A stretch of 64,000 bases of DNA from assembly GCF_030651915.1 (NCBI RefSeq), contig NZ_JAUSBV010000011.1:2501-66500 (forward strand). Direction: 5' to 3'. Below, in pieces: positions 1-64,000 of this stretch; positions within the stretch are counted from its first letter, which is position 1; each line of letters opens with the position of its first letter. The notes beneath the pieces were generated by a model. It saw only the letters and a program-made list of their open reading frames with translations. It made no database searches and had not been told where the DNA came from. The translations under genes were made by a program, and so were the position numbers. This DNA is from Parvibaculum sp. GTDB taxonomy: Bacteria; Pseudomonadota; Alphaproteobacteria; Parvibaculales; Parvibaculaceae.

Positions 1-2
1 AG

Positions 3-1154
3 GTCGCGCTGGCCAGCGGCGAAACGCTGACGGAAGTGCTGGCCAAAGCCGGCGCCGACCGCATCGACGCCTATCACGCGGTCGCCGCGATAAGCGCGCA
101 TTACAGCCCGCGCAAGCTGCGCGCCGGCCAGGAAATCTCGCTGAGCTTCATGGAGCTCCCGGAAGACGCCGCGGCACTCGACGGCGAGGCGCCCGCAAAA
201 TATCTGACCGCGATCACGCTCCAGCCCGACATCGAACGCGCGATCGAGGTAACCCGCGACGCCGATGGCAGCTTCAGCGGCCGCGAGACCATGCGCGAAT
301 TCACCGAAGGCTTCGCCCGCGCCGCCGGCACCATCGACAACTCGCTCTTCCTCGATGGCGAGCGCGCCGGCCTGCCGCCCCAGATCATCGTCGAGATGAT
401 CCGCATGTATTCCTACAGCGTCGACTTCCAGCGCGAAATCCAGCCCGGCGACAAGTTCGAGGTCTATTTCAGCCGCAAGTTCGACGAAAACAACACCCCC
501 GTGAAAGCCGGCGACGTGCACTTTGCCTCGCTTTCGGTCGGCGGCAAGACGCACAAACTCTGGCGCTTCGATCCGGGCGACGGCGTCTGGGACTATTTCG
601 ACGAGAACGGCCAGAGCATGAAGAAGTTCCTGATGAAGACGCCGATCGATGGCGCGCGTCTCTCGTCGGGCTTCGGCATGCGCAAGCATCCGATCCTCGG
701 CTATTCGCGCCTGCATGGCGGCGTCGACTTCGCCGCGCCGACCGGCACGCCGATCTATGCGGCCGGCGACGGCACCGTGACGCGCGCCAACCGCTTCGGC
801 GGATATGGCAACTACATCTCGATTCGTCACGCCAACGGCTACGAAACGGCCTACGCGCATCTCAACGGTTTCGCGCGCGGCGTCCGCGCCGGAACGCGCG
901 TGCGGCAGGGCCAGGTGATCGGCTATGTCGGCTCGACCGGCGCCTCGACCGGCCCGCATCTTCACTACGAAGTGCATCTGAATGGCAAGAAGGCCAATCC
1001 GCTGGCGCTGAAGGTGCCGACCGGACGCAAGCTCGAAGGGGCGCAGCTCGCCGCCTTCAAGGCACAGCGCGAGACGCTCGCCACGCAGATGGCCGAAGCC
1101 CCGACCACGACCCGCATGGCTCGGGCCGGCGCCGATTCCGACACCGCCAACTGA
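3..1154 (+). CDS. M23 family metallopeptidase (LysM/OapA-like N-terminal part, 5' end outside window)
   Basis: Open frame runs from the window start (VALASGETLTEVLAKAGAD...); C-terminal M23 motifs SGFGMRKHPILGYSRLHGGVDFAAPTGTPIYAAGDG and GPHLHYEVHLNG. Confidence 0.9.
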   Translation, partial: VALASGETLTEVLAKAGADRIDAYHAVAAISAHYSPRKLRAGQEISLSFMELPEDAAALDGEAPAKYLTAITLQPDIERAIEVTRDADGSFSGRETMREFTEGFARAAGTIDNSLFLDGERAGLPPQIIVEMIRMYSYSVDFQREIQPGDKFEVYFSRKFDENNTPVKAGDVHFASLSVGGKTHKLWRFDPGDGVWDYFDENGQSMKKFLMKTPIDGARLSSGFGMRKHPILGYSRLHGGVDFAAPTGTPIYAAGDGTVTRANRFGGYGNYISIRHANGYETAYAHLNGFARGVRAGTRVRQGQVIGYVGSTGASTGPHLHYEVHLNGKKANPLALKVPTGRKLEGAQLAAFKAQRETLATQMAEAPTTTRMARAGADSDTAN

Positions 1155-1235
1155 GCAGACCATCCGGACACGGATGATCCACGGCAGGGCCCTTTTTCCC
1201 CGTTTTTGACAGCGGAATCGGCAGCAGACCCCCCT

Positions 1236-1268
1236 CTGTCACGAAACTGTCATAAAACTGTCACAAAG
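1236..1268 (+). promoter_or_regulatory. Pho box: three tandem 11-bp PhoB half-sites
   Basis: CTGTCACGAAA CTGTCATAAAA CTGTCACAAAG; the last two units match the PhoB consensus CTGTCATAWAWCTGTCAY. Confidence 0.6.
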
Positions 1269-1321
1269 GTCCGCGCGGCGCATTTATCCCCGCGCGACGG
1301 CCGACTTATCCCCGCATCGGC

Positions 1322-1432
1322 ACCGAATTCGGAGACGATCCCGGAGACCTGCGCGTAGATATACGAGGAGACCAATTCGGCGACGCGGAAGGAGACAAAT
1401 TCGGGGACGGGGACAGAGACAAATTTCGCACG
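1322..1432. repeat. Degenerate GGAGAC / AATTCGGNGAC repeat block
   Basis: CCGAATTCGGAGAC...CGGAGACC...GGAGACCAATTCGGCGACG...GGAGACAAATTCGGGGACGGGGACAGAGACAAATTT; the same words recur in a noncoding gap. Confidence 0.55.
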
Positions 1433-1459
1433 TTTTTTGTCACACCCGCCGCCCTCCCC

Positions 1460-2224
1460 TCACGCCCGGTTGATCGATACCCCGCCATCGACCGGCATCG
1501 CCGCACCGGTGACGAAGCTCGATGCGTCCGAGGCGAGAAAGAGCGCGGCCTGGGCAATCTCCTCCGGCACGGCGATGCGCTTCAGCGCATGCAGGCTCTC
1601 GACAAATGCATGGGCTTCCGGCGTCTGAGCGGCCGCGCGTCCCATCGGCGTGTCCGTGCCGCCGACGACCAGCGCATTGGCGCGAATGCGCTGCACGCCA
1701 TATTCGGCGGCGATGACGCGTGTGAGACCGACCAGACCCGCCTTGCTCGCCGCATAGGCCGCCATGCCGGGAAGCCCGACTTCATGGCCCACGATCGTCG
1801 AGGTGAAGACGATCGAGCCGCCGCCGCGCGCCAGCATGGCCGGGAGCTGATATTTGGCGCAGGCGAAAGCCGCGGTCAGGTTGACCTCGACCGTCTCGCG
1901 CCAGCCGGCGAGCGAGATGTCGGATGCCGGCGCCGTCTCGCCGAGCTGCCCGGCATTGTTGAGCGCGATATCGAGACCGCCGAAACGCCCGACGGCGGTT
2001 TCGGTGAGCGCGCGGGCAAGGCTTTCGTCGGCGATGTCGCCCGGACACGCAACGGCCTGGCCGCCATGCCCTTCTATCTCGGCGACGAGCGCGTCGAGTT
2101 CCACCGCGCGCCGCGCGGTGACGACGAGTTTCGCCCCCTGGCATGCAAACAGAAGCGCCGCCGCGCGGCCGATGCCCGAACTTGCACCCGTGACGATGGC
2201 AACCTTGCCTTCAAGAGCACTCAT
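1460..2224 (-). CDS. SDR family NAD(P)-dependent oxidoreductase
   Basis: MSALEGKVAIVTGASSGIGRAAALLF, NNAG, YAASKAGLVGLTR, C-terminal GAAMPVDGGVSI. Confidence 0.92.
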   Translation of the reverse strand: MSALEGKVAIVTGASSGIGRAAALLFACQGAKLVVTARRAVELDALVAEIEGHGGQAVACPGDIADESLARALTETAVGRFGGLDIALNNAGQLGETAPASDISLAGWRETVEVNLTAAFACAKYQLPAMLARGGGSIVFTSTIVGHEVGLPGMAAYAASKAGLVGLTRVIAAEYGVQRIRANALVVGGTDTPMGRAAAQTPEAHAFVESLHALKRIAVPEEIAQAALFLASDASSFVTGAAMPVDGGVSINRA

Positions 2225-2321
2225 GATTTTCTCCTTCGCGTGTCCGTGTGGGGACGGCGAAGGTGAGGCGGCAGCGAGATGTTGTCTGGCCGGAAACGGA
2301 CGCCGCACCGAACGCAGAAAC

Positions 2322-2356
2322 AAAAAGGCCGCCGGAAATCCGGCGGCCTTTGTTTT
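2322..2356 (-). terminator. Rho-independent terminator downstream of clpB
   Basis: aaggccgccgg-aaat-ccggcggcctt hairpin flanked by A-run and T-rich sequence on the two sides. Confidence 0.8.
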
Positions 2357-2373
2357 GTAGGGGCGTGGGAGCG

Positions 2374-5001
<2,628 letters not shown>

Positions 5002-5090
5002 GTGTCGTCCTTTCAAGCACGCCCCGGACGAAATCCGTGCGCCTTATCCCAATCCCGGCCCGGCCCTCGAAAGGCACCGGCCCCAACCGG

Positions 5091-5119
5091 ATATTGGTGT
5101 TGCTTATCGGTCACACAAG
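5091..5119 (-). promoter_or_regulatory. Putative heat-shock sigma (RpoH-type) promoter of clpB
   Basis: Minus strand CTTGTG-N17-CAATAT upstream of clpB resembles alphaproteobacterial RpoH CTTGAA-N17-CCATAT-like sites. Confidence 0.35.
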
Positions 5120-5198
5120 AGGCAATCTCCTGCCAGTTTGTCGCAGAAACCTGCCGAATTCGTGAACAAAGGCAGCGGAAAAACAGGGCGGGCGAGGC

Positions 5199-5969
5199 AT
5201 GGGAGACGGTGCGGCGATCGTGAACCTCTATCGCTACCCGGTCAAAGGGCTTTCGCCGGAGCCGCTCGACCGGGTCCGGCTCGAAAAAGGCGAGACCTTC
5301 CCGTTCGACCGCGCCTTCGCCATCGAGAACGGCTCGGCCGACTTCGATCCCGCGGCGCCGAAGCACTTCCCGAAGATCAAGTTCCTGATGCTGATGAAAA
5401 ACGAGCGGTTGGCGAAGCTGAAGACCCGTTTCGACGACGCCACGACGACGCTGCATGTGACGCTGGAGGGCCGCGAACGCCTGGCCGCCAATCTGATGAC
5501 GGCGGAGGGCCGCGCGGCGCTGGAGGCTTTCATGGCCGACTATATGGCGGACGAATTGCGCGGACCGCCGCGCCTTGCCCATGCACCGGGTTTTTCGCAT
5601 TCCGACGCACCGGCGAAACTGGTCTCGATCATCAATCTCGCCAGCGTGCGGGCGCTGGAGGAGAAAATCGGCCGCAAGATCGATCCGCTGCGTTTTCGCG
5701 GCAATGTCTATCTGGAGGGGCTCGCCCCCTTCGAGGATCACGACTGGGTGGAGCGGCGCTTCCGGATCGGCGAGGCGGGCTTCAAGGGCGTTCACAAGAC
5801 GGTGCGCTGCGCGGCGACCAATGTCGATCCGGTGAGCGGCGCCCGCGACATGGAAATCCCGGCCGCGCTGATGCGCCACTGGGGCCATGCCGATCTCGGC
5901 CTTTATGCCCATGTGAAATCGCCGGGCACGATCCGGCCCGGCGACAAACTCATGTTGGAAGACGCATAG
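5199..5969 (+). CDS. MOSC domain-containing protein
   Basis: YRYPVKGLSPEPLDRVRLEKGETFPFDRAFAI N-terminus and conserved late CAATNVDP segment typical of MOSC proteins. Confidence 0.85.
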   Translation: MGDGAAIVNLYRYPVKGLSPEPLDRVRLEKGETFPFDRAFAIENGSADFDPAAPKHFPKIKFLMLMKNERLAKLKTRFDDATTTLHVTLEGRERLAANLMTAEGRAALEAFMADYMADELRGPPRLAHAPGFSHSDAPAKLVSIINLASVRALEEKIGRKIDPLRFRGNVYLEGLAPFEDHDWVERRFRIGEAGFKGVHKTVRCAATNVDPVSGARDMEIPAALMRHWGHADLGLYAHVKSPGTIRPGDKLMLEDA

Positions 5970-5977
5970 CCCGAAAG

Positions 5978-6670
5978 TCAGTCGCCCGGTGCGACCTCGG
6001 GCGTCGTGACGGGTGCATCGCTGCCACCGCCTTCGGCCCGCGCTTCGTCGTTGCGGGGCTCGCCCTGCCCTTCGCCACGCGGACGGCGGCGGCGGCCCTG
6101 ACGGCGGCGCGGCTGCTGGCCTTCGCCCTGCTCGCCTTGCGGCTGCTCGCCCTGCCGGTCCGCCAGCTGACGATCCGGCTGCCGGTCGTCACCCTCGTCG
6201 TCATCGCCGATGTCGGGATTCTGCCGGTGCTGACCGCCATTCACCTGACCGCCACCCTGCTGCCCATTGCCGTTGCCAGCCGGCTGGTGCCAAGGCTGGC
6301 CCGGATGACGCGGTTGCGGCTGATTGTCGGCCGTGAAATCGGTCTCTTCCTCCTCGTCCTCCGGCGGACGATAGGCCAGACTGCTCGGCGACCGGGTCTG
6401 CCCCTCCTGCCCCGTCTGGGCAGCCATCAGCAGCCGGTAATAGTGCTCTGCATGCTGAAAGTAGTTTTCGGCCATCACGCGGTCGCCGGCCGAGATCGCA
6501 TCGCGCGCAAGCTGCTGATACTTCTCACAGACCGTCGCGGCCGTACCGCGGACCTTCACATCCGGCCCGTTGCTGTCATAGGCGCGGTTGGCCGAATGTT
6601 GCGGCCTGCCATTATTGCTGCGTCCACCGCGTCCGCGCGAGCGCTTGGCGTTGTTTTGCCCTTGCCTCAT
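5978..6670 (-). CDS. DUF4167 domain-containing protein
   Basis: MRQGQNNAKRSRGRGGRSNNGRPQHSANRAYDSNGPDVKVRGTAATVCEKYQQLARDAISAGDRVMAENYFQHAEHYYRLL. Confidence 0.88.
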   Translation of the reverse strand: MRQGQNNAKRSRGRGGRSNNGRPQHSANRAYDSNGPDVKVRGTAATVCEKYQQLARDAISAGDRVMAENYFQHAEHYYRLLMAAQTGQEGQTRSPSSLAYRPPEDEEEETDFTADNQPQPRHPGQPWHQPAGNGNGQQGGGQVNGGQHRQNPDIGDDDEGDDRQPDRQLADRQGEQPQGEQGEGQQPRRRQGRRRRPRGEGQGEPRNDEARAEGGGSDAPVTTPEVAPGD

Positions 6671-6838
6671 ATGATCTGATTTCTCGTCATTGGTTACGCC
6701 GGAATCCTGTTCAAAGCCCGTCCGCCACTCCGGCCGCAGGGTCCGTTTCCGAACCGCGCGCCCGCGCGAGTGGACTTCCCCAGCACACACAGACTTCCGG
6801 CCTGATCGGCGCGGCCCGTTTGGATGCTAAGAAGTTCT

Positions 6839-6905
6839 GGCCCGGTATCCTTGCCCAGCCCCTGGGCACCGACGGATACGTTCGGGCGACTACCTTGTCC
6901 GGGCC
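6839..6905. ncRNA. Nested inverted-repeat structured RNA candidate (leader or sRNA)
   Basis: GGCCCGG/CCGGGCC, GTATCC/GGATAC and TGCCCAG-CCC-CTGGGCA nest inside each other in the prmC-DUF4167 gap. Confidence 0.4.
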
Positions 6906-7106
6906 ACCTCAAGCGCCACCGAACCCTGCCCGATCAACGGATTTTCCGCCCCGGGCATATCCCTCTTCTCGGAAGACGGTCTTCATATCGGAGGAGGGGG
7001 TTCGAAGAGCGAGGCGATACCGGCTCGGCTCATTGTCCCTGTAACAAACCTAGCCGCTGAGACGCCGGATTCCAAACGATTTCTTTCCGTCCCGATAAAG
7101 GAAATT

Positions 7107-7969
7107 TCAGCCTTTGCGCCGTTTTGCGGGCGCCAACCCTGCGACAAGGACGCGCGGCACACCGGCCAGGTCCGCAACGGTGCGCGTTGTCGCGAATCCG
7201 GCCGCTTCGAAAAGCGCCGCCACTGCCGCCGCTTGGCCGATGCCGAGCTCGATTACGGCATGACCGCCCGGTTTCAGAACCGGCGGCAGGGCAAGGGCGA
7301 GCGCGCGATAGGCATCGAGCCCGTCGGCGCCGCCATCGAGCGCGCGACGCGGATCGTGGTCGCGCACATCCCGGTCGAGCGCGGCGATGTCGGCGCTGGC
7401 GATATAAGGCGGATTGGAAATCACCAGATCGAACAGACCCGCGACGCCGGCCGTCCAGTCGGCCTGCAGAAATTCGGCGCGCGGCACCAGACCGAGATCC
7501 ACCGCATTGCGCTGTGCGACGGCGAGCGCATCGGCCGAAATATCGACGCCGAGACCGCGCGCATCGGCGCGCTCGTGAAGCACGGCCAGCAGCAGGCAAC
7601 CCGAGCCCGTGCCGAGATCGAGGATGCGCGGCGCCTCGATCCCGCGCAGCAGATCGAGCGCGGCGGCAACCAGCGTTTCGCTGTCGGGGCGCGGATCGAG
7701 CACGGCGGGCGTGACCGCAAATTCGAGACCCCAGAATTCGCGCCGGCCCAGAATGCGCGCGACCGGCTCGCCGGCGAGACGCCGCGCCTCGAAGGAGGCA
7801 AGTACCGCCTCTTCCGCCGCGGTGATGAAGGCGCCGGGTTCGCGGATCATCTCGATTTCGCTCGCCCCCGTTACGCCGCGCATCAGCAGCCGCGCATCGA
7901 GCTCAGGCGTCGGAAGCCCCGCCTGCTTCAACCGCCAACCCAGCATCCGGGCCGCATGGTCGCGCGTAT

Positions 7970-7973
<4 letters not shown>
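7107..7973 (-). CDS. prmC: Peptide chain release factor N(5)-glutamine methyltransferase
   Basis: [17 protein letters not shown] motif, NPPY catalytic motif, adjacent to prfA. Confidence 0.95.
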
Positions 7974-9037
<1,064 letters not shown>

Positions 9038-9095
9038 GTCGGACAAGGAACCTGGCGAATGAGGAGGCAAAAGACGGGAACGAAAACCGGCCTCG

Positions 9096-10244
9096 CTAGG
9101 CGCCGGCCAGCGCCTTCGGCTCGGCGGCCGCTTCGGCCGCTTCGCGCTCGGCGTCTATTTCCTTCGCCTTGGCCTCAACCAGTTCGACGAGATGTTCGAC
9201 GATCTCCTCGTTGCGAATCTTGTGGTCGGTGAGGCCTGCGAGATAGACCATGCCCGCGCCCGCGCCGCCGCCGGTGAAACCGATATCGGTCTGCTCGGCC
9301 TCGCCGGGCCCGTTGACGACGCAGCCGATCACCGACAGCGTCATCGGCGTCGCGATATGGGCAAGACGCTCCTCGAGCACCTTGACCGTGCCGATAACGT
9401 CGAAGCCCTGCCGCGCGCAGGAGGGGCAGGAAATGATGGTGACGCCGCGATGGCGCAGGCCAAGCGATTTCAGAATGTCGAAGCCGACCTTGACCTCCTC
9501 GACCGGATCGGCCGAGAGCGAAACGCGGATCGTGTCGCCGATGCCGCTCCAGAGCAGCATGCCGAGGCCGATGGCGGATTTGACCGTGCCGGTCATCAGC
9601 CCGCCCGCCTCGGTGACGCCGATATGGAGCGGGCAGTCGATGGCCTCGGCCAATTGCTGATAGGCGGCGACCGTCAGGAACGGATCGGAGGCTTTGACGC
9701 TGATCTTGAATTCGTGGAAATCGTGATCCTGCAGGATGCGCGCGTGGTCGAGCGCGCTTTCGACCATCGCCTCGGGACAAGGCTCGCCATACTTCTCCAG
9801 CAGGTCACGTTCCAGCGAACCGGCATTGACGCCGATGCGCATGGAGCAGCCATGATCCTTGGCCGCCTGGATGACATCGCGCACCCGCGCTTCCGAACCG
9901 ATATTGCCCGGATTGATGCGCAGGCAGGCGGCACCCGCCTGCGCCGCCTCGATGGCGCGGCGGTAGTGGAAATGAATATCGGCGACGATCGGGATTTTGG
10001 TGGCGCGGACGATTTCGCCAAGCGCCGCGGTCGAGGCCTCGTCGGGACAGGAAACACGCACGATGTCGCAGCCCGCTTCCTCGATGCGGCGGATCTGTTC
10101 GATCGTCGCCTTTGCATCCGAGGTCAGCGTGTTGGTCATGGTCTGGACGGAAATCGGCGCATCGCCCCCCACCGGCACCGATCCCACATGGATCTGCCGG
10201 CTGGGACGGCGCGCGATGTCGCGCCAGGGTCTGATGCTGCTCAT
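9096..10244 (-). CDS. ispG: 4-hydroxy-3-methylbut-2-enyl diphosphate synthase (IspG/GcpE)
   Basis: [53 protein letters not shown]. Confidence 0.96.
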
Positions 10245-10369
10245 GACTTCACGATCCGTCCGTTCACTGGACGTTATGCCGAAAAAAACCTGCAAGGCGC
10301 CGCGCATGACGCCGCCTTGCTCATCCTCATATCAGAATATCAGAAATGCGGCGTTTCCGTGAAAGCCGT

Positions 10370-11497
10370 CTATTCGACCGCCGTATCACCCGTAACGGTG
10401 TCCGCGACCGCGGGTTTCGGCATCCCCGCCAGCAGATCGGCCACATAGAGCGACTTGCCGGTCAGGACCAGTGTCGGCGGGCCGGCAAGGCCCAGCGACT
10501 GGCCATCGACCATCAGTTCGAAGGCGCTGGCATCGCGCGCCACGAGAATGACGCCCGGCTGGCTCGGCGCGCGATAGCTGTCGCCGGCCTGGAAAACCCG
10601 CTCGATCAGCACCTTGCCCGCCGCATCCTCGACCCGAATCCACGCGCCGCTGCGCCGCGCACGCACGACGACACGGCCATCGACATTCTCGGCGCCATAA
10701 GGCGTGCCGTCCGGCAAGGGCGGCAACACGGTCGAAATTTCCTCGGAAAGCGCCGCCAGTTCCATCTCCTCGACCGCCGCTTCGGCGGCCTCGGCCTCGG
10801 CTTCCTCGCCGCTGATGCGCGCCGGCTCGTATACGCTTTCAGGCGCAAGCACCGCATCGGCGGACGGCGCCGGCGCAATGCCTGAAACACGCACCGCCGG
10901 CACATCGCCCACGCCCGGCGTCGATGCCGAAGCGCTGTCGCCGCGCGGTGAAACGGCACTGCCCGGACCGGCCGGCACGGTTTCCGCGACCGGGCGCTCA
11001 AGCGTCGCCGGTCCACGCACGGCCATCATTTCGTCGGTCGATTTCGTCAACAGCCAGCCGCCATAGGCACCGGCCGTGACGACGGCCAGCACGATCAGGA
11101 ACATGCCTTTCGGCAGACGCCGCTCTTCGGCCATGTCGGGGAATCCCGGATCGGCGATGATCGCCGCCACATCGTCCAGTTCAGCCTTGTAGCGTTCGAC
11201 GACAAGGCGGCTGTCGAGACCGAGATATTCCGCATAGGAACGAACGAAGCCGATGGCATAGGCGCGCGCCGGCAAATCCGCGTTGCGGCCTTCCTCGATG
11301 GCCTCAAGCTGGCTGCGGCTGATGCGAAGGAATTGTGAGATCGAGCGCAGATCCTCACCGCGGCGCAAGCGCACATTGCGCAGTTCGGCACCCACCGTGT
11401 CGGCCGTGTCCGGCAATTCATTGGTGATGTCGCGCAGATGCAATCTGCGTCGTGCGTCCGGCCGCTCTTCGGTGGGCAGCATCGTGACCTTGTTCAT
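10370..11497 (-). CDS. RodZ-like helix-turn-helix / DUF4115 membrane protein
   Basis: N-terminal HTH (GAELRNVRLRRGEDLRSISQFLRISRSQLEAIEEG), one TM segment, C-terminal RGAWIRVEDAAGKVLIERVFQAGDSYR-type DUF4115 domain. Confidence 0.85.
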   Translation of the reverse strand: MNKVTMLPTEERPDARRRLHLRDITNELPDTADTVGAELRNVRLRRGEDLRSISQFLRISRSQLEAIEEGRNADLPARAYAIGFVRSYAEYLGLDSRLVVERYKAELDDVAAIIADPGFPDMAEERRLPKGMFLIVLAVVTAGAYGGWLLTKSTDEMMAVRGPATLERPVAETVPAGPGSAVSPRGDSASASTPGVGDVPAVRVSGIAPAPSADAVLAPESVYEPARISGEEAEAEAAEAAVEEMELAALSEEISTVLPPLPDGTPYGAENVDGRVVVRARRSGAWIRVEDAAGKVLIERVFQAGDSYRAPSQPGVILVARDASAFELMVDGQSLGLAGPPTLVLTGKSLYVADLLAGMPKPAVADTVTGDTAVE

Positions 11498-11759
11498 CTG
11501 TTTAGGCTCTTCTTCCCCGAACGGAGCCATCCCGAACCGCAATTTTCTCGTCAAAGGGTACTGCGAATGACCGTCGGCGCTTGAAAACGACACACCGGCC
11601 CCCGAGCCGGTCCGACAACATCCACCCAATGCGTCTGATAGCCCAGAATAGAACAAAACTGTTGACAAACTGCAACCACGGAATGCGCCAAACCCCTTTT
11701 CCGGCCTTGGATTTCGGCCTTCGAGCCCGGACCGGGGCGCCCGCGGGCGCCCGCGCGCC

Positions 11760-14030
11760 TCAGATGGTCACGCCATGCGCTTCGGCAAAGCCGGCAAGCC
11801 GCTCGCGGACGCTCCGGTCGGGCAGATCGAAAAGCCCGTCCATAAAGGTCTCGAGCAGGCCGGTATCGAGCGAGCGGACCATCATCTTGACCGGGCCGAC
11901 GGCGGCCGGCGACATCGAAATACGGCGAAAACCGAGGCCCAGAAGGGCCATGGCCTCGAGCGGCTTGCCGGACATTTCGCCACACAGCGTCAGCGGCGTC
12001 CCATGCTGCCGGCATTTGACGACAATGTGCCTGAGGAAGCTCAGCACGGCCGGGCTCAGAAAATCGTACCGGCTGGCAACGCGGGCGTTGCCCCGGTCGG
12101 AGGCAAAGAGGAACTGCAGCAGATCGTTCGAGCCGACCGAGACAAAATCGACCAGCGGCAGCAGCGAGTCGAGCTGCCAGGCCAGCGACGGCACTTCAAG
12201 CATGGTGCCGATTTCGAGCAGCGCCGGCCTTTCCTTGCCGAATTTGTCGAGCCGGGCCAGCTCCTTGTCGACAAGCGCCCGGGCGCGCTGGAACTCGCCC
12301 ACCTCGGCGATCATCGGAAACATGATCCGGAGCGAGCGCCCGGCCGCCGCCGTCAGCAGCGCCCTGACCTGATGGCGCAACAGGCCCGGCCGGTCGAGGC
12401 TGATGCGGATCGCGCGCCAGCCCAGCGCCGGGTTCTCTTCCTTCAGCGCCGCGAAATTCATGTAAGGCAGCATCTTGTCGCCGCCAATGTCGAGCGTGCG
12501 GAAGACGACCGGACTGTCGCCGGCCGTATCGAGCACGGCGCTGTAGAGCTCGATCTGGTCGCGCAGGGAGGGCAGCGTCGAGGCGATCATGAACTGGAGC
12601 TCGGTGCGGAAGAGACCGATGCCCTCCGCCCCGGACTCATCGAGATGCGGCAGATCGACCTGCAGGCCGGCATTGACGTAGAGCGCGACATGCGCGCCGT
12701 CGCGCGTGATCGCCGGCTCGTTGCGGATCGCCTTGTATTGTTCCTGCTTGCGGGCGCGGAACCGCGCCTTCTCGGAGTAGGAAGCGATGATTTCCTGCGA
12801 CGGGCGCAGATAGACCTCGCCGGTGTCGCCGTCGACGATGATCGCGTCGCCCGGCTCGATATGATCGAGGATGTCGGCGGCACGGCCGACGGTGGCGATG
12901 CCGAAGGCGCGCGCGACGATGGAGACATGGGCATTGGCCGCGCCCTCTTCGAGCACGAGGCCCCGAAGCCGCGTCTTGTCATAGTCGAGAAGCTCGGCCG
13001 GGCCCATGTTGCGGGCGATGATGATGGCATCGTTGGGCAGATTGGCCGACAGCGAGGCCAGCGTCACGCCGGTGAGCTGGCGCAGCAGCCGGTTGGCCAG
13101 ATCGTCGAAATCATGCAGCCGGTCGCGGATGTAGGGATCGGCGGCGCGCTGCAGCCGCGCCCGCGTGTCGTTCTGCACGCGCTCGACCGCGGCCTCGGCC
13201 GTCAGGCCCGTGCGCACCGCCTCGAGCATCCGCGTCAGCCAGCCGCGGTCGTTGGCGAACATCCGATAGGCCTGCAGCACCTCGCGATGCTCGCCCGCAT
13301 GGCTGAGATCGGCCGTTTCAAGCATGTCGTCGATCGAACCGCGCAGCGCATAGACGGCCTGCTCGAGCCGCTTCAATTCGAGCTCGGTGTCTTCGGCGAT
13401 CAGCTTCGTCACATGGACGCGCGGCTCGTGCAGCACCGCATGGCCGAGCGCGATGCCTTCGCAAAAGGCCGTCGCCTGGATGTGGTACGGCACCTGGCGC
13501 GCCTGTTCCGGCGTCTCGAAGGCCTGCGGGTCGACCATTTCGCCGGCCGCGACGACTTCGGCCAGCACCATCGCCACCGTTTGCAGCGCTTCGACTTCTT
13601 CTTCGGTGTAGTGACGCTTGGTGCGGTTCTGCACCGCCAGCACGCCGACCACCTTGCCGCTCCTGAGGATCGGCACGCCCATCAGCGACTTGTAGATTTC
13701 TTCGCCCGTTTCCGGCCGGTAGGCGAAACCCGGATGCGATTGCGCGTCGGCCAGATTGAGCGGCCGGGCATGCTGGGCAATGTCGCCGATCAGGCCTTCG
13801 CCGGATTTCAGCCGCGTGCTGTGAACGGCGGTCGGCTTCAGACCTTCGGTCGCCGACAATTCGAGTTCGCGCGTCTTGTTGACCAGATAGACCGAGCACA
13901 CCTCGGCGACCATGTTGGAGGCGATCAGGACGACGATCTTGTCCAACCGCTTTTGCGCGCTTTCCGGCTCGGCCATGACTTCACGCAGCCGGCGGAGCAG
14001 AATGCGCGGACCGCCGACGGAACCCGGCAT
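11760..14030 (-). CDS. ptsP: Phosphoenolpyruvate-protein phosphotransferase (GAF-containing PtsP)
   Basis: N-terminal GAF domain, [18 protein letters not shown] phospho-His domain, PEP-utiliser TIM barrel ([16 protein letters not shown]). Confidence 0.94.
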
Positions 14031-14091
14031 CAGTCCGGATCCCGTTCGCTGCGGATGTGAGCGCGCAAAAGCGTCAACTTTCTGGCCTCCG

Positions 14092-15348
14092 TTAGCCGGC
14101 GTCGAGATCATAGGCCGTGTGCAGGGCGCGCACGGCAAGCTCGGTATATTCCGACGAGATCAGCACACTGACCTTGATCTCCGAGGTGGTGATCGCAAGG
14201 ATGTTGATGCCCTTTTCGGCCAGCGTCTGGAACATCGTCTTGGCAACGCCGGCATGGCTGCGCATGCCGATGCCGATGATCGACACCTTGACGACATTGA
14301 GGTCGGTCTTGATTTCCCGGCAGCCGATACCGGCCTGCAGCTTGCGGATCACATCTTCGGCGCGCGTCAACTCGGCCTGCGGCACCGTGAAGGTGATGTC
14401 GGTGCTGCGGCCGTCATCCGAGACGTTCTGAATGATCATGTCGACATTGATGGCGGCATCCGCCAGCGGTCCGAACACGCGCGCGGCAACGCCCGGCTTG
14501 TCCTCGACCTTGACGAGTGTGACCTTGGCTTCGTCCTTCGAATAGGCGATGCCGCTTACGACCTGCTGTTCCAAGATTTCATCCTCGTCGCAAACAAGAG
14601 TCCCCGGTCCGGTGGCCTCGGGCCCATTGCCCTGTGCTGCATCGGGCGCATCGAAGCTCGAGCGAACCTGAAGGCGGACGCGATGGACCATAGCGAGTTC
14701 GACGGAGCGGGTCTGGAGAACCTTGGCGCCGAGCGACGCCATCTCCAGCATTTCCTCATAACTGATCTTATCAAGCTTTCGCGCCTTCGCAACGATGCGC
14801 GGATCGGTCGTGTAGACACCGTCGACATCGGTGTAGATGTCGCAGCGGTCGGCATGGATCGCCGCCGCAATGGCGACCGCGCTGGTGTCGGAACCGCCGC
14901 GCCCGAGCGTCGTGATTCGGTTGTCGGGTGCCAGTCCCTGAAAGCCGGCAATGACCGCGACTTCCTGGCGCGCGAGGCGCTCGATCAGCGCCGTGCCGTC
15001 GATTTCCTGAATGCGGGCCGCGCCATGGGCGTTGTCGGTGCGAATCGGAATCTGCCAGCCGAGCCAGGAGCGCGCCGACACACCGATGCGCTGCAGTTCG
15101 ATCGACAGCAAGCCGACCGTCACCTGCTCGCCGGTTGCAACAATAGCGTCATATTCGCGCGCGTCATGCAGCGGCGCCATCTCGCGCGCCCAGGCAACCA
15201 GCTGGTTGGTGGTGCCCGCCATCGCCGAGACGACGACGGCAACCTCGTGGCCGGCATCGATCTCGCGCTTGACGTGTTGCGCCACGTTGCGAATGCGTTC
15301 GATATCGCCAACGGACGTGCCGCCGAATTTCATGACCAGTCTGGCCAT
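14092..15348 (-). CDS. lysC: Aspartate kinase
   Basis: [30 protein letters not shown], two C-terminal ACT domains. Confidence 0.95.
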
Positions 15349-15561
15349 TTTCGCTTCCATAATTCCGCGCCGCCGAGCCATGCCGGCGGCTGTCACCGTT
15401 CGCCGGCCCGACGGTCCACTGGACCGATCCGGCCGGAACGCCCTATATCATATCCAGAGGGAAGGCAGACCCGTGCCCGCCGGGCGCGGCCATACATACA
15501 AGCCTCGCCCGAACCCCGCAACCGGCGGAAACGGCCGGAAATGCCACAGCGACGCAAGGGA

Positions 15562-16350
15562 ATGAGCCATATGGCCGAGCCGGCCGCCGACAAGACCCCG
15601 AAGGATGCGGCAAGCAGCGTCGATCCGGCGGAGATTGCCCGCTTTTCGGCCATGGCCGCCGAATGGTGGGACCCGGCCGGCAAGTTCCGCCCGCTGCACA
15701 AGTTCAATCCGGTGCGCCTCGCCTATATCCGCGCGCAGGTGAGCGCCCATTTCGGCCTCGACGCCCGGGCGCGGCGTCCTTTCGAGGGGTTGCGTTTTCT
15801 CGACATCGGCTGCGGCGGCGGCTTGCTCGCCGAGCCGATGGCGCGGCTGGGCGCCGAGGTGACCGCCGCCGACGCCGCGGAGAAGAACATCAAGACGGCG
15901 TCTGTCCATGCCCAGGAACAGGGCCTCGCCATCGACTATCGCTGCACCACGGCCGAAGCGCTGGCCGCGCAAGGCGAGAGCTTCGACGTCATCCTCAACA
16001 TGGAGGTGATCGAGCATGTGGCCGACCGCGACATGTTCCTGAAGGATTGCGGGCGGATGGTGAAACCCGGCGGGCTGATGTTCGTCGCCACGCTCAACCG
16101 CACGCTGAAGGCGCATGCCTTCGCCATCATCGGCGCGGAATATGTGCTGGGCTGGCTGCCGCGCGGCACCCATGACTGGAAGAAATTCGTGACCGTCAAT
16201 GAAATGGAAGCGGGCCTCGCCGCCGCCGGGCTCGATGTCAGGGAAATTGCCGGCGTCAGCTACAACCCGCTCTTCGACAGCTGGTCGCTGTCGGAAGACA
16301 CCGATGTCAACTACATGGTGCTGGCAGCGCGGGCACAGAACAAGACGTGA
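15562..16350 (+). CDS. ubiG: Bifunctional 2-polyprenyl-6-hydroxyphenol methylase / 3-demethylubiquinol 3-O-methyltransferase
   Basis: [58 protein letters not shown]. Confidence 0.95.
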
Positions 16351-16369
16351 AGCAGGGCCAGGGGGCAAT

Positions 16370-16732
16370 ATGACATATCGAACGGGGCGGTTCGCGGCCG
16401 CGTTTGCGGGACTGGCGCTGCTTGCGCTGGCAGGTTGCGACCGGAACGAGGAAGCGGTAGCGCCCGTGACCCTCAACGCCCATGAAGCAACGCTCTACGC
16501 GCATAGCTGCAGCACCTGCCACGAAGACCCGGCGACCGGCGCACCGCGGACGCACGATATCGAGGCCTGGACACCCCGCATCGCCAAGGGCGACGCGCAA
16601 TTGCTCGCCAACATCATCGATGGCTTCAACGGCATGCCGCCGCTCGGCCAGTGCATCGAATGCACGGCCGAGGAATTCATCCGGCTGACACATTTCATGG
16701 CCGCGCCCGCCGGCGGGGAGACGAACGAATGA
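16370..16732 (+). CDS. Small c-type cytochrome lipoprotein
   Basis: Lipobox LLALAGC, heme-binding CSTCH, MPPLGQC distal Met region. Confidence 0.85.
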   Translation: MTYRTGRFAAAFAGLALLALAGCDRNEEAVAPVTLNAHEATLYAHSCSTCHEDPATGAPRTHDIEAWTPRIAKGDAQLLANIIDGFNGMPPLGQCIECTAEEFIRLTHFMAAPAGGETNE

Positions 16733-18120
16733 AAATCTCGCGCCGCAACATGCTCCAATTCGCGGCCAGCGCTTCGGCGCTGGCGGTGACCGGTCATATC
16801 CCGCCCCTGTTGACCCGTGCCTTCGCGGAAGAACCCCGCCGCGTCATCCCCTGGAAGAACTGGTCCGGCGGGCAGAGTTGCACGCCCGCTATCCGCATCG
16901 CACCCGCAAGCGAGGCGGAGCTTGCCGACATCGTTCAAAAAAGCGCGGCGCCCATCCGCGCGGTCGGCGCCGGACATTCCTTTTCGCCGCTCGTGCCGAC
17001 AGAAGGAACGCTCGTTTCCCTCGATCGCCTGAGCGGCTTCGTCTCTCACGACGCGGCAGCGCATCGCGCAACCTTCAAGGCCGGCACCCGGCTCGGCGCC
17101 ATGGCCTCGGCGCTTGCCGAACGCGACCTTGCGCTCGACAACATGCCGGACATCAACAAGCAGACGATTGCCGGCGCGATCGCAACGGCGACACATGGCA
17201 CGGGCATCGAGCTCGGCTCGCTCTCGACCTTCGTGACCGGCCTGAAACTGATGACGGCGTCGGGCGAACTTGTCACGGGCGACGAGACGACAAGTTCCGT
17301 CCTCTTCAACGCCGCGCGGGTTTCACTCGGCGCCCTGGGCATCGTGACGGAAACGACGATGCAGGCCCGACCGCTCTACAAGCTGAAGCGCCGCACCTGG
17401 ATTGCGCCCGTGGAGGAGATGCTGGAACAGGCGCCCGAGCTCTGGGCAAAGCACCGCAATTTCGAGTTCTATTACGTGCCCTATTCCGGCATGGCGATCG
17501 GCATCACGAATGACGAGACGGACGAAGCCGAAACGCCGGAGCCTGTGAACGAGGACGATGACGGGCTGATGCAACTGAAGCAGTTGCAGGACTGGCTGGG
17601 ATGGTCGCCTGCGGTGCGGCGCTGGGTCATCCAGACAATCATGGGCGGAATGGACCCCGAGGAGCGCGTCGACTATTCACACAAGACATTGTCGGCCGAG
17701 CGCAATGTGCGTTTCAACGAAATGGAGTATCACCTGCCCCGCGAGGCGGGTCCGCAGGCGCTGCGCGAAATCATTGCAGCGATCGAAGACAACAATATCG
17801 AAGTCTTCTTTCCGATCGAGCTCCGGACCACCGCGCCGGACGATATCTGGCTGAGCCCGTTCTACCGGCGCGACAGCTGTTCGATCGCCGTGCATCGCTT
17901 TCATGAAGCGGACTACGAACCCTATTTCAGCGCCATAGAGCCGATCTTCCGCCGGCATGACGGCCGTCCGCATTGGGGCAAACTCAACACGCTGACCGCG
18001 AAGGACTTCGCAGCGCTCTATCCGAAGTGGCAGGAATTTCTCGAGTTGCGCGAGGACATCGACCCGGAAGGAAAATTTCTCAATCCCTATTTGAGGACGG
18101 TGTTCGGGATCGACGCTTAG
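16729..18120 (+). CDS. FAD-binding oxidoreductase, D-arabinono-1,4-lactone oxidase family, twin-arginine type signal
   Basis: SRRNMLQ leader; VGAGHSFSPL FAD site; HGTGIELGSLS; C-terminal GRPHWGKLNTL. Confidence 0.88.
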   Translation: MKISRRNMLQFAASASALAVTGHIPPLLTRAFAEEPRRVIPWKNWSGGQSCTPAIRIAPASEAELADIVQKSAAPIRAVGAGHSFSPLVPTEGTLVSLDRLSGFVSHDAAAHRATFKAGTRLGAMASALAERDLALDNMPDINKQTIAGAIATATHGTGIELGSLSTFVTGLKLMTASGELVTGDETTSSVLFNAARVSLGALGIVTETTMQARPLYKLKRRTWIAPVEEMLEQAPELWAKHRNFEFYYVPYSGMAIGITNDETDEAETPEPVNEDDDGLMQLKQLQDWLGWSPAVRRWVIQTIMGGMDPEERVDYSHKTLSAERNVRFNEMEYHLPREAGPQALREIIAAIEDNNIEVFFPIELRTTAPDDIWLSPFYRRDSCSIAVHRFHEADYEPYFSAIEPIFRRHDGRPHWGKLNTLTAKDFAALYPKWQEFLELREDIDPEGKFLNPYLRTVFGIDA

Positions 18121-18129
18121 GCCCCGCGC

Positions 18130-18567
18130 TCAATTCGCCCGACGCGGCGGTCCAACAGGCAACGGTGCCACCTCGACGCCTTCTTCGATCAACTCAAGCG
18201 CTTCGTCCGGCGTCGCCTCGCCATAAATGTCGTGTTGCTCGGTCTCGCCGTAATGGATGCGACGCGCTTCCTCGGCGAATTTGTCGCCGACATAGTCGCA
18301 GTTTTCTTCGACATGCTTTCTGAGCGCCAGCATCATCATGCTCATCTTCTGCGCGGCGTCGGGCACAGTGGAAATATCGCTGCGCTTCGCGCCCTTTTTT
18401 GTACCGCGTCCGAGCCCGGGCGCCATCAGCGCCTTGCGCACCTCGGCACTGCCGCAGACCGGACAGACGACATCGCCGGATGCCGCCTGCGCCTCGAAGC
18501 CGGCGGACGAGGGAAACCAGCCGTCGAACTCATGTTGATGTTCACAGAGAAGCGCATAGCGGATCAT
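18130..18567 (-). CDS. DUF1178 family protein
   Basis: MIRYALLCEHQHEFDGWFPSSAGFEAQAASGDVVCPVCGSAEVRKALMAP. Confidence 0.88.
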   Translation of the reverse strand: MIRYALLCEHQHEFDGWFPSSAGFEAQAASGDVVCPVCGSAEVRKALMAPGLGRGTKKGAKRSDISTVPDAAQKMSMMMLALRKHVEENCDYVGDKFAEEARRIHYGETEQHDIYGEATPDEALELIEEGVEVAPLPVGPPRRAN

Positions 18568-19424
18568 GATGACTGCCTCGCCGGCTTGATCGCCGGCAGC
18601 GCAAAAGCGCGGTCATGGCCGAGGCTTGGCACCCGGCCGCGCGCCTCGGCGATGCGGGTTGTGTCGATTTCGGCCAGCAGAACGCAGGGCGTGTCATGCG
18701 CCGCTTCGGCGACGATCTCGCCCCAGGGTGCGACGATGAGGCTGTGGCCGAAGGTTTCGCGGCCGCATTGATGTTTGCCGCCCTGCGCCGGCGCGAAGAC
18801 ATAGCAGCCGGTCTCGATGGCGCGCGCCTGCAGCAGCATATGCCAATGCGCCGCCCCGGTCTGACGCGTGAAGGCGGCAGGCACGGTCAGGAAATCCGCC
18901 CCCGCTTTCGCCAGCGCCCGGTAAAGATGCGGGAAGCGCAGATCGTAGCAAATGGTCATGCCGAGACGTCCCCAGGGCAGGTCGGCCACAACCGCCTGCT
19001 TGCCGGGTTCGAAATTCCGGCTCTCGCGATAACTCTCGCCGCCGGCCAGATCGACATCGAACATATGGATCTTGTCGTACCGCGCCGCGACGACGCCGTC
19101 AGGCGCAATCAGGAACGAGCGGTTGGCAAGCTTCGTTGCCGAAAGCTTAACCGGCAGCGAACCGATCAGCAGCCAGATCTTCCACTCCGCCGCCAGCCCG
19201 CGAAGCGCCGCGAGCATCGCGTCGTCCTTTTCGTCATGCGTATTGGCAAACAGCGCCTCGCTCTTCGTTTCGAGCAGCGAGGTCATTTCCGGCGTCATGA
19301 CCAGATCGGCGCCGCCCGCGGCCGCCTCCGACACCAGCGCCGAGACAGCGGCGATATTGGCCGCAACATCGCATCCGGCGCGCATCTGCACGCAAGCGGC
19401 GGTGAATTTTCCGGAAGCGGTCAT
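18564..19424 (-). CDS. Carbon-nitrogen hydrolase family protein (Nit-like amidase)
   Basis: AACVQM start region, TPEMTSL, KIHMFDVDL, MTICYDLRFPHLYRAL catalytic Cys motif. Confidence 0.92.
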   Translation of the reverse strand: MTASGKFTAACVQMRAGCDVAANIAAVSALVSEAAAGGADLVMTPEMTSLLETKSEALFANTHDEKDDAMLAALRGLAAEWKIWLLIGSLPVKLSATKLANRSFLIAPDGVVAARYDKIHMFDVDLAGGESYRESRNFEPGKQAVVADLPWGRLGMTICYDLRFPHLYRALAKAGADFLTVPAAFTRQTGAAHWHMLLQARAIETGCYVFAPAQGGKHQCGRETFGHSLIVAPWGEIVAEAAHDTPCVLLAEIDTTRIAEARGRVPSLGHDRAFALPAIKPARQSS

Positions 19425-19428
19425 GACC

Positions 19429-19686
19429 CTATGCGGCCAGCAGGGCGTCGAGCTTGCCGGCAGCTTCGAGCGCCTGCAGATCGTCGCATCCGCCGACATG
19501 GGCATCGCCGATGAAAATCTGCGGCACCGTATGCCGGCCATGGGCACGCGCCATCATTTCGCGGCGCTTGTCGACATCCATGCCGACATCGATCTCGGTG
19601 AAGGCAACGCCCTTCCGCCCGAGCAATTCCTTGGCCCGGTAGCAATAGGGGCACATCATGGTCGTGTAGATCGTCACATCCGCCAT
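19429..19686 (-). CDS. grxC: Glutaredoxin 3
   Basis: TIYTTMMCPYCYRAKELL, TVPQIFIGDAHVGGCDDL. Confidence 0.94.
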   Translation of the reverse strand: MADVTIYTTMMCPYCYRAKELLGRKGVAFTEIDVGMDVDKRREMMARAHGRHTVPQIFIGDAHVGGCDDLQALEAAGKLDALLAA

Positions 19687-19741
19687 CGCGGCACTCCGAA
19701 AACGGGGCCCGAACAAGGGCGGCCCGAAAAACGACTATATA

Positions 19742-20518
19742 TCATATAGATATGCCACCGCCCGGGACAACCCGAGCCACGCAGAGCACCGAGACCTCGG
19801 CCGCCCCGCCGCGCTTCAGGGCCCGCGCACAGGCCTCCGCCGTGGCGCCGGTCGTCATCACATCGTCGACCAGCAGCACCTTGCGGCCCCGGACCTGCGC
19901 CGCCGCACCTTCGGCGAGTTGGAAGGCGCCAGCGACATTGCGCCGCCTGGCATCAGCCGTAAGCCCGACCTGCGGTCGCGTCGCCCGCACGCGCTGCAGC
20001 AGTTCCGGCATGTGCAGCAGACCGGTCAGCGCCGCCAGCCGCCGCGAAAGTTCGGCCGACTGATTGAAGCGGCGCAAAAAGAGCCGCCGTCGGTGCAGCG
20101 GCACAGGCACCAGCAGGTCGGCGTCGGCCAGCAACTCCGCCCCGCTGCGCGCCAGCCAGCGCGCAAAGGCGGGACCGACCTCCATGCGGTCGCCATATTT
20201 GAAACGATGGAGAAGCGCGGCACTGCGATCATTGTAGCGCATCACGGCACGTGCCCGTGCATAAGCGGGCGGCTGCGCCAGCGCCACCGCACTGACCGTC
20301 TCCGGGCCGGTGTCGAAAGCAAACGGCAGCCCCGTCACCGCACAAAAGGGCCGTTCGATAAAATCGGCCTCGCTCCAGCACCGCGCACAAAGGGCGCCAT
20401 GCGCATCGACGCCACGCCCGCAGCCCAGGCAAAGCGGCGGCAAGGCGATGTCGGTGAACCGCAAGGCGCGCCGCAATCCCGCCGACCAGCCCGCTGAAAT
20501 ATCCGCTGCGATCCCCAT
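19742..20518 (-). CDS. comF: ComF family phosphoribosyltransferase
   Basis: N-terminal CLGCGRG...CARCW zinc motif; VLLVDDVMTTGATAEACARAL PRPP loop. Confidence 0.9.
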   Translation of the reverse strand: MGIAADISAGWSAGLRRALRFTDIALPPLCLGCGRGVDAHGALCARCWSEADFIERPFCAVTGLPFAFDTGPETVSAVALAQPPAYARARAVMRYNDRSAALLHRFKYGDRMEVGPAFARWLARSGAELLADADLLVPVPLHRRRLFLRRFNQSAELSRRLAALTGLLHMPELLQRVRATRPQVGLTADARRRNVAGAFQLAEGAAAQVRGRKVLLVDDVMTTGATAEACARALKRGGAAEVSVLCVARVVPGGGISI

Positions 20519-20593
20519 GACGCCCCCGGTTTGACGCCAGCCTATCACGGCGCAGGCCTTGCGGGCGAAGGCGGCGCCCACCATGATGCCGCC

Positions 20594-21514
20594 ATGTCAG
20601 CCCCCGCCCCCATGCGCATCTTCGACCGCAAGATCCATACGAGACACCGCGCCCGCGCCGCCGCCGGTTTCGCGAACCACGACTTTCTGGTGCGCCGCGC
20701 CGCCGCCGACATCGCCGAACGCATCGCCGGCATCAATCGCGACTTTGCGCTGGCGCTCGATCTTGGCTGCCACCAGGGTGCGCTGGCTGCGGCGCTGGCC
20801 GAGGCGAGGATGGAAGGAAAGCCTGGCAGACTCATATCGGCCGACCTCGCACCGGCCATGCTCGCGCATGCACCGGGCCTGCGCGTCGCCGCCGACGAGG
20901 AAGCATTGCCCTTTCGCGACGCGAGCCTCGACCTCGTGGTCAGCCTGCTTTCGCTGCATTGGGTCAACGACCTGCCGGGTGCCTTGATCCAGATCCGCCG
21001 GGCGCTGACGCCGGACGGACTTTTCATGGCGGCCCTTTTCGGCGGCGACACGCTGACAGAGTTGCGCCAGTCACTGGCAGAGGCCGAAATAGAATGCGAA
21101 GGCGGGCTCAGCCCCCGCGTTTCGCCCTTTGCCGACATACGCGACATGGGCAGCCTGTTGCAGCGAGCCGGCTTTGCACTGCCGGTCGTCGACACCGACC
21201 GCGTGGTGGTGCGCTACGCCGATCCGCTCAGACTGATGGCGGAACTGCGCGGCATGGGTGAGACCAACGCCCTGGCGGAGCGCCGCCGCGTGCCGATGCG
21301 TCGCACAACCCTGATGCGAACGGTCAAAATCTATCGCGAAAAATTCGGATTGCCGGATGGGCGCGTGCCAGCCACCTTCGAAATCGTGACGGCGACAGGC
21401 TGGGCGCCGCATGAAACCCAACCGAAGCCGCTGCGTCCCGGCAGCGCCGAAACGCGTCTTGCCGAAGCCTTGGGAACGAGCGAACGAAAGGCCGGCGAAA
21501 AAGCGGGGCGCTGA
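20594..21514 (+). CDS. SAM-dependent methyltransferase (BioC/NDUFAF5-like)
   Basis: IFDRKIHTRHRARAA, LDLGCHQGALAAALAE, LDLVVSLLSLHWVNDLPGAL. Confidence 0.87.
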   Translation: MSAPAPMRIFDRKIHTRHRARAAAGFANHDFLVRRAAADIAERIAGINRDFALALDLGCHQGALAAALAEARMEGKPGRLISADLAPAMLAHAPGLRVAADEEALPFRDASLDLVVSLLSLHWVNDLPGALIQIRRALTPDGLFMAALFGGDTLTELRQSLAEAEIECEGGLSPRVSPFADIRDMGSLLQRAGFALPVVDTDRVVVRYADPLRLMAELRGMGETNALAERRRVPMRRTTLMRTVKIYREKFGLPDGRVPATFEIVTATGWAPHETQPKPLRPGSAETRLAEALGTSERKAGEKAGR

Positions 21515-21533
21515 CGCTTGAGGAAGGCCGGAC

Positions 21534-21719
21534 CTAGCTGCCGGTGAACATCGCAACGACCGGACCGAACAGGAAATCGCGGATCGAATCGCCTACCAGC
21601 GTCACAGCAGCGACAACGACCATCGAGAGGCCGCCCGCGATGAGGCCGTACTCGATGGCGGTCGCACCGCTGTCGTCTGCTGCAAACGATCTTGCCATGT
21701 TCATCAGCTTGCCGATCAT
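21534..21719 (-). CDS. Flp family type IVb pilin
   Basis: MIGKLMNMARSFAADDSGATAIEYGLIAGGLSMVVVAAVTLVG. Confidence 0.92.
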   Translation of the reverse strand: MIGKLMNMARSFAADDSGATAIEYGLIAGGLSMVVVAAVTLVGDSIRDFLFGPVVAMFTGS

Positions 21720-21766
21720 CGCCTTCGTCCTTCTCACCGTTCGCGAGGGGCGCGCTGGCGCATCCC

Positions 21767-22201
21767 TCACAGCAAATCGCGCAACACCGCCACCAGCGGT
21801 TCGTCCGCGGGTGGCATCGGATAGGCTCGCAAGCCGACGGGCCTGACCCATTCGAGCGCCTGGCCCTCGATGGGCTGGACCTGTCCCTCCCAGCGCCGGC
21901 ACACATAAAGCGGCATCAGGAGGTGGAAGTCCTCATAGGCATGGCTCGCAAAACTCAGTGGCGCGAGACACGCCTTCGCAACGTCGATGCCAAGTTCCTC
22001 GTGAAGTTCCCGGATCAGCGTATCCTCGGGCGTCTCGCCCGGCTCCACCTTGCCACCCGGAAATTCCCAAAGTCCCGCGAGCGGTTTGCCCTCGGGACGG
22101 CGGGCAATCAGCACCCGCCCGTCGGCATCGACAAGCGCGCAGGCCGCGACGAGCACAAGCCGCTTGAGCTCGCTCGTCCTGCTTTCGCGCTCTTCCACCA
22201 T
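21767..22201 (-). CDS. (Deoxy)nucleoside triphosphate pyrophosphohydrolase, MutT-like
   Basis: Nudix box GGKVEPGETPEDTLIRELHEELGI. Confidence 0.9.
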   Translation of the reverse strand: MVEERESRTSELKRLVLVAACALVDADGRVLIARRPEGKPLAGLWEFPGGKVEPGETPEDTLIRELHEELGIDVAKACLAPLSFASHAYEDFHLLMPLYVCRRWEGQVQPIEGQALEWVRPVGLRAYPMPPADEPLVAVLRDLL

Positions 22202-22295
22202 GCTGGGCCTGTTGGGTTAATGTTTCGTAGTCCGACGCGTGCCGGAACAACCGATCGCTCGAATTTTAGTTAAAATCGCGTAAGGCGCCCGGCGC

Positions 22296-23735
22296 TCAGC
22301 TTCGGTAGTCGGCGTTGATGCGGATGTAGTCATAGGTGAGATCGCAGGTCCACACGACGGCCGACGACTTGCCGACGCCGACATCGACCTCGATATCGAT
22401 CTCCTGGCCCTTCATGTGTTTCGCCACCGGTGTTTCGTCATAGCCGCGCACCGCCATGCCATTCTTCGCCACATCGACGCCGCCAATGCGGATCGCGAGC
22501 CGATCGCGATCGGCCGCTTCGCCGGACTTCCCGACCGCCATGACGATGCGGCCCCAGTTCGCGTCCTCGCCGGCAATCGCCGTCTTGACCAGCGGCGAAT
22601 TGGCGATCGTCATGGCGATGCGCCGCGCCGCCTGATGGCTCTGCGCGCCCGACACGGCCACGCGCACAAATTTGGTCGCGCCTTCGCCATCCTTCACCAC
22701 CTGATGCGCAAGATCGAGCATCAGCGCGTCGAACGCCTGGCGAAATTCGCGCAATCGCGGATCGCTGGCCCGCGTCACCGGCGCCTCATCCACCATTGCC
22801 GCCCCGGTTGCGAACACCATCACTGTGTCGCTGGTCGACGTGTCGCTGTCGACCGTGATGGCATTGAAGCTGTCCCGCGCACCAAGCATCAGCAGCGTTT
22901 GCAGGATTTTCGACGGGATGGCCGCATCGGTAAAAATGAAAACCAGCATGGTCGCGAGATCCGGCGCGATCATGCCCGATCCCTTGGCAATGCCATTGAT
23001 CCTCACCTCCGCGCCGCCGATCCGCACGCGCCGCGTCGCAAGTTTGGGGTAGGTATCGGTGGTCATGATCGCGCGCGCCGCCTCGTCCCACCTGTCAGGC
23101 GCGGCGGTGGCAAGGGCCGTCGTGATGCCGGCGACGACAGGAACCGGGTCCATCGGCTGACCGATGACACCGGTCGACGCGACAAAAACATCGCGTTGAC
23201 GGCAATTTCCGGCCGCAGCCGCAGCCGACGCGGTCGCCTTGACCGTGGCGACGCCAGCCTTGCCAGTGAAGGCGTTGGAGTTGCCCGAATTGACGACCAG
23301 CATGCGTCCCTCACCGCCATCGGTGAGATTGGCACGGCACCAGTCGACGGGCGCAGACGCGGTCTTCGAGGTGGTGAAAATACCGGCGGCCTGCGTACCT
23401 TCGATCATCTTCGCAACCAGAAGATCGGTGCGGCCCTTGTACTTGATGCCGGCCGCGGCAACACCCAGCGTGACGCCGCCAACGGCCGGCAATTCGGGAA
23501 AGCTTTTTGGCGCCAGCGGCGAGACTTTCGGTGCTGCTTTGGTCTTGGCTTTGGCCTTGGGCTTGAGACGCGCCGGCTTCTTCGGCCGCGCCAGTTTACG
23601 TTGGGCACGCGGCTGCCTGGCCTTGCTGCGCGGGCCTGCCTTGGTCTTGGCCTTGCTCTTTGCCTTACCGCTCACCTTGCGCTTCGGTTTTGCCGATGCC
23701 CGAACGCTCGCGCGCGCACTCTTTTTGACCGCCAT
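22296..23735 (-). CDS. argJ: Bifunctional ornithine acetyltransferase / N-acetylglutamate synthase with basic N-terminal extension
   Basis: ArgJ core VSPLAPKSFPELPAVGGVTLGVAAAGIKYKGRTDLLV...; TDTYPK (nucleophile Thr region); about 69-residue K/A/P-rich N-terminus. Confidence 0.93.
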   Translation of the reverse strand: MAVKKSARASVRASAKPKRKVSGKAKSKAKTKAGPRSKARQPRAQRKLARPKKPARLKPKAKAKTKAAPKVSPLAPKSFPELPAVGGVTLGVAAAGIKYKGRTDLLVAKMIEGTQAAGIFTTSKTASAPVDWCRANLTDGGEGRMLVVNSGNSNAFTGKAGVATVKATASAAAAAGNCRQRDVFVASTGVIGQPMDPVPVVAGITTALATAAPDRWDEAARAIMTTDTYPKLATRRVRIGGAEVRINGIAKGSGMIAPDLATMLVFIFTDAAIPSKILQTLLMLGARDSFNAITVDSDTSTSDTVMVFATGAAMVDEAPVTRASDPRLREFRQAFDALMLDLAHQVVKDGEGATKFVRVAVSGAQSHQAARRIAMTIANSPLVKTAIAGEDANWGRIVMAVGKSGEAADRDRLAIRIGGVDVAKNGMAVRGYDETPVAKHMKGQEIDIEVDVGVGKSSAVVWTCDLTYDYIRINADYRS

Positions 23736-23771
23736 AGCCGCCTGCCCCGAAACTGAGATCCGAACCCGCTC

Positions 23772-24656
23772 TTACTGTGCCTGCGGCACGATCTGCGGCC
23801 GCCCGGCGGGCGGCGCCGATTCGGCGCCAACAACGTCTATCTTCGCATCGGCGCGCAATTTCGCCATGAGCTTTTGTCCTTCCTCGCGCACGATCGTGCG
23901 GACAATTTCCTCATGCGCCTCCTCAAGGCTCGGCTTCGGCACGTCGCGCGTGTCGGCCAGCTGGATCACATGCCAGCCGAAGTCGGTCTGGACAGGCGGC
24001 GAAACCTCGCCCGGCTGCAACGCGAACACGGCATCGCCGAAAGCCGGCACCATTTCGTCGCGGCGAAACCAGCCGAGATCGCTGTCTTCAGGCGTTCCGG
24101 CCTTGCCGCCATATTGCGTGACGGCATCGTCAAAACTCAGACCGCCCGCGATCTCAGCGGCGATTTTTTCGGCTTCGGCCTTTGTCTGCACCAGAATATG
24201 CCGGGCATTCGCTTCCTTTTCGGCCGGCGCCTTGACGATGTTGGCCTCGTACCAAGCCGCGATCGTGGCATCGGTGACCTTGTCCTGCATCAGTTGCGAC
24301 CAGTAGAAGTCACGCAATGCCTTCTCGGCCAAATAGACCTGGCGGCGCCGGACTTCGGGGTGATCCTCGACCTGGGCGGCCCGGGCAGCCTCAGCCACAA
24401 CGCGCCGGTCGATCAGCATGCCAAGCAGATACTGGAACCGCATCTCGGGTTCGAGCCGCGCCAGCGCCGCGCCCATTTCCTCATCCGCCATTGCGACATC
24501 CGAATAGCGGATCGGCGTGCCTTGGACCGTCACGATGATTGCATCCTGCGCGTCTTCCTGGGCACGCGCCGGCGTCGCAAGACCCCCGGCGGCGAAGGGG
24601 GCGGCAAGAAGCGGGACGGCAAGCGCAAAAGCGGCCAAACGGCGCGAAAACAGCAT
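23772..24656 (-). CDS. Peptidylprolyl isomerase, parvulin/PpiC type, exported
   Basis: Signal peptide; ANARHILVQTKAEAEKIAAEI...DLGWFRRDEMVPAFGDAVFALQPGEVSPPVQTDFGWHVIQL. Confidence 0.92.
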   Translation of the reverse strand: MLFSRRLAAFALAVPLLAAPFAAGGLATPARAQEDAQDAIIVTVQGTPIRYSDVAMADEEMGAALARLEPEMRFQYLLGMLIDRRVVAEAARAAQVEDHPEVRRRQVYLAEKALRDFYWSQLMQDKVTDATIAAWYEANIVKAPAEKEANARHILVQTKAEAEKIAAEIAGGLSFDDAVTQYGGKAGTPEDSDLGWFRRDEMVPAFGDAVFALQPGEVSPPVQTDFGWHVIQLADTRDVPKPSLEEAHEEIVRTIVREEGQKLMAKLRADAKIDVVGAESAPPAGRPQIVPQAQ

Positions 24657-24952
24657 CAGAGAACCTTCCTGTGACGTGATCTGGACTTTCCCGGTCATTT
24701 GTCCGGCCGCGACGGCGGTGCCGACGAGGCAACCGTCGGTCGAATACCATAAGCCGGGCCTTCGAGGCGGAATTTTGGTGCGCCATAATGGGCCCGCCTC
24801 CCAACCCGCACAAGGACCGCTCCATTACAGTAAATTAAAGAAAATCCGCCGCTTTCCGCCCTCAACCGGGTGGCGGGCGGGACCCCGGTTTCATTGACAA
24901 GGCATCGGCTGCCCCTTACATCGAGAGCGCACCGCAAGAGGATTTTGACCTG

Positions 24953-27679
24953 ATGGCAAGCTTTGGCGCGTTCGCCAAGCGTCTTTTCGGCTCGTCCAGC
25001 GACCGAAGGATCAAGGCTTACAAGACCCGGGTCGAGGCGATCAACGCACTCGAACCGGAACTGGCCCAACTGGACGACGCAACCCTGCGTGGCAAGACGG
25101 CCGAATTCCGCGCCCGTCTCGAAGCCGGCGAGGCGTTGGACAACCTCTTGCCCGAAGCCTTCGCCACAGTACGCGAGGCAGCAAAGCGCACCCTCGGCGA
25201 GCGCCACTACGACGTGCAGCTGATCGGCGGCATGGTGCTGCACGAAGGCAATATTTCGGAAATGAAGACCGGCGAAGGCAAGACACTTGTCTCGACGCTG
25301 GCGGCCTATCTGAACGCGCTGCCGGCTAAAGGCGTCCACCTTGTCACCGTCAACGACTACCTGGCCAAACGCGACTCCGAATGGATGGGCAAGGTTTACC
25401 GCTTCCTGGGCCTCGACGTCGGCGTCATCCTGCACGGTCTCGACGACAACCAGCGCCGCGAAGCCTATGCCGCCGACATCACCTACGGCACCAACAACGA
25501 ATATGGCTTCGACTATCTCCGCGACAACATGAAGTACCAGCTCGCGTCGATGGTTCAGCGCGGACATCATTTTGCGATCGTCGACGAAGTGGACTCGATC
25601 CTGATCGACGAAGCGCGCACGCCGCTGATCATTTCAGGACCGCTCGACGACAAGTCAGATCTCTATCTTTCCGTCGACGAGATCATTCCGGAAATCGCCG
25701 AAGCCGACTACGAGATGGACGAGAAGGCGCGCACCGTCAATCTCACAGACGACGGCAACGAGCATGTCGAGGAGCTGCTGCGCGCCCGCAACATCTTGAC
25801 CGACGGCAATCTCTACGACATCGAAAACATCACCATCGTCCACCACATCAACAATGCCCTGCGCGCGCACAAACTGTTCCAGAAGGACAAGGACTACATC
25901 GTCAAGGCCGGCAAGGTTGTCATCATCGACGAGTTCACCGGCCGCATGATGGAGGGCAGGCGTTATTCCGACGGTCTGCATCAGGCGCTTGAAGCAAAAG
26001 AGCGCGTGCAGATCCAACCCGAAAACCAGACACTGGCCTCGATCACCTTCCAGAACTACTTCCGGATGTACAAGAAGCTGGCCGGCATGACGGGTACGGC
26101 GCTGACGGAAGCCTCGGAATTCGGCGATATCTACAACCTTGATGTGCTCGAGATCCCAACCAACAGGAATCTCGCCCGCGTCGACGAAGATGACGAGGTT
26201 TATCGCAGCGCGCGCGAGAAATACGACGCGATCATTCTGCAGATCGAGGATTGCGCTGCACGTGACCAACCGGTGCTTGTCGGCACGACGTCGATCGAGA
26301 AGTCGGAACAACTCGCCGAGCTTCTGAAAAAGAAAAAGGTCAAGCACAACGTTCTCAACGCACGCTATCACGAACAGGAAGCGCACATCATCGCGCAAGC
26401 CGGCGTTCCCGGTGCCGTCACCATCGCCACCAACATGGCCGGCCGCGGCACGGACATCCAGCTCGGCGGCAATCTCGACATGCGCATCGCCGACGAAACG
26501 GCGGGCATTGAGGACGAAGCTGCACGCGACCGCAAGATCGACGAAGTGAGAGCCGATGTCACGGCCAAGAAGAACCGCGCGCTCGAGGCCGGCGGTCTAT
26601 ACGTCATTGGCACCGAGCGCCATGAGAGCCGCCGCATCGACAACCAGCTGCGCGGCCGCTCCGGTCGTCAGGGCGATCCCGGCCGTTCGAAATTCTATCT
26701 CTCGCTCGAAGACGACCTGATGCGCATTTTTGGCACCGATCGTATGGACGGAATGCTGCAGAAGCTGGGGCTCCAGGAGGGCGAAGCGATCGTCCATCCA
26801 TGGATCAACAAAGCGCTGGAAAAGGCACAGCAGAAGGTCGAAGCGCGCAATTTCGATATCCGCAAGAACCTGCTGAAGTTCGACAACGTCATGAACGATC
26901 AGCGCCGTGCGATTTTCGAGCAGCGCATCGAGCTGATGAAAGCCGAGGATGTTTCCGAGACCGTGGGCGACATGCGCCGTCAGGTCATCGACGACATGGT
27001 CACGCTGCATGTGCCGGAAAAGGCCTATGCCGAGCAATGGAACATGGCGGAACTCAAGGTTGAAGTCGAAAAGACGCTCGGCCTCGACCTGCCGGTCGAA
27101 GCATGGGCCGAAGAAGAAGGCATTGCAGAGGAAGAGATCCGCGAACGCCTCTATGCGGCGACCGACCGTCACATGGCGGCAAAGTCCGCGCAGATCGGGC
27201 CCGACCTGATGCGCCAGGTCGAGAAGGCCGTGCTGCTTCAGACGCTCGACATGCATTGGCGCGAGCACTTGATGATGCTCGATCATCTGCGTCAGGCGGT
27301 GGGCTTGCGCGGCTACGGCCAGCGCGACCCGCTGAACGAATACAAGTCGGAAGCCTTTGAACTTTTCGAAAGCCTGCTGCGTCGCCTGCGCGAGGATGTA
27401 ACGCGGCAGCTCGCCGTCGCACAATTCGTGACCGAAGCGCAAGCACCGCGCATCGAGGATGCGCCGCTACCCGAGATGCATGCGCATCATGCAGATCCAA
27501 CGACCGGCGAAGACGAGTTGGGTGGCGGCGACACCGCAACCCTGCAGCGACCCGTCCGCAACGATCCGGGTGTCGCGCTCAACCCCAACGACCCGGCGAC
27601 ATGGGGCAAGACGTCGCGCAACGCGCCCTGTCCCTGCGGCTCGGGCAAGAAGTACAAGCACTGCCACGGCGCCATCTGA
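24953..27679 (+). CDS. secA: Preprotein translocase subunit SecA
   Basis: EMKTGEGKT Walker A, full SecA architecture, C-terminal [14 protein letters not shown] zinc motif. Confidence 0.98.
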
Positions 27680-27703
27680 CCCGAGATCGGCGACCCGCGA
27701 ATT

Positions 27704-27737
27704 GAAAGAGCCGCCCCCGAAGGGGCGGCTCTTTGTT
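27704..27737. terminator. Bidirectional Rho-independent terminator between secA and convergent MFS gene
   Basis: aaagagccgcccc-cgaa-ggggcggctcttt followed by T-rich tract. Confidence 0.85.
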
Positions 27738-27754
27738 TTGAAAGACTGGACGTC

Positions 27755-29116
27755 CTAAGCGCGGATGCCCGCCTTGCTCGAGGCTTTCAGGGCATGCCCG
27801 GCAAGGAAGTAATGCGCGGCGGCCCAGAGGTTGAGCATCGCCGTACCGAACAATGCCCAGCGCAAAGACTCATTGCCGAAGTCGAAATTGACCCGCAACA
27901 CGTCCGACACGATGCCGACGAATTGCGGACCGAAGCCAAGACCGATGATGTTGATGATGAAAAGCATCACGGCCGAGGCAAGGGCGCGCTTGGCCGGCGG
28001 CGTCAGCGTCTGGATCATCGCAAAGCTCGGCCCCAGATAGAACGCGCCCAGAAAGGCGATGGGCACATAGACCACCCAGAGGATCGAAACCGGATAGCCG
28101 AAGGCATAAAAGGCCGGCCAGTTATCCATGAGGTAGAAGACGATGATGAAGGGCACGACGGCGACCTTGGCCCAGGCAACGACCCAGCTGTTCCAGCGCA
28201 CGTCCTTCTTGGCGAGGCGGTCTGTCAGCCGGCCGCCGACATAGGCGCCGAGACCGCCGACAATGCCGACCAGCGGCGCAAGAAACGACGACACCTCGCC
28301 GATCGACATGCCGTGGGTGCGGATCAGGAAGGCGGGGCCCCAGATAACGCCGCCATAGCCGACGAACGAAGTGAGCGTGACGCCGGCCACCACATGCCGC
28401 GTCGGCGCGGTGTGCCAGAGATGGGAGAAGCCATCCTTGACGACCGCAACAGCCGCCTTGAAATCGGCGATCTCGACCTGAGCCGGCGCCATGCCGTCGG
28501 CCTGTCCCCTCGGCGGCTCGACCAGTGTGTAGCGCACGATCAGCGCCAGCAGAATGCCCGGCAGGCCGACAACGAAAAAGGCCGCGCGCCAGCCATACCA
28601 CTCGGCGACCCAGCCACCGACCAGAAAGCCAATCATCACGCCGAAATAGACGCCCAGCGAATAGACCGCCATGGCGCTGGCGCGCTCTTCGGGCGGATAC
28701 ATGTCGGCGATCATCGAGTGAGAGGGCGGCGTCGATCCCGCTTCGCCGATGCCGACGCCGATACGCGCCGCGGCCATCTGCCAGAAGTTCTGCGCAAATC
28801 CGCAAAGCGCGGTCATGCCGCTCCAGATCGCAATGGCATAGGCAATGATGTTGCGCCGATTGCCGCGATCGGCCCAGAGAGCGATCGGGATGCCAAGCGT
28901 CGCATAGAAGACGGCGAAGGCGATCCCCGAGAGAAAACCGATCTGCGTGTCGGACAGAAGCAGATCGCGTTTGATCGGCTCCACGAGAATGCCGACAATG
29001 TTGCGGTCGACATGGCTCGACGTATAGCCGAGCACCAGAACAAACAGCGCATAGCGCCTGTAGGCGGGCGAAAAGGCGGCGGGCGCCGCCCCCTTCGCCG
29101 TTGCAGCTTCGGCCAT
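27755..29116 (-). CDS. MFS transporter (Spinster-like)
   Basis: 12-TM pattern; DRNIVGILVEPIKRDLLLSDTQIGFLSGIAFAVFYATLGIPIALWADRGNRRN. Confidence 0.92.
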   Translation of the reverse strand: MAEAATAKGAAPAAFSPAYRRYALFVLVLGYTSSHVDRNIVGILVEPIKRDLLLSDTQIGFLSGIAFAVFYATLGIPIALWADRGNRRNIIAYAIAIWSGMTALCGFAQNFWQMAAARIGVGIGEAGSTPPSHSMIADMYPPEERASAMAVYSLGVYFGVMIGFLVGGWVAEWYGWRAAFFVVGLPGILLALIVRYTLVEPPRGQADGMAPAQVEIADFKAAVAVVKDGFSHLWHTAPTRHVVAGVTLTSFVGYGGVIWGPAFLIRTHGMSIGEVSSFLAPLVGIVGGLGAYVGGRLTDRLAKKDVRWNSWVVAWAKVAVVPFIIVFYLMDNWPAFYAFGYPVSILWVVYVPIAFLGAFYLGPSFAMIQTLTPPAKRALASAVMLFIINIIGLGFGPQFVGIVSDVLRVNFDFGNESLRWALFGTAMLNLWAAAHYFLAGHALKASSKAGIRA

Positions 29117-29251
29117 CCTCCGGGTCCCCCTTCGTGTTTTTGTGACATCACACTACGTTTGTCCGTCGCGTCCGGCAATCGCTTGCGGCCGCGCGCGCCC
29201 CTGCCATAATCGCCTCAAATCAGAAACGAGACGCCGAGGAGGCCGAGCCCG

Positions 29252-30433
29252 ATGCCATCGCCCACACCCTTCACCATCAATGTTCCTCAGGAAAAGATTG
29301 AGGCGATCCTGAAAAAGGTCCGCGCCTATGAGTGGCACGAAATGCCCGAAATCGCTCCCGGCGCCGACCGCTGGGCCTACGGCACCGACATCGATTATAT
29401 GAAGGAGCTGTGTGGCTACTGGGTCGACAAGTTCGACTGGCGCGCGGCCGAGAAAAATCTCAACCGCTTTCCGCAGTTCCGTGCCGACGTCGACGGCCAC
29501 AATATCCATTTCATCCATGTGAAAGGGTCGGGCGCCAATCCCGAAACCGTGTTGCTAACCCATGGTTGGCCGGGCTCGGTGTTCGAATTCCTCGATGTGA
29601 TCGAACGGCTGGCCCATCCCGAGACATGCGGCGGCAAGGCGGATGACGGTGTCAATCTGGTCATTCCGTCGCTTCCCGGCTACGCCTTCGGCGGCAAACT
29701 GAAAACGCCCATCGGTCCGCGCGGCACCGCCGCGCTCTGGGACAAACTGATGCGGGACGTGCTGGGCTACCAGAGCTATATCGCACAGGGCGGTGACTGG
29801 GGCGCCGTCGTTTCGGGCTGGCTCGCCTATGATCACGGCGTGCCGAAGGGCGGCTGCAAGGCCGTACATCTCAACATGTTCGGCCTGCGGCCCGCAGTCC
29901 TTCCCGAGACCGACGAGGAAAAGCAGTGGGCGCAAGGCGCGGCCATGGTTTTCGAGCTCGAGAGCGCCTATCTGCGCCTGCAGATGACAAAGCCCCAGAC
30001 ACTCTCCTACGGCATGATGGACAGTCCGGTGGGCACCGCTGCATGGATTGTCGAAAAATTTCATGGCTGGTCCGACCGGCGCGGCAAGGACGGAAGCGAG
30101 CACATCGAGAACGCATTCTCGAAAGACCAGATCCTTACCAACCTGATGATCTATCTGGTCACGGGGACCTTCAACACCGCGACCTGGTTCTATCGCGGCC
30201 TGTTCGAGGAGGGTGGAAACACCATGGCGCCGGGAACGAAAGTCGAAGTGCCCACCGGCATCGCCAACTTCCCGAAGGAATTTCTCCGGTTCCCGCCACG
30301 CAGCATGATCGAGAAGGGCTACAATGTCGTCCACTGGACCGACTTCGAGCATGGTGGCCATTTCGCGGCGCTCGAGACCGGCCCGGTCTTTGCCGACGAC
30401 GTTCGCGCCTTCGTGCAGCTGGTCAAAGGCTGA
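29252..30433 (+). CDS. Epoxide hydrolase family protein (EHN N-domain, alpha/beta hydrolase)
   Basis: FTINVPQEKIEAILKKVRAYEW..., HGWPGSVFEFLDVI, QGGDWGAVVS, HWTDFEHGGHFAALE. Confidence 0.9.
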   Translation: MPSPTPFTINVPQEKIEAILKKVRAYEWHEMPEIAPGADRWAYGTDIDYMKELCGYWVDKFDWRAAEKNLNRFPQFRADVDGHNIHFIHVKGSGANPETVLLTHGWPGSVFEFLDVIERLAHPETCGGKADDGVNLVIPSLPGYAFGGKLKTPIGPRGTAALWDKLMRDVLGYQSYIAQGGDWGAVVSGWLAYDHGVPKGGCKAVHLNMFGLRPAVLPETDEEKQWAQGAAMVFELESAYLRLQMTKPQTLSYGMMDSPVGTAAWIVEKFHGWSDRRGKDGSEHIENAFSKDQILTNLMIYLVTGTFNTATWFYRGLFEEGGNTMAPGTKVEVPTGIANFPKEFLRFPPRSMIEKGYNVVHWTDFEHGGHFAALETGPVFADDVRAFVQLVKG

Positions 30434-30440
30434 GGACGCC

Positions 30441-31649
30441 ATGACCCATCGCATCGTACCGGCGGACCCTTTCACGATCCGTATCCCCGAAGCGGAAATC
30501 GCGGATTTGAAACGGCGCCTGCGCGCCACCCGCTTTCCAAACGAACCGCTCGGCAACGAAAGTTGGGAGTACGGAACGAACCTCGACTACATGGAACGCC
30601 TGGTCGAATACTGGCGCGACGATTTCGACTGGCGGAAGGCGGAGGAAAATCTCAACCGCTTTCCGCAGTTTCTTGCGACGCTCACCGACGCCGACGATGA
30701 GGACCACACGATCCATTTCCTCTATGAGCGCGGCTCGGGCGATAACGCGATTCCGCTGATCCTGACGCATGGCTGGCCCTCGACCTTTCGCGAATTTCTC
30801 GACGTGGTCGATCCGCTGGCGCACCCGGAAAAATACGGTCGCAAAGGTCCCGCCTTCGACGTCGTCGTGCCGTCGCTGATCGGTTATGGCTTCTCCTCGC
30901 TGCCGCGCAGGCCGGTCGGTCCCGCCGCTATTGCCGATCTCTGGCACCGGCTGATGACCGAGGTGCTGGGTTACGACCGTTATGCGGCGCAGGCCGGCGA
31001 CTGGGGCAGCTTCGTCACCTCGCGTCTGGCACTTCAGCACGCCGATGCGCTTCTCGGCATCCATCTGACCATGCTGCCGCTCCGGCCGGCGTTGAAACAT
31101 CAAAGCCAACCGCCCGTCAGCGAAGACGAAGGCCGCTGGATCGCCGACATGCAGAAATGGTGGCGACGCGAGGAAGGCTATCGTTCGATCCAGTCAACAA
31201 AGCCGATGGCGCTCGCTTTCGCCCTGACCGACAGCCCGGCCGGCCTGGCCGGCTGGCTCGCCGACAAATATTATCGCCTCGGCGACACCGACAAACGCAC
31301 GCCAATGGACGGCATGGTGGCGCGTTTCCCCTTCGACGACATCCTGACCCAGTTCTCGATCTACTGGTTCACCGGCACCATCAATTCGGCCAACACGCTC
31401 TATAAGGCGGGGCCCGCCGAGGGCTCGGCAATGCTGAGGCCGGGTGAAAAGGTGACGGTGCCAACCGCCTATTCCGAATATCCGATCGACGTGCTGCCCG
31501 ACACACCACGCTCATGGGCCGAACGTGGCTACAATATCGTCCGCTGGCGGATCATGAAAAAGGGCGGTCACTTCGCGGCGATGGAGGAACCGGAACTGTT
31601 TGCCGACGATGTCCGCGCGGCCTTTGCCGAGATGGGTGTCGAACGCTGA
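30441..31649 (+). CDS. Epoxide hydrolase family protein (second copy)
   Basis: FTIRIPEAEIADLKRRLRATRFPNE, HGWPSTFREFLDVV, QAGDWGSFVTS, MKKGGHFAAMEEPE. Confidence 0.9.
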   Translation: MTHRIVPADPFTIRIPEAEIADLKRRLRATRFPNEPLGNESWEYGTNLDYMERLVEYWRDDFDWRKAEENLNRFPQFLATLTDADDEDHTIHFLYERGSGDNAIPLILTHGWPSTFREFLDVVDPLAHPEKYGRKGPAFDVVVPSLIGYGFSSLPRRPVGPAAIADLWHRLMTEVLGYDRYAAQAGDWGSFVTSRLALQHADALLGIHLTMLPLRPALKHQSQPPVSEDEGRWIADMQKWWRREEGYRSIQSTKPMALAFALTDSPAGLAGWLADKYYRLGDTDKRTPMDGMVARFPFDDILTQFSIYWFTGTINSANTLYKAGPAEGSAMLRPGEKVTVPTAYSEYPIDVLPDTPRSWAERGYNIVRWRIMKKGGHFAAMEEPELFADDVRAAFAEMGVER

Positions 31650-32180
31650 TCAGGCCGGATCGGGGGCACCGGCACCGAGATCGATCCACTGCGTGTTCTC
31701 GTATGCGAGTATCTCGTAAGGCCCGTGCTCATAGGCCACGGTCTCAATCGAACCGAAATACGACAGGATCATCCAATGCCCGGAGCGGCCGTGACGCATC
31801 GGCAGCGTCAGCGCTTCGGCCCGTTCGACCAGATTTTCGCGGCGAACGCGCAGCATATTCCAGCGGCCGCAGGGTATACCCGTCTGCACACGAAGAAGAT
31901 CGAGATAGTGCGGACGCGCTTCCGGCGCAACGAGATCGAGCGCGTTGCCCCCGGTCGGATCGAAGCCCATCGCGCGACAAACCGCCGTGCCCGCCAGCCG
32001 CTGCATGATGAGGTCGTCCGACACGATCTCGAGAATGGTGATGGCCGGCATCAGTGGTGCGATCGGCACCGGGCTGAAATCCTTGCGGTCTGGCGCAAAT
32101 CCATCCTTGGGAAGACTATCCCAATAGGAGAAGAAGCGCCGGGCGCCTGCGGTGCGCAGAAAGTCCGGAAATGCCAGCAT
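31650..32180 (-). CDS. PAS domain-containing protein
   Basis: FFSYWDSLPKDGFAPDRKDFSPVPIAPLMPAITILEIVSDDLIMQRLAGTAVCRAMGFDPTGGNALDLV resembles PAS_5 proteins. Confidence 0.7.
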   Translation of the reverse strand: MLAFPDFLRTAGARRFFSYWDSLPKDGFAPDRKDFSPVPIAPLMPAITILEIVSDDLIMQRLAGTAVCRAMGFDPTGGNALDLVAPEARPHYLDLLRVQTGIPCGRWNMLRVRRENLVERAEALTLPMRHGRSGHWMILSYFGSIETVAYEHGPYEILAYENTQWIDLGAGAPDPA

Positions 32181-32283
32181 CCAGATAGCTCCGTCCGATC
32201 AGGCAGCGACAATCGCTCCCCGTCCACAAGGGTGCAATGATGCTAGCAATCAGGAAAGATTAAATGAAGGTGGGGGGCAAAGG

Positions 32284-33243
32284 TTACGAAAGTCCTAAAC
32301 GTCCCATTGCGAGAAACTTTTCCCGCCTGACGCGCCGGATCGAGTCGGCATCGAGCTTTTCGAGACCGCGCAACTCCTCGGCGATGGCATCGCCCGTTTC
32401 CTTGATCGTCTGGTTGCGTTCGCGATGCGCGCCGCCGATGGGTTCCGGCAGCACCCGGTCGATCACGCCAAGCTCGTGAAGGTTCTGCGCCGTGATCTTC
32501 ATCGCCGTTGCCGCTTCCTTCGCCTTGTCGGAGCTACGCCACAGGATCGACGAGGCACCTTCGGGCGAAATGACGCTGTAGACCGAATGCTCAAGCATCA
32601 GTACGCGGTTGCCGCAGGCAATGCCGATGGCACCACCCGACATGCCTTCACCGATAATGACCGAGATGAGCGGCACACCGAGCGACAGGCAGCGGTCAGT
32701 CGAACGGGCGATCGCCTCGGCGACGCTGCGCTCCTCGCTTTCCATGCCCGGATAGGCGCCCGACGTATCGGCAAGCGTCACCACCGGAATGCCGAACCGC
32801 TCGGCCAGCGACATCAGCCGGATCGCCTTGCGATAGCCTTCCGGACGCGCCATGCCGAAATTGTGCTTGATGCGGCCTTGCGTATCCGAGCCCTTTTCAT
32901 GGCCGATAAACATCACCGTGCGGCCACGAAAGCGCCCGAGCCCGCCAACAATAGCGGCATCCTCGCCATAGACCCGGTCGCCCGCCAGAGGCGTGAAGTC
33001 CTCGACCAGACGTTCAATGTAATCCAGAAAATGCGGCCGCGCCGGATGCCGCGCCACCTGCACCTTTTGCCAGGGGGTCAGCGAGGCGTAAATATCCTGC
33101 AGCAGTTGCGAGGCCTTCTGCTCAAGCTTCGCCACTTCGTCTGAGATGCTGACGGACGGGTCGTCCTGCGCGAGGAGCTTCAGCTCCTGCACCTTGCCTT
33201 CCAGTTCCGCGATCGGTTTCTCGAAGTCGAGGTAGGTGTGCAT
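32284..33243 (-). CDS. accA: Acetyl-CoA carboxylase carboxyltransferase subunit alpha
   Basis: MHTYLDFEKPIAELEGKVQELKLLA..., ARHPARPHFLDYIERL, GEGMSGGAIGIACGNRVLMLEHSVYSVISPEGASSILW. Confidence 0.97.
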   Translation of the reverse strand: MHTYLDFEKPIAELEGKVQELKLLAQDDPSVSISDEVAKLEQKASQLLQDIYASLTPWQKVQVARHPARPHFLDYIERLVEDFTPLAGDRVYGEDAAIVGGLGRFRGRTVMFIGHEKGSDTQGRIKHNFGMARPEGYRKAIRLMSLAERFGIPVVTLADTSGAYPGMESEERSVAEAIARSTDRCLSLGVPLISVIIGEGMSGGAIGIACGNRVLMLEHSVYSVISPEGASSILWRSSDKAKEAATAMKITAQNLHELGVIDRVLPEPIGGAHRERNQTIKETGDAIAEELRGLEKLDADSIRRVRREKFLAMGRLGLS

Positions 33244-33424
33244 CGCGCTCCGGCAACTCCCGCCCATCCGCGGCCCCGACAAAGGCGCCGGGAGAACCCG
33301 GGCGCGGGCCCTCTCTTTTGCAAGTGCGCGGCACACTGGCCCGCGCCCGCGCCCTTGTCAACCGCAGCCGCATATGAGGGTAAATGGCGGAATCCTGCGC
33401 CTCTCCGCTGCCAGCGAACCCGCC

Positions 33425-33451
33425 TGTCACAAGTCCCCACGCTGCCCCGTC
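33425..33451 (+). promoter_or_regulatory. Putative ECF41-dependent promoter
   Basis: TGTCACA-N16-CGTC, 36 nt upstream of the first gene of the ECF41 module. Confidence 0.6.
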
Positions 33452-33486
33452 TTGATGATGACACACCCCCCTATCGGAGCACCGCC

Positions 33487-33909
33487 ATGACCGCCCTCAA
33501 GACCCCGCACCCCGCCGCACGGATTCCGAAGCCTGCCTTCCTTGCCCTTTGGGGCGGGCTCTGGCTTGGCAACGCCCTCTGGATGCTGGCAGATCCGGCC
33601 GGCTGGTACGCAGGCGTCGACGGCGTCGCCAATACCGGTCCCTACAACCCGCATTTTGTCCGCGACATCGGCATGGCCTATCTGACGCTCGCCTTGCTCG
33701 CCTTCGCGGCGATCCGCTGGACAGCACAGGCGACGCCGCTCATCGGCGCCGGCACCCTCTTCCTCGGGCTGCATGCGATCCTGCACGTCTGGGATATCGC
33801 CGCCGGCCGCCTGCCGGCCGAACACATCCTGATGGACATACCGGGTGTGTTCCTCCCGGCCCTTGTCGGTGCATTGCTCACATGGTGGTGCGCACCGCAG
33901 CACAACTGA
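33487..33909 (+). CDS. Small multi-pass membrane protein of unknown function
   Basis: Four hydrophobic segments; CGGAG ribosome-binding-like site before ATG. Confidence 0.75.
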   Translation: MTALKTPHPAARIPKPAFLALWGGLWLGNALWMLADPAGWYAGVDGVANTGPYNPHFVRDIGMAYLTLALLAFAAIRWTAQATPLIGAGTLFLGLHAILHVWDIAAGRLPAEHILMDIPGVFLPALVGALLTWWCAPQHN

Positions 33910-33932
33910 CCCCTCACGCCAAGGAGACAATC

Positions 33933-34484
33933 ATGTTTGGATTTCTTGCCCGCCGCCTCATCGATACGCAAGAGCGGTTGACCGGATCGAGCGCCGATTA
34001 TGCGCGTGACCTCTATGCCGGCTCGCCCGGCGCTTTCTGGCGCTTTACAATTTCCATGATGTCGTCCCGCTACGTGAAGACATTGCCTCCGGAAGCCTAC
34101 TGCGCCGCGGGATTCGGTGCCCTGCGCGCCGAGGATTGTGGCCCATGCGTCCAGATCGGCGTCAACCTCGCCCTCGCGCAAGGCATCGCAACCGCCGTCG
34201 TGCGCGCCGCCGCAACGGGCGATGTCGCATCGCTCAGCGAGGAAAACCGGCTGGCCTACGAATTTGCCTATGCAGTCGCAACGCGCGACCTCCGCGCGGA
34301 GGAGTTGCGGCCCATGGTCGAAAGAAACTGGGGCAAGGCCGGCCTTGCCGAACTGGCTCTGGAAATCGCAAGCGTGCGGGCCTATCCGGCAATGAAGCGC
34401 GCTTTGGGCTATGCTCAAACCTGCCAGCGCGTCGTCATTGAAGGCGAGGTGGCCGACGCGCGGCCAAGGGAGGCAGCGGCATGA
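33933..34484 (+). CDS. Carboxymuconolactone decarboxylase/AhpD-like protein with CGPC motif
   Basis: AEDCGPCVQIGVNLALAQGI resembles the CMD/AhpD CxxC helix; adjacent to an ECF41 sigma factor. Confidence 0.6.
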   Translation: MFGFLARRLIDTQERLTGSSADYARDLYAGSPGAFWRFTISMMSSRYVKTLPPEAYCAAGFGALRAEDCGPCVQIGVNLALAQGIATAVVRAAATGDVASLSEENRLAYEFAYAVATRDLRAEELRPMVERNWGKAGLAELALEIASVRAYPAMKRALGYAQTCQRVVIEGEVADARPREAAA

Positions 34485-35374
34485 CCGCTACGGCAAAATC
34501 GGTGCGAAGCGACGAGATGTTCGAGCGCCATCGCGCCCGCGCCTTCTCGGTCGCTTATCGAATTGTCGGGTCGGTCAGCGACGCCGAGGATGTGGTGCAG
34601 GAAGCGTGGCTCCGTTGGCGTGGCATCGATCCCGCGACGATCCGCAACCCCGATGCCTGGCTCGTTACCACCACGGCGCGCCTCGGCATCGACGCCTTGC
34701 GCGCCGCACGGGCACGCCGCGAAACCTATGTCGGACCATGGCTGCCCGAGCCAATGGTCGAGGCCGCCGCTGACGCCGAGCCGACGCCGGAGGACCGCCT
34801 TGCGCTCGCCGACGACGTGTCGATGGCGCTGCTTCATGTGCTGGAGCGTCTCGCGCCGGAGGAGCGCGCGGCGTTTCTTCTGCATGATGCATTTGACTAT
34901 GACTATGGCGAGCTGGCAGCCCTTCTCGGCAAGTCGGAAGCGGCCTGCCGCCAGACGGTGAGCCGCGCGCGCCGCCGCGTGCATGACGAGCATCCCCGTT
35001 TCGACACCAGCGCCCGCGAACATGCGCGCCTCGCCGCCGCATTCGGCAATGCAATCGCCGCCGCCGATCCAAAGGCCTTGCTCGAATGCTTCACGGAAGA
35101 CGTCGTGTTCTATTCGGATGGCGGCGGCAAGGCCATCGCAGCGCTCAATCCGATCCATGGAGCGGACAGCGTCAGACGGTTCTTCTTCGGGATATTGAAG
35201 AAAGCACAAGGCGCGATAGAAGCGCGTGCGGTTACGGTCAATGGTCGACCGGGCTTCGTTCTGGAAACGGGCGGAAAGCTGGACACGGTCCTGACCTTCG
35301 GCATCGCCGACGGCCGCATAGCGGCGGTCTATGCAATGCGCAATCCAGACAAGCTGGCGCGGGTCAGGGTCTAG
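34481..35374 (+). CDS. ECF41-type (SigJ-like) RNA polymerase sigma factor with C-terminal SnoaL-like domain
   Basis: GSVSDAEDVVQEAWLRW, YVGPWLPEP linker, C-terminal domain ending RNPDKLARV. Confidence 0.9.
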   Translation: MTATAKSVRSDEMFERHRARAFSVAYRIVGSVSDAEDVVQEAWLRWRGIDPATIRNPDAWLVTTTARLGIDALRAARARRETYVGPWLPEPMVEAAADAEPTPEDRLALADDVSMALLHVLERLAPEERAAFLLHDAFDYDYGELAALLGKSEAACRQTVSRARRRVHDEHPRFDTSAREHARLAAAFGNAIAAADPKALLECFTEDVVFYSDGGGKAIAALNPIHGADSVRRFFFGILKKAQGAIEARAVTVNGRPGFVLETGGKLDTVLTFGIADGRIAAVYAMRNPDKLARVRV

Positions 35375-35383
35375 CAGGAAGCG

Positions 35384-36352
35384 TCAGGACGCCTTGCCCT
35401 TCTTGGCGAGCGGGTGGTGCGTCTGCACCAGCTCCTTCAGCCGCTCGTCCAGCACATGCGTGTAAATCTGCGTGGTCGAGATGTCGGCATGGCCCAGCAT
35501 CTGCTGCACGGCACGCAAATCGGCGCCATTGGCCAGAAGATGGCTGGCAAAGGCATGCCGCAGCGTATGCGGCGACACCCGCGTCGGGTCCAGACCGGCG
35601 GAGGTGGCGAGATCTTTCAGCAATTGCGCGAAGCGATGCCGCGTCAGATGACCTTGCCGGCCACGCGATGGAAAGAGCCAAGGCGAGGACTTGTCGCCGA
35701 GCCGCAGCGCGCGCAAGGGCAGATAGGTGTCGATGGCAGTGCGCGCCGTCTCCGACAGCGGCACCAGCCGCTCGCGGCCACCCTTGCCGCTCACCGAAAG
35801 AAATCGCTCGTCGCCTCTGACCGCCGAAAGCGGCAGTCCCACCAACTCCGAAACACGCAGGCCCGTCGCATAAAGAACTTCCATCAGACCAACGATCCGC
35901 GCGCGCTTGTAGGCCAGAACCGCCTCCTCATGCGTGCGCCCGTCCTCGGCGCGCCGGGCTGCGGCCAACAATCCGTCCACTTCCTCGACAGTCAGTGTTT
36001 TCGGCAGCGGCCGCGCCCGGCGCGGCCCTTCGATCGAGCCGCAAGGGTCGTCCTTGCGTACGCCGTCGGCAAAGAGAAAGCCGTGGAACTGACGAATGGC
36101 GGAAAGCCGTCGTGCCGCTGTGGATGCCGACAAGCCTTGTGCAGCGACGTGCTCCAGATAGTCGCGAATGTCCTTGGCCGTCGCCTCGGTCGGTGACTTT
36201 CCAGATGTCGCGAGAAAGCTGGAAAAATCCTTCAGATCGCGTTCATAGGCGTCAAGCGTGTTGCGCGCCGCGCCACGCTCGGCACTCAGCATTTCGAGAA
36301 AGGCTTCGAGATGAAGTCCGCGCTCCACGGATACTTTCGGCATTCCAACCAC
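35384..36352 (-). CDS. xerD: Site-specific tyrosine recombinase XerD
   Basis: LYATGLRVSELVGL, SPHTLRHAFASHLLANGADLRAVQQMLGHADISTTQIYTHV. Confidence 0.93.
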   Translation of the reverse strand: MVGMPKVSVERGLHLEAFLEMLSAERGAARNTLDAYERDLKDFSSFLATSGKSPTEATAKDIRDYLEHVAAQGLSASTAARRLSAIRQFHGFLFADGVRKDDPCGSIEGPRRARPLPKTLTVEEVDGLLAAARRAEDGRTHEEAVLAYKRARIVGLMEVLYATGLRVSELVGLPLSAVRGDERFLSVSGKGGRERLVPLSETARTAIDTYLPLRALRLGDKSSPWLFPSRGRQGHLTRHRFAQLLKDLATSAGLDPTRVSPHTLRHAFASHLLANGADLRAVQQMLGHADISTTQIYTHVLDERLKELVQTHHPLAKKGKAS

Positions 36353-36362
36353 CCGATGTTAC

Positions 36363-38294
36363 TCAACCACGTCCGGCGTAACTGCGCGCAAAAAGCGCTT
36401 CGAGAGCAAGGCGCCGGGCCTCACTTTCAAGTTCGACCGCCCTGAGACTGGCTGTCGCCTGCGCCACCGCTCTGGGATGCACGGCGCCAGGCCCACCCAG
36501 GCCCAGCACGTCGAGCGACAGCAAAACCGTTTCACCAATGGCCTTCTTGTGGCCTGCCATCTGCAATTGGCTGAGCAGCACTTCGGAAGACGCATCGCCC
36601 GAGAGAGCGCTACGCGCGTCGAGCAGAGCTTCCCACACGGCAGACGTCGGCGAGTGGCCAAGGGCATCGAGGAGCATGGCTTCACAGGCGGCAAAAGCCT
36701 GTGCCGCGCGTTCGCCGGAGCGCAGGTCGGCGATGATCTCGGCCGACACACTTTCGCTGTCGAAGCCTGCTGCGGTGCCACCTGCAATTCGCATCAACGC
36801 TGCGAGTTCGCGTCCGTCGCGGCCAAGGCCCGGCGTCGATTGCGTCAGTGCAAACCATTCAGCCGCTCTGGTCCGCTCACCGAGAGCAAGGAAGGCGCGC
36901 GTGGCGCTGGCCGCCATCGGACGCAAGGCATCGGATGGCGTCATACTGCTGAGTTCTTCGTGCAATGCTTCGACCGTCGGATAATAGAGCCCGGCCGATT
37001 CCGACGTCGCGAAAGCAAGCTTGAAGAGCCGCATCCGGTCGTCGGCGGCAACCGCTGCATCAATCGCCTGATGGATCATCGCGCGCCGCAGTGGCGACGC
37101 CTCCGGAATATCGGAGGTCAGCAGGCCCGCCATCTGCTCTTCGGTAAAGGTCGGCATCTTGTAGTAGGTCGCGAGCTCACGCCCGTCGATCAGATCGTAC
37201 CGCGCTGCGCGTTCGGCAACCGCCATGCGAATTTCGTCACTCAATGCACCGTTGCGCAGCAAGCCCGGCAACAGCGCCGGGTCGGCAATCTCTGCAACAT
37301 TGTCCGGCAGGTCGCGGCCGGCGAGCCGGTAGAAGGCGGCATCGACGATGCTGAGCTTGTTGGGCTCCGGCGCGCGCAGGAAAATCCCGGCGGCCGCTTC
37401 GCTCGCCAGCGAAAAAAACAACGCGTCGTTCAGCCCTTCCTCGCGCGCAAGGTCGAGCGTCAAATTGGCAATCTCGGGATTTCCGGCAACAATCTGGCAA
37501 TAAGCGCTGAGTTTGACCGCAAAGGCCGCCATGTCATTCCGCGCCGGATCGTTGCCGGGTGGAATATCGGCCAGCGCCGCGCAAGCCCGATTGTCGTCAC
37601 CCGCCGCCAGTGCCGCGCGCGCCAACTCGACCGCAATCTGCGGCGATCGGGCGGCGCCACCCGCAAGCGCCAGTTGCAGTGCGGCATCCGTCTGCCCGGC
37701 CGCCAGCAGCCTGTTCAGTCGTGCCGCCAGCAGCGGCACGCCGCTGCCCGCCCCTTCCGGAGGTTGGGCACCCGTCAACAGCAGCCGTCGAGCCAGATCG
37801 GCCATCACCGGCGAGCCGGTTGCGACGGGAAGCCGCACCAAATAAATCTCGATATCGGTACGTGAAGCGCCCCGCCACATGGCCGGTCCAAAGCCGCCGT
37901 CCTGCATCCCGAGCAAGCCGACACTCGACGTATCGACGCCGGACAAGGAGCCGATCTGGACATCCGTCCGCGCCGCGCCGGGCACGGCACTGAGCATACG
38001 AACCGCTGGCTCGCTGGACTGGAGACCGGCCGGAAAAAGTTGCGAAGGCGCGCTGCGTGACGCAGCCGGCAAATCGGGCGAAGACAGGCCCGAAGCAGGC
38101 GTCGTCGCGCCATAGCCTGGCGGCACGATGCTCTGCGGCCCGGCAGGCGACGAGGCCGGCGCGGGCTCCATACCCCCAGGGGCCTGCAGGACATTCGTCC
38201 CTTGGGCAAACACCAATGTGGCGGGCATCGCGACGGCAATGAGAAACGCGAGGCCGACGGCGCGACACCCTTGCCTAGCGCGGAAACTGACCAT
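36363..38294 (-). CDS. Exported hypothetical protein
   Basis: Long ORF with N-terminal signal peptide (VGLAFLIAVAMPATLVFA), helical-repeat-rich; start at 38294 inferred from the signal peptide. Confidence 0.7.
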   Translation of the reverse strand: MVSFRARQGCRAVGLAFLIAVAMPATLVFAQGTNVLQAPGGMEPAPASSPAGPQSIVPPGYGATTPASGLSSPDLPAASRSAPSQLFPAGLQSSEPAVRMLSAVPGAARTDVQIGSLSGVDTSSVGLLGMQDGGFGPAMWRGASRTDIEIYLVRLPVATGSPVMADLARRLLLTGAQPPEGAGSGVPLLAARLNRLLAAGQTDAALQLALAGGAARSPQIAVELARAALAAGDDNRACAALADIPPGNDPARNDMAAFAVKLSAYCQIVAGNPEIANLTLDLAREEGLNDALFFSLASEAAAGIFLRAPEPNKLSIVDAAFYRLAGRDLPDNVAEIADPALLPGLLRNGALSDEIRMAVAERAARYDLIDGRELATYYKMPTFTEEQMAGLLTSDIPEASPLRRAMIHQAIDAAVAADDRMRLFKLAFATSESAGLYYPTVEALHEELSSMTPSDALRPMAASATRAFLALGERTRAAEWFALTQSTPGLGRDGRELAALMRIAGGTAAGFDSESVSAEIIADLRSGERAAQAFAACEAMLLDALGHSPTSAVWEALLDARSALSGDASSEVLLSQLQMAGHKKAIGETVLLSLDVLGLGGPGAVHPRAVAQATASLRAVELESEARRLALEALFARSYAGRG

Positions 38295-38418
38295 CTGGGA
38301 GAACCTTCTCCACTGTCTGAACCTCGGGCACGACAGCCCGATCAAGATAAAAGAGACCGCCGGCGAATACCGCCGCGAGCACGGCGACGACGACAAGGAG
38401 GCCGGTTGCGCGGCTCAT
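38275..38418 (-). CDS. 47-aa single-TM small membrane protein
   Basis: Translated by eye: MSRATGLLVVVAVLAAVFAGGLFYLDRAVVPEVQTVEKVLPDGQFPR*; overlaps the start of the downstream gene; below the ORF-track cutoff. Confidence 0.6.
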   Translation of the reverse strand: MSRATGLLVVVAVLAAVFAGGLFYLDRAVVPEVQTVEKVLPDGQFPR

Positions 38419-38717
38419 CGTTTGTTCCTTCTCAAGGCCCGTGGCGGACCGTTGCTGTCATATCGCCATAACGGGAGAAAAAGCCTTAGGCCCCGCTTGC
38501 GGCGAAAATGGGGCGCGACGGGAGCACCCCCTTACCTTATCTACAACCCCGCCTTCGCTGGAACCGTGCTAACAATCCGGTAGGATAGCTGCTTTTCGCC
38601 ACCCTGCTGGGCCGGCTCGGCTAGGGAATCGGCGGGAGAATAGAACAGCAAGGTTAAGGCCGCTATATCGGGCAAGCATGGCCCATATTGAAAGCCGCCG
38701 CCTGACGGACAGGAATA

Positions 38718-39326
38718 ATGGCAAGGAACGAACAGCTTAGCGCGGCAGACACGGACATGGGCGAGACCCTCGCACCGGTGCCCCGCAACGAGCGTTCGAT
38801 TGTCTTGGTCGGCCTGATGGGTGCCGGCAAGACGACGGTCGGTCGCCGTCTTGCCCGCCGGCTCGATCTCGACTTTGTAGATGCCGACGCCGAAATCGAG
38901 CAGGCAGCCGGGGAGACCGTTCCCGAGATCTTCGCCCGCCATGGCGAGGCCGCTTTCCGCGCCGGCGAACGCCGCGTCATCACCCGGCTGCTGGCGGGCC
39001 CGCCGCATGTGCTGGCGACGGGCGGCGGCGCCTTCATGGACCCGGTGACGCGTGCCAATATCGCCGCGCGCGGTATTTCGATCTGGCTGAAGGCCGATCT
39101 CGATGTGCTGATGAAGCGCGTCGCCAAGCGCGGCGACAGGCCGTTGCTGGACAATGGCAACCCGCGCGCCACCATGAGACGCCTGATCGACGAGCGCTAC
39201 CCGGTCTATGCCGAGGCCGATATTGCGATCGAAAGTGTCGAAGGTCCGCATGAAGCGGTCGTCGAAACCATCATCGGCAAGTTGAAGGAATTCCGCAGTC
39301 GGAGTGGCGGAGAAGACAATGACTGA
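38718..39326 (+). CDS. aroK: Shikimate kinase
   Basis: LVGLMGAGKTTVGRRLARRLDLDFVDADAEIEQAAGETVPEIF. Confidence 0.95.
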   Translation: MARNEQLSAADTDMGETLAPVPRNERSIVLVGLMGAGKTTVGRRLARRLDLDFVDADAEIEQAAGETVPEIFARHGEAAFRAGERRVITRLLAGPPHVLATGGGAFMDPVTRANIAARGISIWLKADLDVLMKRVAKRGDRPLLDNGNPRATMRRLIDERYPVYAEADIAIESVEGPHEAVVETIIGKLKEFRSRSGGEDND

Positions 39327-40437
39327 CACCATTCGAAGAGTCGCCGTCGATCTCGGCAGCCGCACCTACGACATTCTGGTCGGGCCCGGGCTTATCGCCG
39401 ATGCGGGCATACATCTGAAGCCGCTGCTGCGCCGTGCGCGCCTTGCCGTCGTCACCGACGAGACGGTGGCGCGCCTCCACTTGCCCACCTTGCAAAAGAG
39501 CCTCGATGCGGCGGGCATCCGCCACGACACGATCGTCTTGCCGGCAGGCGAAAGCACCAAGTCGTTCGCGCAACTCGAAAAACTGACCGAATGGCTCCTT
39601 GAGACCGGCATCGAACGCGGAGACCTCGTCGTCGCGCTGGGCGGCGGCGTGATCGGCGACCTGACCGGCTTTGCCGCCGCGATCCTGCGCCGTGGCGTCG
39701 ATTTCGCACAAATTCCGACGACGCTGCTCTCGCAGGTCGACAGCTCCGTCGGCGGCAAAACCGGCATCAACACGCGGCAAGGCAAGAACCTCGCCGGCGC
39801 CTTCCACCAGCCACGCCTGGTACTAGCCGACGTCGCCGCGCTCGAAACCCTGCCGATGCGCGAATTTCTGGCCGGTTACGCCGAGGTGGTCAAATACGGG
39901 CTGATTGGCGACCGCGCCTTTTTCGATTGGCTGGAGACAAATCTCGACCGCCTGACCCAAGGCGACCGCGACACGCGTATCCACGCCATCGTCAAAAGCT
40001 GCGAAGCGAAAGCGGCAACCGTCGCCGCCGACGAACGTGAAAGCGGGGTCCGGGCACTGCTTAATCTCGGCCACACCTTCGGCCACGCGCTGGAAGCTGC
40101 CACCGGTTTCTCGCAACGCCTCATCCACGGCGAGGGCGTTGCCATCGGCATGGCGCTGGCTTTCGATCTGTCGGCGCGTCTCGGTCTCTGTCCTGGACAG
40201 GACGCCCTGCGTGTCCGTCGCCACCTCATGCACGCCGGCTTGCCGGCCCGGCTTGCTGACGTGCCAGGCACGCTGCCAGATGCCGATGGCCTGATTGCGC
40301 TGATGGCGCAGGACAAGAAGGTTGTCGACGGCAAGCTCACTTTCATTCTGGCCCGCAGCATCGGCGAGGCATTTATCACGCGCGACGTGGAACTATCCTC
40401 CTTGCGCGATCTGCTGCGGGAACGGGAGCCCGCCTGA
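39319..40437 (+). CDS. aroB: 3-dehydroquinate synthase
   Basis: LPAGESTKSFAQLEKL, ALGGGVIGDLTGFAAAILRRGVDFAQIPTTLLSQVDSSVGGKTGIN, LNLGHTFGHALE. Confidence 0.97.
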   Translation: MTDTIRRVAVDLGSRTYDILVGPGLIADAGIHLKPLLRRARLAVVTDETVARLHLPTLQKSLDAAGIRHDTIVLPAGESTKSFAQLEKLTEWLLETGIERGDLVVALGGGVIGDLTGFAAAILRRGVDFAQIPTTLLSQVDSSVGGKTGINTRQGKNLAGAFHQPRLVLADVAALETLPMREFLAGYAEVVKYGLIGDRAFFDWLETNLDRLTQGDRDTRIHAIVKSCEAKAATVAADERESGVRALLNLGHTFGHALEAATGFSQRLIHGEGVAIGMALAFDLSARLGLCPGQDALRVRRHLMHAGLPARLADVPGTLPDADGLIALMAQDKKVVDGKLTFILARSIGEAFITRDVELSSLRDLLREREPA

Positions 40438-40438
40438 C

Positions 40439-41731
40439 ATGGTATCCCTCGGCCTTAGTGCCATTCTCGGCGCCATTCTCTTGCTGTTGCTGTTCTCGGC
40501 CTTCTTCTCGGGCTCTGAAACGGCGCTCACCGCCGCGTCGCGCGCGCGCATGCACCGCCTCGCCGAAGATGGAAGCAAGCGCGCACGCACGGTCCTTACC
40601 CTCACCGAGGATCGCGAGCGTCTGATCGGTGCGGTGCTGCTCGGCAACAATCTTGTCAACATTCTGGCCTCGGCACTTGCGACCAGTTTGTTTCTCGCGC
40701 TGTTCGGAGACGCCGGCGTCGTTTATGCGACATTGGTCATGACGGCCGTCGTCCTGGTTTTTGCGGAAGTCGCGCCCAAGACAGTGGCCATCACCAACAC
40801 CGATCGCGTCGCGCTGGCCGTCGCGCCGATCTTGCGTGTCGTTACCTTTGTATTCGGGCCGATCACGGCTGCCGTGCAATTCATCGTCCGCATTGCGTTG
40901 CGCCCCTTCGGCCTCAATGTCGGTCAGAACCAGCAGGTTCTTTCTGCGCATGAGGAATTGCGCGGCGCGATCAACCTGCATCACCACGAAGGCAGCGTCG
41001 TCAAGATCGACCGGGACATGCTGGGCGGCATCCTCGATCTGCGCGATCTCGAGGTCAGTGACGTCATGGTTCACCGCAAGAACATCGTGATGATCGACAC
41101 GTCACAGCCCAACAGCGAGATCATCTCCCAGGCGCTAGCAAGCCCGCACACGCGCTTTCCGCTTTGGCGTGACGATCCGGAAAATATCGTCGGCGTCCTG
41201 CACGCCAAGGATCTGCTGCGCGCGCTCGCAGGCGCGGGCTGGACGGCGGACAGCATCGACATTCTTTCCGTCGCCACCAAACCCTGGTTCGTACCCGACA
41301 CGACCGCGTTGCAGGACCAGCTCAACGCGTTCCTTCGCCGCAAGACGCATTTCGCGCTTGTCGTCGACGAGTATGGCGCACTGATGGGCCTGATCACGCT
41401 GGAAGACATTCTCGAGGAAATCGTCGGCGACATTCGCGATGAGCACGATATCGAGGTCGCTGGCGTCCGCCTCCAGCCCGACGGCTCGGTCGTCGTCAAC
41501 GGCGTCGTGCCGATCCGCGACCTCAATCGCGCCTTCGACTGGTCGCTGCCCGACGAGGAAGCAACCACTGTTGCCGGTCTCGTCATCCACGAGGCGCGCA
41601 CCATTCCGGAAGTCGGCCAGACCTTCACCTTCCACGGTTTCCGCTTCGAGATCCTGCGTCGCCAGCGCAACCAGATTGCTCAACTCCGCATCGCGCCTGT
41701 CCGCAGCCTCAAGGCCGCCGCTAGCGGCTAG
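40439..41731 (+). CDS. Hemolysin/CorC family protein (CNNM + CBS + CorC/HlyC domains)
   Basis: SAFFSGSETALTAASRARMHRLAEDG, EVAPKTVAI, CBS pair, VVDEYGALMGLITLEDILEEIVGDI. Confidence 0.94.
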   Translation: MVSLGLSAILGAILLLLLFSAFFSGSETALTAASRARMHRLAEDGSKRARTVLTLTEDRERLIGAVLLGNNLVNILASALATSLFLALFGDAGVVYATLVMTAVVLVFAEVAPKTVAITNTDRVALAVAPILRVVTFVFGPITAAVQFIVRIALRPFGLNVGQNQQVLSAHEELRGAINLHHHEGSVVKIDRDMLGGILDLRDLEVSDVMVHRKNIVMIDTSQPNSEIISQALASPHTRFPLWRDDPENIVGVLHAKDLLRALAGAGWTADSIDILSVATKPWFVPDTTALQDQLNAFLRRKTHFALVVDEYGALMGLITLEDILEEIVGDIRDEHDIEVAGVRLQPDGSVVVNGVVPIRDLNRAFDWSLPDEEATTVAGLVIHEARTIPEVGQTFTFHGFRFEILRRQRNQIAQLRIAPVRSLKAAASG

Positions 41732-42012
41732 CGCGGATCGGTGGCCGCTTCTTCCGGCGTCATCGCCTTGATGCTGAGGGCATGGATCGGATGGCCCATC
41801 TCTTCTTTCAGCGCCGCCGTTACCGCACGCTGACGCTCCACCCGCGACTTTCCTGCAAAGCCCGTGGCCACGACGATGACGCGGAAATGGCTTTCACCGC
41901 CCGGCCGGTGCCCGGCATGGCCTTTATGGAGATGCGACTGGTCCTCGATCTCGAGCCTGGTCGGTGCGAGCGCCGCTTCGAGCTTGCGGCGCATGGTCTC
42001 GGCGACAGTCAT
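41728..42012 (-). CDS. BolA family protein
   Basis: MRRKLEAALAPTRLEIEDQSHLHKGHAG...ESHFRVIVVATGFAGKSRVERQRAV. Confidence 0.93.
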   Translation of the reverse strand: MTVAETMRRKLEAALAPTRLEIEDQSHLHKGHAGHRPGGESHFRVIVVATGFAGKSRVERQRAVTAALKEEMGHPIHALSIKAMTPEEAATDPR

Positions 42013-42118
42013 ACGGATTTCCGGTTAACCTGTTTGTTAATGCATGGATGGTCAACGTAACGGCACAGCACGACATGCTTCCTTGTTTTAGGTCCAGCGC
42101 CAACCCATAATTTGAACT

Positions 42119-42790
42119 GTGAAACTGAGCTCAAAATATTTTGATTCGATCCGGATCGCACCGCGCAAGATGCGCGGTCTGGAGCAGCCTCCGCATGTCC
42201 GTACCGCCGCCCGCGAAGCATCCAGGCGTTGCGAATGGGCCGGCTGCCGCGAGCCCGGTCTCCATCGAGCACCTCGCGCCCACGCGACGATTGGTGTCGA
42301 CGCTGACGGCGACGCACAATATGCGTGGTTCTGCGAAACCCATATCCGCGAATTCAACGGCAACTATGACTTCTTCAGGGGCATGAGCGACGCCGATGTC
42401 GCTGCTTTTCAGCGCGAGGCACTGACCGGCCACCGGCCGACCTGGAATTTGGGTGTCAATGCCGCAAATACGGCTTTCGGACCCCGCTTCGGCCCCCGCA
42501 TGGGCCGGGCAGCACCTTTTCGCGATGCCTTTGGCTTTTTTGAGGATACCGCAGGGTCAACCGGCCCTGAGGAACCGCAAACGCGGCGCAAGCCCCGGGC
42601 GCTGGAGCAACAGGCGCTTGAGACGCTGGACCTCGACGGGACCGCCTCCTTGAACGAGATCAAGGCACGGTATAAGGAACTGGTCAAAAGGCACCATCCC
42701 GACGCCAATGGCGGCGACAGGTCGGCCGAGGAGCGTCTCCGCAAGGTCATTCAGGCCTACGATTACCTCCGCAAGAGCGGCTACCGCTGA
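42119..42790 (+). CDS. J domain-containing protein with Cys-rich N-terminus
   Basis: C-terminal J domain (KARYKELVKRHHPDANGGD with HPD); N-terminal CEWAGC...WFCETH; GTG start. Confidence 0.88.
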   Translation: MKLSSKYFDSIRIAPRKMRGLEQPPHVRTAAREASRRCEWAGCREPGLHRAPRAHATIGVDADGDAQYAWFCETHIREFNGNYDFFRGMSDADVAAFQREALTGHRPTWNLGVNAANTAFGPRFGPRMGRAAPFRDAFGFFEDTAGSTGPEEPQTRRKPRALEQQALETLDLDGTASLNEIKARYKELVKRHHPDANGGDRSAEERLRKVIQAYDYLRKSGYR

Positions 42791-42896
42791 TCGGCGGCGG
42801 GCGGCGACGGGCTAGGAAATGCCCTGCACCGGGCGGCGCCCCGGTTTGGGCAAGAATGATCGGGTTTTGAACGACACGTAGGGAAGTAGGCCAGGA

Positions 42897-43892
42897 ATGA
42901 GCTTCGAAGCACGAAACGGCATGACCGAGAATCTTCCGGACAAGAAGGTCTCCGTCCGCGAGACTTTCAAGATCGACTTCGACATGGAGGTTCCGGCTTT
43001 CTCGGAGCCCAACGAATATGTGCCGGATTTCGATCCCGACTACCTGTTTGATCGGGACACAACGATTGCGCTGCTGGCGGGCTTCGCCTTCAACCGCCGC
43101 GTCATCGTTCAGGGCTATCACGGCACCGGCAAGTCGACCCATATCGAACAGGTTGCGGCGCGCCTCAATTGGCCCTGCGTCCGTATCAATCTCGACAGCC
43201 ATATCAGCCGCATCGATCTTGTCGGCAAGGATGCCATCGTCCTGAAGGACGGCAAACAAGTGACCGAATTCCGCGAGGGTATCCTGCCCTGGGCGCTACA
43301 GCACCCGGTGGCGCTGGTCTTTGACGAGTACGACGCCGGCCGGCCGGACGTGATGTTCGTGATCCAGCGCATTCTCGAAGCCTCGGGCAAGCTGACGCTG
43401 CTCGACCAGAACCGCGTCATCCGTCCGCACCCGGCTTTCCGACTCTTCGCAACAGCCAACACCGTCGGTCTCGGCGACACCTCAGGCCTCTATCACGGCA
43501 CTCAGCAGATCAATCAGGGCCAGATGGACCGCTGGAACATCGTCACCACGTTGAACTATCTGCCGCATGCCGAAGAAGTGAATATTATGCTCTCCAAGCT
43601 GAAGAGCTACGACACGGAAGAAGGCCGCAAACAGATTGCGGCAATGGTCCGCGTTGCCGATCTCACGCGTTCGGCCTTCATCAATGGCGACATCTCGACC
43701 GTGATGAGCCCGCGTACCGTGCTGACATGGGCCGAAAACGCCAAGATTTTCGGCGGCGATATCGGCTTCGCTTTCCGTGTGACCTTCCTCAACAAATGCG
43801 ACGAGCTTGAGCGGGCAACGGTGGCCGAGTTCTACCAACGCTCCTTCGGAGAGGATCTCCCGGATTCGGCGGCGAACATCAAAGTCGCCTGA
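42897..43892 (+). CDS. cobS: Cobaltochelatase subunit CobS
   Basis: AAA+ [44 protein letters not shown]. Confidence 0.95.
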
Positions 43893-43915
43893 AAACGCAA
43901 AAAGCGACACGGCCC

Positions 43916-45817
43916 ATGAAATCGAAAGAAGGCCCCGTCGAACCGTTCAAGCGTGCGCTGGCGCAAACCATGCGCACGATTGCGGCCGAGCCGGAGCTCA
44001 ACGTCACCTTCGGCACCGAAGCGCCGGGCCTGCGTGGCCTGCGCGCCCGGCTGCCCCTGCCGAGCCGCACCCTGCCACCGGAAGAAGTGGCGCAGGTGCG
44101 TGGCGTCTCCGATGCCTATGCGCTCCGTCTCGCCCATCACGACGAAAAGATCAATGCGACGTTGCAGCCCGAAGGCGGCAATGCGCTTGCCGTCTTCGAT
44201 GCGGTGGAACAGGCACGCGTCGAGGCGATCGGTGCCAACCAGATGGCCGGCATGTCGCAAAACCTGACCGCCGCACTGGAACAGCGCTGCGCGTCACGCG
44301 GCTATGATCGTATCACCTCGCGCGAAGAGGCGCCGCTCGCCGAGGCCGTCGCCATGATGGTGCGCGAAAAACTGACCGGACAAGCGCCGCCGCCCTCGGC
44401 CCGCAAGCTGGTCGATCAGTGGCGTCCATGGATCGAGGAAAAAGCCGGTAGCGATCTCGACCGTCTGCACGAGGTGATTGAAGACCAGAAGGCTTTTGCG
44501 CGCGCCACACGCGATATTCTGGTCGATCTCGACATGGGCGACGAGCTCGGTGAAGCACCCGACCAGTCCTCCGACGATGCCGACGATCAGGATGGCGACA
44601 GCCAGGACAGCGCCGAGCAGAGCCAGTCGGGCGAGGCCGAACAGCCCGAAGGCTCGTCAGCCGACCAGGTCGAATTCACCGACGGCGAGGGCGAGGAAGG
44701 CGACGAGCAGACCGTCGAGGTCGACGCCGACGACATGCCGTCCGACGGCGATACGGACGAAACGAGTGAGGGCAACCAACCATGGCGCCCGAACCAGCAG
44801 GGCGACGACAAGAACCGCGCCGCCTACAAAGTCTTCACCCCGCAATATGACGAGGTGATCGCGGCCGAGGACCTTTGCGATCTCGAAGAGCTGTCGCGCC
44901 TGCGCCAGTATCTCGACCAGCAGCTGCAGCAAATGCAGGGCGTCGTCTCGCGTCTTGCCAACCGTCTTCAGCGCCGCCTGCTCGCGCAACAGAACCGCAC
45001 CTGGGAATTCGATCTCGAGGAAGGCATACTCGACGCCGCGCGCCTGACCCGCGCCGTAATCGATCCCATGCAGCCGCTCGCCTTCAAGGTCGAGCACGAC
45101 ATGAACTTCCGCGACACAATCGTGACGCTGCTGCTCGACAATTCGGGCTCGATGCGCGGCCGGCCGATCACGGTTGCGGCGATGTGCGCCGACATTCTGG
45201 CGCGTACGCTTGAGCGTTGCGGCGTCAAAGTCGAAATATTGGGCTTCACGACGCGCGCATGGAAAGGCGGCCAATCGCGCGAGCGTTGGCTCGCGGAAGG
45301 CAAACCCGCGCAGCCCGGGCGTCTCAACGATCTGCGCCACATCGTCTACAAGTCGGCCGACAGCCCGTGGCGCCGCGCGCGGCGCAATCTCGGCTTGATG
45401 ATGCGGGAAGGTTTGCTAAAGGAGAACATCGACGGCGAGGCCCTGATCTGGGCCTACAACCGGCTGCTGGCACGACCGGAGCAGCGCCGAATCATGATGG
45501 TGATCTCTGACGGCGCGCCGGTCGACGATTCGACGCTGTCGGTCAACGCCGGCAACTATCTCGAAAAGCACCTGCGCTCCGTCATTGAACAAATAGAAAC
45601 CCGCTCGCCGGTTGAGCTGATCGCCATCGGCATCGGTCACGATGTCACGCGCTACTACCGTCGTGCCGTCACCATCGTCGATGCCGAACAGCTTGGCGGC
45701 GCGATGACCGAAAAGCTCGCAGAGCTTTTCGACGATGAAACGACGCTCCGCCGCGGCCAGTTGAAGGCGCGCGGTCAAGACGTCAAGAAGCGCCCCAAGC
45801 CCGCCGCCGTGCGCTAG
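43916..45817 (+). CDS. cobT: Cobaltochelatase subunit CobT
   Basis: Acidic linker, MIDAS-type [14 protein letters not shown], vWA-like C-terminus; follows cobS. Confidence 0.95.
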
Positions 45818-45821
45818 GCTC

Positions 45822-46445
45822 TCATTCCGCCTTGCGGATCCGGTAGGTGCAGCGCCGCCCGCCCTCGAGCAGATATTCCTCGCGCTCGATGCATGCGCCC
45901 TCGCCCAGCATCATCCGGAACATCGCCAGCTCTGAACGACAGAAGCCCTGACACACTGTCGCCGCCGCGCAGATCGGGCAATGGTCCTCGATCAGGAGGA
46001 AATCCGCGCCATCGCGCTCGACCCGCGCCATGTAGCCCTCGGCCGCGCGGATCGCCGCCAGTGCCTCGACGCGCTCGGAAAGCTGCGCCCTGCCCTGCAG
46101 CGCCCTTTCATAGGTCAGGCGCATGTCGCGCTCGCGCTCGGCGATCAAGCGTCCGAGGCCCTCTTCGCCGAACAGGCGGCGAATGTCGCCGATCATTTTC
46201 GTGGTGAGTTCGGCATGGGCATCAGGGAAGCGGGCATGGCCCTTGTCGGTCAGCTTCCAGAATTTTTTCGGGCGGCCGACGCCTTCCACGAGGTCGTATT
46301 TCTCGACCAGCCCCTCGCGCAGCAACATATCGAGATGTCGCCGCGCGCCCATGCCCGTCATCGACAGCGCCGCGCCGAGCTGGTCCGCCGTCCGGGCGCC
46401 GTGGCGTTTCAGCAGGTTGAGAATGCGGTCCGCGGTCTCATGCAT
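45822..46445 (-). CDS. SufR-like winged-helix transcriptional regulator
   Basis: HTH LNLLKRHGARTADQLGAALSMTGMGARRHLDMLL; C-terminal Cys cluster CPICAAATVCQGFCRSE. Confidence 0.82.
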   Translation of the reverse strand: MHETADRILNLLKRHGARTADQLGAALSMTGMGARRHLDMLLREGLVEKYDLVEGVGRPKKFWKLTDKGHARFPDAHAELTTKMIGDIRRLFGEEGLGRLIAERERDMRLTYERALQGRAQLSERVEALAAIRAAEGYMARVERDGADFLLIEDHCPICAAATVCQGFCRSELAMFRMMLGEGACIEREEYLLEGGRRCTYRIRKAE

Positions 46446-46493
46446 GCCTGTATCTTGCCAGAACCGGAGAATTTAGCAACTCCTTCGTATTTA

Positions 46494-46565
46494 AAATAGA
46501 TTATTGAAATCAATAGGTTAAGTAAAAATTCAGGTACATCTTCTTTTTATAAACTAAATAGATTA
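46494..46565. promoter_or_regulatory. AT-rich divergent control region with inverted and direct repeats
   Basis: TATTGA-AA-TCAATA (46502-46515) and AAATAGATTA at 46494-46503 and 46556-46565 between divergent regulator and MFS gene. Confidence 0.5.
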
Positions 46566-46619
46566 CAAATTTGCGTGCTGGGCCCCGCCCGGCGAAGCGT
46601 CCTTCACAGAGACCGCCAA

Positions 46620-47792
46620 ATGTCGCGCTTCATTCCCACCCAGCCCCGCCGCAAGCGCAGCCTTGCCGCTGCGATCGTCTCCATGGGCATGGTCAATCTT
46701 TCGATGGGCATTGCCTTCCCGCTCGCGGCGCTGATCATGGCCCGGCAGGGCGCGGAACCCGGCCTGATCGGGCTTTCGGCCGCCGCGCAGGCCGCACCGG
46801 TGTTTCTGATCTCGCCGATCGCGCCCTGGATCATGCGTCGCTTTGGCCCGGCCAATGTGATGATCGGCGGCCTGTTGCTGGCCGGTGTCTCCTTCCTGCT
46901 GATCGGCTACTACGCCAATTTCTTTGCCTGGTTTCCGCTCCGCTTCCTGCTCGGCGTCGCAGGCACCCTATTGTGGGCAACCAGCGAAGCCTGGATTAAC
47001 GCGCTTGCCGAGGACGCCAAGCGCGGAAAGATCATCGGCATCTATGGCGCCTCAGCAGCGGCCGGCTTCGCGCTCGGTCCGACAACGCTGGTGGTGCTTG
47101 GAACGGGCGTCGAGCCCTTCTATCTGGGTGGCGCATTGATGATTGCAGCCGCCATTCTGGTCACCACCGCCGACAAGAGCCGCAATCACTTCGAAAAGAC
47201 CGAAAAATCGTCACCCATGTGGCGCCTGGTCTTCGTCGCGCCGGCGGCGCTGCTGGTCAATGTGTTTTATGCCGCCGCCGAGGAGTCACTGGTCACATTC
47301 TTCCCGCTTTACGCCATCCGTTCCGGCATGGCCGAAAGCGGCAGCCTTGCGCTGCTGACCGTCGCCGCGATCGGCGCCATCGTCATGCAACCGATTGTCG
47401 GCGTGGCCGCCGACCGGATGAACCGGCTCGGCCTTTTGATCGGCCTGGTGCTGGCGACAATGGCCGGCTATGCGCTACTGCCTTTCGCGGTGCCCATGTT
47501 GATTGCGACCGGCATCGTCCTCTTTCTGGTCGTTGGCCTTGCCAACGGCATTTTCACGCTCGGCATGGTGCTGGTCGGCGAGCGCTTTCGTGGTGCCGAG
47601 CTTGCGGGCGCCAGCGCCTTCACAACCGCCATGTGGGGCACAGGCGCGCTGATCGGAACGCCGCTTTCGGGCTTCGCAATGCAACTTTGGGACCCGCACG
47701 GCCTTGTGCTGGCCGTCATCCTGATCTTCGCGGCCTATCTGCCGTTCCCGTTCATCGCCTGGGTGCGGCAACAAAAATCGCGCGCCGCCTGA
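46620..47792 (+). CDS. MFS transporter
   Basis: Multi-TM; MSRFIPTQPRRKRSLAAAIVSMGMVNLSMGIAFPLAALIMARQG. Confidence 0.92.
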   Translation: MSRFIPTQPRRKRSLAAAIVSMGMVNLSMGIAFPLAALIMARQGAEPGLIGLSAAAQAAPVFLISPIAPWIMRRFGPANVMIGGLLLAGVSFLLIGYYANFFAWFPLRFLLGVAGTLLWATSEAWINALAEDAKRGKIIGIYGASAAAGFALGPTTLVVLGTGVEPFYLGGALMIAAAILVTTADKSRNHFEKTEKSSPMWRLVFVAPAALLVNVFYAAAEESLVTFFPLYAIRSGMAESGSLALLTVAAIGAIVMQPIVGVAADRMNRLGLLIGLVLATMAGYALLPFAVPMLIATGIVLFLVVGLANGIFTLGMVLVGERFRGAELAGASAFTTAMWGTGALIGTPLSGFAMQLWDPHGLVLAVILIFAAYLPFPFIAWVRQQKSRAA

Positions 47793-47863
47793 AATCTGCG
47801 CTTGAGCTTCCGACGGATACGGATAATCTGCGCGGCTTTTCTCCGTTCAGGGCTTTTGACGCC

Positions 47864-49276
47864 ATGCGCGCCGCGCTCGCCACATTCCGCTCGGACCACC
47901 GTCTCTGGATCGACGAGGCAAAGGCGACGCTTGCCTTGTCGTGGCCGCTGATCTTCACCAATCTGGCGCAGGTCGCAATCAATGCCACCGACGTGCTGAT
48001 GATGGGTTGGCTCGGCCCCGACACGCTCGCCGCCGGCACGCTCGGCTCCAACCTTTATTTCGCCGTTTTCATCTTCGGCATCGGCCTGATGACCGCCGCC
48101 TCGCCGATGATCGCCGCCGAGCTTGGCCGCCGAAAGCATTCCGTGCGCGACGTGCGACGCACCGTACGCCAGTCATTCTGGGCAGGGCTCACGATCGTCG
48201 TTCCGTTCTGGATGTTGCTCTGGAATGCCGAGTGGATACTGGTCGCACTCGGTCAGCAACCGGCATTGGCCGCGGAAGGCGCATCCTACGTTCGCGCCAT
48301 GCAGTGGTCGTTGCTGCCAATGCTTTTCTATATCGTGTTGCGGGCCTTCATCGCGGCGCTCGAACGGCCGCGCTGGGCCTTCGTCATCAGTGGCATCGCC
48401 GTTCCGTTCAACGCTTTCGCCAACTACTGCCTGATGTTCGGCAATTTCGGATTTCCGGCGCTGGGGCTGGTCGGCGCGGGTATCGGCAGCGTACTTTCCT
48501 GCAGCTTCATGTTCGCCGCACTGAGCCTCGTCGTGCTCTTCGACCGGCAGTTCCGCCGCTATCATTTGTTTGGCCGTTTCTGGCGCGCGGACTGGACGCG
48601 CTACCGGGAAATCTGGCGACTCGGTCTGCCGATTGCCGTGACGCTCGGCCTTGAAGTGTCGGTCTTCAACGCCGCCGTCTTCGTGATTGGGCTTTTCGGT
48701 GCCGCGTCGCTGGCCGCTCACGCCATCGCCCTGCAAATCGCGGCCATTTCCTTCATGGTGCCGCTCGGCTTCTCGCAAGCCGTCACGGTGCGTGTCGGCC
48801 GCGCCTACGGCGCCGGCGACCGCGGTGCAATCCGCCGCGCCGGCTGGACCCCATTCGTCATGGGCGTCGTTTTTATGGGACTTATGGCGCTGGTGATGAT
48901 CCTCTTCCCCTATCCACTGATCGGCGCCTTTCTCGACCGGACCGCGCCGGAAAACGCTCACGTGATCGAGCTTGCGGTCACTTTCCTCGCCGTCGCCGCG
49001 CTATTCCAGGTTTTCGATGGCGCGCAATCGATCGGCGTCGGCATGTTGCGCGGCCTGCACGACACGCGCGTTCCGATGATCTATGCCGGTGTCAGTTATT
49101 GGCTGATCGGCCTGACGTCTGGCGTCGTGCTGGCTTTTCCGCTGGGATTGGAGGGGCTCGGGATTTGGCTCGGCCTGGCGACGGGACTGGCTGCCGCCTC
49201 TTCGCTGATGCTCTACCGCTGGTTTCACCGCGCCACACTGCGTCTGGACGAAGCGTCATGGGCACGTCGCACCTGA
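47864..49276 (+). CDS. MATE family efflux transporter
   Basis: ATLALSWPLIFTNLAQVAINATDVLMMGWLGPDTLAAGTLGSNLYF... Confidence 0.94.
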   Translation: MRAALATFRSDHRLWIDEAKATLALSWPLIFTNLAQVAINATDVLMMGWLGPDTLAAGTLGSNLYFAVFIFGIGLMTAASPMIAAELGRRKHSVRDVRRTVRQSFWAGLTIVVPFWMLLWNAEWILVALGQQPALAAEGASYVRAMQWSLLPMLFYIVLRAFIAALERPRWAFVISGIAVPFNAFANYCLMFGNFGFPALGLVGAGIGSVLSCSFMFAALSLVVLFDRQFRRYHLFGRFWRADWTRYREIWRLGLPIAVTLGLEVSVFNAAVFVIGLFGAASLAAHAIALQIAAISFMVPLGFSQAVTVRVGRAYGAGDRGAIRRAGWTPFVMGVVFMGLMALVMILFPYPLIGAFLDRTAPENAHVIELAVTFLAVAALFQVFDGAQSIGVGMLRGLHDTRVPMIYAGVSYWLIGLTSGVVLAFPLGLEGLGIWLGLATGLAAASSLMLYRWFHRATLRLDEASWARRT

Positions 49277-49342
49277 ATCGCTTGTGTGCAGATCGCACAC
49301 CGATATGATGCGGTCCGGCCGGAGTCACATTGTGAAATCGCG

Positions 49343-50494
49343 ATGACCCGGAACGGGGGGTTGAGTCAATTGCGTTGTTCGAACCTGACGACCGGTGTGT
49401 TGGTTTTTCTCGCCCTCGTTATCATCGGCGCGCCGGCCCATGCCGATGTGCAGCGCATTGAACTGAAGACAAACCCGCTTGTCTGGAACCCGGAGGACCG
49501 CAGCGAAACGCGCGCCGGCGAGCTGGAGTGGGCCGGCGGCATCGAAATAAAGTCACCAACAAAGGAGTTCGGCGGGTGGTCGGGCCTCGCCATCAATCCG
49601 GATGGAACCGCAATGCTCGCCGTTTCCGACGAGGGACACTGGTTGAGCGCAAAGATTCTATATGACGAAAGAGGCCGATTGTCGGGGATCGCCGAAGGTC
49701 GCATGGCGCCGATGTTGGGCCTCGACGGCGAACCGGTCGCCGGGAAGATGCTCGGCGATGCGGAAGGCCTGGTGGTCGACACAGATGAACCCTTGGCTGG
49801 CCAGGCCTATGTCAGCTTCGAACGCGCGCACCGTATTTGGCGTTACGATCTCGGTGCAGACGGTTTCATGGCGCGGCCCGAACAGCTCCTGACCCAGCGT
49901 CATTTTGGCCGCCTCAATTCCAATGGCGGCATCGAATCGATTGAATTGCTTCCTCCAGCAGACGCCGACGGAGAGCCGCGCATCCTCGCATTCACTGAAG
50001 ACACGTTAGACCCGCGCGGAAACATCAAAGCCTTCGTGGCCGACGGTCATGATATTTCATGGTTTGCCCTGCGCCCGCGTGCACCATACAAACCGACCGA
50101 TATAGCGCGACTGCCAAACGGCGATCTGCTCGTTCTGGAACGGCGTTTCTCGATGCTCGCCGGTGTCGGCATGCAACTGCGTCTGATCGACAAGGATGAC
50201 ATCATCCCCGGAGCGGTCGTTGACGGCGAGGTGCTTATCGATGTCGGGCAGCGCTATTCGATCGACAACATGGAGGGCTTGGCAGTTCGTGAGGACAAGA
50301 ACGGCGATCTGCTGATCTACATGCTCTCGGACGACAACTTCAATATGTTGCAACGAACGCTGCTGTTGATGTTCCGCCTGAAGGGGGACATATCGGCGGC
50401 GGTTGGCCCAGTCAGGCTCCCCCGAAACCCGACAGCGGGCGAATTGTCCGGCGCAACATTCCGGTCGGAACAAGCTGAAGCAGCGCCCAACTGA
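49343..50494 (+). CDS. Esterase-like activity of phytase family protein, exported
   Basis: Signal peptide; GGWSGLAINPDGTAMLAVSDEGHWLSAKI, NGGIESIELL, DNMEGLAV. Confidence 0.85.
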   Translation: MTRNGGLSQLRCSNLTTGVLVFLALVIIGAPAHADVQRIELKTNPLVWNPEDRSETRAGELEWAGGIEIKSPTKEFGGWSGLAINPDGTAMLAVSDEGHWLSAKILYDERGRLSGIAEGRMAPMLGLDGEPVAGKMLGDAEGLVVDTDEPLAGQAYVSFERAHRIWRYDLGADGFMARPEQLLTQRHFGRLNSNGGIESIELLPPADADGEPRILAFTEDTLDPRGNIKAFVADGHDISWFALRPRAPYKPTDIARLPNGDLLVLERRFSMLAGVGMQLRLIDKDDIIPGAVVDGEVLIDVGQRYSIDNMEGLAVREDKNGDLLIYMLSDDNFNMLQRTLLLMFRLKGDISAAVGPVRLPRNPTAGELSGATFRSEQAEAAPN

Positions 50495-51098
50495 AATACA
50501 ATCCAGCCTCGACAATGAGGCGAGCGATCAATGCACTGTCCCACGGCGCGGTCGGCCGCATACTGAATGTAACAACGAACGCAATTCCGCCCATCAGTGC
50601 CGCAAGAAAAGGCGCTTTCCACCAGGGAATGCCGCGCAACCAATCGAAGGTCAATATGTTGACGAGCTGCGCCAGCGCCATCGCGCCCGCAAAGGCGGCA
50701 GCCTCGGGATAGGGTACAACTTCCTCGCTGAAGTCGACGATGAGGCCTTCGTATAAGACCAGGATCAGCGCTCCGCCGATCAGGAGCCATGCGACAAAGG
50801 CAGCTGTGAGCGTCAACGCAGGCCCGTAACGGCGACTGGTGATGTTAAGAATGAAGAAAACAGCCGGCAGAACGACAAGACCCCACGTCATCCACTCCGC
50901 AGCGTCGAGCCGCGGATCGAGAGAGGCGAGATAACGGGCTTCCGCGACAGGCACCTCACGCAGGAGAAAAGCAGCAGCAAGAGTGGCGCACAAGGCGGCA
51001 ACCGGCACGATCAGCCGCAACAACGCCGTAACCAGCCGCGCAAGAAAACCCGGCCGGCTGACCGGCACACGATCAACCCCGCTATCCAGCATCCGCAC
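50412..51098 (-). CDS. Multi-pass membrane protein, possibly VUT/YhhQ-like
   Basis: AAAFAGAMALAQLVNILTFDWLRGIPWWKAPFLAALMGGIAF and terminal ARLIVEAGLYFSWALLQLVPTGMLRR recall VUT-family proteins. Confidence 0.55.
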   Translation of the reverse strand: MRMLDSGVDRVPVSRPGFLARLVTALLRLIVPVAALCATLAAAFLLREVPVAEARYLASLDPRLDAAEWMTWGLVVLPAVFFILNITSRRYGPALTLTAAFVAWLLIGGALILVLYEGLIVDFSEEVVPYPEAAAFAGAMALAQLVNILTFDWLRGIPWWKAPFLAALMGGIAFVVTFSMRPTAPWDSALIARLIVEAGLYFSWALLQLVPTGMLRRTIRPLSGFGGA

Positions 51099-51191
51099 AC
51101 CCCCAAAACATCGGGGTGAAGTCTAGCGGCGCGGGCCGCAGTCTGAAAAGACCGCGACCTGATTTTCGATAAACTGGGTAAAATTTATTGG

Positions 51192-51220
51192 AAAAAGGTG
51201 GCTGAGAGCCACTTGTTTTT
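51192..51220 (-). terminator. Rho-independent terminator downstream of rpmB
   Basis: Minus strand GTGGCT-CTC-AGCCAC followed by CTTTTTCC; T-rich tract on the other side too. Confidence 0.7.
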
Positions 51221-51244
51221 AATTGTAGCAGTTGCAGACACCCG

Positions 51245-51535
51245 TCAGGCGGCAGCAACCTGTGCCTTCTCGACCGCACGCTTCAGCTTGAGCGCGCGCG
51301 AGGAGAGCTGCGCATCGGCAGCCTTCAACAGGAAGGGGTCAAGCCCACCATTATGTTCCACCGAACGCAGCGCATGCGCCGATATACGCAGGCTGACCTG
51401 CCGGCCCAACGCATCGCTAATGAGCGTTACCTGGCAGAGATTCGGCAGGAACCGGCGTCGGGTCTTGCGATTGGCGTGGCTCACATTGTTGCCGGACATC
51501 ACGGCCTTGCCGGACAGTTCGCAGCGGCGGGACAT
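51245..51535 (-). CDS. rpmB: 50S ribosomal protein L28
   Basis: [66 protein letters not shown]. Confidence 0.97.
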
Positions 51536-51635
51536 GGGGACTTCCTTTGTAAATTCGTCAGGCTGCCGCAGTTTCCCGCGCAGCCCTTGCAGGCGGGCAC
51601 GTATAAAAGGCCCGCAAGGACCAGTCAAGGCCCGT

Positions 51636-52700
51636 TCAGGCTTCTTCTGCGCGCCCGAGCACCAAACCCAGCAGCCGCCGTGCAGCCGCTGTAGGGGTCG
51701 TCCCACCCTCCCCCACCTCTCGCTCCAGTTGGGGCACCAGCGCCGCCGCCTTCGGATCGGTCTTGAGGCTCGCAATCAGGCCTTCCCGCAACTCGGTCCA
51801 GAACCAGGCTTTCGCTTGATTGGCCCGCAGCCGGTCCAGATCGCCAGATTTCGTCAGCGCCGTTCGGTAGGCCTCCGCAGCCTCCCAGACCTTGTCGAGC
51901 CCTTCTCCCTTGAGGGCGGACGCCAAAAGCACGTGTGGTGTCCATGCCGCGGTTTTAGGCCGCATCAGGTGAAGCGCCGCCTGATATTCCGTCTGCGCAC
52001 GCCGTGCAGCCGGGGCAAGGTCGCCATCGGCCTTGTTAACCACAATAAGGTCAGCAAGCTCCATAATACCCCGCTTGATCCCCTGCAATTCATCACCGCC
52101 GCCCGGCGCGAGCAGGAGTACGAACATATCGACCATATCGGCCACCGACGTTTCGGATTGGCCGACGCCTACCGTCTCGACAAGGATAACGTCGTAGCCG
52201 GCAGCCTCGGCGAGCAACATGGCCTCGCGCGTCCGCCGGGCGACGCCGCCAAGTGTGCCGCCTGAGGGCGATGGCCGGATAAAGGCGCGGGGGTCACGCG
52301 CCAGCAATTCCATGCGTGTCTTGTCGCCAAGGATCGAACCACCCGTCCGTGCCGATGACGGATCGACGGCCAGAACGGCAACGCGCAAGCCTTTGCCGGT
52401 CAAAAGCCGGCCGAAGGCCTCGATAAAGGTCGATTTACCCACGCCCGGCGTCCCGGACAGGCCCAACCTGACGGCTTTGCCCGTCTCGGGAAGCAACGCG
52501 GCCAGCAGCGCCTGAGCAATCTTCTGATGATCAGCGCGCGATGATTCGACAAGTGTTATGCCGCGCGCCAACGCAACGCGGCTCCCGGCGCGAATATCGG
52601 CAGCCAGTACCGATGGATCGGGCAGAGCGCGATTCAGGGCTTGTCGTTGCCGCTGCTTTTTTTCGCCACCAATCGTCATTCCAGTTGCATACTTGGTCAA
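51636..52700 (-). CDS. meaB: Methylmalonyl-CoA mutase-associated GTPase MeaB
   Basis: [52 protein letters not shown]. Confidence 0.95.
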
Positions 52701-52831
52701 ATGGGGCTCCGTCCAGCCCCCGGGGCAGCCAGCAGGGGCCCGTTCACCTCCGGTTCATGCAGTTTTGGCGACCATAAGTCCCACGAGGCGATCCGCCCGG
52801 TAAAACCGGGCCTGACCGAGCGAGGAGAAAA

Positions 52832-53710
52832 ATGGCGCGATCCAAATACGCAATCAGGCGAACAGTTCCGGCATGGACGGCGCTCGCGGCAGCCATATTT
52901 GCGCTCGCACCCATGCCGGTTCATGTTGCAGCGGCGCCCGTTCCGCCAGAGTTGGAAACGGAGCAGCCCAGCATTCAGGCTGACTACACAGTGTATATCG
53001 GCGGTTTCATGGCCGCGGAAGGCACGGTCAGTGCAACCTTGCACGATGATACATATGTGATGAGGAGCTTCCTCGGTGTCGCCGGTGTGCCGAAGAACTT
53101 TTTCGATGCGAAATGGACCATGGAAAGCAGCGGCCGCATTAACGAGGCGGTGCCGCGCCCTGACTGGTTTGCATTCCATTCAAGCGAAAAAGGGAAAATC
53201 AAGTATCGAGAGATGAGCTACGACGCTGCCGGACGTCCGGAAATGACTTTCGAACCGCCGCTACGGCCTCACGAAGAGATTCGCGTGTTGCCGTTTGAGC
53301 GCCAGAATACGCTTGATCCGATCAGCGCCCTGCTGTTGCCGGTCACGACGAACGGGAATCCGTGCACGCGCCGCTTGGCAGTCTTCGATGGCAAGCACCG
53401 CTACGACCTCCAACTTGCCTTCGACAGCGAGGGCACGGTGACGACGCGCGACAAGGGCTATAGCGGCAAGGCAATCCGCTGTTCGGTTCAGATGACGCCA
53501 CGCAGCGGGATGCGCCAAACGAGCTTTACCCGAATGCTTCAACAGCGCGACAATGCACATATCTGGCTCGCCCCGATGAACGGCGGGAACATCTATATCC
53601 CCGTGCGCATTCAGGTAAGAACACCGATCGGCGGCGCTGTCATGGATGTCGTGAGACTTCGCCAGTATGCGGCGAAAGAACCGACTGCAACAGCTGCAGC
53701 GGCGAAATAG
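52832..53710 (+). CDS. DUF3108 domain-containing exported protein
   Basis: Signal peptide; ADYTVYIGGFMAAEGTVSATL, LDPISALLLPV, GKHRYDLQLAF. Confidence 0.85.
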   Translation: MARSKYAIRRTVPAWTALAAAIFALAPMPVHVAAAPVPPELETEQPSIQADYTVYIGGFMAAEGTVSATLHDDTYVMRSFLGVAGVPKNFFDAKWTMESSGRINEAVPRPDWFAFHSSEKGKIKYREMSYDAAGRPEMTFEPPLRPHEEIRVLPFERQNTLDPISALLLPVTTNGNPCTRRLAVFDGKHRYDLQLAFDSEGTVTTRDKGYSGKAIRCSVQMTPRSGMRQTSFTRMLQQRDNAHIWLAPMNGGNIYIPVRIQVRTPIGGAVMDVVRLRQYAAKEPTATAAAAK

Positions 53711-53717
53711 GCGGGCG

Positions 53718-53966
53718 TCAGCGGTCGTCCGTCTTTCCAGTTTCAGACGAACGAGTGACTTCGGAATAAAGCGCCCGCAGGCGCTTCACCAGGTCATCTT
53801 CAGGCGAAGTTCCCGCTTGTTCGATTTCCTTCAACAGTCCCTCAAGTCTTGTCGACAGCATGTCGTAATAGGCGCGCTGCTGCTCATCCGGATTCTTCAT
53901 CCGGGGATCGCTCAAATCGACAAGACGACGCCGCTTTGGGCGTGCAAAGCCTTCTCCGGTGCTCAT
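53718..53966 (-). CDS. Small hypothetical protein
   Basis: MSTGEGFARPKRRRLVDLSDPRMKNPDEQQRAYYDMLSTRLEGLLKEIEQAG...; start chosen by internal Met, upstream start possible. Confidence 0.55.
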   Translation of the reverse strand: MSTGEGFARPKRRRLVDLSDPRMKNPDEQQRAYYDMLSTRLEGLLKEIEQAGTSPEDDLVKRLRALYSEVTRSSETGKTDDR

Positions 53967-54227
53967 CACACCTCCAGGGATCTCGCATATTTGAAACCTG
54001 TCGGCGGTCATGTTTTCCCGAGGTTTCCGGACCCGGGAGGGCACAACTCACCTGGCATGGCCCATTGGCGGCAGCTCTGAGATCGTTCGAGCCGCACGCG
54101 TACCATCGCCTGCCCGAATCTTTGTCCGGGCGTTCAGCGCTGAGATAACGACGCGTGTGAGCAGTTGCAATATCGAAAAAGCGCGTCGTGCGCTTTTGAC
54201 GCAGACCGAGCCTTATTCCTAGGCAGG

Positions 54228-54252
54228 CAAAAAAATGCCGTATCTGTTGGCA
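54228..54252 (-). terminator. Weak terminator candidate downstream of methylmalonyl-CoA mutase
   Basis: Minus strand GTGCC-AACAGATAC-GGCAT then T7. Confidence 0.35.
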
Positions 54253-54255
54253 CTA

Positions 54256-56412
54256 TTATGCCGCATGCCGTCGCTTTTCGCGAATAAGTGTCAGGATTTC
54301 GAGCGCCGCTGAGGGAATATTCGTACCCGGACCGAAAATCGCCGACGCCCCAGCCTCTTTCAGGAAGTTGTAATCCTGTGCCGGAATGACACCACCACAG
54401 ATAATGAGGATGTCATCGGCGCCTTCATCCTTGAGCGCTTTGGCGAGCGCTGGCACCAGCGTCTTGTGACCGGCTGCGAGGCTCGAAATTCCAATAACGT
54501 GAACGTCGTTCTCGATCGCATCGCGCGCCGCCTCTTCGGGTGTCTGGAAAAGCGGTCCCACATCGACATCAAAGCCGAGATCGGCAAAGGCGGTCGCAAT
54601 CACTTTCGCACCGCGATCATGACCATCCTGACCCATCTTCACGACCAGCATCCGCGGGCGCCGGCCCTCGGCCTCGGCGAACGCTTCGATTTCCTTTGAA
54701 ATCTTCATGAAGCCCTCATCCCCTTCGTAAGCCTGCGCATAGACGCCCGATATCGACTTGATCTCGGCACGGTGACGGCCAAACACCTCTTCCATCGCGT
54801 CCGAAATCTCGCCGACGGTCGCGCGCGCGCGCGCTGCATCGACAGCAAGCGCGAGCAGATTCCCTTTGGCCCGCGCACCTTCCGTGAGCGCCGTGAGCGC
54901 CGCCCCGCACGTCGCCTCATCGCGCTCCGCACGCACTTTCTTCAAACGTGCGACTTGCGCCTCACGCACCATGGCGTTGTCGATGTCGAGAATCTCGAGC
55001 GGATCCTCTTTCGACAAACGATACTTGTTGACGCCCACGATAACTTCCTGGCCACGATCGATGCGTGCCTGCTTGCGCGCCGCCGCTTCTTCGATCCGCA
55101 GCTTCGGCATACCGGTGGCAACGGCCTTGGTCATACCGCCAAGCTCTTCGACTTCTTCGATCAGCTTCCAAGCTTCGCTGACGAGAGAATGCGTGAGGCT
55201 CTCCATGTAGTAGGAGCCGCCCATCGGATCGATCACATTGGTGATGCCGGTCTCGTGCTGGATGACGAGCTGCGTGTTGCGCGCGATGCGGGCCGAAAAA
55301 TCGGTCGGCAGGGCAATCGCCTCATCGAGCGCATTCGTGTGCAGCGACTGCGTACCGCCAAGCACCGCCGCCATCGCCTCGATCGTGGTGCGAATGACAT
55401 TGTTGTAGGGATCCTGCTCGGTGAGCGAGACACCCGAAGTCTGGCAATGCGTCCGCAGCATCGACGACTTGACGTCTTTCGGATTGAACTCGGCCATGAT
55501 TTTCGACCAGAGAAGCCGTGCCGCGCGAAGCTTGGCAATCTCCATGAAGAAATTCATGCCGATGGCAAAGAAGAATGAGAGCCGGGGCGCAAACTCATCG
55601 ACATCCAGCCCGGCCGCCAGTGCCGCGCGGACATATTCGCGCCCGTCGGCCAGCGTGAAGGCAAGTTCCTGAACCTGTGTCGCACCCGCTTCCTGCATAT
55701 GATAGCCGGAAATCGAGATCGTGTTGAACTTCGGCATGTGCCGGGAGCAATAACCAATAATGTCAGCGACGATCCGCATTGAGGGTTCGGGCGGATAGAT
55801 GTACGTATTGCGGACCATGAACTCCTTCAGAATATCGTTCTGAATCGTGCCCGCAAGCTGTTCCGGTTTCACGCCCTGCTCTTCGGCCGCCACAATATAA
55901 TTGGCAAGAATGGGGATAACGGCACCGTTCATCGTCATCGACACCGACATCTCTTCGAGCGGTATCCGGTCGAAGAGAATTTTCATATCCTCAACCGAGT
56001 CGATCGCAACGCCCGCCTTGCCGACGTCGCCGACGACGCGCGGATGGTCGCTGTCATAGCCACGGTGCGTGGCGAGATCGAAAGCGACCGAAAGCCCCTT
56101 CTGACCGCCAGCAAGATTGCGCCGGTAGAAAGCATTCGACTCTTCGGCGGTCGAAAAGCCGGCATATTGCCGGATGGTCCACGGGCGGCCGACATACATC
56201 GTTGCCTGAGGCCCCCGCGTATAGGGGGCAAAGCCGGGAAGCGTATTGGCGTCATAACCTTCAGCGGCCAGCCGCTCCAGATCCTCAGCCGTATAGAGTG
56301 GCTTGACGTCGATGCCCTCCGGGGTCTTCCAGACGAGCGACGTTGAACTGGCGCCCTTGGTTTGTTTGCTGACTGCAACTTCCCAGTCGTGAAGCGTCTT
56401 CCTGTCGGCCAT
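54256..56412 (-). CDS. scpA: Methylmalonyl-CoA mutase (single-chain with B12-binding domain)
   Basis: [68 protein letters not shown]-terminal [26 protein letters not shown]. Confidence 0.97.
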
Positions 56413-56687
56413 CTCGTCTCTACTCGCTCGAAATTCTTCGGAAATTCCCCAGTCGCCACTGTAACATAGCGCTGCCGGTCCCAAAATGCGGCTGGAGTAT
56501 CGAGGAACCGCCGAGCAGGGTCAAACCGCCCGGAAATACGGAGACGGGGCCACAATTCCGTTGCGTCAGATCGGTCGCGAAATTGCGTCCGCGCTCTGGC
56601 CGCCGTCAAATACATGCCTTACGGTGTGGCTGGCCGGATACGCTGTGCCACCGCTTCAGCGCAGTGGAAGAAAATTGAGGGAGAAAT

Positions 56688-57386
56688 ATGTCTGTGACCC
56701 GAGTTCGTCTGAGCGCGCCCGCGATGACCGTCTTCGCGCTTTGCCTGGTCGCCTTTACGATTACAGCCTGCACCGGAGGAGGGGCGGCCCGAAAACGCGA
56801 CGCCGAGGGGCGCGTGCTGCCAACACTGGCGGAGCAGGATCCCTCGGGGACGCTTTATGCAAAGTCGATCAGCGATGCCGGGCGCGGCGAATGCGACGAA
56901 CGAACTCTCGATGTTCTGACCTGCTTTTCCTATCGCGGACATGGATATGAAGGCGCACAAACGGCCTTGGGCCAATGCCTGATTACCGGCGGCGACAACA
57001 CCGAAGGGATTGACTGGGTGCACCGCGCCGCAGACGCCGGTTGGCCCGACGCTCAAAAACTCCTCGCCCAGATATATCTAGCCGGAAATGTAACGACGCG
57101 CGACAGCGTCGAAGCGGCCAAATGGGCCAAGCTGTACAGCCGCAATCCGTCCCTTCTCTCGCTCGGCGTACAGCCTGACCGGAATCTCGCTCTCGCCTTT
57201 CAGGGCGAGATTGCGGTGGAACAAAACACCGAGGCCGATCAGCGTGTTGCCGCTTGGGCTCCGCGCTACTGGACCCCGACCTCCCAGGTTGACCAGAACG
57301 TAAAACGAAGCTGCGAAGTCGAGGGACGTCGCCCCCCCCGCGCGCGCCAGGATGCGCCGCTCATAACGGTACCCGATATCTACTAG
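56688..57386 (+). CDS. SEL1-like repeat lipoprotein
   Basis: Lipobox FTITAC; GIDWVHRAADAGWPDAQKLLAQIYLAGN SEL1-like repeat. Confidence 0.7.
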   Translation: MSVTRVRLSAPAMTVFALCLVAFTITACTGGGAARKRDAEGRVLPTLAEQDPSGTLYAKSISDAGRGECDERTLDVLTCFSYRGHGYEGAQTALGQCLITGGDNTEGIDWVHRAADAGWPDAQKLLAQIYLAGNVTTRDSVEAAKWAKLYSRNPSLLSLGVQPDRNLALAFQGEIAVEQNTEADQRVAAWAPRYWTPTSQVDQNVKRSCEVEGRRPPRARQDAPLITVPDIY

Positions 57387-57567
57387 CGACCGCTCATCGC
57401 CGGCCCGTCGCTGCTGACGACATTGCCCGGCTCGACGAGAACGGCGACGACCCAGCCCGAAGATTGGCCATTTTCGGGGTAAAATCTTGCATTCAGGGAA
57501 ACTTTACCTCCCTCCCCTAAACCTCATAGCACGTGGGGTTCTAATTTGGGGGAGGAGCCCCGCTCGG

Positions 57568-59970
57568 ATGCCCGGCACGCCAATGGACATGAAACCATCC
57601 ACAGGGCTCGGAGCAAGCCCCATGCAGCCATTGTTCGCCAGTATACCCGGCGGCGGCGTGCCAGGAGCAGATGCACGTGCGCGCCGCATCAGCCTCGAGC
57701 TCTACCGCTCGGTGATGAAAACCTTCCGGACACTGCCGATTTACTTTCCGGCCATCGTGGGCGCAATTGCCTTTGCTTTCGTTCCCGCCTATCCGGCTCC
57801 CGTCATCGTCGCGTGGTGGCTTGCCATCGTGGCGATACACATCGAATATGCACTGTTCCAGCGGCGCTTCTTCGCGTCAGACGAAAACGAAATCGATCCG
57901 AAGCCATGGGTTACTGCGACGGCCGTACGCTTTTGGGTCATGAATATTGTCTGGGTTGGTCTCATTCCGCTTTTCTGGCAGGCGGACGGCAGCATCCAGA
58001 ACCTTGCCATTCTGATGATTTTTATCGTTCACGTCGTCATGGCATCGCAAACGTCGTTTCCCGTCGTAACGCTGGTGATTGCGTCAACATTGCCGATCAT
58101 GACCGGCGTTGTTTCCGCAGGTATCGCCACCGGCGAGTCAACATTCGTGGCCCTCGGCCTCGCTTGCATCCCGACCTACCTCTATCTGGTGCGCATCGCA
58201 CAACAACAGAGAGCGGCAGCAACGGAAACGCTCACACTGCGCTTCAGGAAAGCCGATCTCATAGAGGATCTGGAGCACGCGCACGACATGTCGGAGACCG
58301 CGCGCCTTCATGCGGAAGAAGCCAATGCACAACTGCTCAGCCGCGAGCACCATTTCCGCGCATTGGTCGAAAACGCCTTCGACGTTGTGCTGGTCACTGA
58401 CCAAGACGGCATCATTCAGTATGCATCGCCGGCCGCCGAAAAAATCGGGCTCCCGCCCGACGCGCTGGTCGGTCTCAACGGACTCGAACTCCTATCGCCT
58501 GAACAACAGGAAACACTGCGTCAGGACGCTTTCGAAACCAGCGATGGCATCCGGCCAGCCGGCCGCAACTATGAACTCTTGATACCGCGACATGAGAACA
58601 AGGCGATCTGGATCGAGGCAACCGTCACAAATCTGCTAAGAGACGAAAACGTCCGGGGCTTCGTCGTCAATCTTCGCGACATTACGCAACGCAAGCGCGC
58701 AGAGAACGAGCAGAAAAGTCAGTTCCGCGTTCTTCGGGCCCTCGCAACCGGAATGGAACTCGACGAGGTGATGTCGCTTCTGGCCGTGGGCGCAGAAGAA
58801 GCGAATCCCGGCACACGCGCTGCCGTCTTCCTGCTCGACGGTGAGGAGAATCTGATCACCTGCGCAGCGCCACACTTGCCGAGCGATTTCGCGCAGTGGG
58901 TCGCCGACTTCTGGAAAGAGGAAAAGACGGGCATCTTCGGCAGCATGGCACTTGCCGGGCAGAGAATCGTCGCCACCGATCTGCAAAACGAACACCACGG
59001 CACCGGCATCGCGCCCTATATGCGCAAGGTCGACGTCAACTCCCTCTGGTTTCGGCCTATCCTGTCGCGCAACGATCGCGTCGTTGGCGCCTTCGCCATG
59101 TACCTGTCCGACGCCCGCGAACCGGACAAGTGGGAGGATGCCTACCTCCTCGGAGCCGCGCATCTGGCAGGCATTGCCATCGAACGCCGCCGTGCCGAAC
59201 AGGGGCTTAAACAGGCGACCGAAAGCGCCGAATTGGCCAACCGCGCCAAGAGCAAATTCCTGGCCAATATGAGCCACGAGCTGCGCACACCGCTGAACGC
59301 GATCATCGGCTTCTCCGAAATCATGCGCGACGGCATGTTTGGTCCGCTCGGCAGCGAGCGTTATCGGGAATATGCCGTCGACATTCACGACAGCGGACGT
59401 CACCTGCTCAACGTCATCGACGACATTCTTGATATCTCGAAGATTGAAGCCGGACGCTATGCGATCGAGGAGCAGGAGATCGACCTGGCGGATGTCCTGC
59501 ACTGGTCTGCCGAGATGATGCGCGCCCGGACAATGGACAAGCAGCAGAAAGTGTCTCTCGATCTTCCCGACGCCATACCACGCGTCTGCGCCGACCAGCG
59601 CGCCATGAGACAGATCATGCTGAATTTGCTATCGAATGCGGCGAAGTTCACGCCGCCGGGCGGACGGATCGACATTGCTGTCGGTCTGACGGAGACGGGC
59701 GAACTCAGCGTCGTCGTACGCGACACAGGAATCGGCATCCCTGCCGACAAACTCGGCGAAGTGATGGAACCCTTCGGTCAGGTCGACGACACCAACGCCC
59801 GTCAGCACGGCGGTACCGGCCTCGGCTTGCCGATCACAAAGTCGCTGATCGAGATGCATGACGGCCACTTCTGCCTCGAAAGCACCGTCGGCGCCGGCAC
59901 AACGGCAACGATGAAGCTGCCCGCCTCACGCTTGATATGGGCAAAAAAAGGCGAAGCCTCCGCGCGTTAG
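57568..59970 (+). CDS. PAS/GAF sensor histidine kinase with N-terminal multi-TM sensor region
   Basis: TM-rich N-terminus, PAS (HFRALVENAFDVVLVTDQDGIIQYASPAAEKI), GAF, HisKA (MSHELRTPLNAIIGFSEIMRDG), HATPase (GTGLGLPITKSLIEMH). Confidence 0.92.
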   Translation: MPGTPMDMKPSTGLGASPMQPLFASIPGGGVPGADARARRISLELYRSVMKTFRTLPIYFPAIVGAIAFAFVPAYPAPVIVAWWLAIVAIHIEYALFQRRFFASDENEIDPKPWVTATAVRFWVMNIVWVGLIPLFWQADGSIQNLAILMIFIVHVVMASQTSFPVVTLVIASTLPIMTGVVSAGIATGESTFVALGLACIPTYLYLVRIAQQQRAAATETLTLRFRKADLIEDLEHAHDMSETARLHAEEANAQLLSREHHFRALVENAFDVVLVTDQDGIIQYASPAAEKIGLPPDALVGLNGLELLSPEQQETLRQDAFETSDGIRPAGRNYELLIPRHENKAIWIEATVTNLLRDENVRGFVVNLRDITQRKRAENEQKSQFRVLRALATGMELDEVMSLLAVGAEEANPGTRAAVFLLDGEENLITCAAPHLPSDFAQWVADFWKEEKTGIFGSMALAGQRIVATDLQNEHHGTGIAPYMRKVDVNSLWFRPILSRNDRVVGAFAMYLSDAREPDKWEDAYLLGAAHLAGIAIERRRAEQGLKQATESAELANRAKSKFLANMSHELRTPLNAIIGFSEIMRDGMFGPLGSERYREYAVDIHDSGRHLLNVIDDILDISKIEAGRYAIEEQEIDLADVLHWSAEMMRARTMDKQQKVSLDLPDAIPRVCADQRAMRQIMLNLLSNAAKFTPPGGRIDIAVGLTETGELSVVVRDTGIGIPADKLGEVMEPFGQVDDTNARQHGGTGLGLPITKSLIEMHDGHFCLESTVGAGTTATMKLPASRLIWAKKGEASAR

Positions 59971-59999
59971 GCGCAAGCGGCGCCCTGCGCGCGGAGCCG

Positions 60000-61295
60000 C
60001 TATTCCGCCGCCTTCTTCTGCCGCTCGCTGGCGCCGATAAAACCGAAGAGATGCCCGCCGACTTTTCGCATCTGAATTTCTTCCGACCCTTCGGTAATCC
60101 GGTAGCGGCGGTGATGGCGATAAATATGCTCGAACGGCTTGTGCCGCGAGTAGCCCATGCCGCCATGCACCTGGATCGCCAGATCGGCCGCCTGACAGAC
60201 AAGCCGGTTCGCACGATAGTTGCACATCGACACCTTGTCGGAGAGATGGCGCGCGACATCCTTCTTCGACATTTGATCCATCTGCCACGCCGTCTTGTAG
60301 ACGAGATTGCGGATCATCTCGCACTCGGTGTGCGCTTCGATTAGCGGGAACTGGATCGCCTGATTGGTGGCGAGCGGTTTGCCGAAGGGCTTGCGCTGCT
60401 TGGCGTATTTGACGCTTTCGTTGATACAGAACTGCGCCGCGCCAACTCCCGACGCCGCCTGACGGATACGGTTCTCATGCACGAAATGCTGCGCAAGTTC
60501 GAGCCCGCGCTCGGGGTCGCCAAGGATTGAATCGTCCGGCACCCAGACATTCGTGAACGATACACGCGGATGGTCGGTGGGCATGTTGAACGTCCAGAGA
60601 TACTCCTCGACCTTGACGCCGGGCGTGTCTGTCGGAACGATAAAGCAGGTAATGCCGAGCGGATCGCCGTCCTGGCCGCTGGTGCGAGCGAACACAAAGT
60701 CGTGCGTCGCAACATGCATGCCCGTGTTCCACATTTTCATCCCGTTGATGAGCCAGCCGTCCTTGCCGTTGCGCTTCTCGCGGCGGCCGCGTGTCTCCAT
60801 CCAGGTTGCATCCGAACCATGCTCGGGTTCCGTGAGGCCGAAGGCGACACGCACGGAACCGTCGAGCGAACCGGCAATGAACTGCTTCCTTTGCGCCTCG
60901 GTGCCGAAGTCGCGGAACATCAGGACTGTCGGGAAATTGCCGACGATCGAATTTTCGTTCTGAAGATCGTTGTGAAGACCGAGCCCCTTGGCCGCCAGAT
61001 GTTCGCGGATAACCGCCATACCGAGATTGGTACCGTCTTTGCCGCCATACTCCTTCGGCAGGGCGTAGCGCAGGTGACCCGCCTTGTCGGCAATCTTGCG
61101 CATTTGGCCCAGCAGTTCTTCCCAGTCATGGCGCGGCAAGCCCTGATTGTCCCAGTCGGTACGTGCATGTTCGCGGCGGTGATCGAAGAAACGCTCATTG
61201 TCGTCCCGCGCCTGCAGCGGTTTTATTTCCTTGTCGATGAAATCGTCCAGCACATGGAGATAGTCGGTGATCTCTTTGGGGATCGTGAAATCCAT
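60000..61295 (-). CDS. Acyl-CoA dehydrogenase family protein
   Basis: VAFGLTEPEHGSDATWMETR, TDHPRVSFTNVWVP, QVHGGMGYSRHKPFEHIYRHHRRYRITEGSEEIQMRKV. Confidence 0.94.
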   Translation of the reverse strand: MDFTIPKEITDYLHVLDDFIDKEIKPLQARDDNERFFDHRREHARTDWDNQGLPRHDWEELLGQMRKIADKAGHLRYALPKEYGGKDGTNLGMAVIREHLAAKGLGLHNDLQNENSIVGNFPTVLMFRDFGTEAQRKQFIAGSLDGSVRVAFGLTEPEHGSDATWMETRGRREKRNGKDGWLINGMKMWNTGMHVATHDFVFARTSGQDGDPLGITCFIVPTDTPGVKVEEYLWTFNMPTDHPRVSFTNVWVPDDSILGDPERGLELAQHFVHENRIRQAASGVGAAQFCINESVKYAKQRKPFGKPLATNQAIQFPLIEAHTECEMIRNLVYKTAWQMDQMSKKDVARHLSDKVSMCNYRANRLVCQAADLAIQVHGGMGYSRHKPFEHIYRHHRRYRITEGSEEIQMRKVGGHLFGFIGASERQKKAAE

Positions 61296-61519
61296 ATCGT
61301 CCTCCGGATGTCGCCAGCCCCTGACGGGCCTGATGGCAAATATCGATGTTCGCCACTATAGACCGCGGTCCAGTATCGGAAAGGGTCCACAGGCGCGCCG
61401 CAAACCAACTGCCGCCAGGACGTTGCGGAAGGCACAGGAAAATTTTTCTGTTAACGAATTGTCCGCCTAAGATATTGTCCAACCACAACATTTAGCCGTG
61501 AACGAAGACGGAAGACGGA

Positions 61520-61642
61520 ATGGTCGGCGATTCGGACCCGGTTCGTTCGCTCAATATTCCAGTCCTTAATGCCCGCACGGTTAATCGCGGCGTACCCTTG
61601 CCTCCACGTCCTTTTGCCCCGATGGTGCGCCTCGAAACATGA
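61520..61642 (+). CDS. Possible 40-aa upstream/leader ORF coupled to the helicase gene
   Basis: ATG GTC GGC GAT TCG ... CTC GAA ACA TGA; its TGA overlaps the helicase ATG as ATGA. Below ORF-track cutoff. Confidence 0.25.
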   Translation: MVGDSDPVRSLNIPVLNARTVNRGVPLPPRPFAPMVRLET

Positions 61643-64000
61643 GTATCCTGTCCGTCCCCACACCCAGCCGCAATGCACGCGACGGCCTTGCCGAACGCCG
61701 CCGCATCACCGCTGTGCTGGGCCCCACCAATACCGGCAAGACCCATCTCGCCATCGAGCGGATGATGGGCTACGAGACCGGCATGATCGGGCTGCCGTTG
61801 CGTCTGCTTGCCCGCGAAGTCTATGACCGTGTTGCAAAAGTGAAGGGCGCGCGCCACGTGGCGCTGATCACCGGCGAAGAGAAAATACTCCCGCCGAACG
61901 CTCGCTATTTCGTCTGTACCGTCGAGGCGATGCCGCTCGACCGGCCGGTCGAATTTCTGGCCGTCGACGAAATCCAACTCGCCGCCGACCGGGAGCGCGG
62001 ACACACCTTTACCGACCGCCTCCTCCGCGCCCGCGGGCTTTCCGAAACCATGATGCTCGGTTCCGAAACGGTACGGGGCCTGATCCAGAAATTGTTGCCG
62101 GAGACGAATTTTGTCGTCCGGCCGCGCTTTTCCGAACTGACATGGACGGGTTCGAAAAAACTCACACGCCTGCCGCGCCGTTCGGCCGTGGTCGCCTTCT
62201 CCGCTGACCGGGTTTACGCAATCGCCGAGTTGATCCGTCGCCAGCGCGGCGGCGCGGCCGTCGTCATGGGTGCCCTTTCGCCGCGCACCCGCAACGCTCA
62301 AGTGGCGCTCTATCAATCTGGCGAGGTCGACTTTCTGGTCGCGACCGATGCAATCGGCATGGGGCTCAACATGGATGTGGACCATGTCGCCTTTGCATCG
62401 ACCCAGAAGTTCGACGGCCATCAGCATCGCTCCCTTCGTGTGGCTGAATTGGCCCAGATCGCCGGCCGCGCCGGCCGCCATATGAACAACGGCACCTTTG
62501 GCGTGACCGGCGATACTCAGCCGCTGGACGACGAAGTCGTTTCGCGCATTGAGAACCATAGCTTCGAGCCCGCACGATTCCTGCAGTGGCGCAATCCGCA
62601 TCTCGAGTTCTCAAGCCTCGCCGCGCTGATCCAGAGCCTTCAGCGGCCGCCCGAACGGCCGGTGCTCGCCCGCGCGCCCATCGCCGACGACCTCGAGGCG
62701 CTGACGCGCATGGCCCGCAACGCCGACGTCCAGACATCGGCAAGGTCATCTTCAGCTATAGAGCGGCTATGGGAGGTGGCCCAGCTTCCCGACTTCCGCA
62801 AAACACTGGCAAGCGAACACGCGGACCTTCTGACAAGGCTCTATCTGTTCCTTATGGAACCTTCCGGACGCGGCGCGGCTCGCATACCCGACGACTGGAT
62901 CGCGCGCCAGATTGGCCGCCTCGACCGCGCAGATGGCGAGATCGACACCTTGTCAGCCCGTATCGCCCATATCCGCACATGGACCTATGTGGCGAACCGT
63001 CCGGACTGGCTTCATGATCCTTCTCATTGGCAGGAGCGCGCTCGTGCGGTAGAGGATAGGCTGTCAGATGCGCTGCACGAGCGTCTGACGCAGCGGTTCA
63101 TCGACCGCCGCACCAGCGTGCTAATGAAGCGCCTGCGCCTGAACGAGGATTTAATGGCGGCTGTTAACAATGACGGCGAGGTTTTGGTGGAGGGCGAGTA
63201 TGTCGGCCGCCTTCATGGGTTCGTCTTTGTTCCCGACCCGAGGGCCGATGGTGAGCAAGTGCGTGTGCTCCGCACGGCGGCGGATCAGGCGTTGACAAGT
63301 GAAATTGCAGATCGCGCCCAAAGACTGGCTGCAGCACCGGACGCCGATATTTCCCTGTCCGATCATGGTCGGGTCGTCTGGACAGGCCATCCGGTTGCCG
63401 AACTGAAGGCGGGTATCGAACCGCTGAAGCCGCGCTTGGAACTGATTGCCGGCGAAGAGCTGAACGGCGCGGCACGCGAGGCGGTACAGACCCGCCTTGA
63501 TGGCTGGATCGCGATGCATATGGCAAATGTCCTGGCGCCATTGGTTGCGCTGCGCGATGCGATCGAAATCGAAGGTCTTGCGCGCGGTGTCGCTTTTCGT
63601 TTGATCGAACATCTCGGATCGATGAAGCGCGAATGGGTGGCTGAAGACATTCGCACACTCGATCAGGCCGCGCGCGGCCAGTTGCGCAAGCATGGCGTCC
63701 GGTTCGGTGCTCATTCGATTTTCATGCCAGCACTGCTGAAGCCGGCTCCGGCCCGTTTGCTGATGATGCTCTGGGCGCTGACACGCAAAGATGACAACGA
63801 CCCATTTGCCGGCCTGCCCCAACCGCCGGCACCGGGCCTGACCTCGGTCACGGCCGACCCGTCCGCCCCGCAAGGCTTTTACGAGGCTCTGGGCTTCCGC
63901 GTTTGTGGCACGCGCGCCGTCCGGCTCGACATGCTGGAACGCATCGCCGACCTGATCCGGCCGGTAATTGCCGCCCGCACCTACAATGGCGGCTTTGTGG
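61639..64000 (+). CDS. SUV3-like DEAD/DExH RNA helicase (3' end outside window)
   Basis: Uninterrupted frame MSILSVPTPSRNARDGLAERRRITAVLGPTNTGKTHLAIERMMGYETGMIGLPLRLLAREVYDRV... AVDEIQLAADRERGHTFTDRLL... AQIAGRAGRH; not in ORF track because no stop inside window. Confidence 0.92.
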   Translation, partial: MSILSVPTPSRNARDGLAERRRITAVLGPTNTGKTHLAIERMMGYETGMIGLPLRLLAREVYDRVAKVKGARHVALITGEEKILPPNARYFVCTVEAMPLDRPVEFLAVDEIQLAADRERGHTFTDRLLRARGLSETMMLGSETVRGLIQKLLPETNFVVRPRFSELTWTGSKKLTRLPRRSAVVAFSADRVYAIAELIRRQRGGAAVVMGALSPRTRNAQVALYQSGEVDFLVATDAIGMGLNMDVDHVAFASTQKFDGHQHRSLRVAELAQIAGRAGRHMNNGTFGVTGDTQPLDDEVVSRIENHSFEPARFLQWRNPHLEFSSLAALIQSLQRPPERPVLARAPIADDLEALTRMARNADVQTSARSSSAIERLWEVAQLPDFRKTLASEHADLLTRLYLFLMEPSGRGAARIPDDWIARQIGRLDRADGEIDTLSARIAHIRTWTYVANRPDWLHDPSHWQERARAVEDRLSDALHERLTQRFIDRRTSVLMKRLRLNEDLMAAVNNDGEVLVEGEYVGRLHGFVFVPDPRADGEQVRVLRTAADQALTSEIADRAQRLAAAPDADISLSDHGRVVWTGHPVAELKAGIEPLKPRLELIAGEELNGAAREAVQTRLDGWIAMHMANVLAPLVALRDAIEIEGLARGVAFRLIEHLGSMKREWVAEDIRTLDQAARGQLRKHGVRFGAHSIFMPALLKPAPARLLMMLWALTRKDDNDPFAGLPQPPAPGLTSVTADPSAPQGFYEALGFRVCGTRAVRLDMLERIADLIRPVIAARTYNGGFV

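Follow-up and report, generated by a model that had tools for sequence, protein, structure and literature searches.

The 64,000-nucleotide stretch of Parvibaculum DNA analysed here (the window) most likely carries an autoregulated ECF41 operon in which two proteins, a four-transmembrane (four-TM) protein called MEM here and a CMD/AhpD-like protein, are conserved outputs of the sigma factor encoded behind them. Few sigma factors without a known signal are as widespread as those of ECF41, and MEM, as a conserved membrane protein under an ECF41 promoter, suggests that such a system acts at the membrane or in the periplasm. Sequence is the source of the operon's layout, its promoter, the order of its genes, their conservation, the invariant residues and the predicted folds described below, and promoter recognition and self-inhibition are carried over from the literature on relatives.

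Layout of the operon and its promoter

An earlier note on this DNA had described three close genes behind a promoter, and all four parts were recovered where it had placed them:

33425..33431, + strand: -35 element, TGTCACA; identical to the published ECF41 consensus, kept before the operon in the family and beyond
33448..33451, + strand: -10 element CGTC, after a spacer of 16 nt; consensus match and conservation
33487..33909, + strand: MEM, a 140-aa four-TM protein; AlphaFold2 (AF2) model, residue invariance and loop charges
33933..34484, + strand: CMD/AhpD-fold protein, 183 aa, with DCGPC (C69, C72) and C164; AF2 model, homologues and fold match
34481..35374, + strand: ECF41 sigma factor, 297 aa, with sigma2, WLPEP linker, sigma4 and SnoaL_2 extension (DGGGK, NPDKL)

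The distance from the promoter (CGTC) to the MEM ATG at 33487 is 35 nt; longer versions of the MEM open reading frame start upstream of the promoter (33238) and are unlikely. The operon stands alone between two minus-strand genes that we take, from the look of their translations, to be accA and xerD, and no classical anti-sigma gene is found between these two. Upstream of the accA-ECF41 region lie two tandem genes that resemble epoxide hydrolases by sequence appearance (window 29252-31649).

The assignment of the third gene to ECF41, made in the same note, holds on several features of the sigma protein (P0001). It scores 348.8 bits against NF007214 (SigJ-type; curated cut-off 271) and 338.2 bits against TIGR02957 (cut-off 323.25), and it contains Sigma70_r2, Sigma70_r4_2 and, at the C-terminus, SnoaL_2, all above their gathering scores, in agreement with the ECF41 plan of sigma2 and sigma4 alone followed by a SnoaL-like extension of about 100 aa. 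Its start codon shares 4 nt (ATGA) with the end of the CMD gene. The motifs DGGGK and RNPDK of the C-terminal extension, presumably the published ECF41 extension motifs, are invariant in 15 aligned relatives. The linker carries YVGPWLPEP, in which W-L-P is invariant in relatives, and WLPEP in the sigma2-sigma4 linker has been described as the characteristic ECF41 motif (Wecke et al. 2012, PMC3426412). This is the sole ECF41 factor of the genome, with the next match reaching 34% identity over the sigma core, and the ECF41 feature of an adjoining COE gene combined with a TGTCACA-n16-CGTC promoter is present as well.

The promoter proposed for the operon is identical to the published ECF41 consensus, TGTCACA-n16-CGTC, which was built on 285 sites and two experimental ones (PMC3426412). 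A scan of the 3.5-Mb genome for this motif returned only 3 exact copies, where our own estimate predicts about 5 (spacers 15-17, bases equally frequent), and a single one of them precedes an ECF41 operon. At the observed density, the chance of an exact copy in a given 100-nt upstream region is about 4e-5. The second copy, which lies within a reading frame for a protein similar to uracil-DNA glycosylase, and the third, which has no ORF of at least 70 codons starting within 160 nt, were both rejected as targets. It could be argued from these two exact matches at unrelated places in the same genome that the match at the operon is itself coincidental and that another promoter drives transcription, but this is extremely improbable, as the motif is kept at the same place across related operons though the spacer changes, and a CMD gene, which is a known type of ECF41 target, follows the sites of the sole other recurrent class in the genus. 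With the promoter placed as it is, a 5' UTR of about 30 nt would be expected, alike to the 32 nt of R. sphaeroides RSP_0606 (PMC3426412).

MEM and the CMD-like protein

The claim that the membrane partner is a four-TM protein without an assigned family is borne out, as no Pfam or NCBIfam profile reaches its threshold against MEM. The best Pfam match is DUF6790, with E 0.012 and 15.9 bits against a gathering score of 27.1. A few MEM homologues give marginal profile matches to the membrane families DUF4345, DUF6790 and DUF7471, whereas MEM of the window stays below the gathering thresholds and is placed in neither DUF4345 nor DUF6790. The AF2 model presents a confident four-helix protein (pLDDT 94.9). 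When this model was used for a fold search of the PDB, only poor matches were returned (tetraspanins and ferritins, best E 0.7), and because of this no function is taken from the fold. The loops are positively charged at the N-terminus and in loop 2, and acidic in loops 1 and 3, and an N-in/C-in topology in the inner membrane is therefore predicted.

H56, H96 and H100 are invariant across 127 sequences (89 distinct MEMs from MEM-CMD-sigma trios and 38 others), and D60 is invariant in the same sequences bar one ambiguous residue, giving the conserved patterns HFxxD and HxxxH. H56 and D60 lie at the start of helix 2 and H96 and H100 near the end of helix 3, so placed in the model that the four residues are predicted to cluster on the periplasmic side, near the periplasmic face of the membrane. 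This cluster is probably a binding site for a metal or haem, which would be the simplest reading, or else a redox site of another kind. A redox partner of the DsbB/VKOR type was also considered for MEM, and the idea was dropped because a conserved Cys is absent, with no Cys column reaching 90% conservation in the 89 distinct trio MEMs.

The second gene had been described as encoding a CMD/AhpD-like protein with a CGPC motif. This description is upheld by homologues and by fold, whereas the window protein itself (P0003) falls below the Pfam CMD threshold, with no match to PF02627 even at E 1. Among its homologues, 15 of 35 match PF02627 at E up to 0.01 (best 5.7e-7). The AF2 model (pLDDT 92.1) adopts an AhpD-like all-helical fold with the CxxC on a helix, and Foldseek places Bmp8 first (6ohi; TM 0.71, probability 1.00, E only 0.06), followed by AhpD-like entries. 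Fold and CxxC are thus common to this protein, the Bmp8 debrominase (identity 18%) and AhpD-like proteins, but the CMD partner differs from them in a third invariant Cys and in its DCGPC motif. D68, C69, G70, C72 and C164 show no or almost no variation, and C164, the third Cys, is present in 95 of 95 CMDs. In AhpD-type CMDs a His usually follows the CxxC, and the DCGPC motif here is without it. From its modelled fold and CxxC, the protein is probably a cytoplasmic thiol redox enzyme.

Conservation of the promoter-MEM-CMD-sigma arrangement

Within Parvibaculum, the complete promoter-MEM-CMD-sigma arrangement is found in 20 of 27 congeneric genomes, and one more congener (G027) has MEM-CMD at a contig end. 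Losses take several forms. MEM and CMD are both missing from G012 and G016, where the promoter directly precedes the sigma gene; in G017 promoter and sigma are left together with a remnant of CMD; CMD is gone from G014, whose sigma gene is truncated; and two incomplete genomes contain none of the operon's parts. In the same family, seven genomes of genus g3 carry the trio behind the same promoter although their MEM has an identity of only about 35%. In genus g5, which includes Tepidicaulis, two genomes have promoter-MEM-sigma with no CMD. As G534 also has MEM-sigma without CMD, the pairing of MEM and CMD is not strict. By the promoter-MEM-sigma locus of G534 (L185), two exact ECF41-type promoters lie on opposite strands, possibly marking a divergent second target.

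A class-wide sample of 387 genomes contained ECF41 at 78 places in 76 genomes. Promoter, MEM, CMD and sigma occur together at 19 of these loci, in the same gene order in all; a further 12 have CMD-sigma with this type of CMD and no MEM, and 47 have neither. Conversely, ECF41 is present in 26 of 27 MEM-bearing genomes, compared with 76 of 387 overall (hypergeometric p ~2e-19, kinship ignored). Among the best 80 MEM homologues in GTDB contigs, 61 lie in MEM-CMD-sigma trios, a share that is biased upward because the homologues were ranked by similarity to the MEM of Parvibaculum. A comparison of trio MEMs with solo ones does not suffer from this bias: the promoters of the 61 trios score 11/11 in 55 cases and 10/11 in 5, with one cut by a contig end, whereas 12 of the 13 solo MEMs, which have no CMD or sigma beside them, score 7-8 of 11, the background level. 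Co-conservation of MEM with ECF41-CMD, a check set beforehand, therefore holds among the congeners, at the class-wide loci and in the GTDB contigs.

The trio genera include Parvibaculum, Caulobacter, Phenylobacterium, Bradyrhizobium, Herbaspirillum, Noviherbaspirillum, Aquabacterium, Solimonas, Nevskia and others. As the arrangement recurs in alpha-, beta- and gammaproteobacteria, MEM is a real part of the system and not an accidental neighbour. The unassigned membrane partner pointed out in the earlier note thus holds up, but the arrangement is not peculiar to the window, being instead a widespread ECF41 sub-architecture. The sigma tree has 125 rows, of which a few are long branches or truncated loci; one (L277) counts as MEM-less only because MEM is cut by the start of its contig. 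On well-supported branches of this tree, the MEM label must change at least 10 times. MEM has therefore been gained or lost repeatedly, yet always in the same slot.

At three loci (L117, L119 and L120) the solo MEM is followed by genes resembling, by appearance, gamma-carbonic anhydrase and glutathione S-transferase genes, and is preceded by weak ECF41-like sites (9-10 of 11). At another (L264) the solo MEM has a 10/11 ECF41-type promoter and no ECF41 is found at E 1e-40 in an assembly that may be incomplete.

Across the 27 Parvibaculum genomes, just two classes of exact promoter match recur, one at the MEM operon and one at an unlinked gene for a canonical CMD. This second protein, CMD2 (P0004; PF02627 E 6.5e-19), was found by protein search in 12 Parvibaculum genomes (L330-L341, e.g. 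L324:986-1536), and none was found in the window's own genome at E 1e-30. The promoter lies upstream of CMD2 in 12 of 12 copies (7 at 11/11 and 5 at 10/11), and two genomes (G013 and G034) carry the variant GGTCACA at both the operon and CMD2. Such a shared promoter suggests a two-locus regulon in those genomes, and the rule of one target per ECF41 factor, drawn from few species, may consequently not be general. Small proteins of PAS-like appearance are encoded near both the ECF41 operon (window 31650-32180, minus strand) and the CMD2 locus (L324:1533-2051, minus strand), which is probably a coincidence.

Role of MEM and comparison with known ECF41 systems

By analogy with relatives, the fused SnoaL-like domain would hold the sigma factor in check until, on a signal, the sigma factor directs RNA polymerase to TGTCACA-N16-CGTC. 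It would then transcribe MEM, CMD and itself, presumably as one transcript, which would amount to positive autoregulation. MEM would probably act in the same pathway as CMD, the two forming a functional pair.

MEM had been put forward as a candidate for either signal input or output, and of the two, output is better supported by the gene arrangements, as MEM comes first behind the ECF41 promoter, keeps that promoter when unlinked (in one genus) and is missing at most ECF41 loci. The unlinked copies are found in genus g109, where CMD stands behind a promoter of its own with no adjoining MEM; MEM lies elsewhere, preceded at the same position by a promoter scoring 11/11 in G143 and 10/11 in G228, with -35/-10 spacers that differ almost completely. 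In G259, promoter-MEM-CMD is located away from the sigma gene. Both arrangements are as expected of a target. The promoters of solo MEMs in genus g107 are weak or marginal (9-10 of 11), and most solo or unlinked MEMs in ECF41-bearing genomes have no ECF41 promoter. MEM therefore has other uses, control of unlinked MEM is supported for a single genus, and the wider proposal, by which ECF41 would control all solo MEMs in genomes that have it, was tested and rejected.

A regulatory role of MEM is unlikely. As a signal input, MEM would be a membrane sensor or an anti-sigma-like tether that relays a signal from the periplasm to the sigma factor or to its SnoaL domain, and its conservation beside the sigma gene and the cluster near the predicted periplasmic face would suit such a role; an autoregulated sensor could likewise come first in the operon. 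This is nevertheless doubtful, as 59 of the 78 class-wide ECF41 loci have no MEM beside sigma, the AF2 model shows no sizeable cytoplasmic domain (the N-terminus is about 15 aa), and targets typically look like the unlinked MEM, with an ECF41 promoter of their own. Moreover, the ECF41 factor of B. licheniformis is active in B. subtilis, a heterologous host with no ECF41 system, from which it follows that a further partner protein is unlikely (PMC3426412). It is less probable still that MEM is a passenger that settled behind the promoter and has been kept only by vertical descent. The patchy presence of MEM, the many changes on the sigma tree and the occurrence of the family alone might be explained in this way, but the same promoter-CMD slot in three proteobacterial classes, the polar residues invariant in 127 distinct sequences, the joint absence of MEM and CMD from G012 and G016, and the promoter kept by the unlinked copy all speak against it.

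It could be speculated, as a possibility that we hold tentatively, that MEM is the first member of a new family of inner-membrane redox proteins that bind metal or haem. Together with the CGPC-containing CMD it would then act on an electrophile or oxidant located in the periplasm or the membrane, and the Parvibaculum ECF41 regulon would be a two-locus detoxification pathway made up of MEM-CMD-sigma and CMD2. With its invariant 3-His/1-Asp cluster, MEM provides a handle on ECF41 systems in the form of mutable residues, and it is conserved under the same promoter in three proteobacterial classes, with Caulobacteraceae, Bradyrhizobium and Herbaspirillum among its hosts.

The systems of R. sphaeroides (RSP_0606-0607), B. 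licheniformis (ydfG-ecf41) and S. meliloti RpoE9 (SMb20029-SMb20030) have the same sigma architecture, SnoaL-type extension, CMD target and promoter as the operon described here (PMC3426412, PMC6180224). Unlike that operon, none of them has been described with a membrane gene, and each reportedly has a single target, whereas some Parvibaculum relatives add the unlinked CMD2. M. tuberculosis SigJ, the best curated family match (NF007214), has SnoaL_2 in common with the window's sigma factor and belongs to a different lineage. As a point against the reading favoured here, Wecke et al. (2012, PMC3426412) saw no oxidative-stress phenotype in ECF41-altered B. licheniformis or R. sphaeroides. Only cupin proteins are named in their main text, and the section compared here offers neither a four-TM family nor a signature nor a regulon analysis. 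Their Fig. 2 does include unnamed hypothetical genes, drawn as white arrows and either preceded by an ECF41 promoter or placed between sigma and COE, and MEM may be among them. Relative to the papers compared, MEM appears new as a conserved, unnamed member of ECF41 operons.
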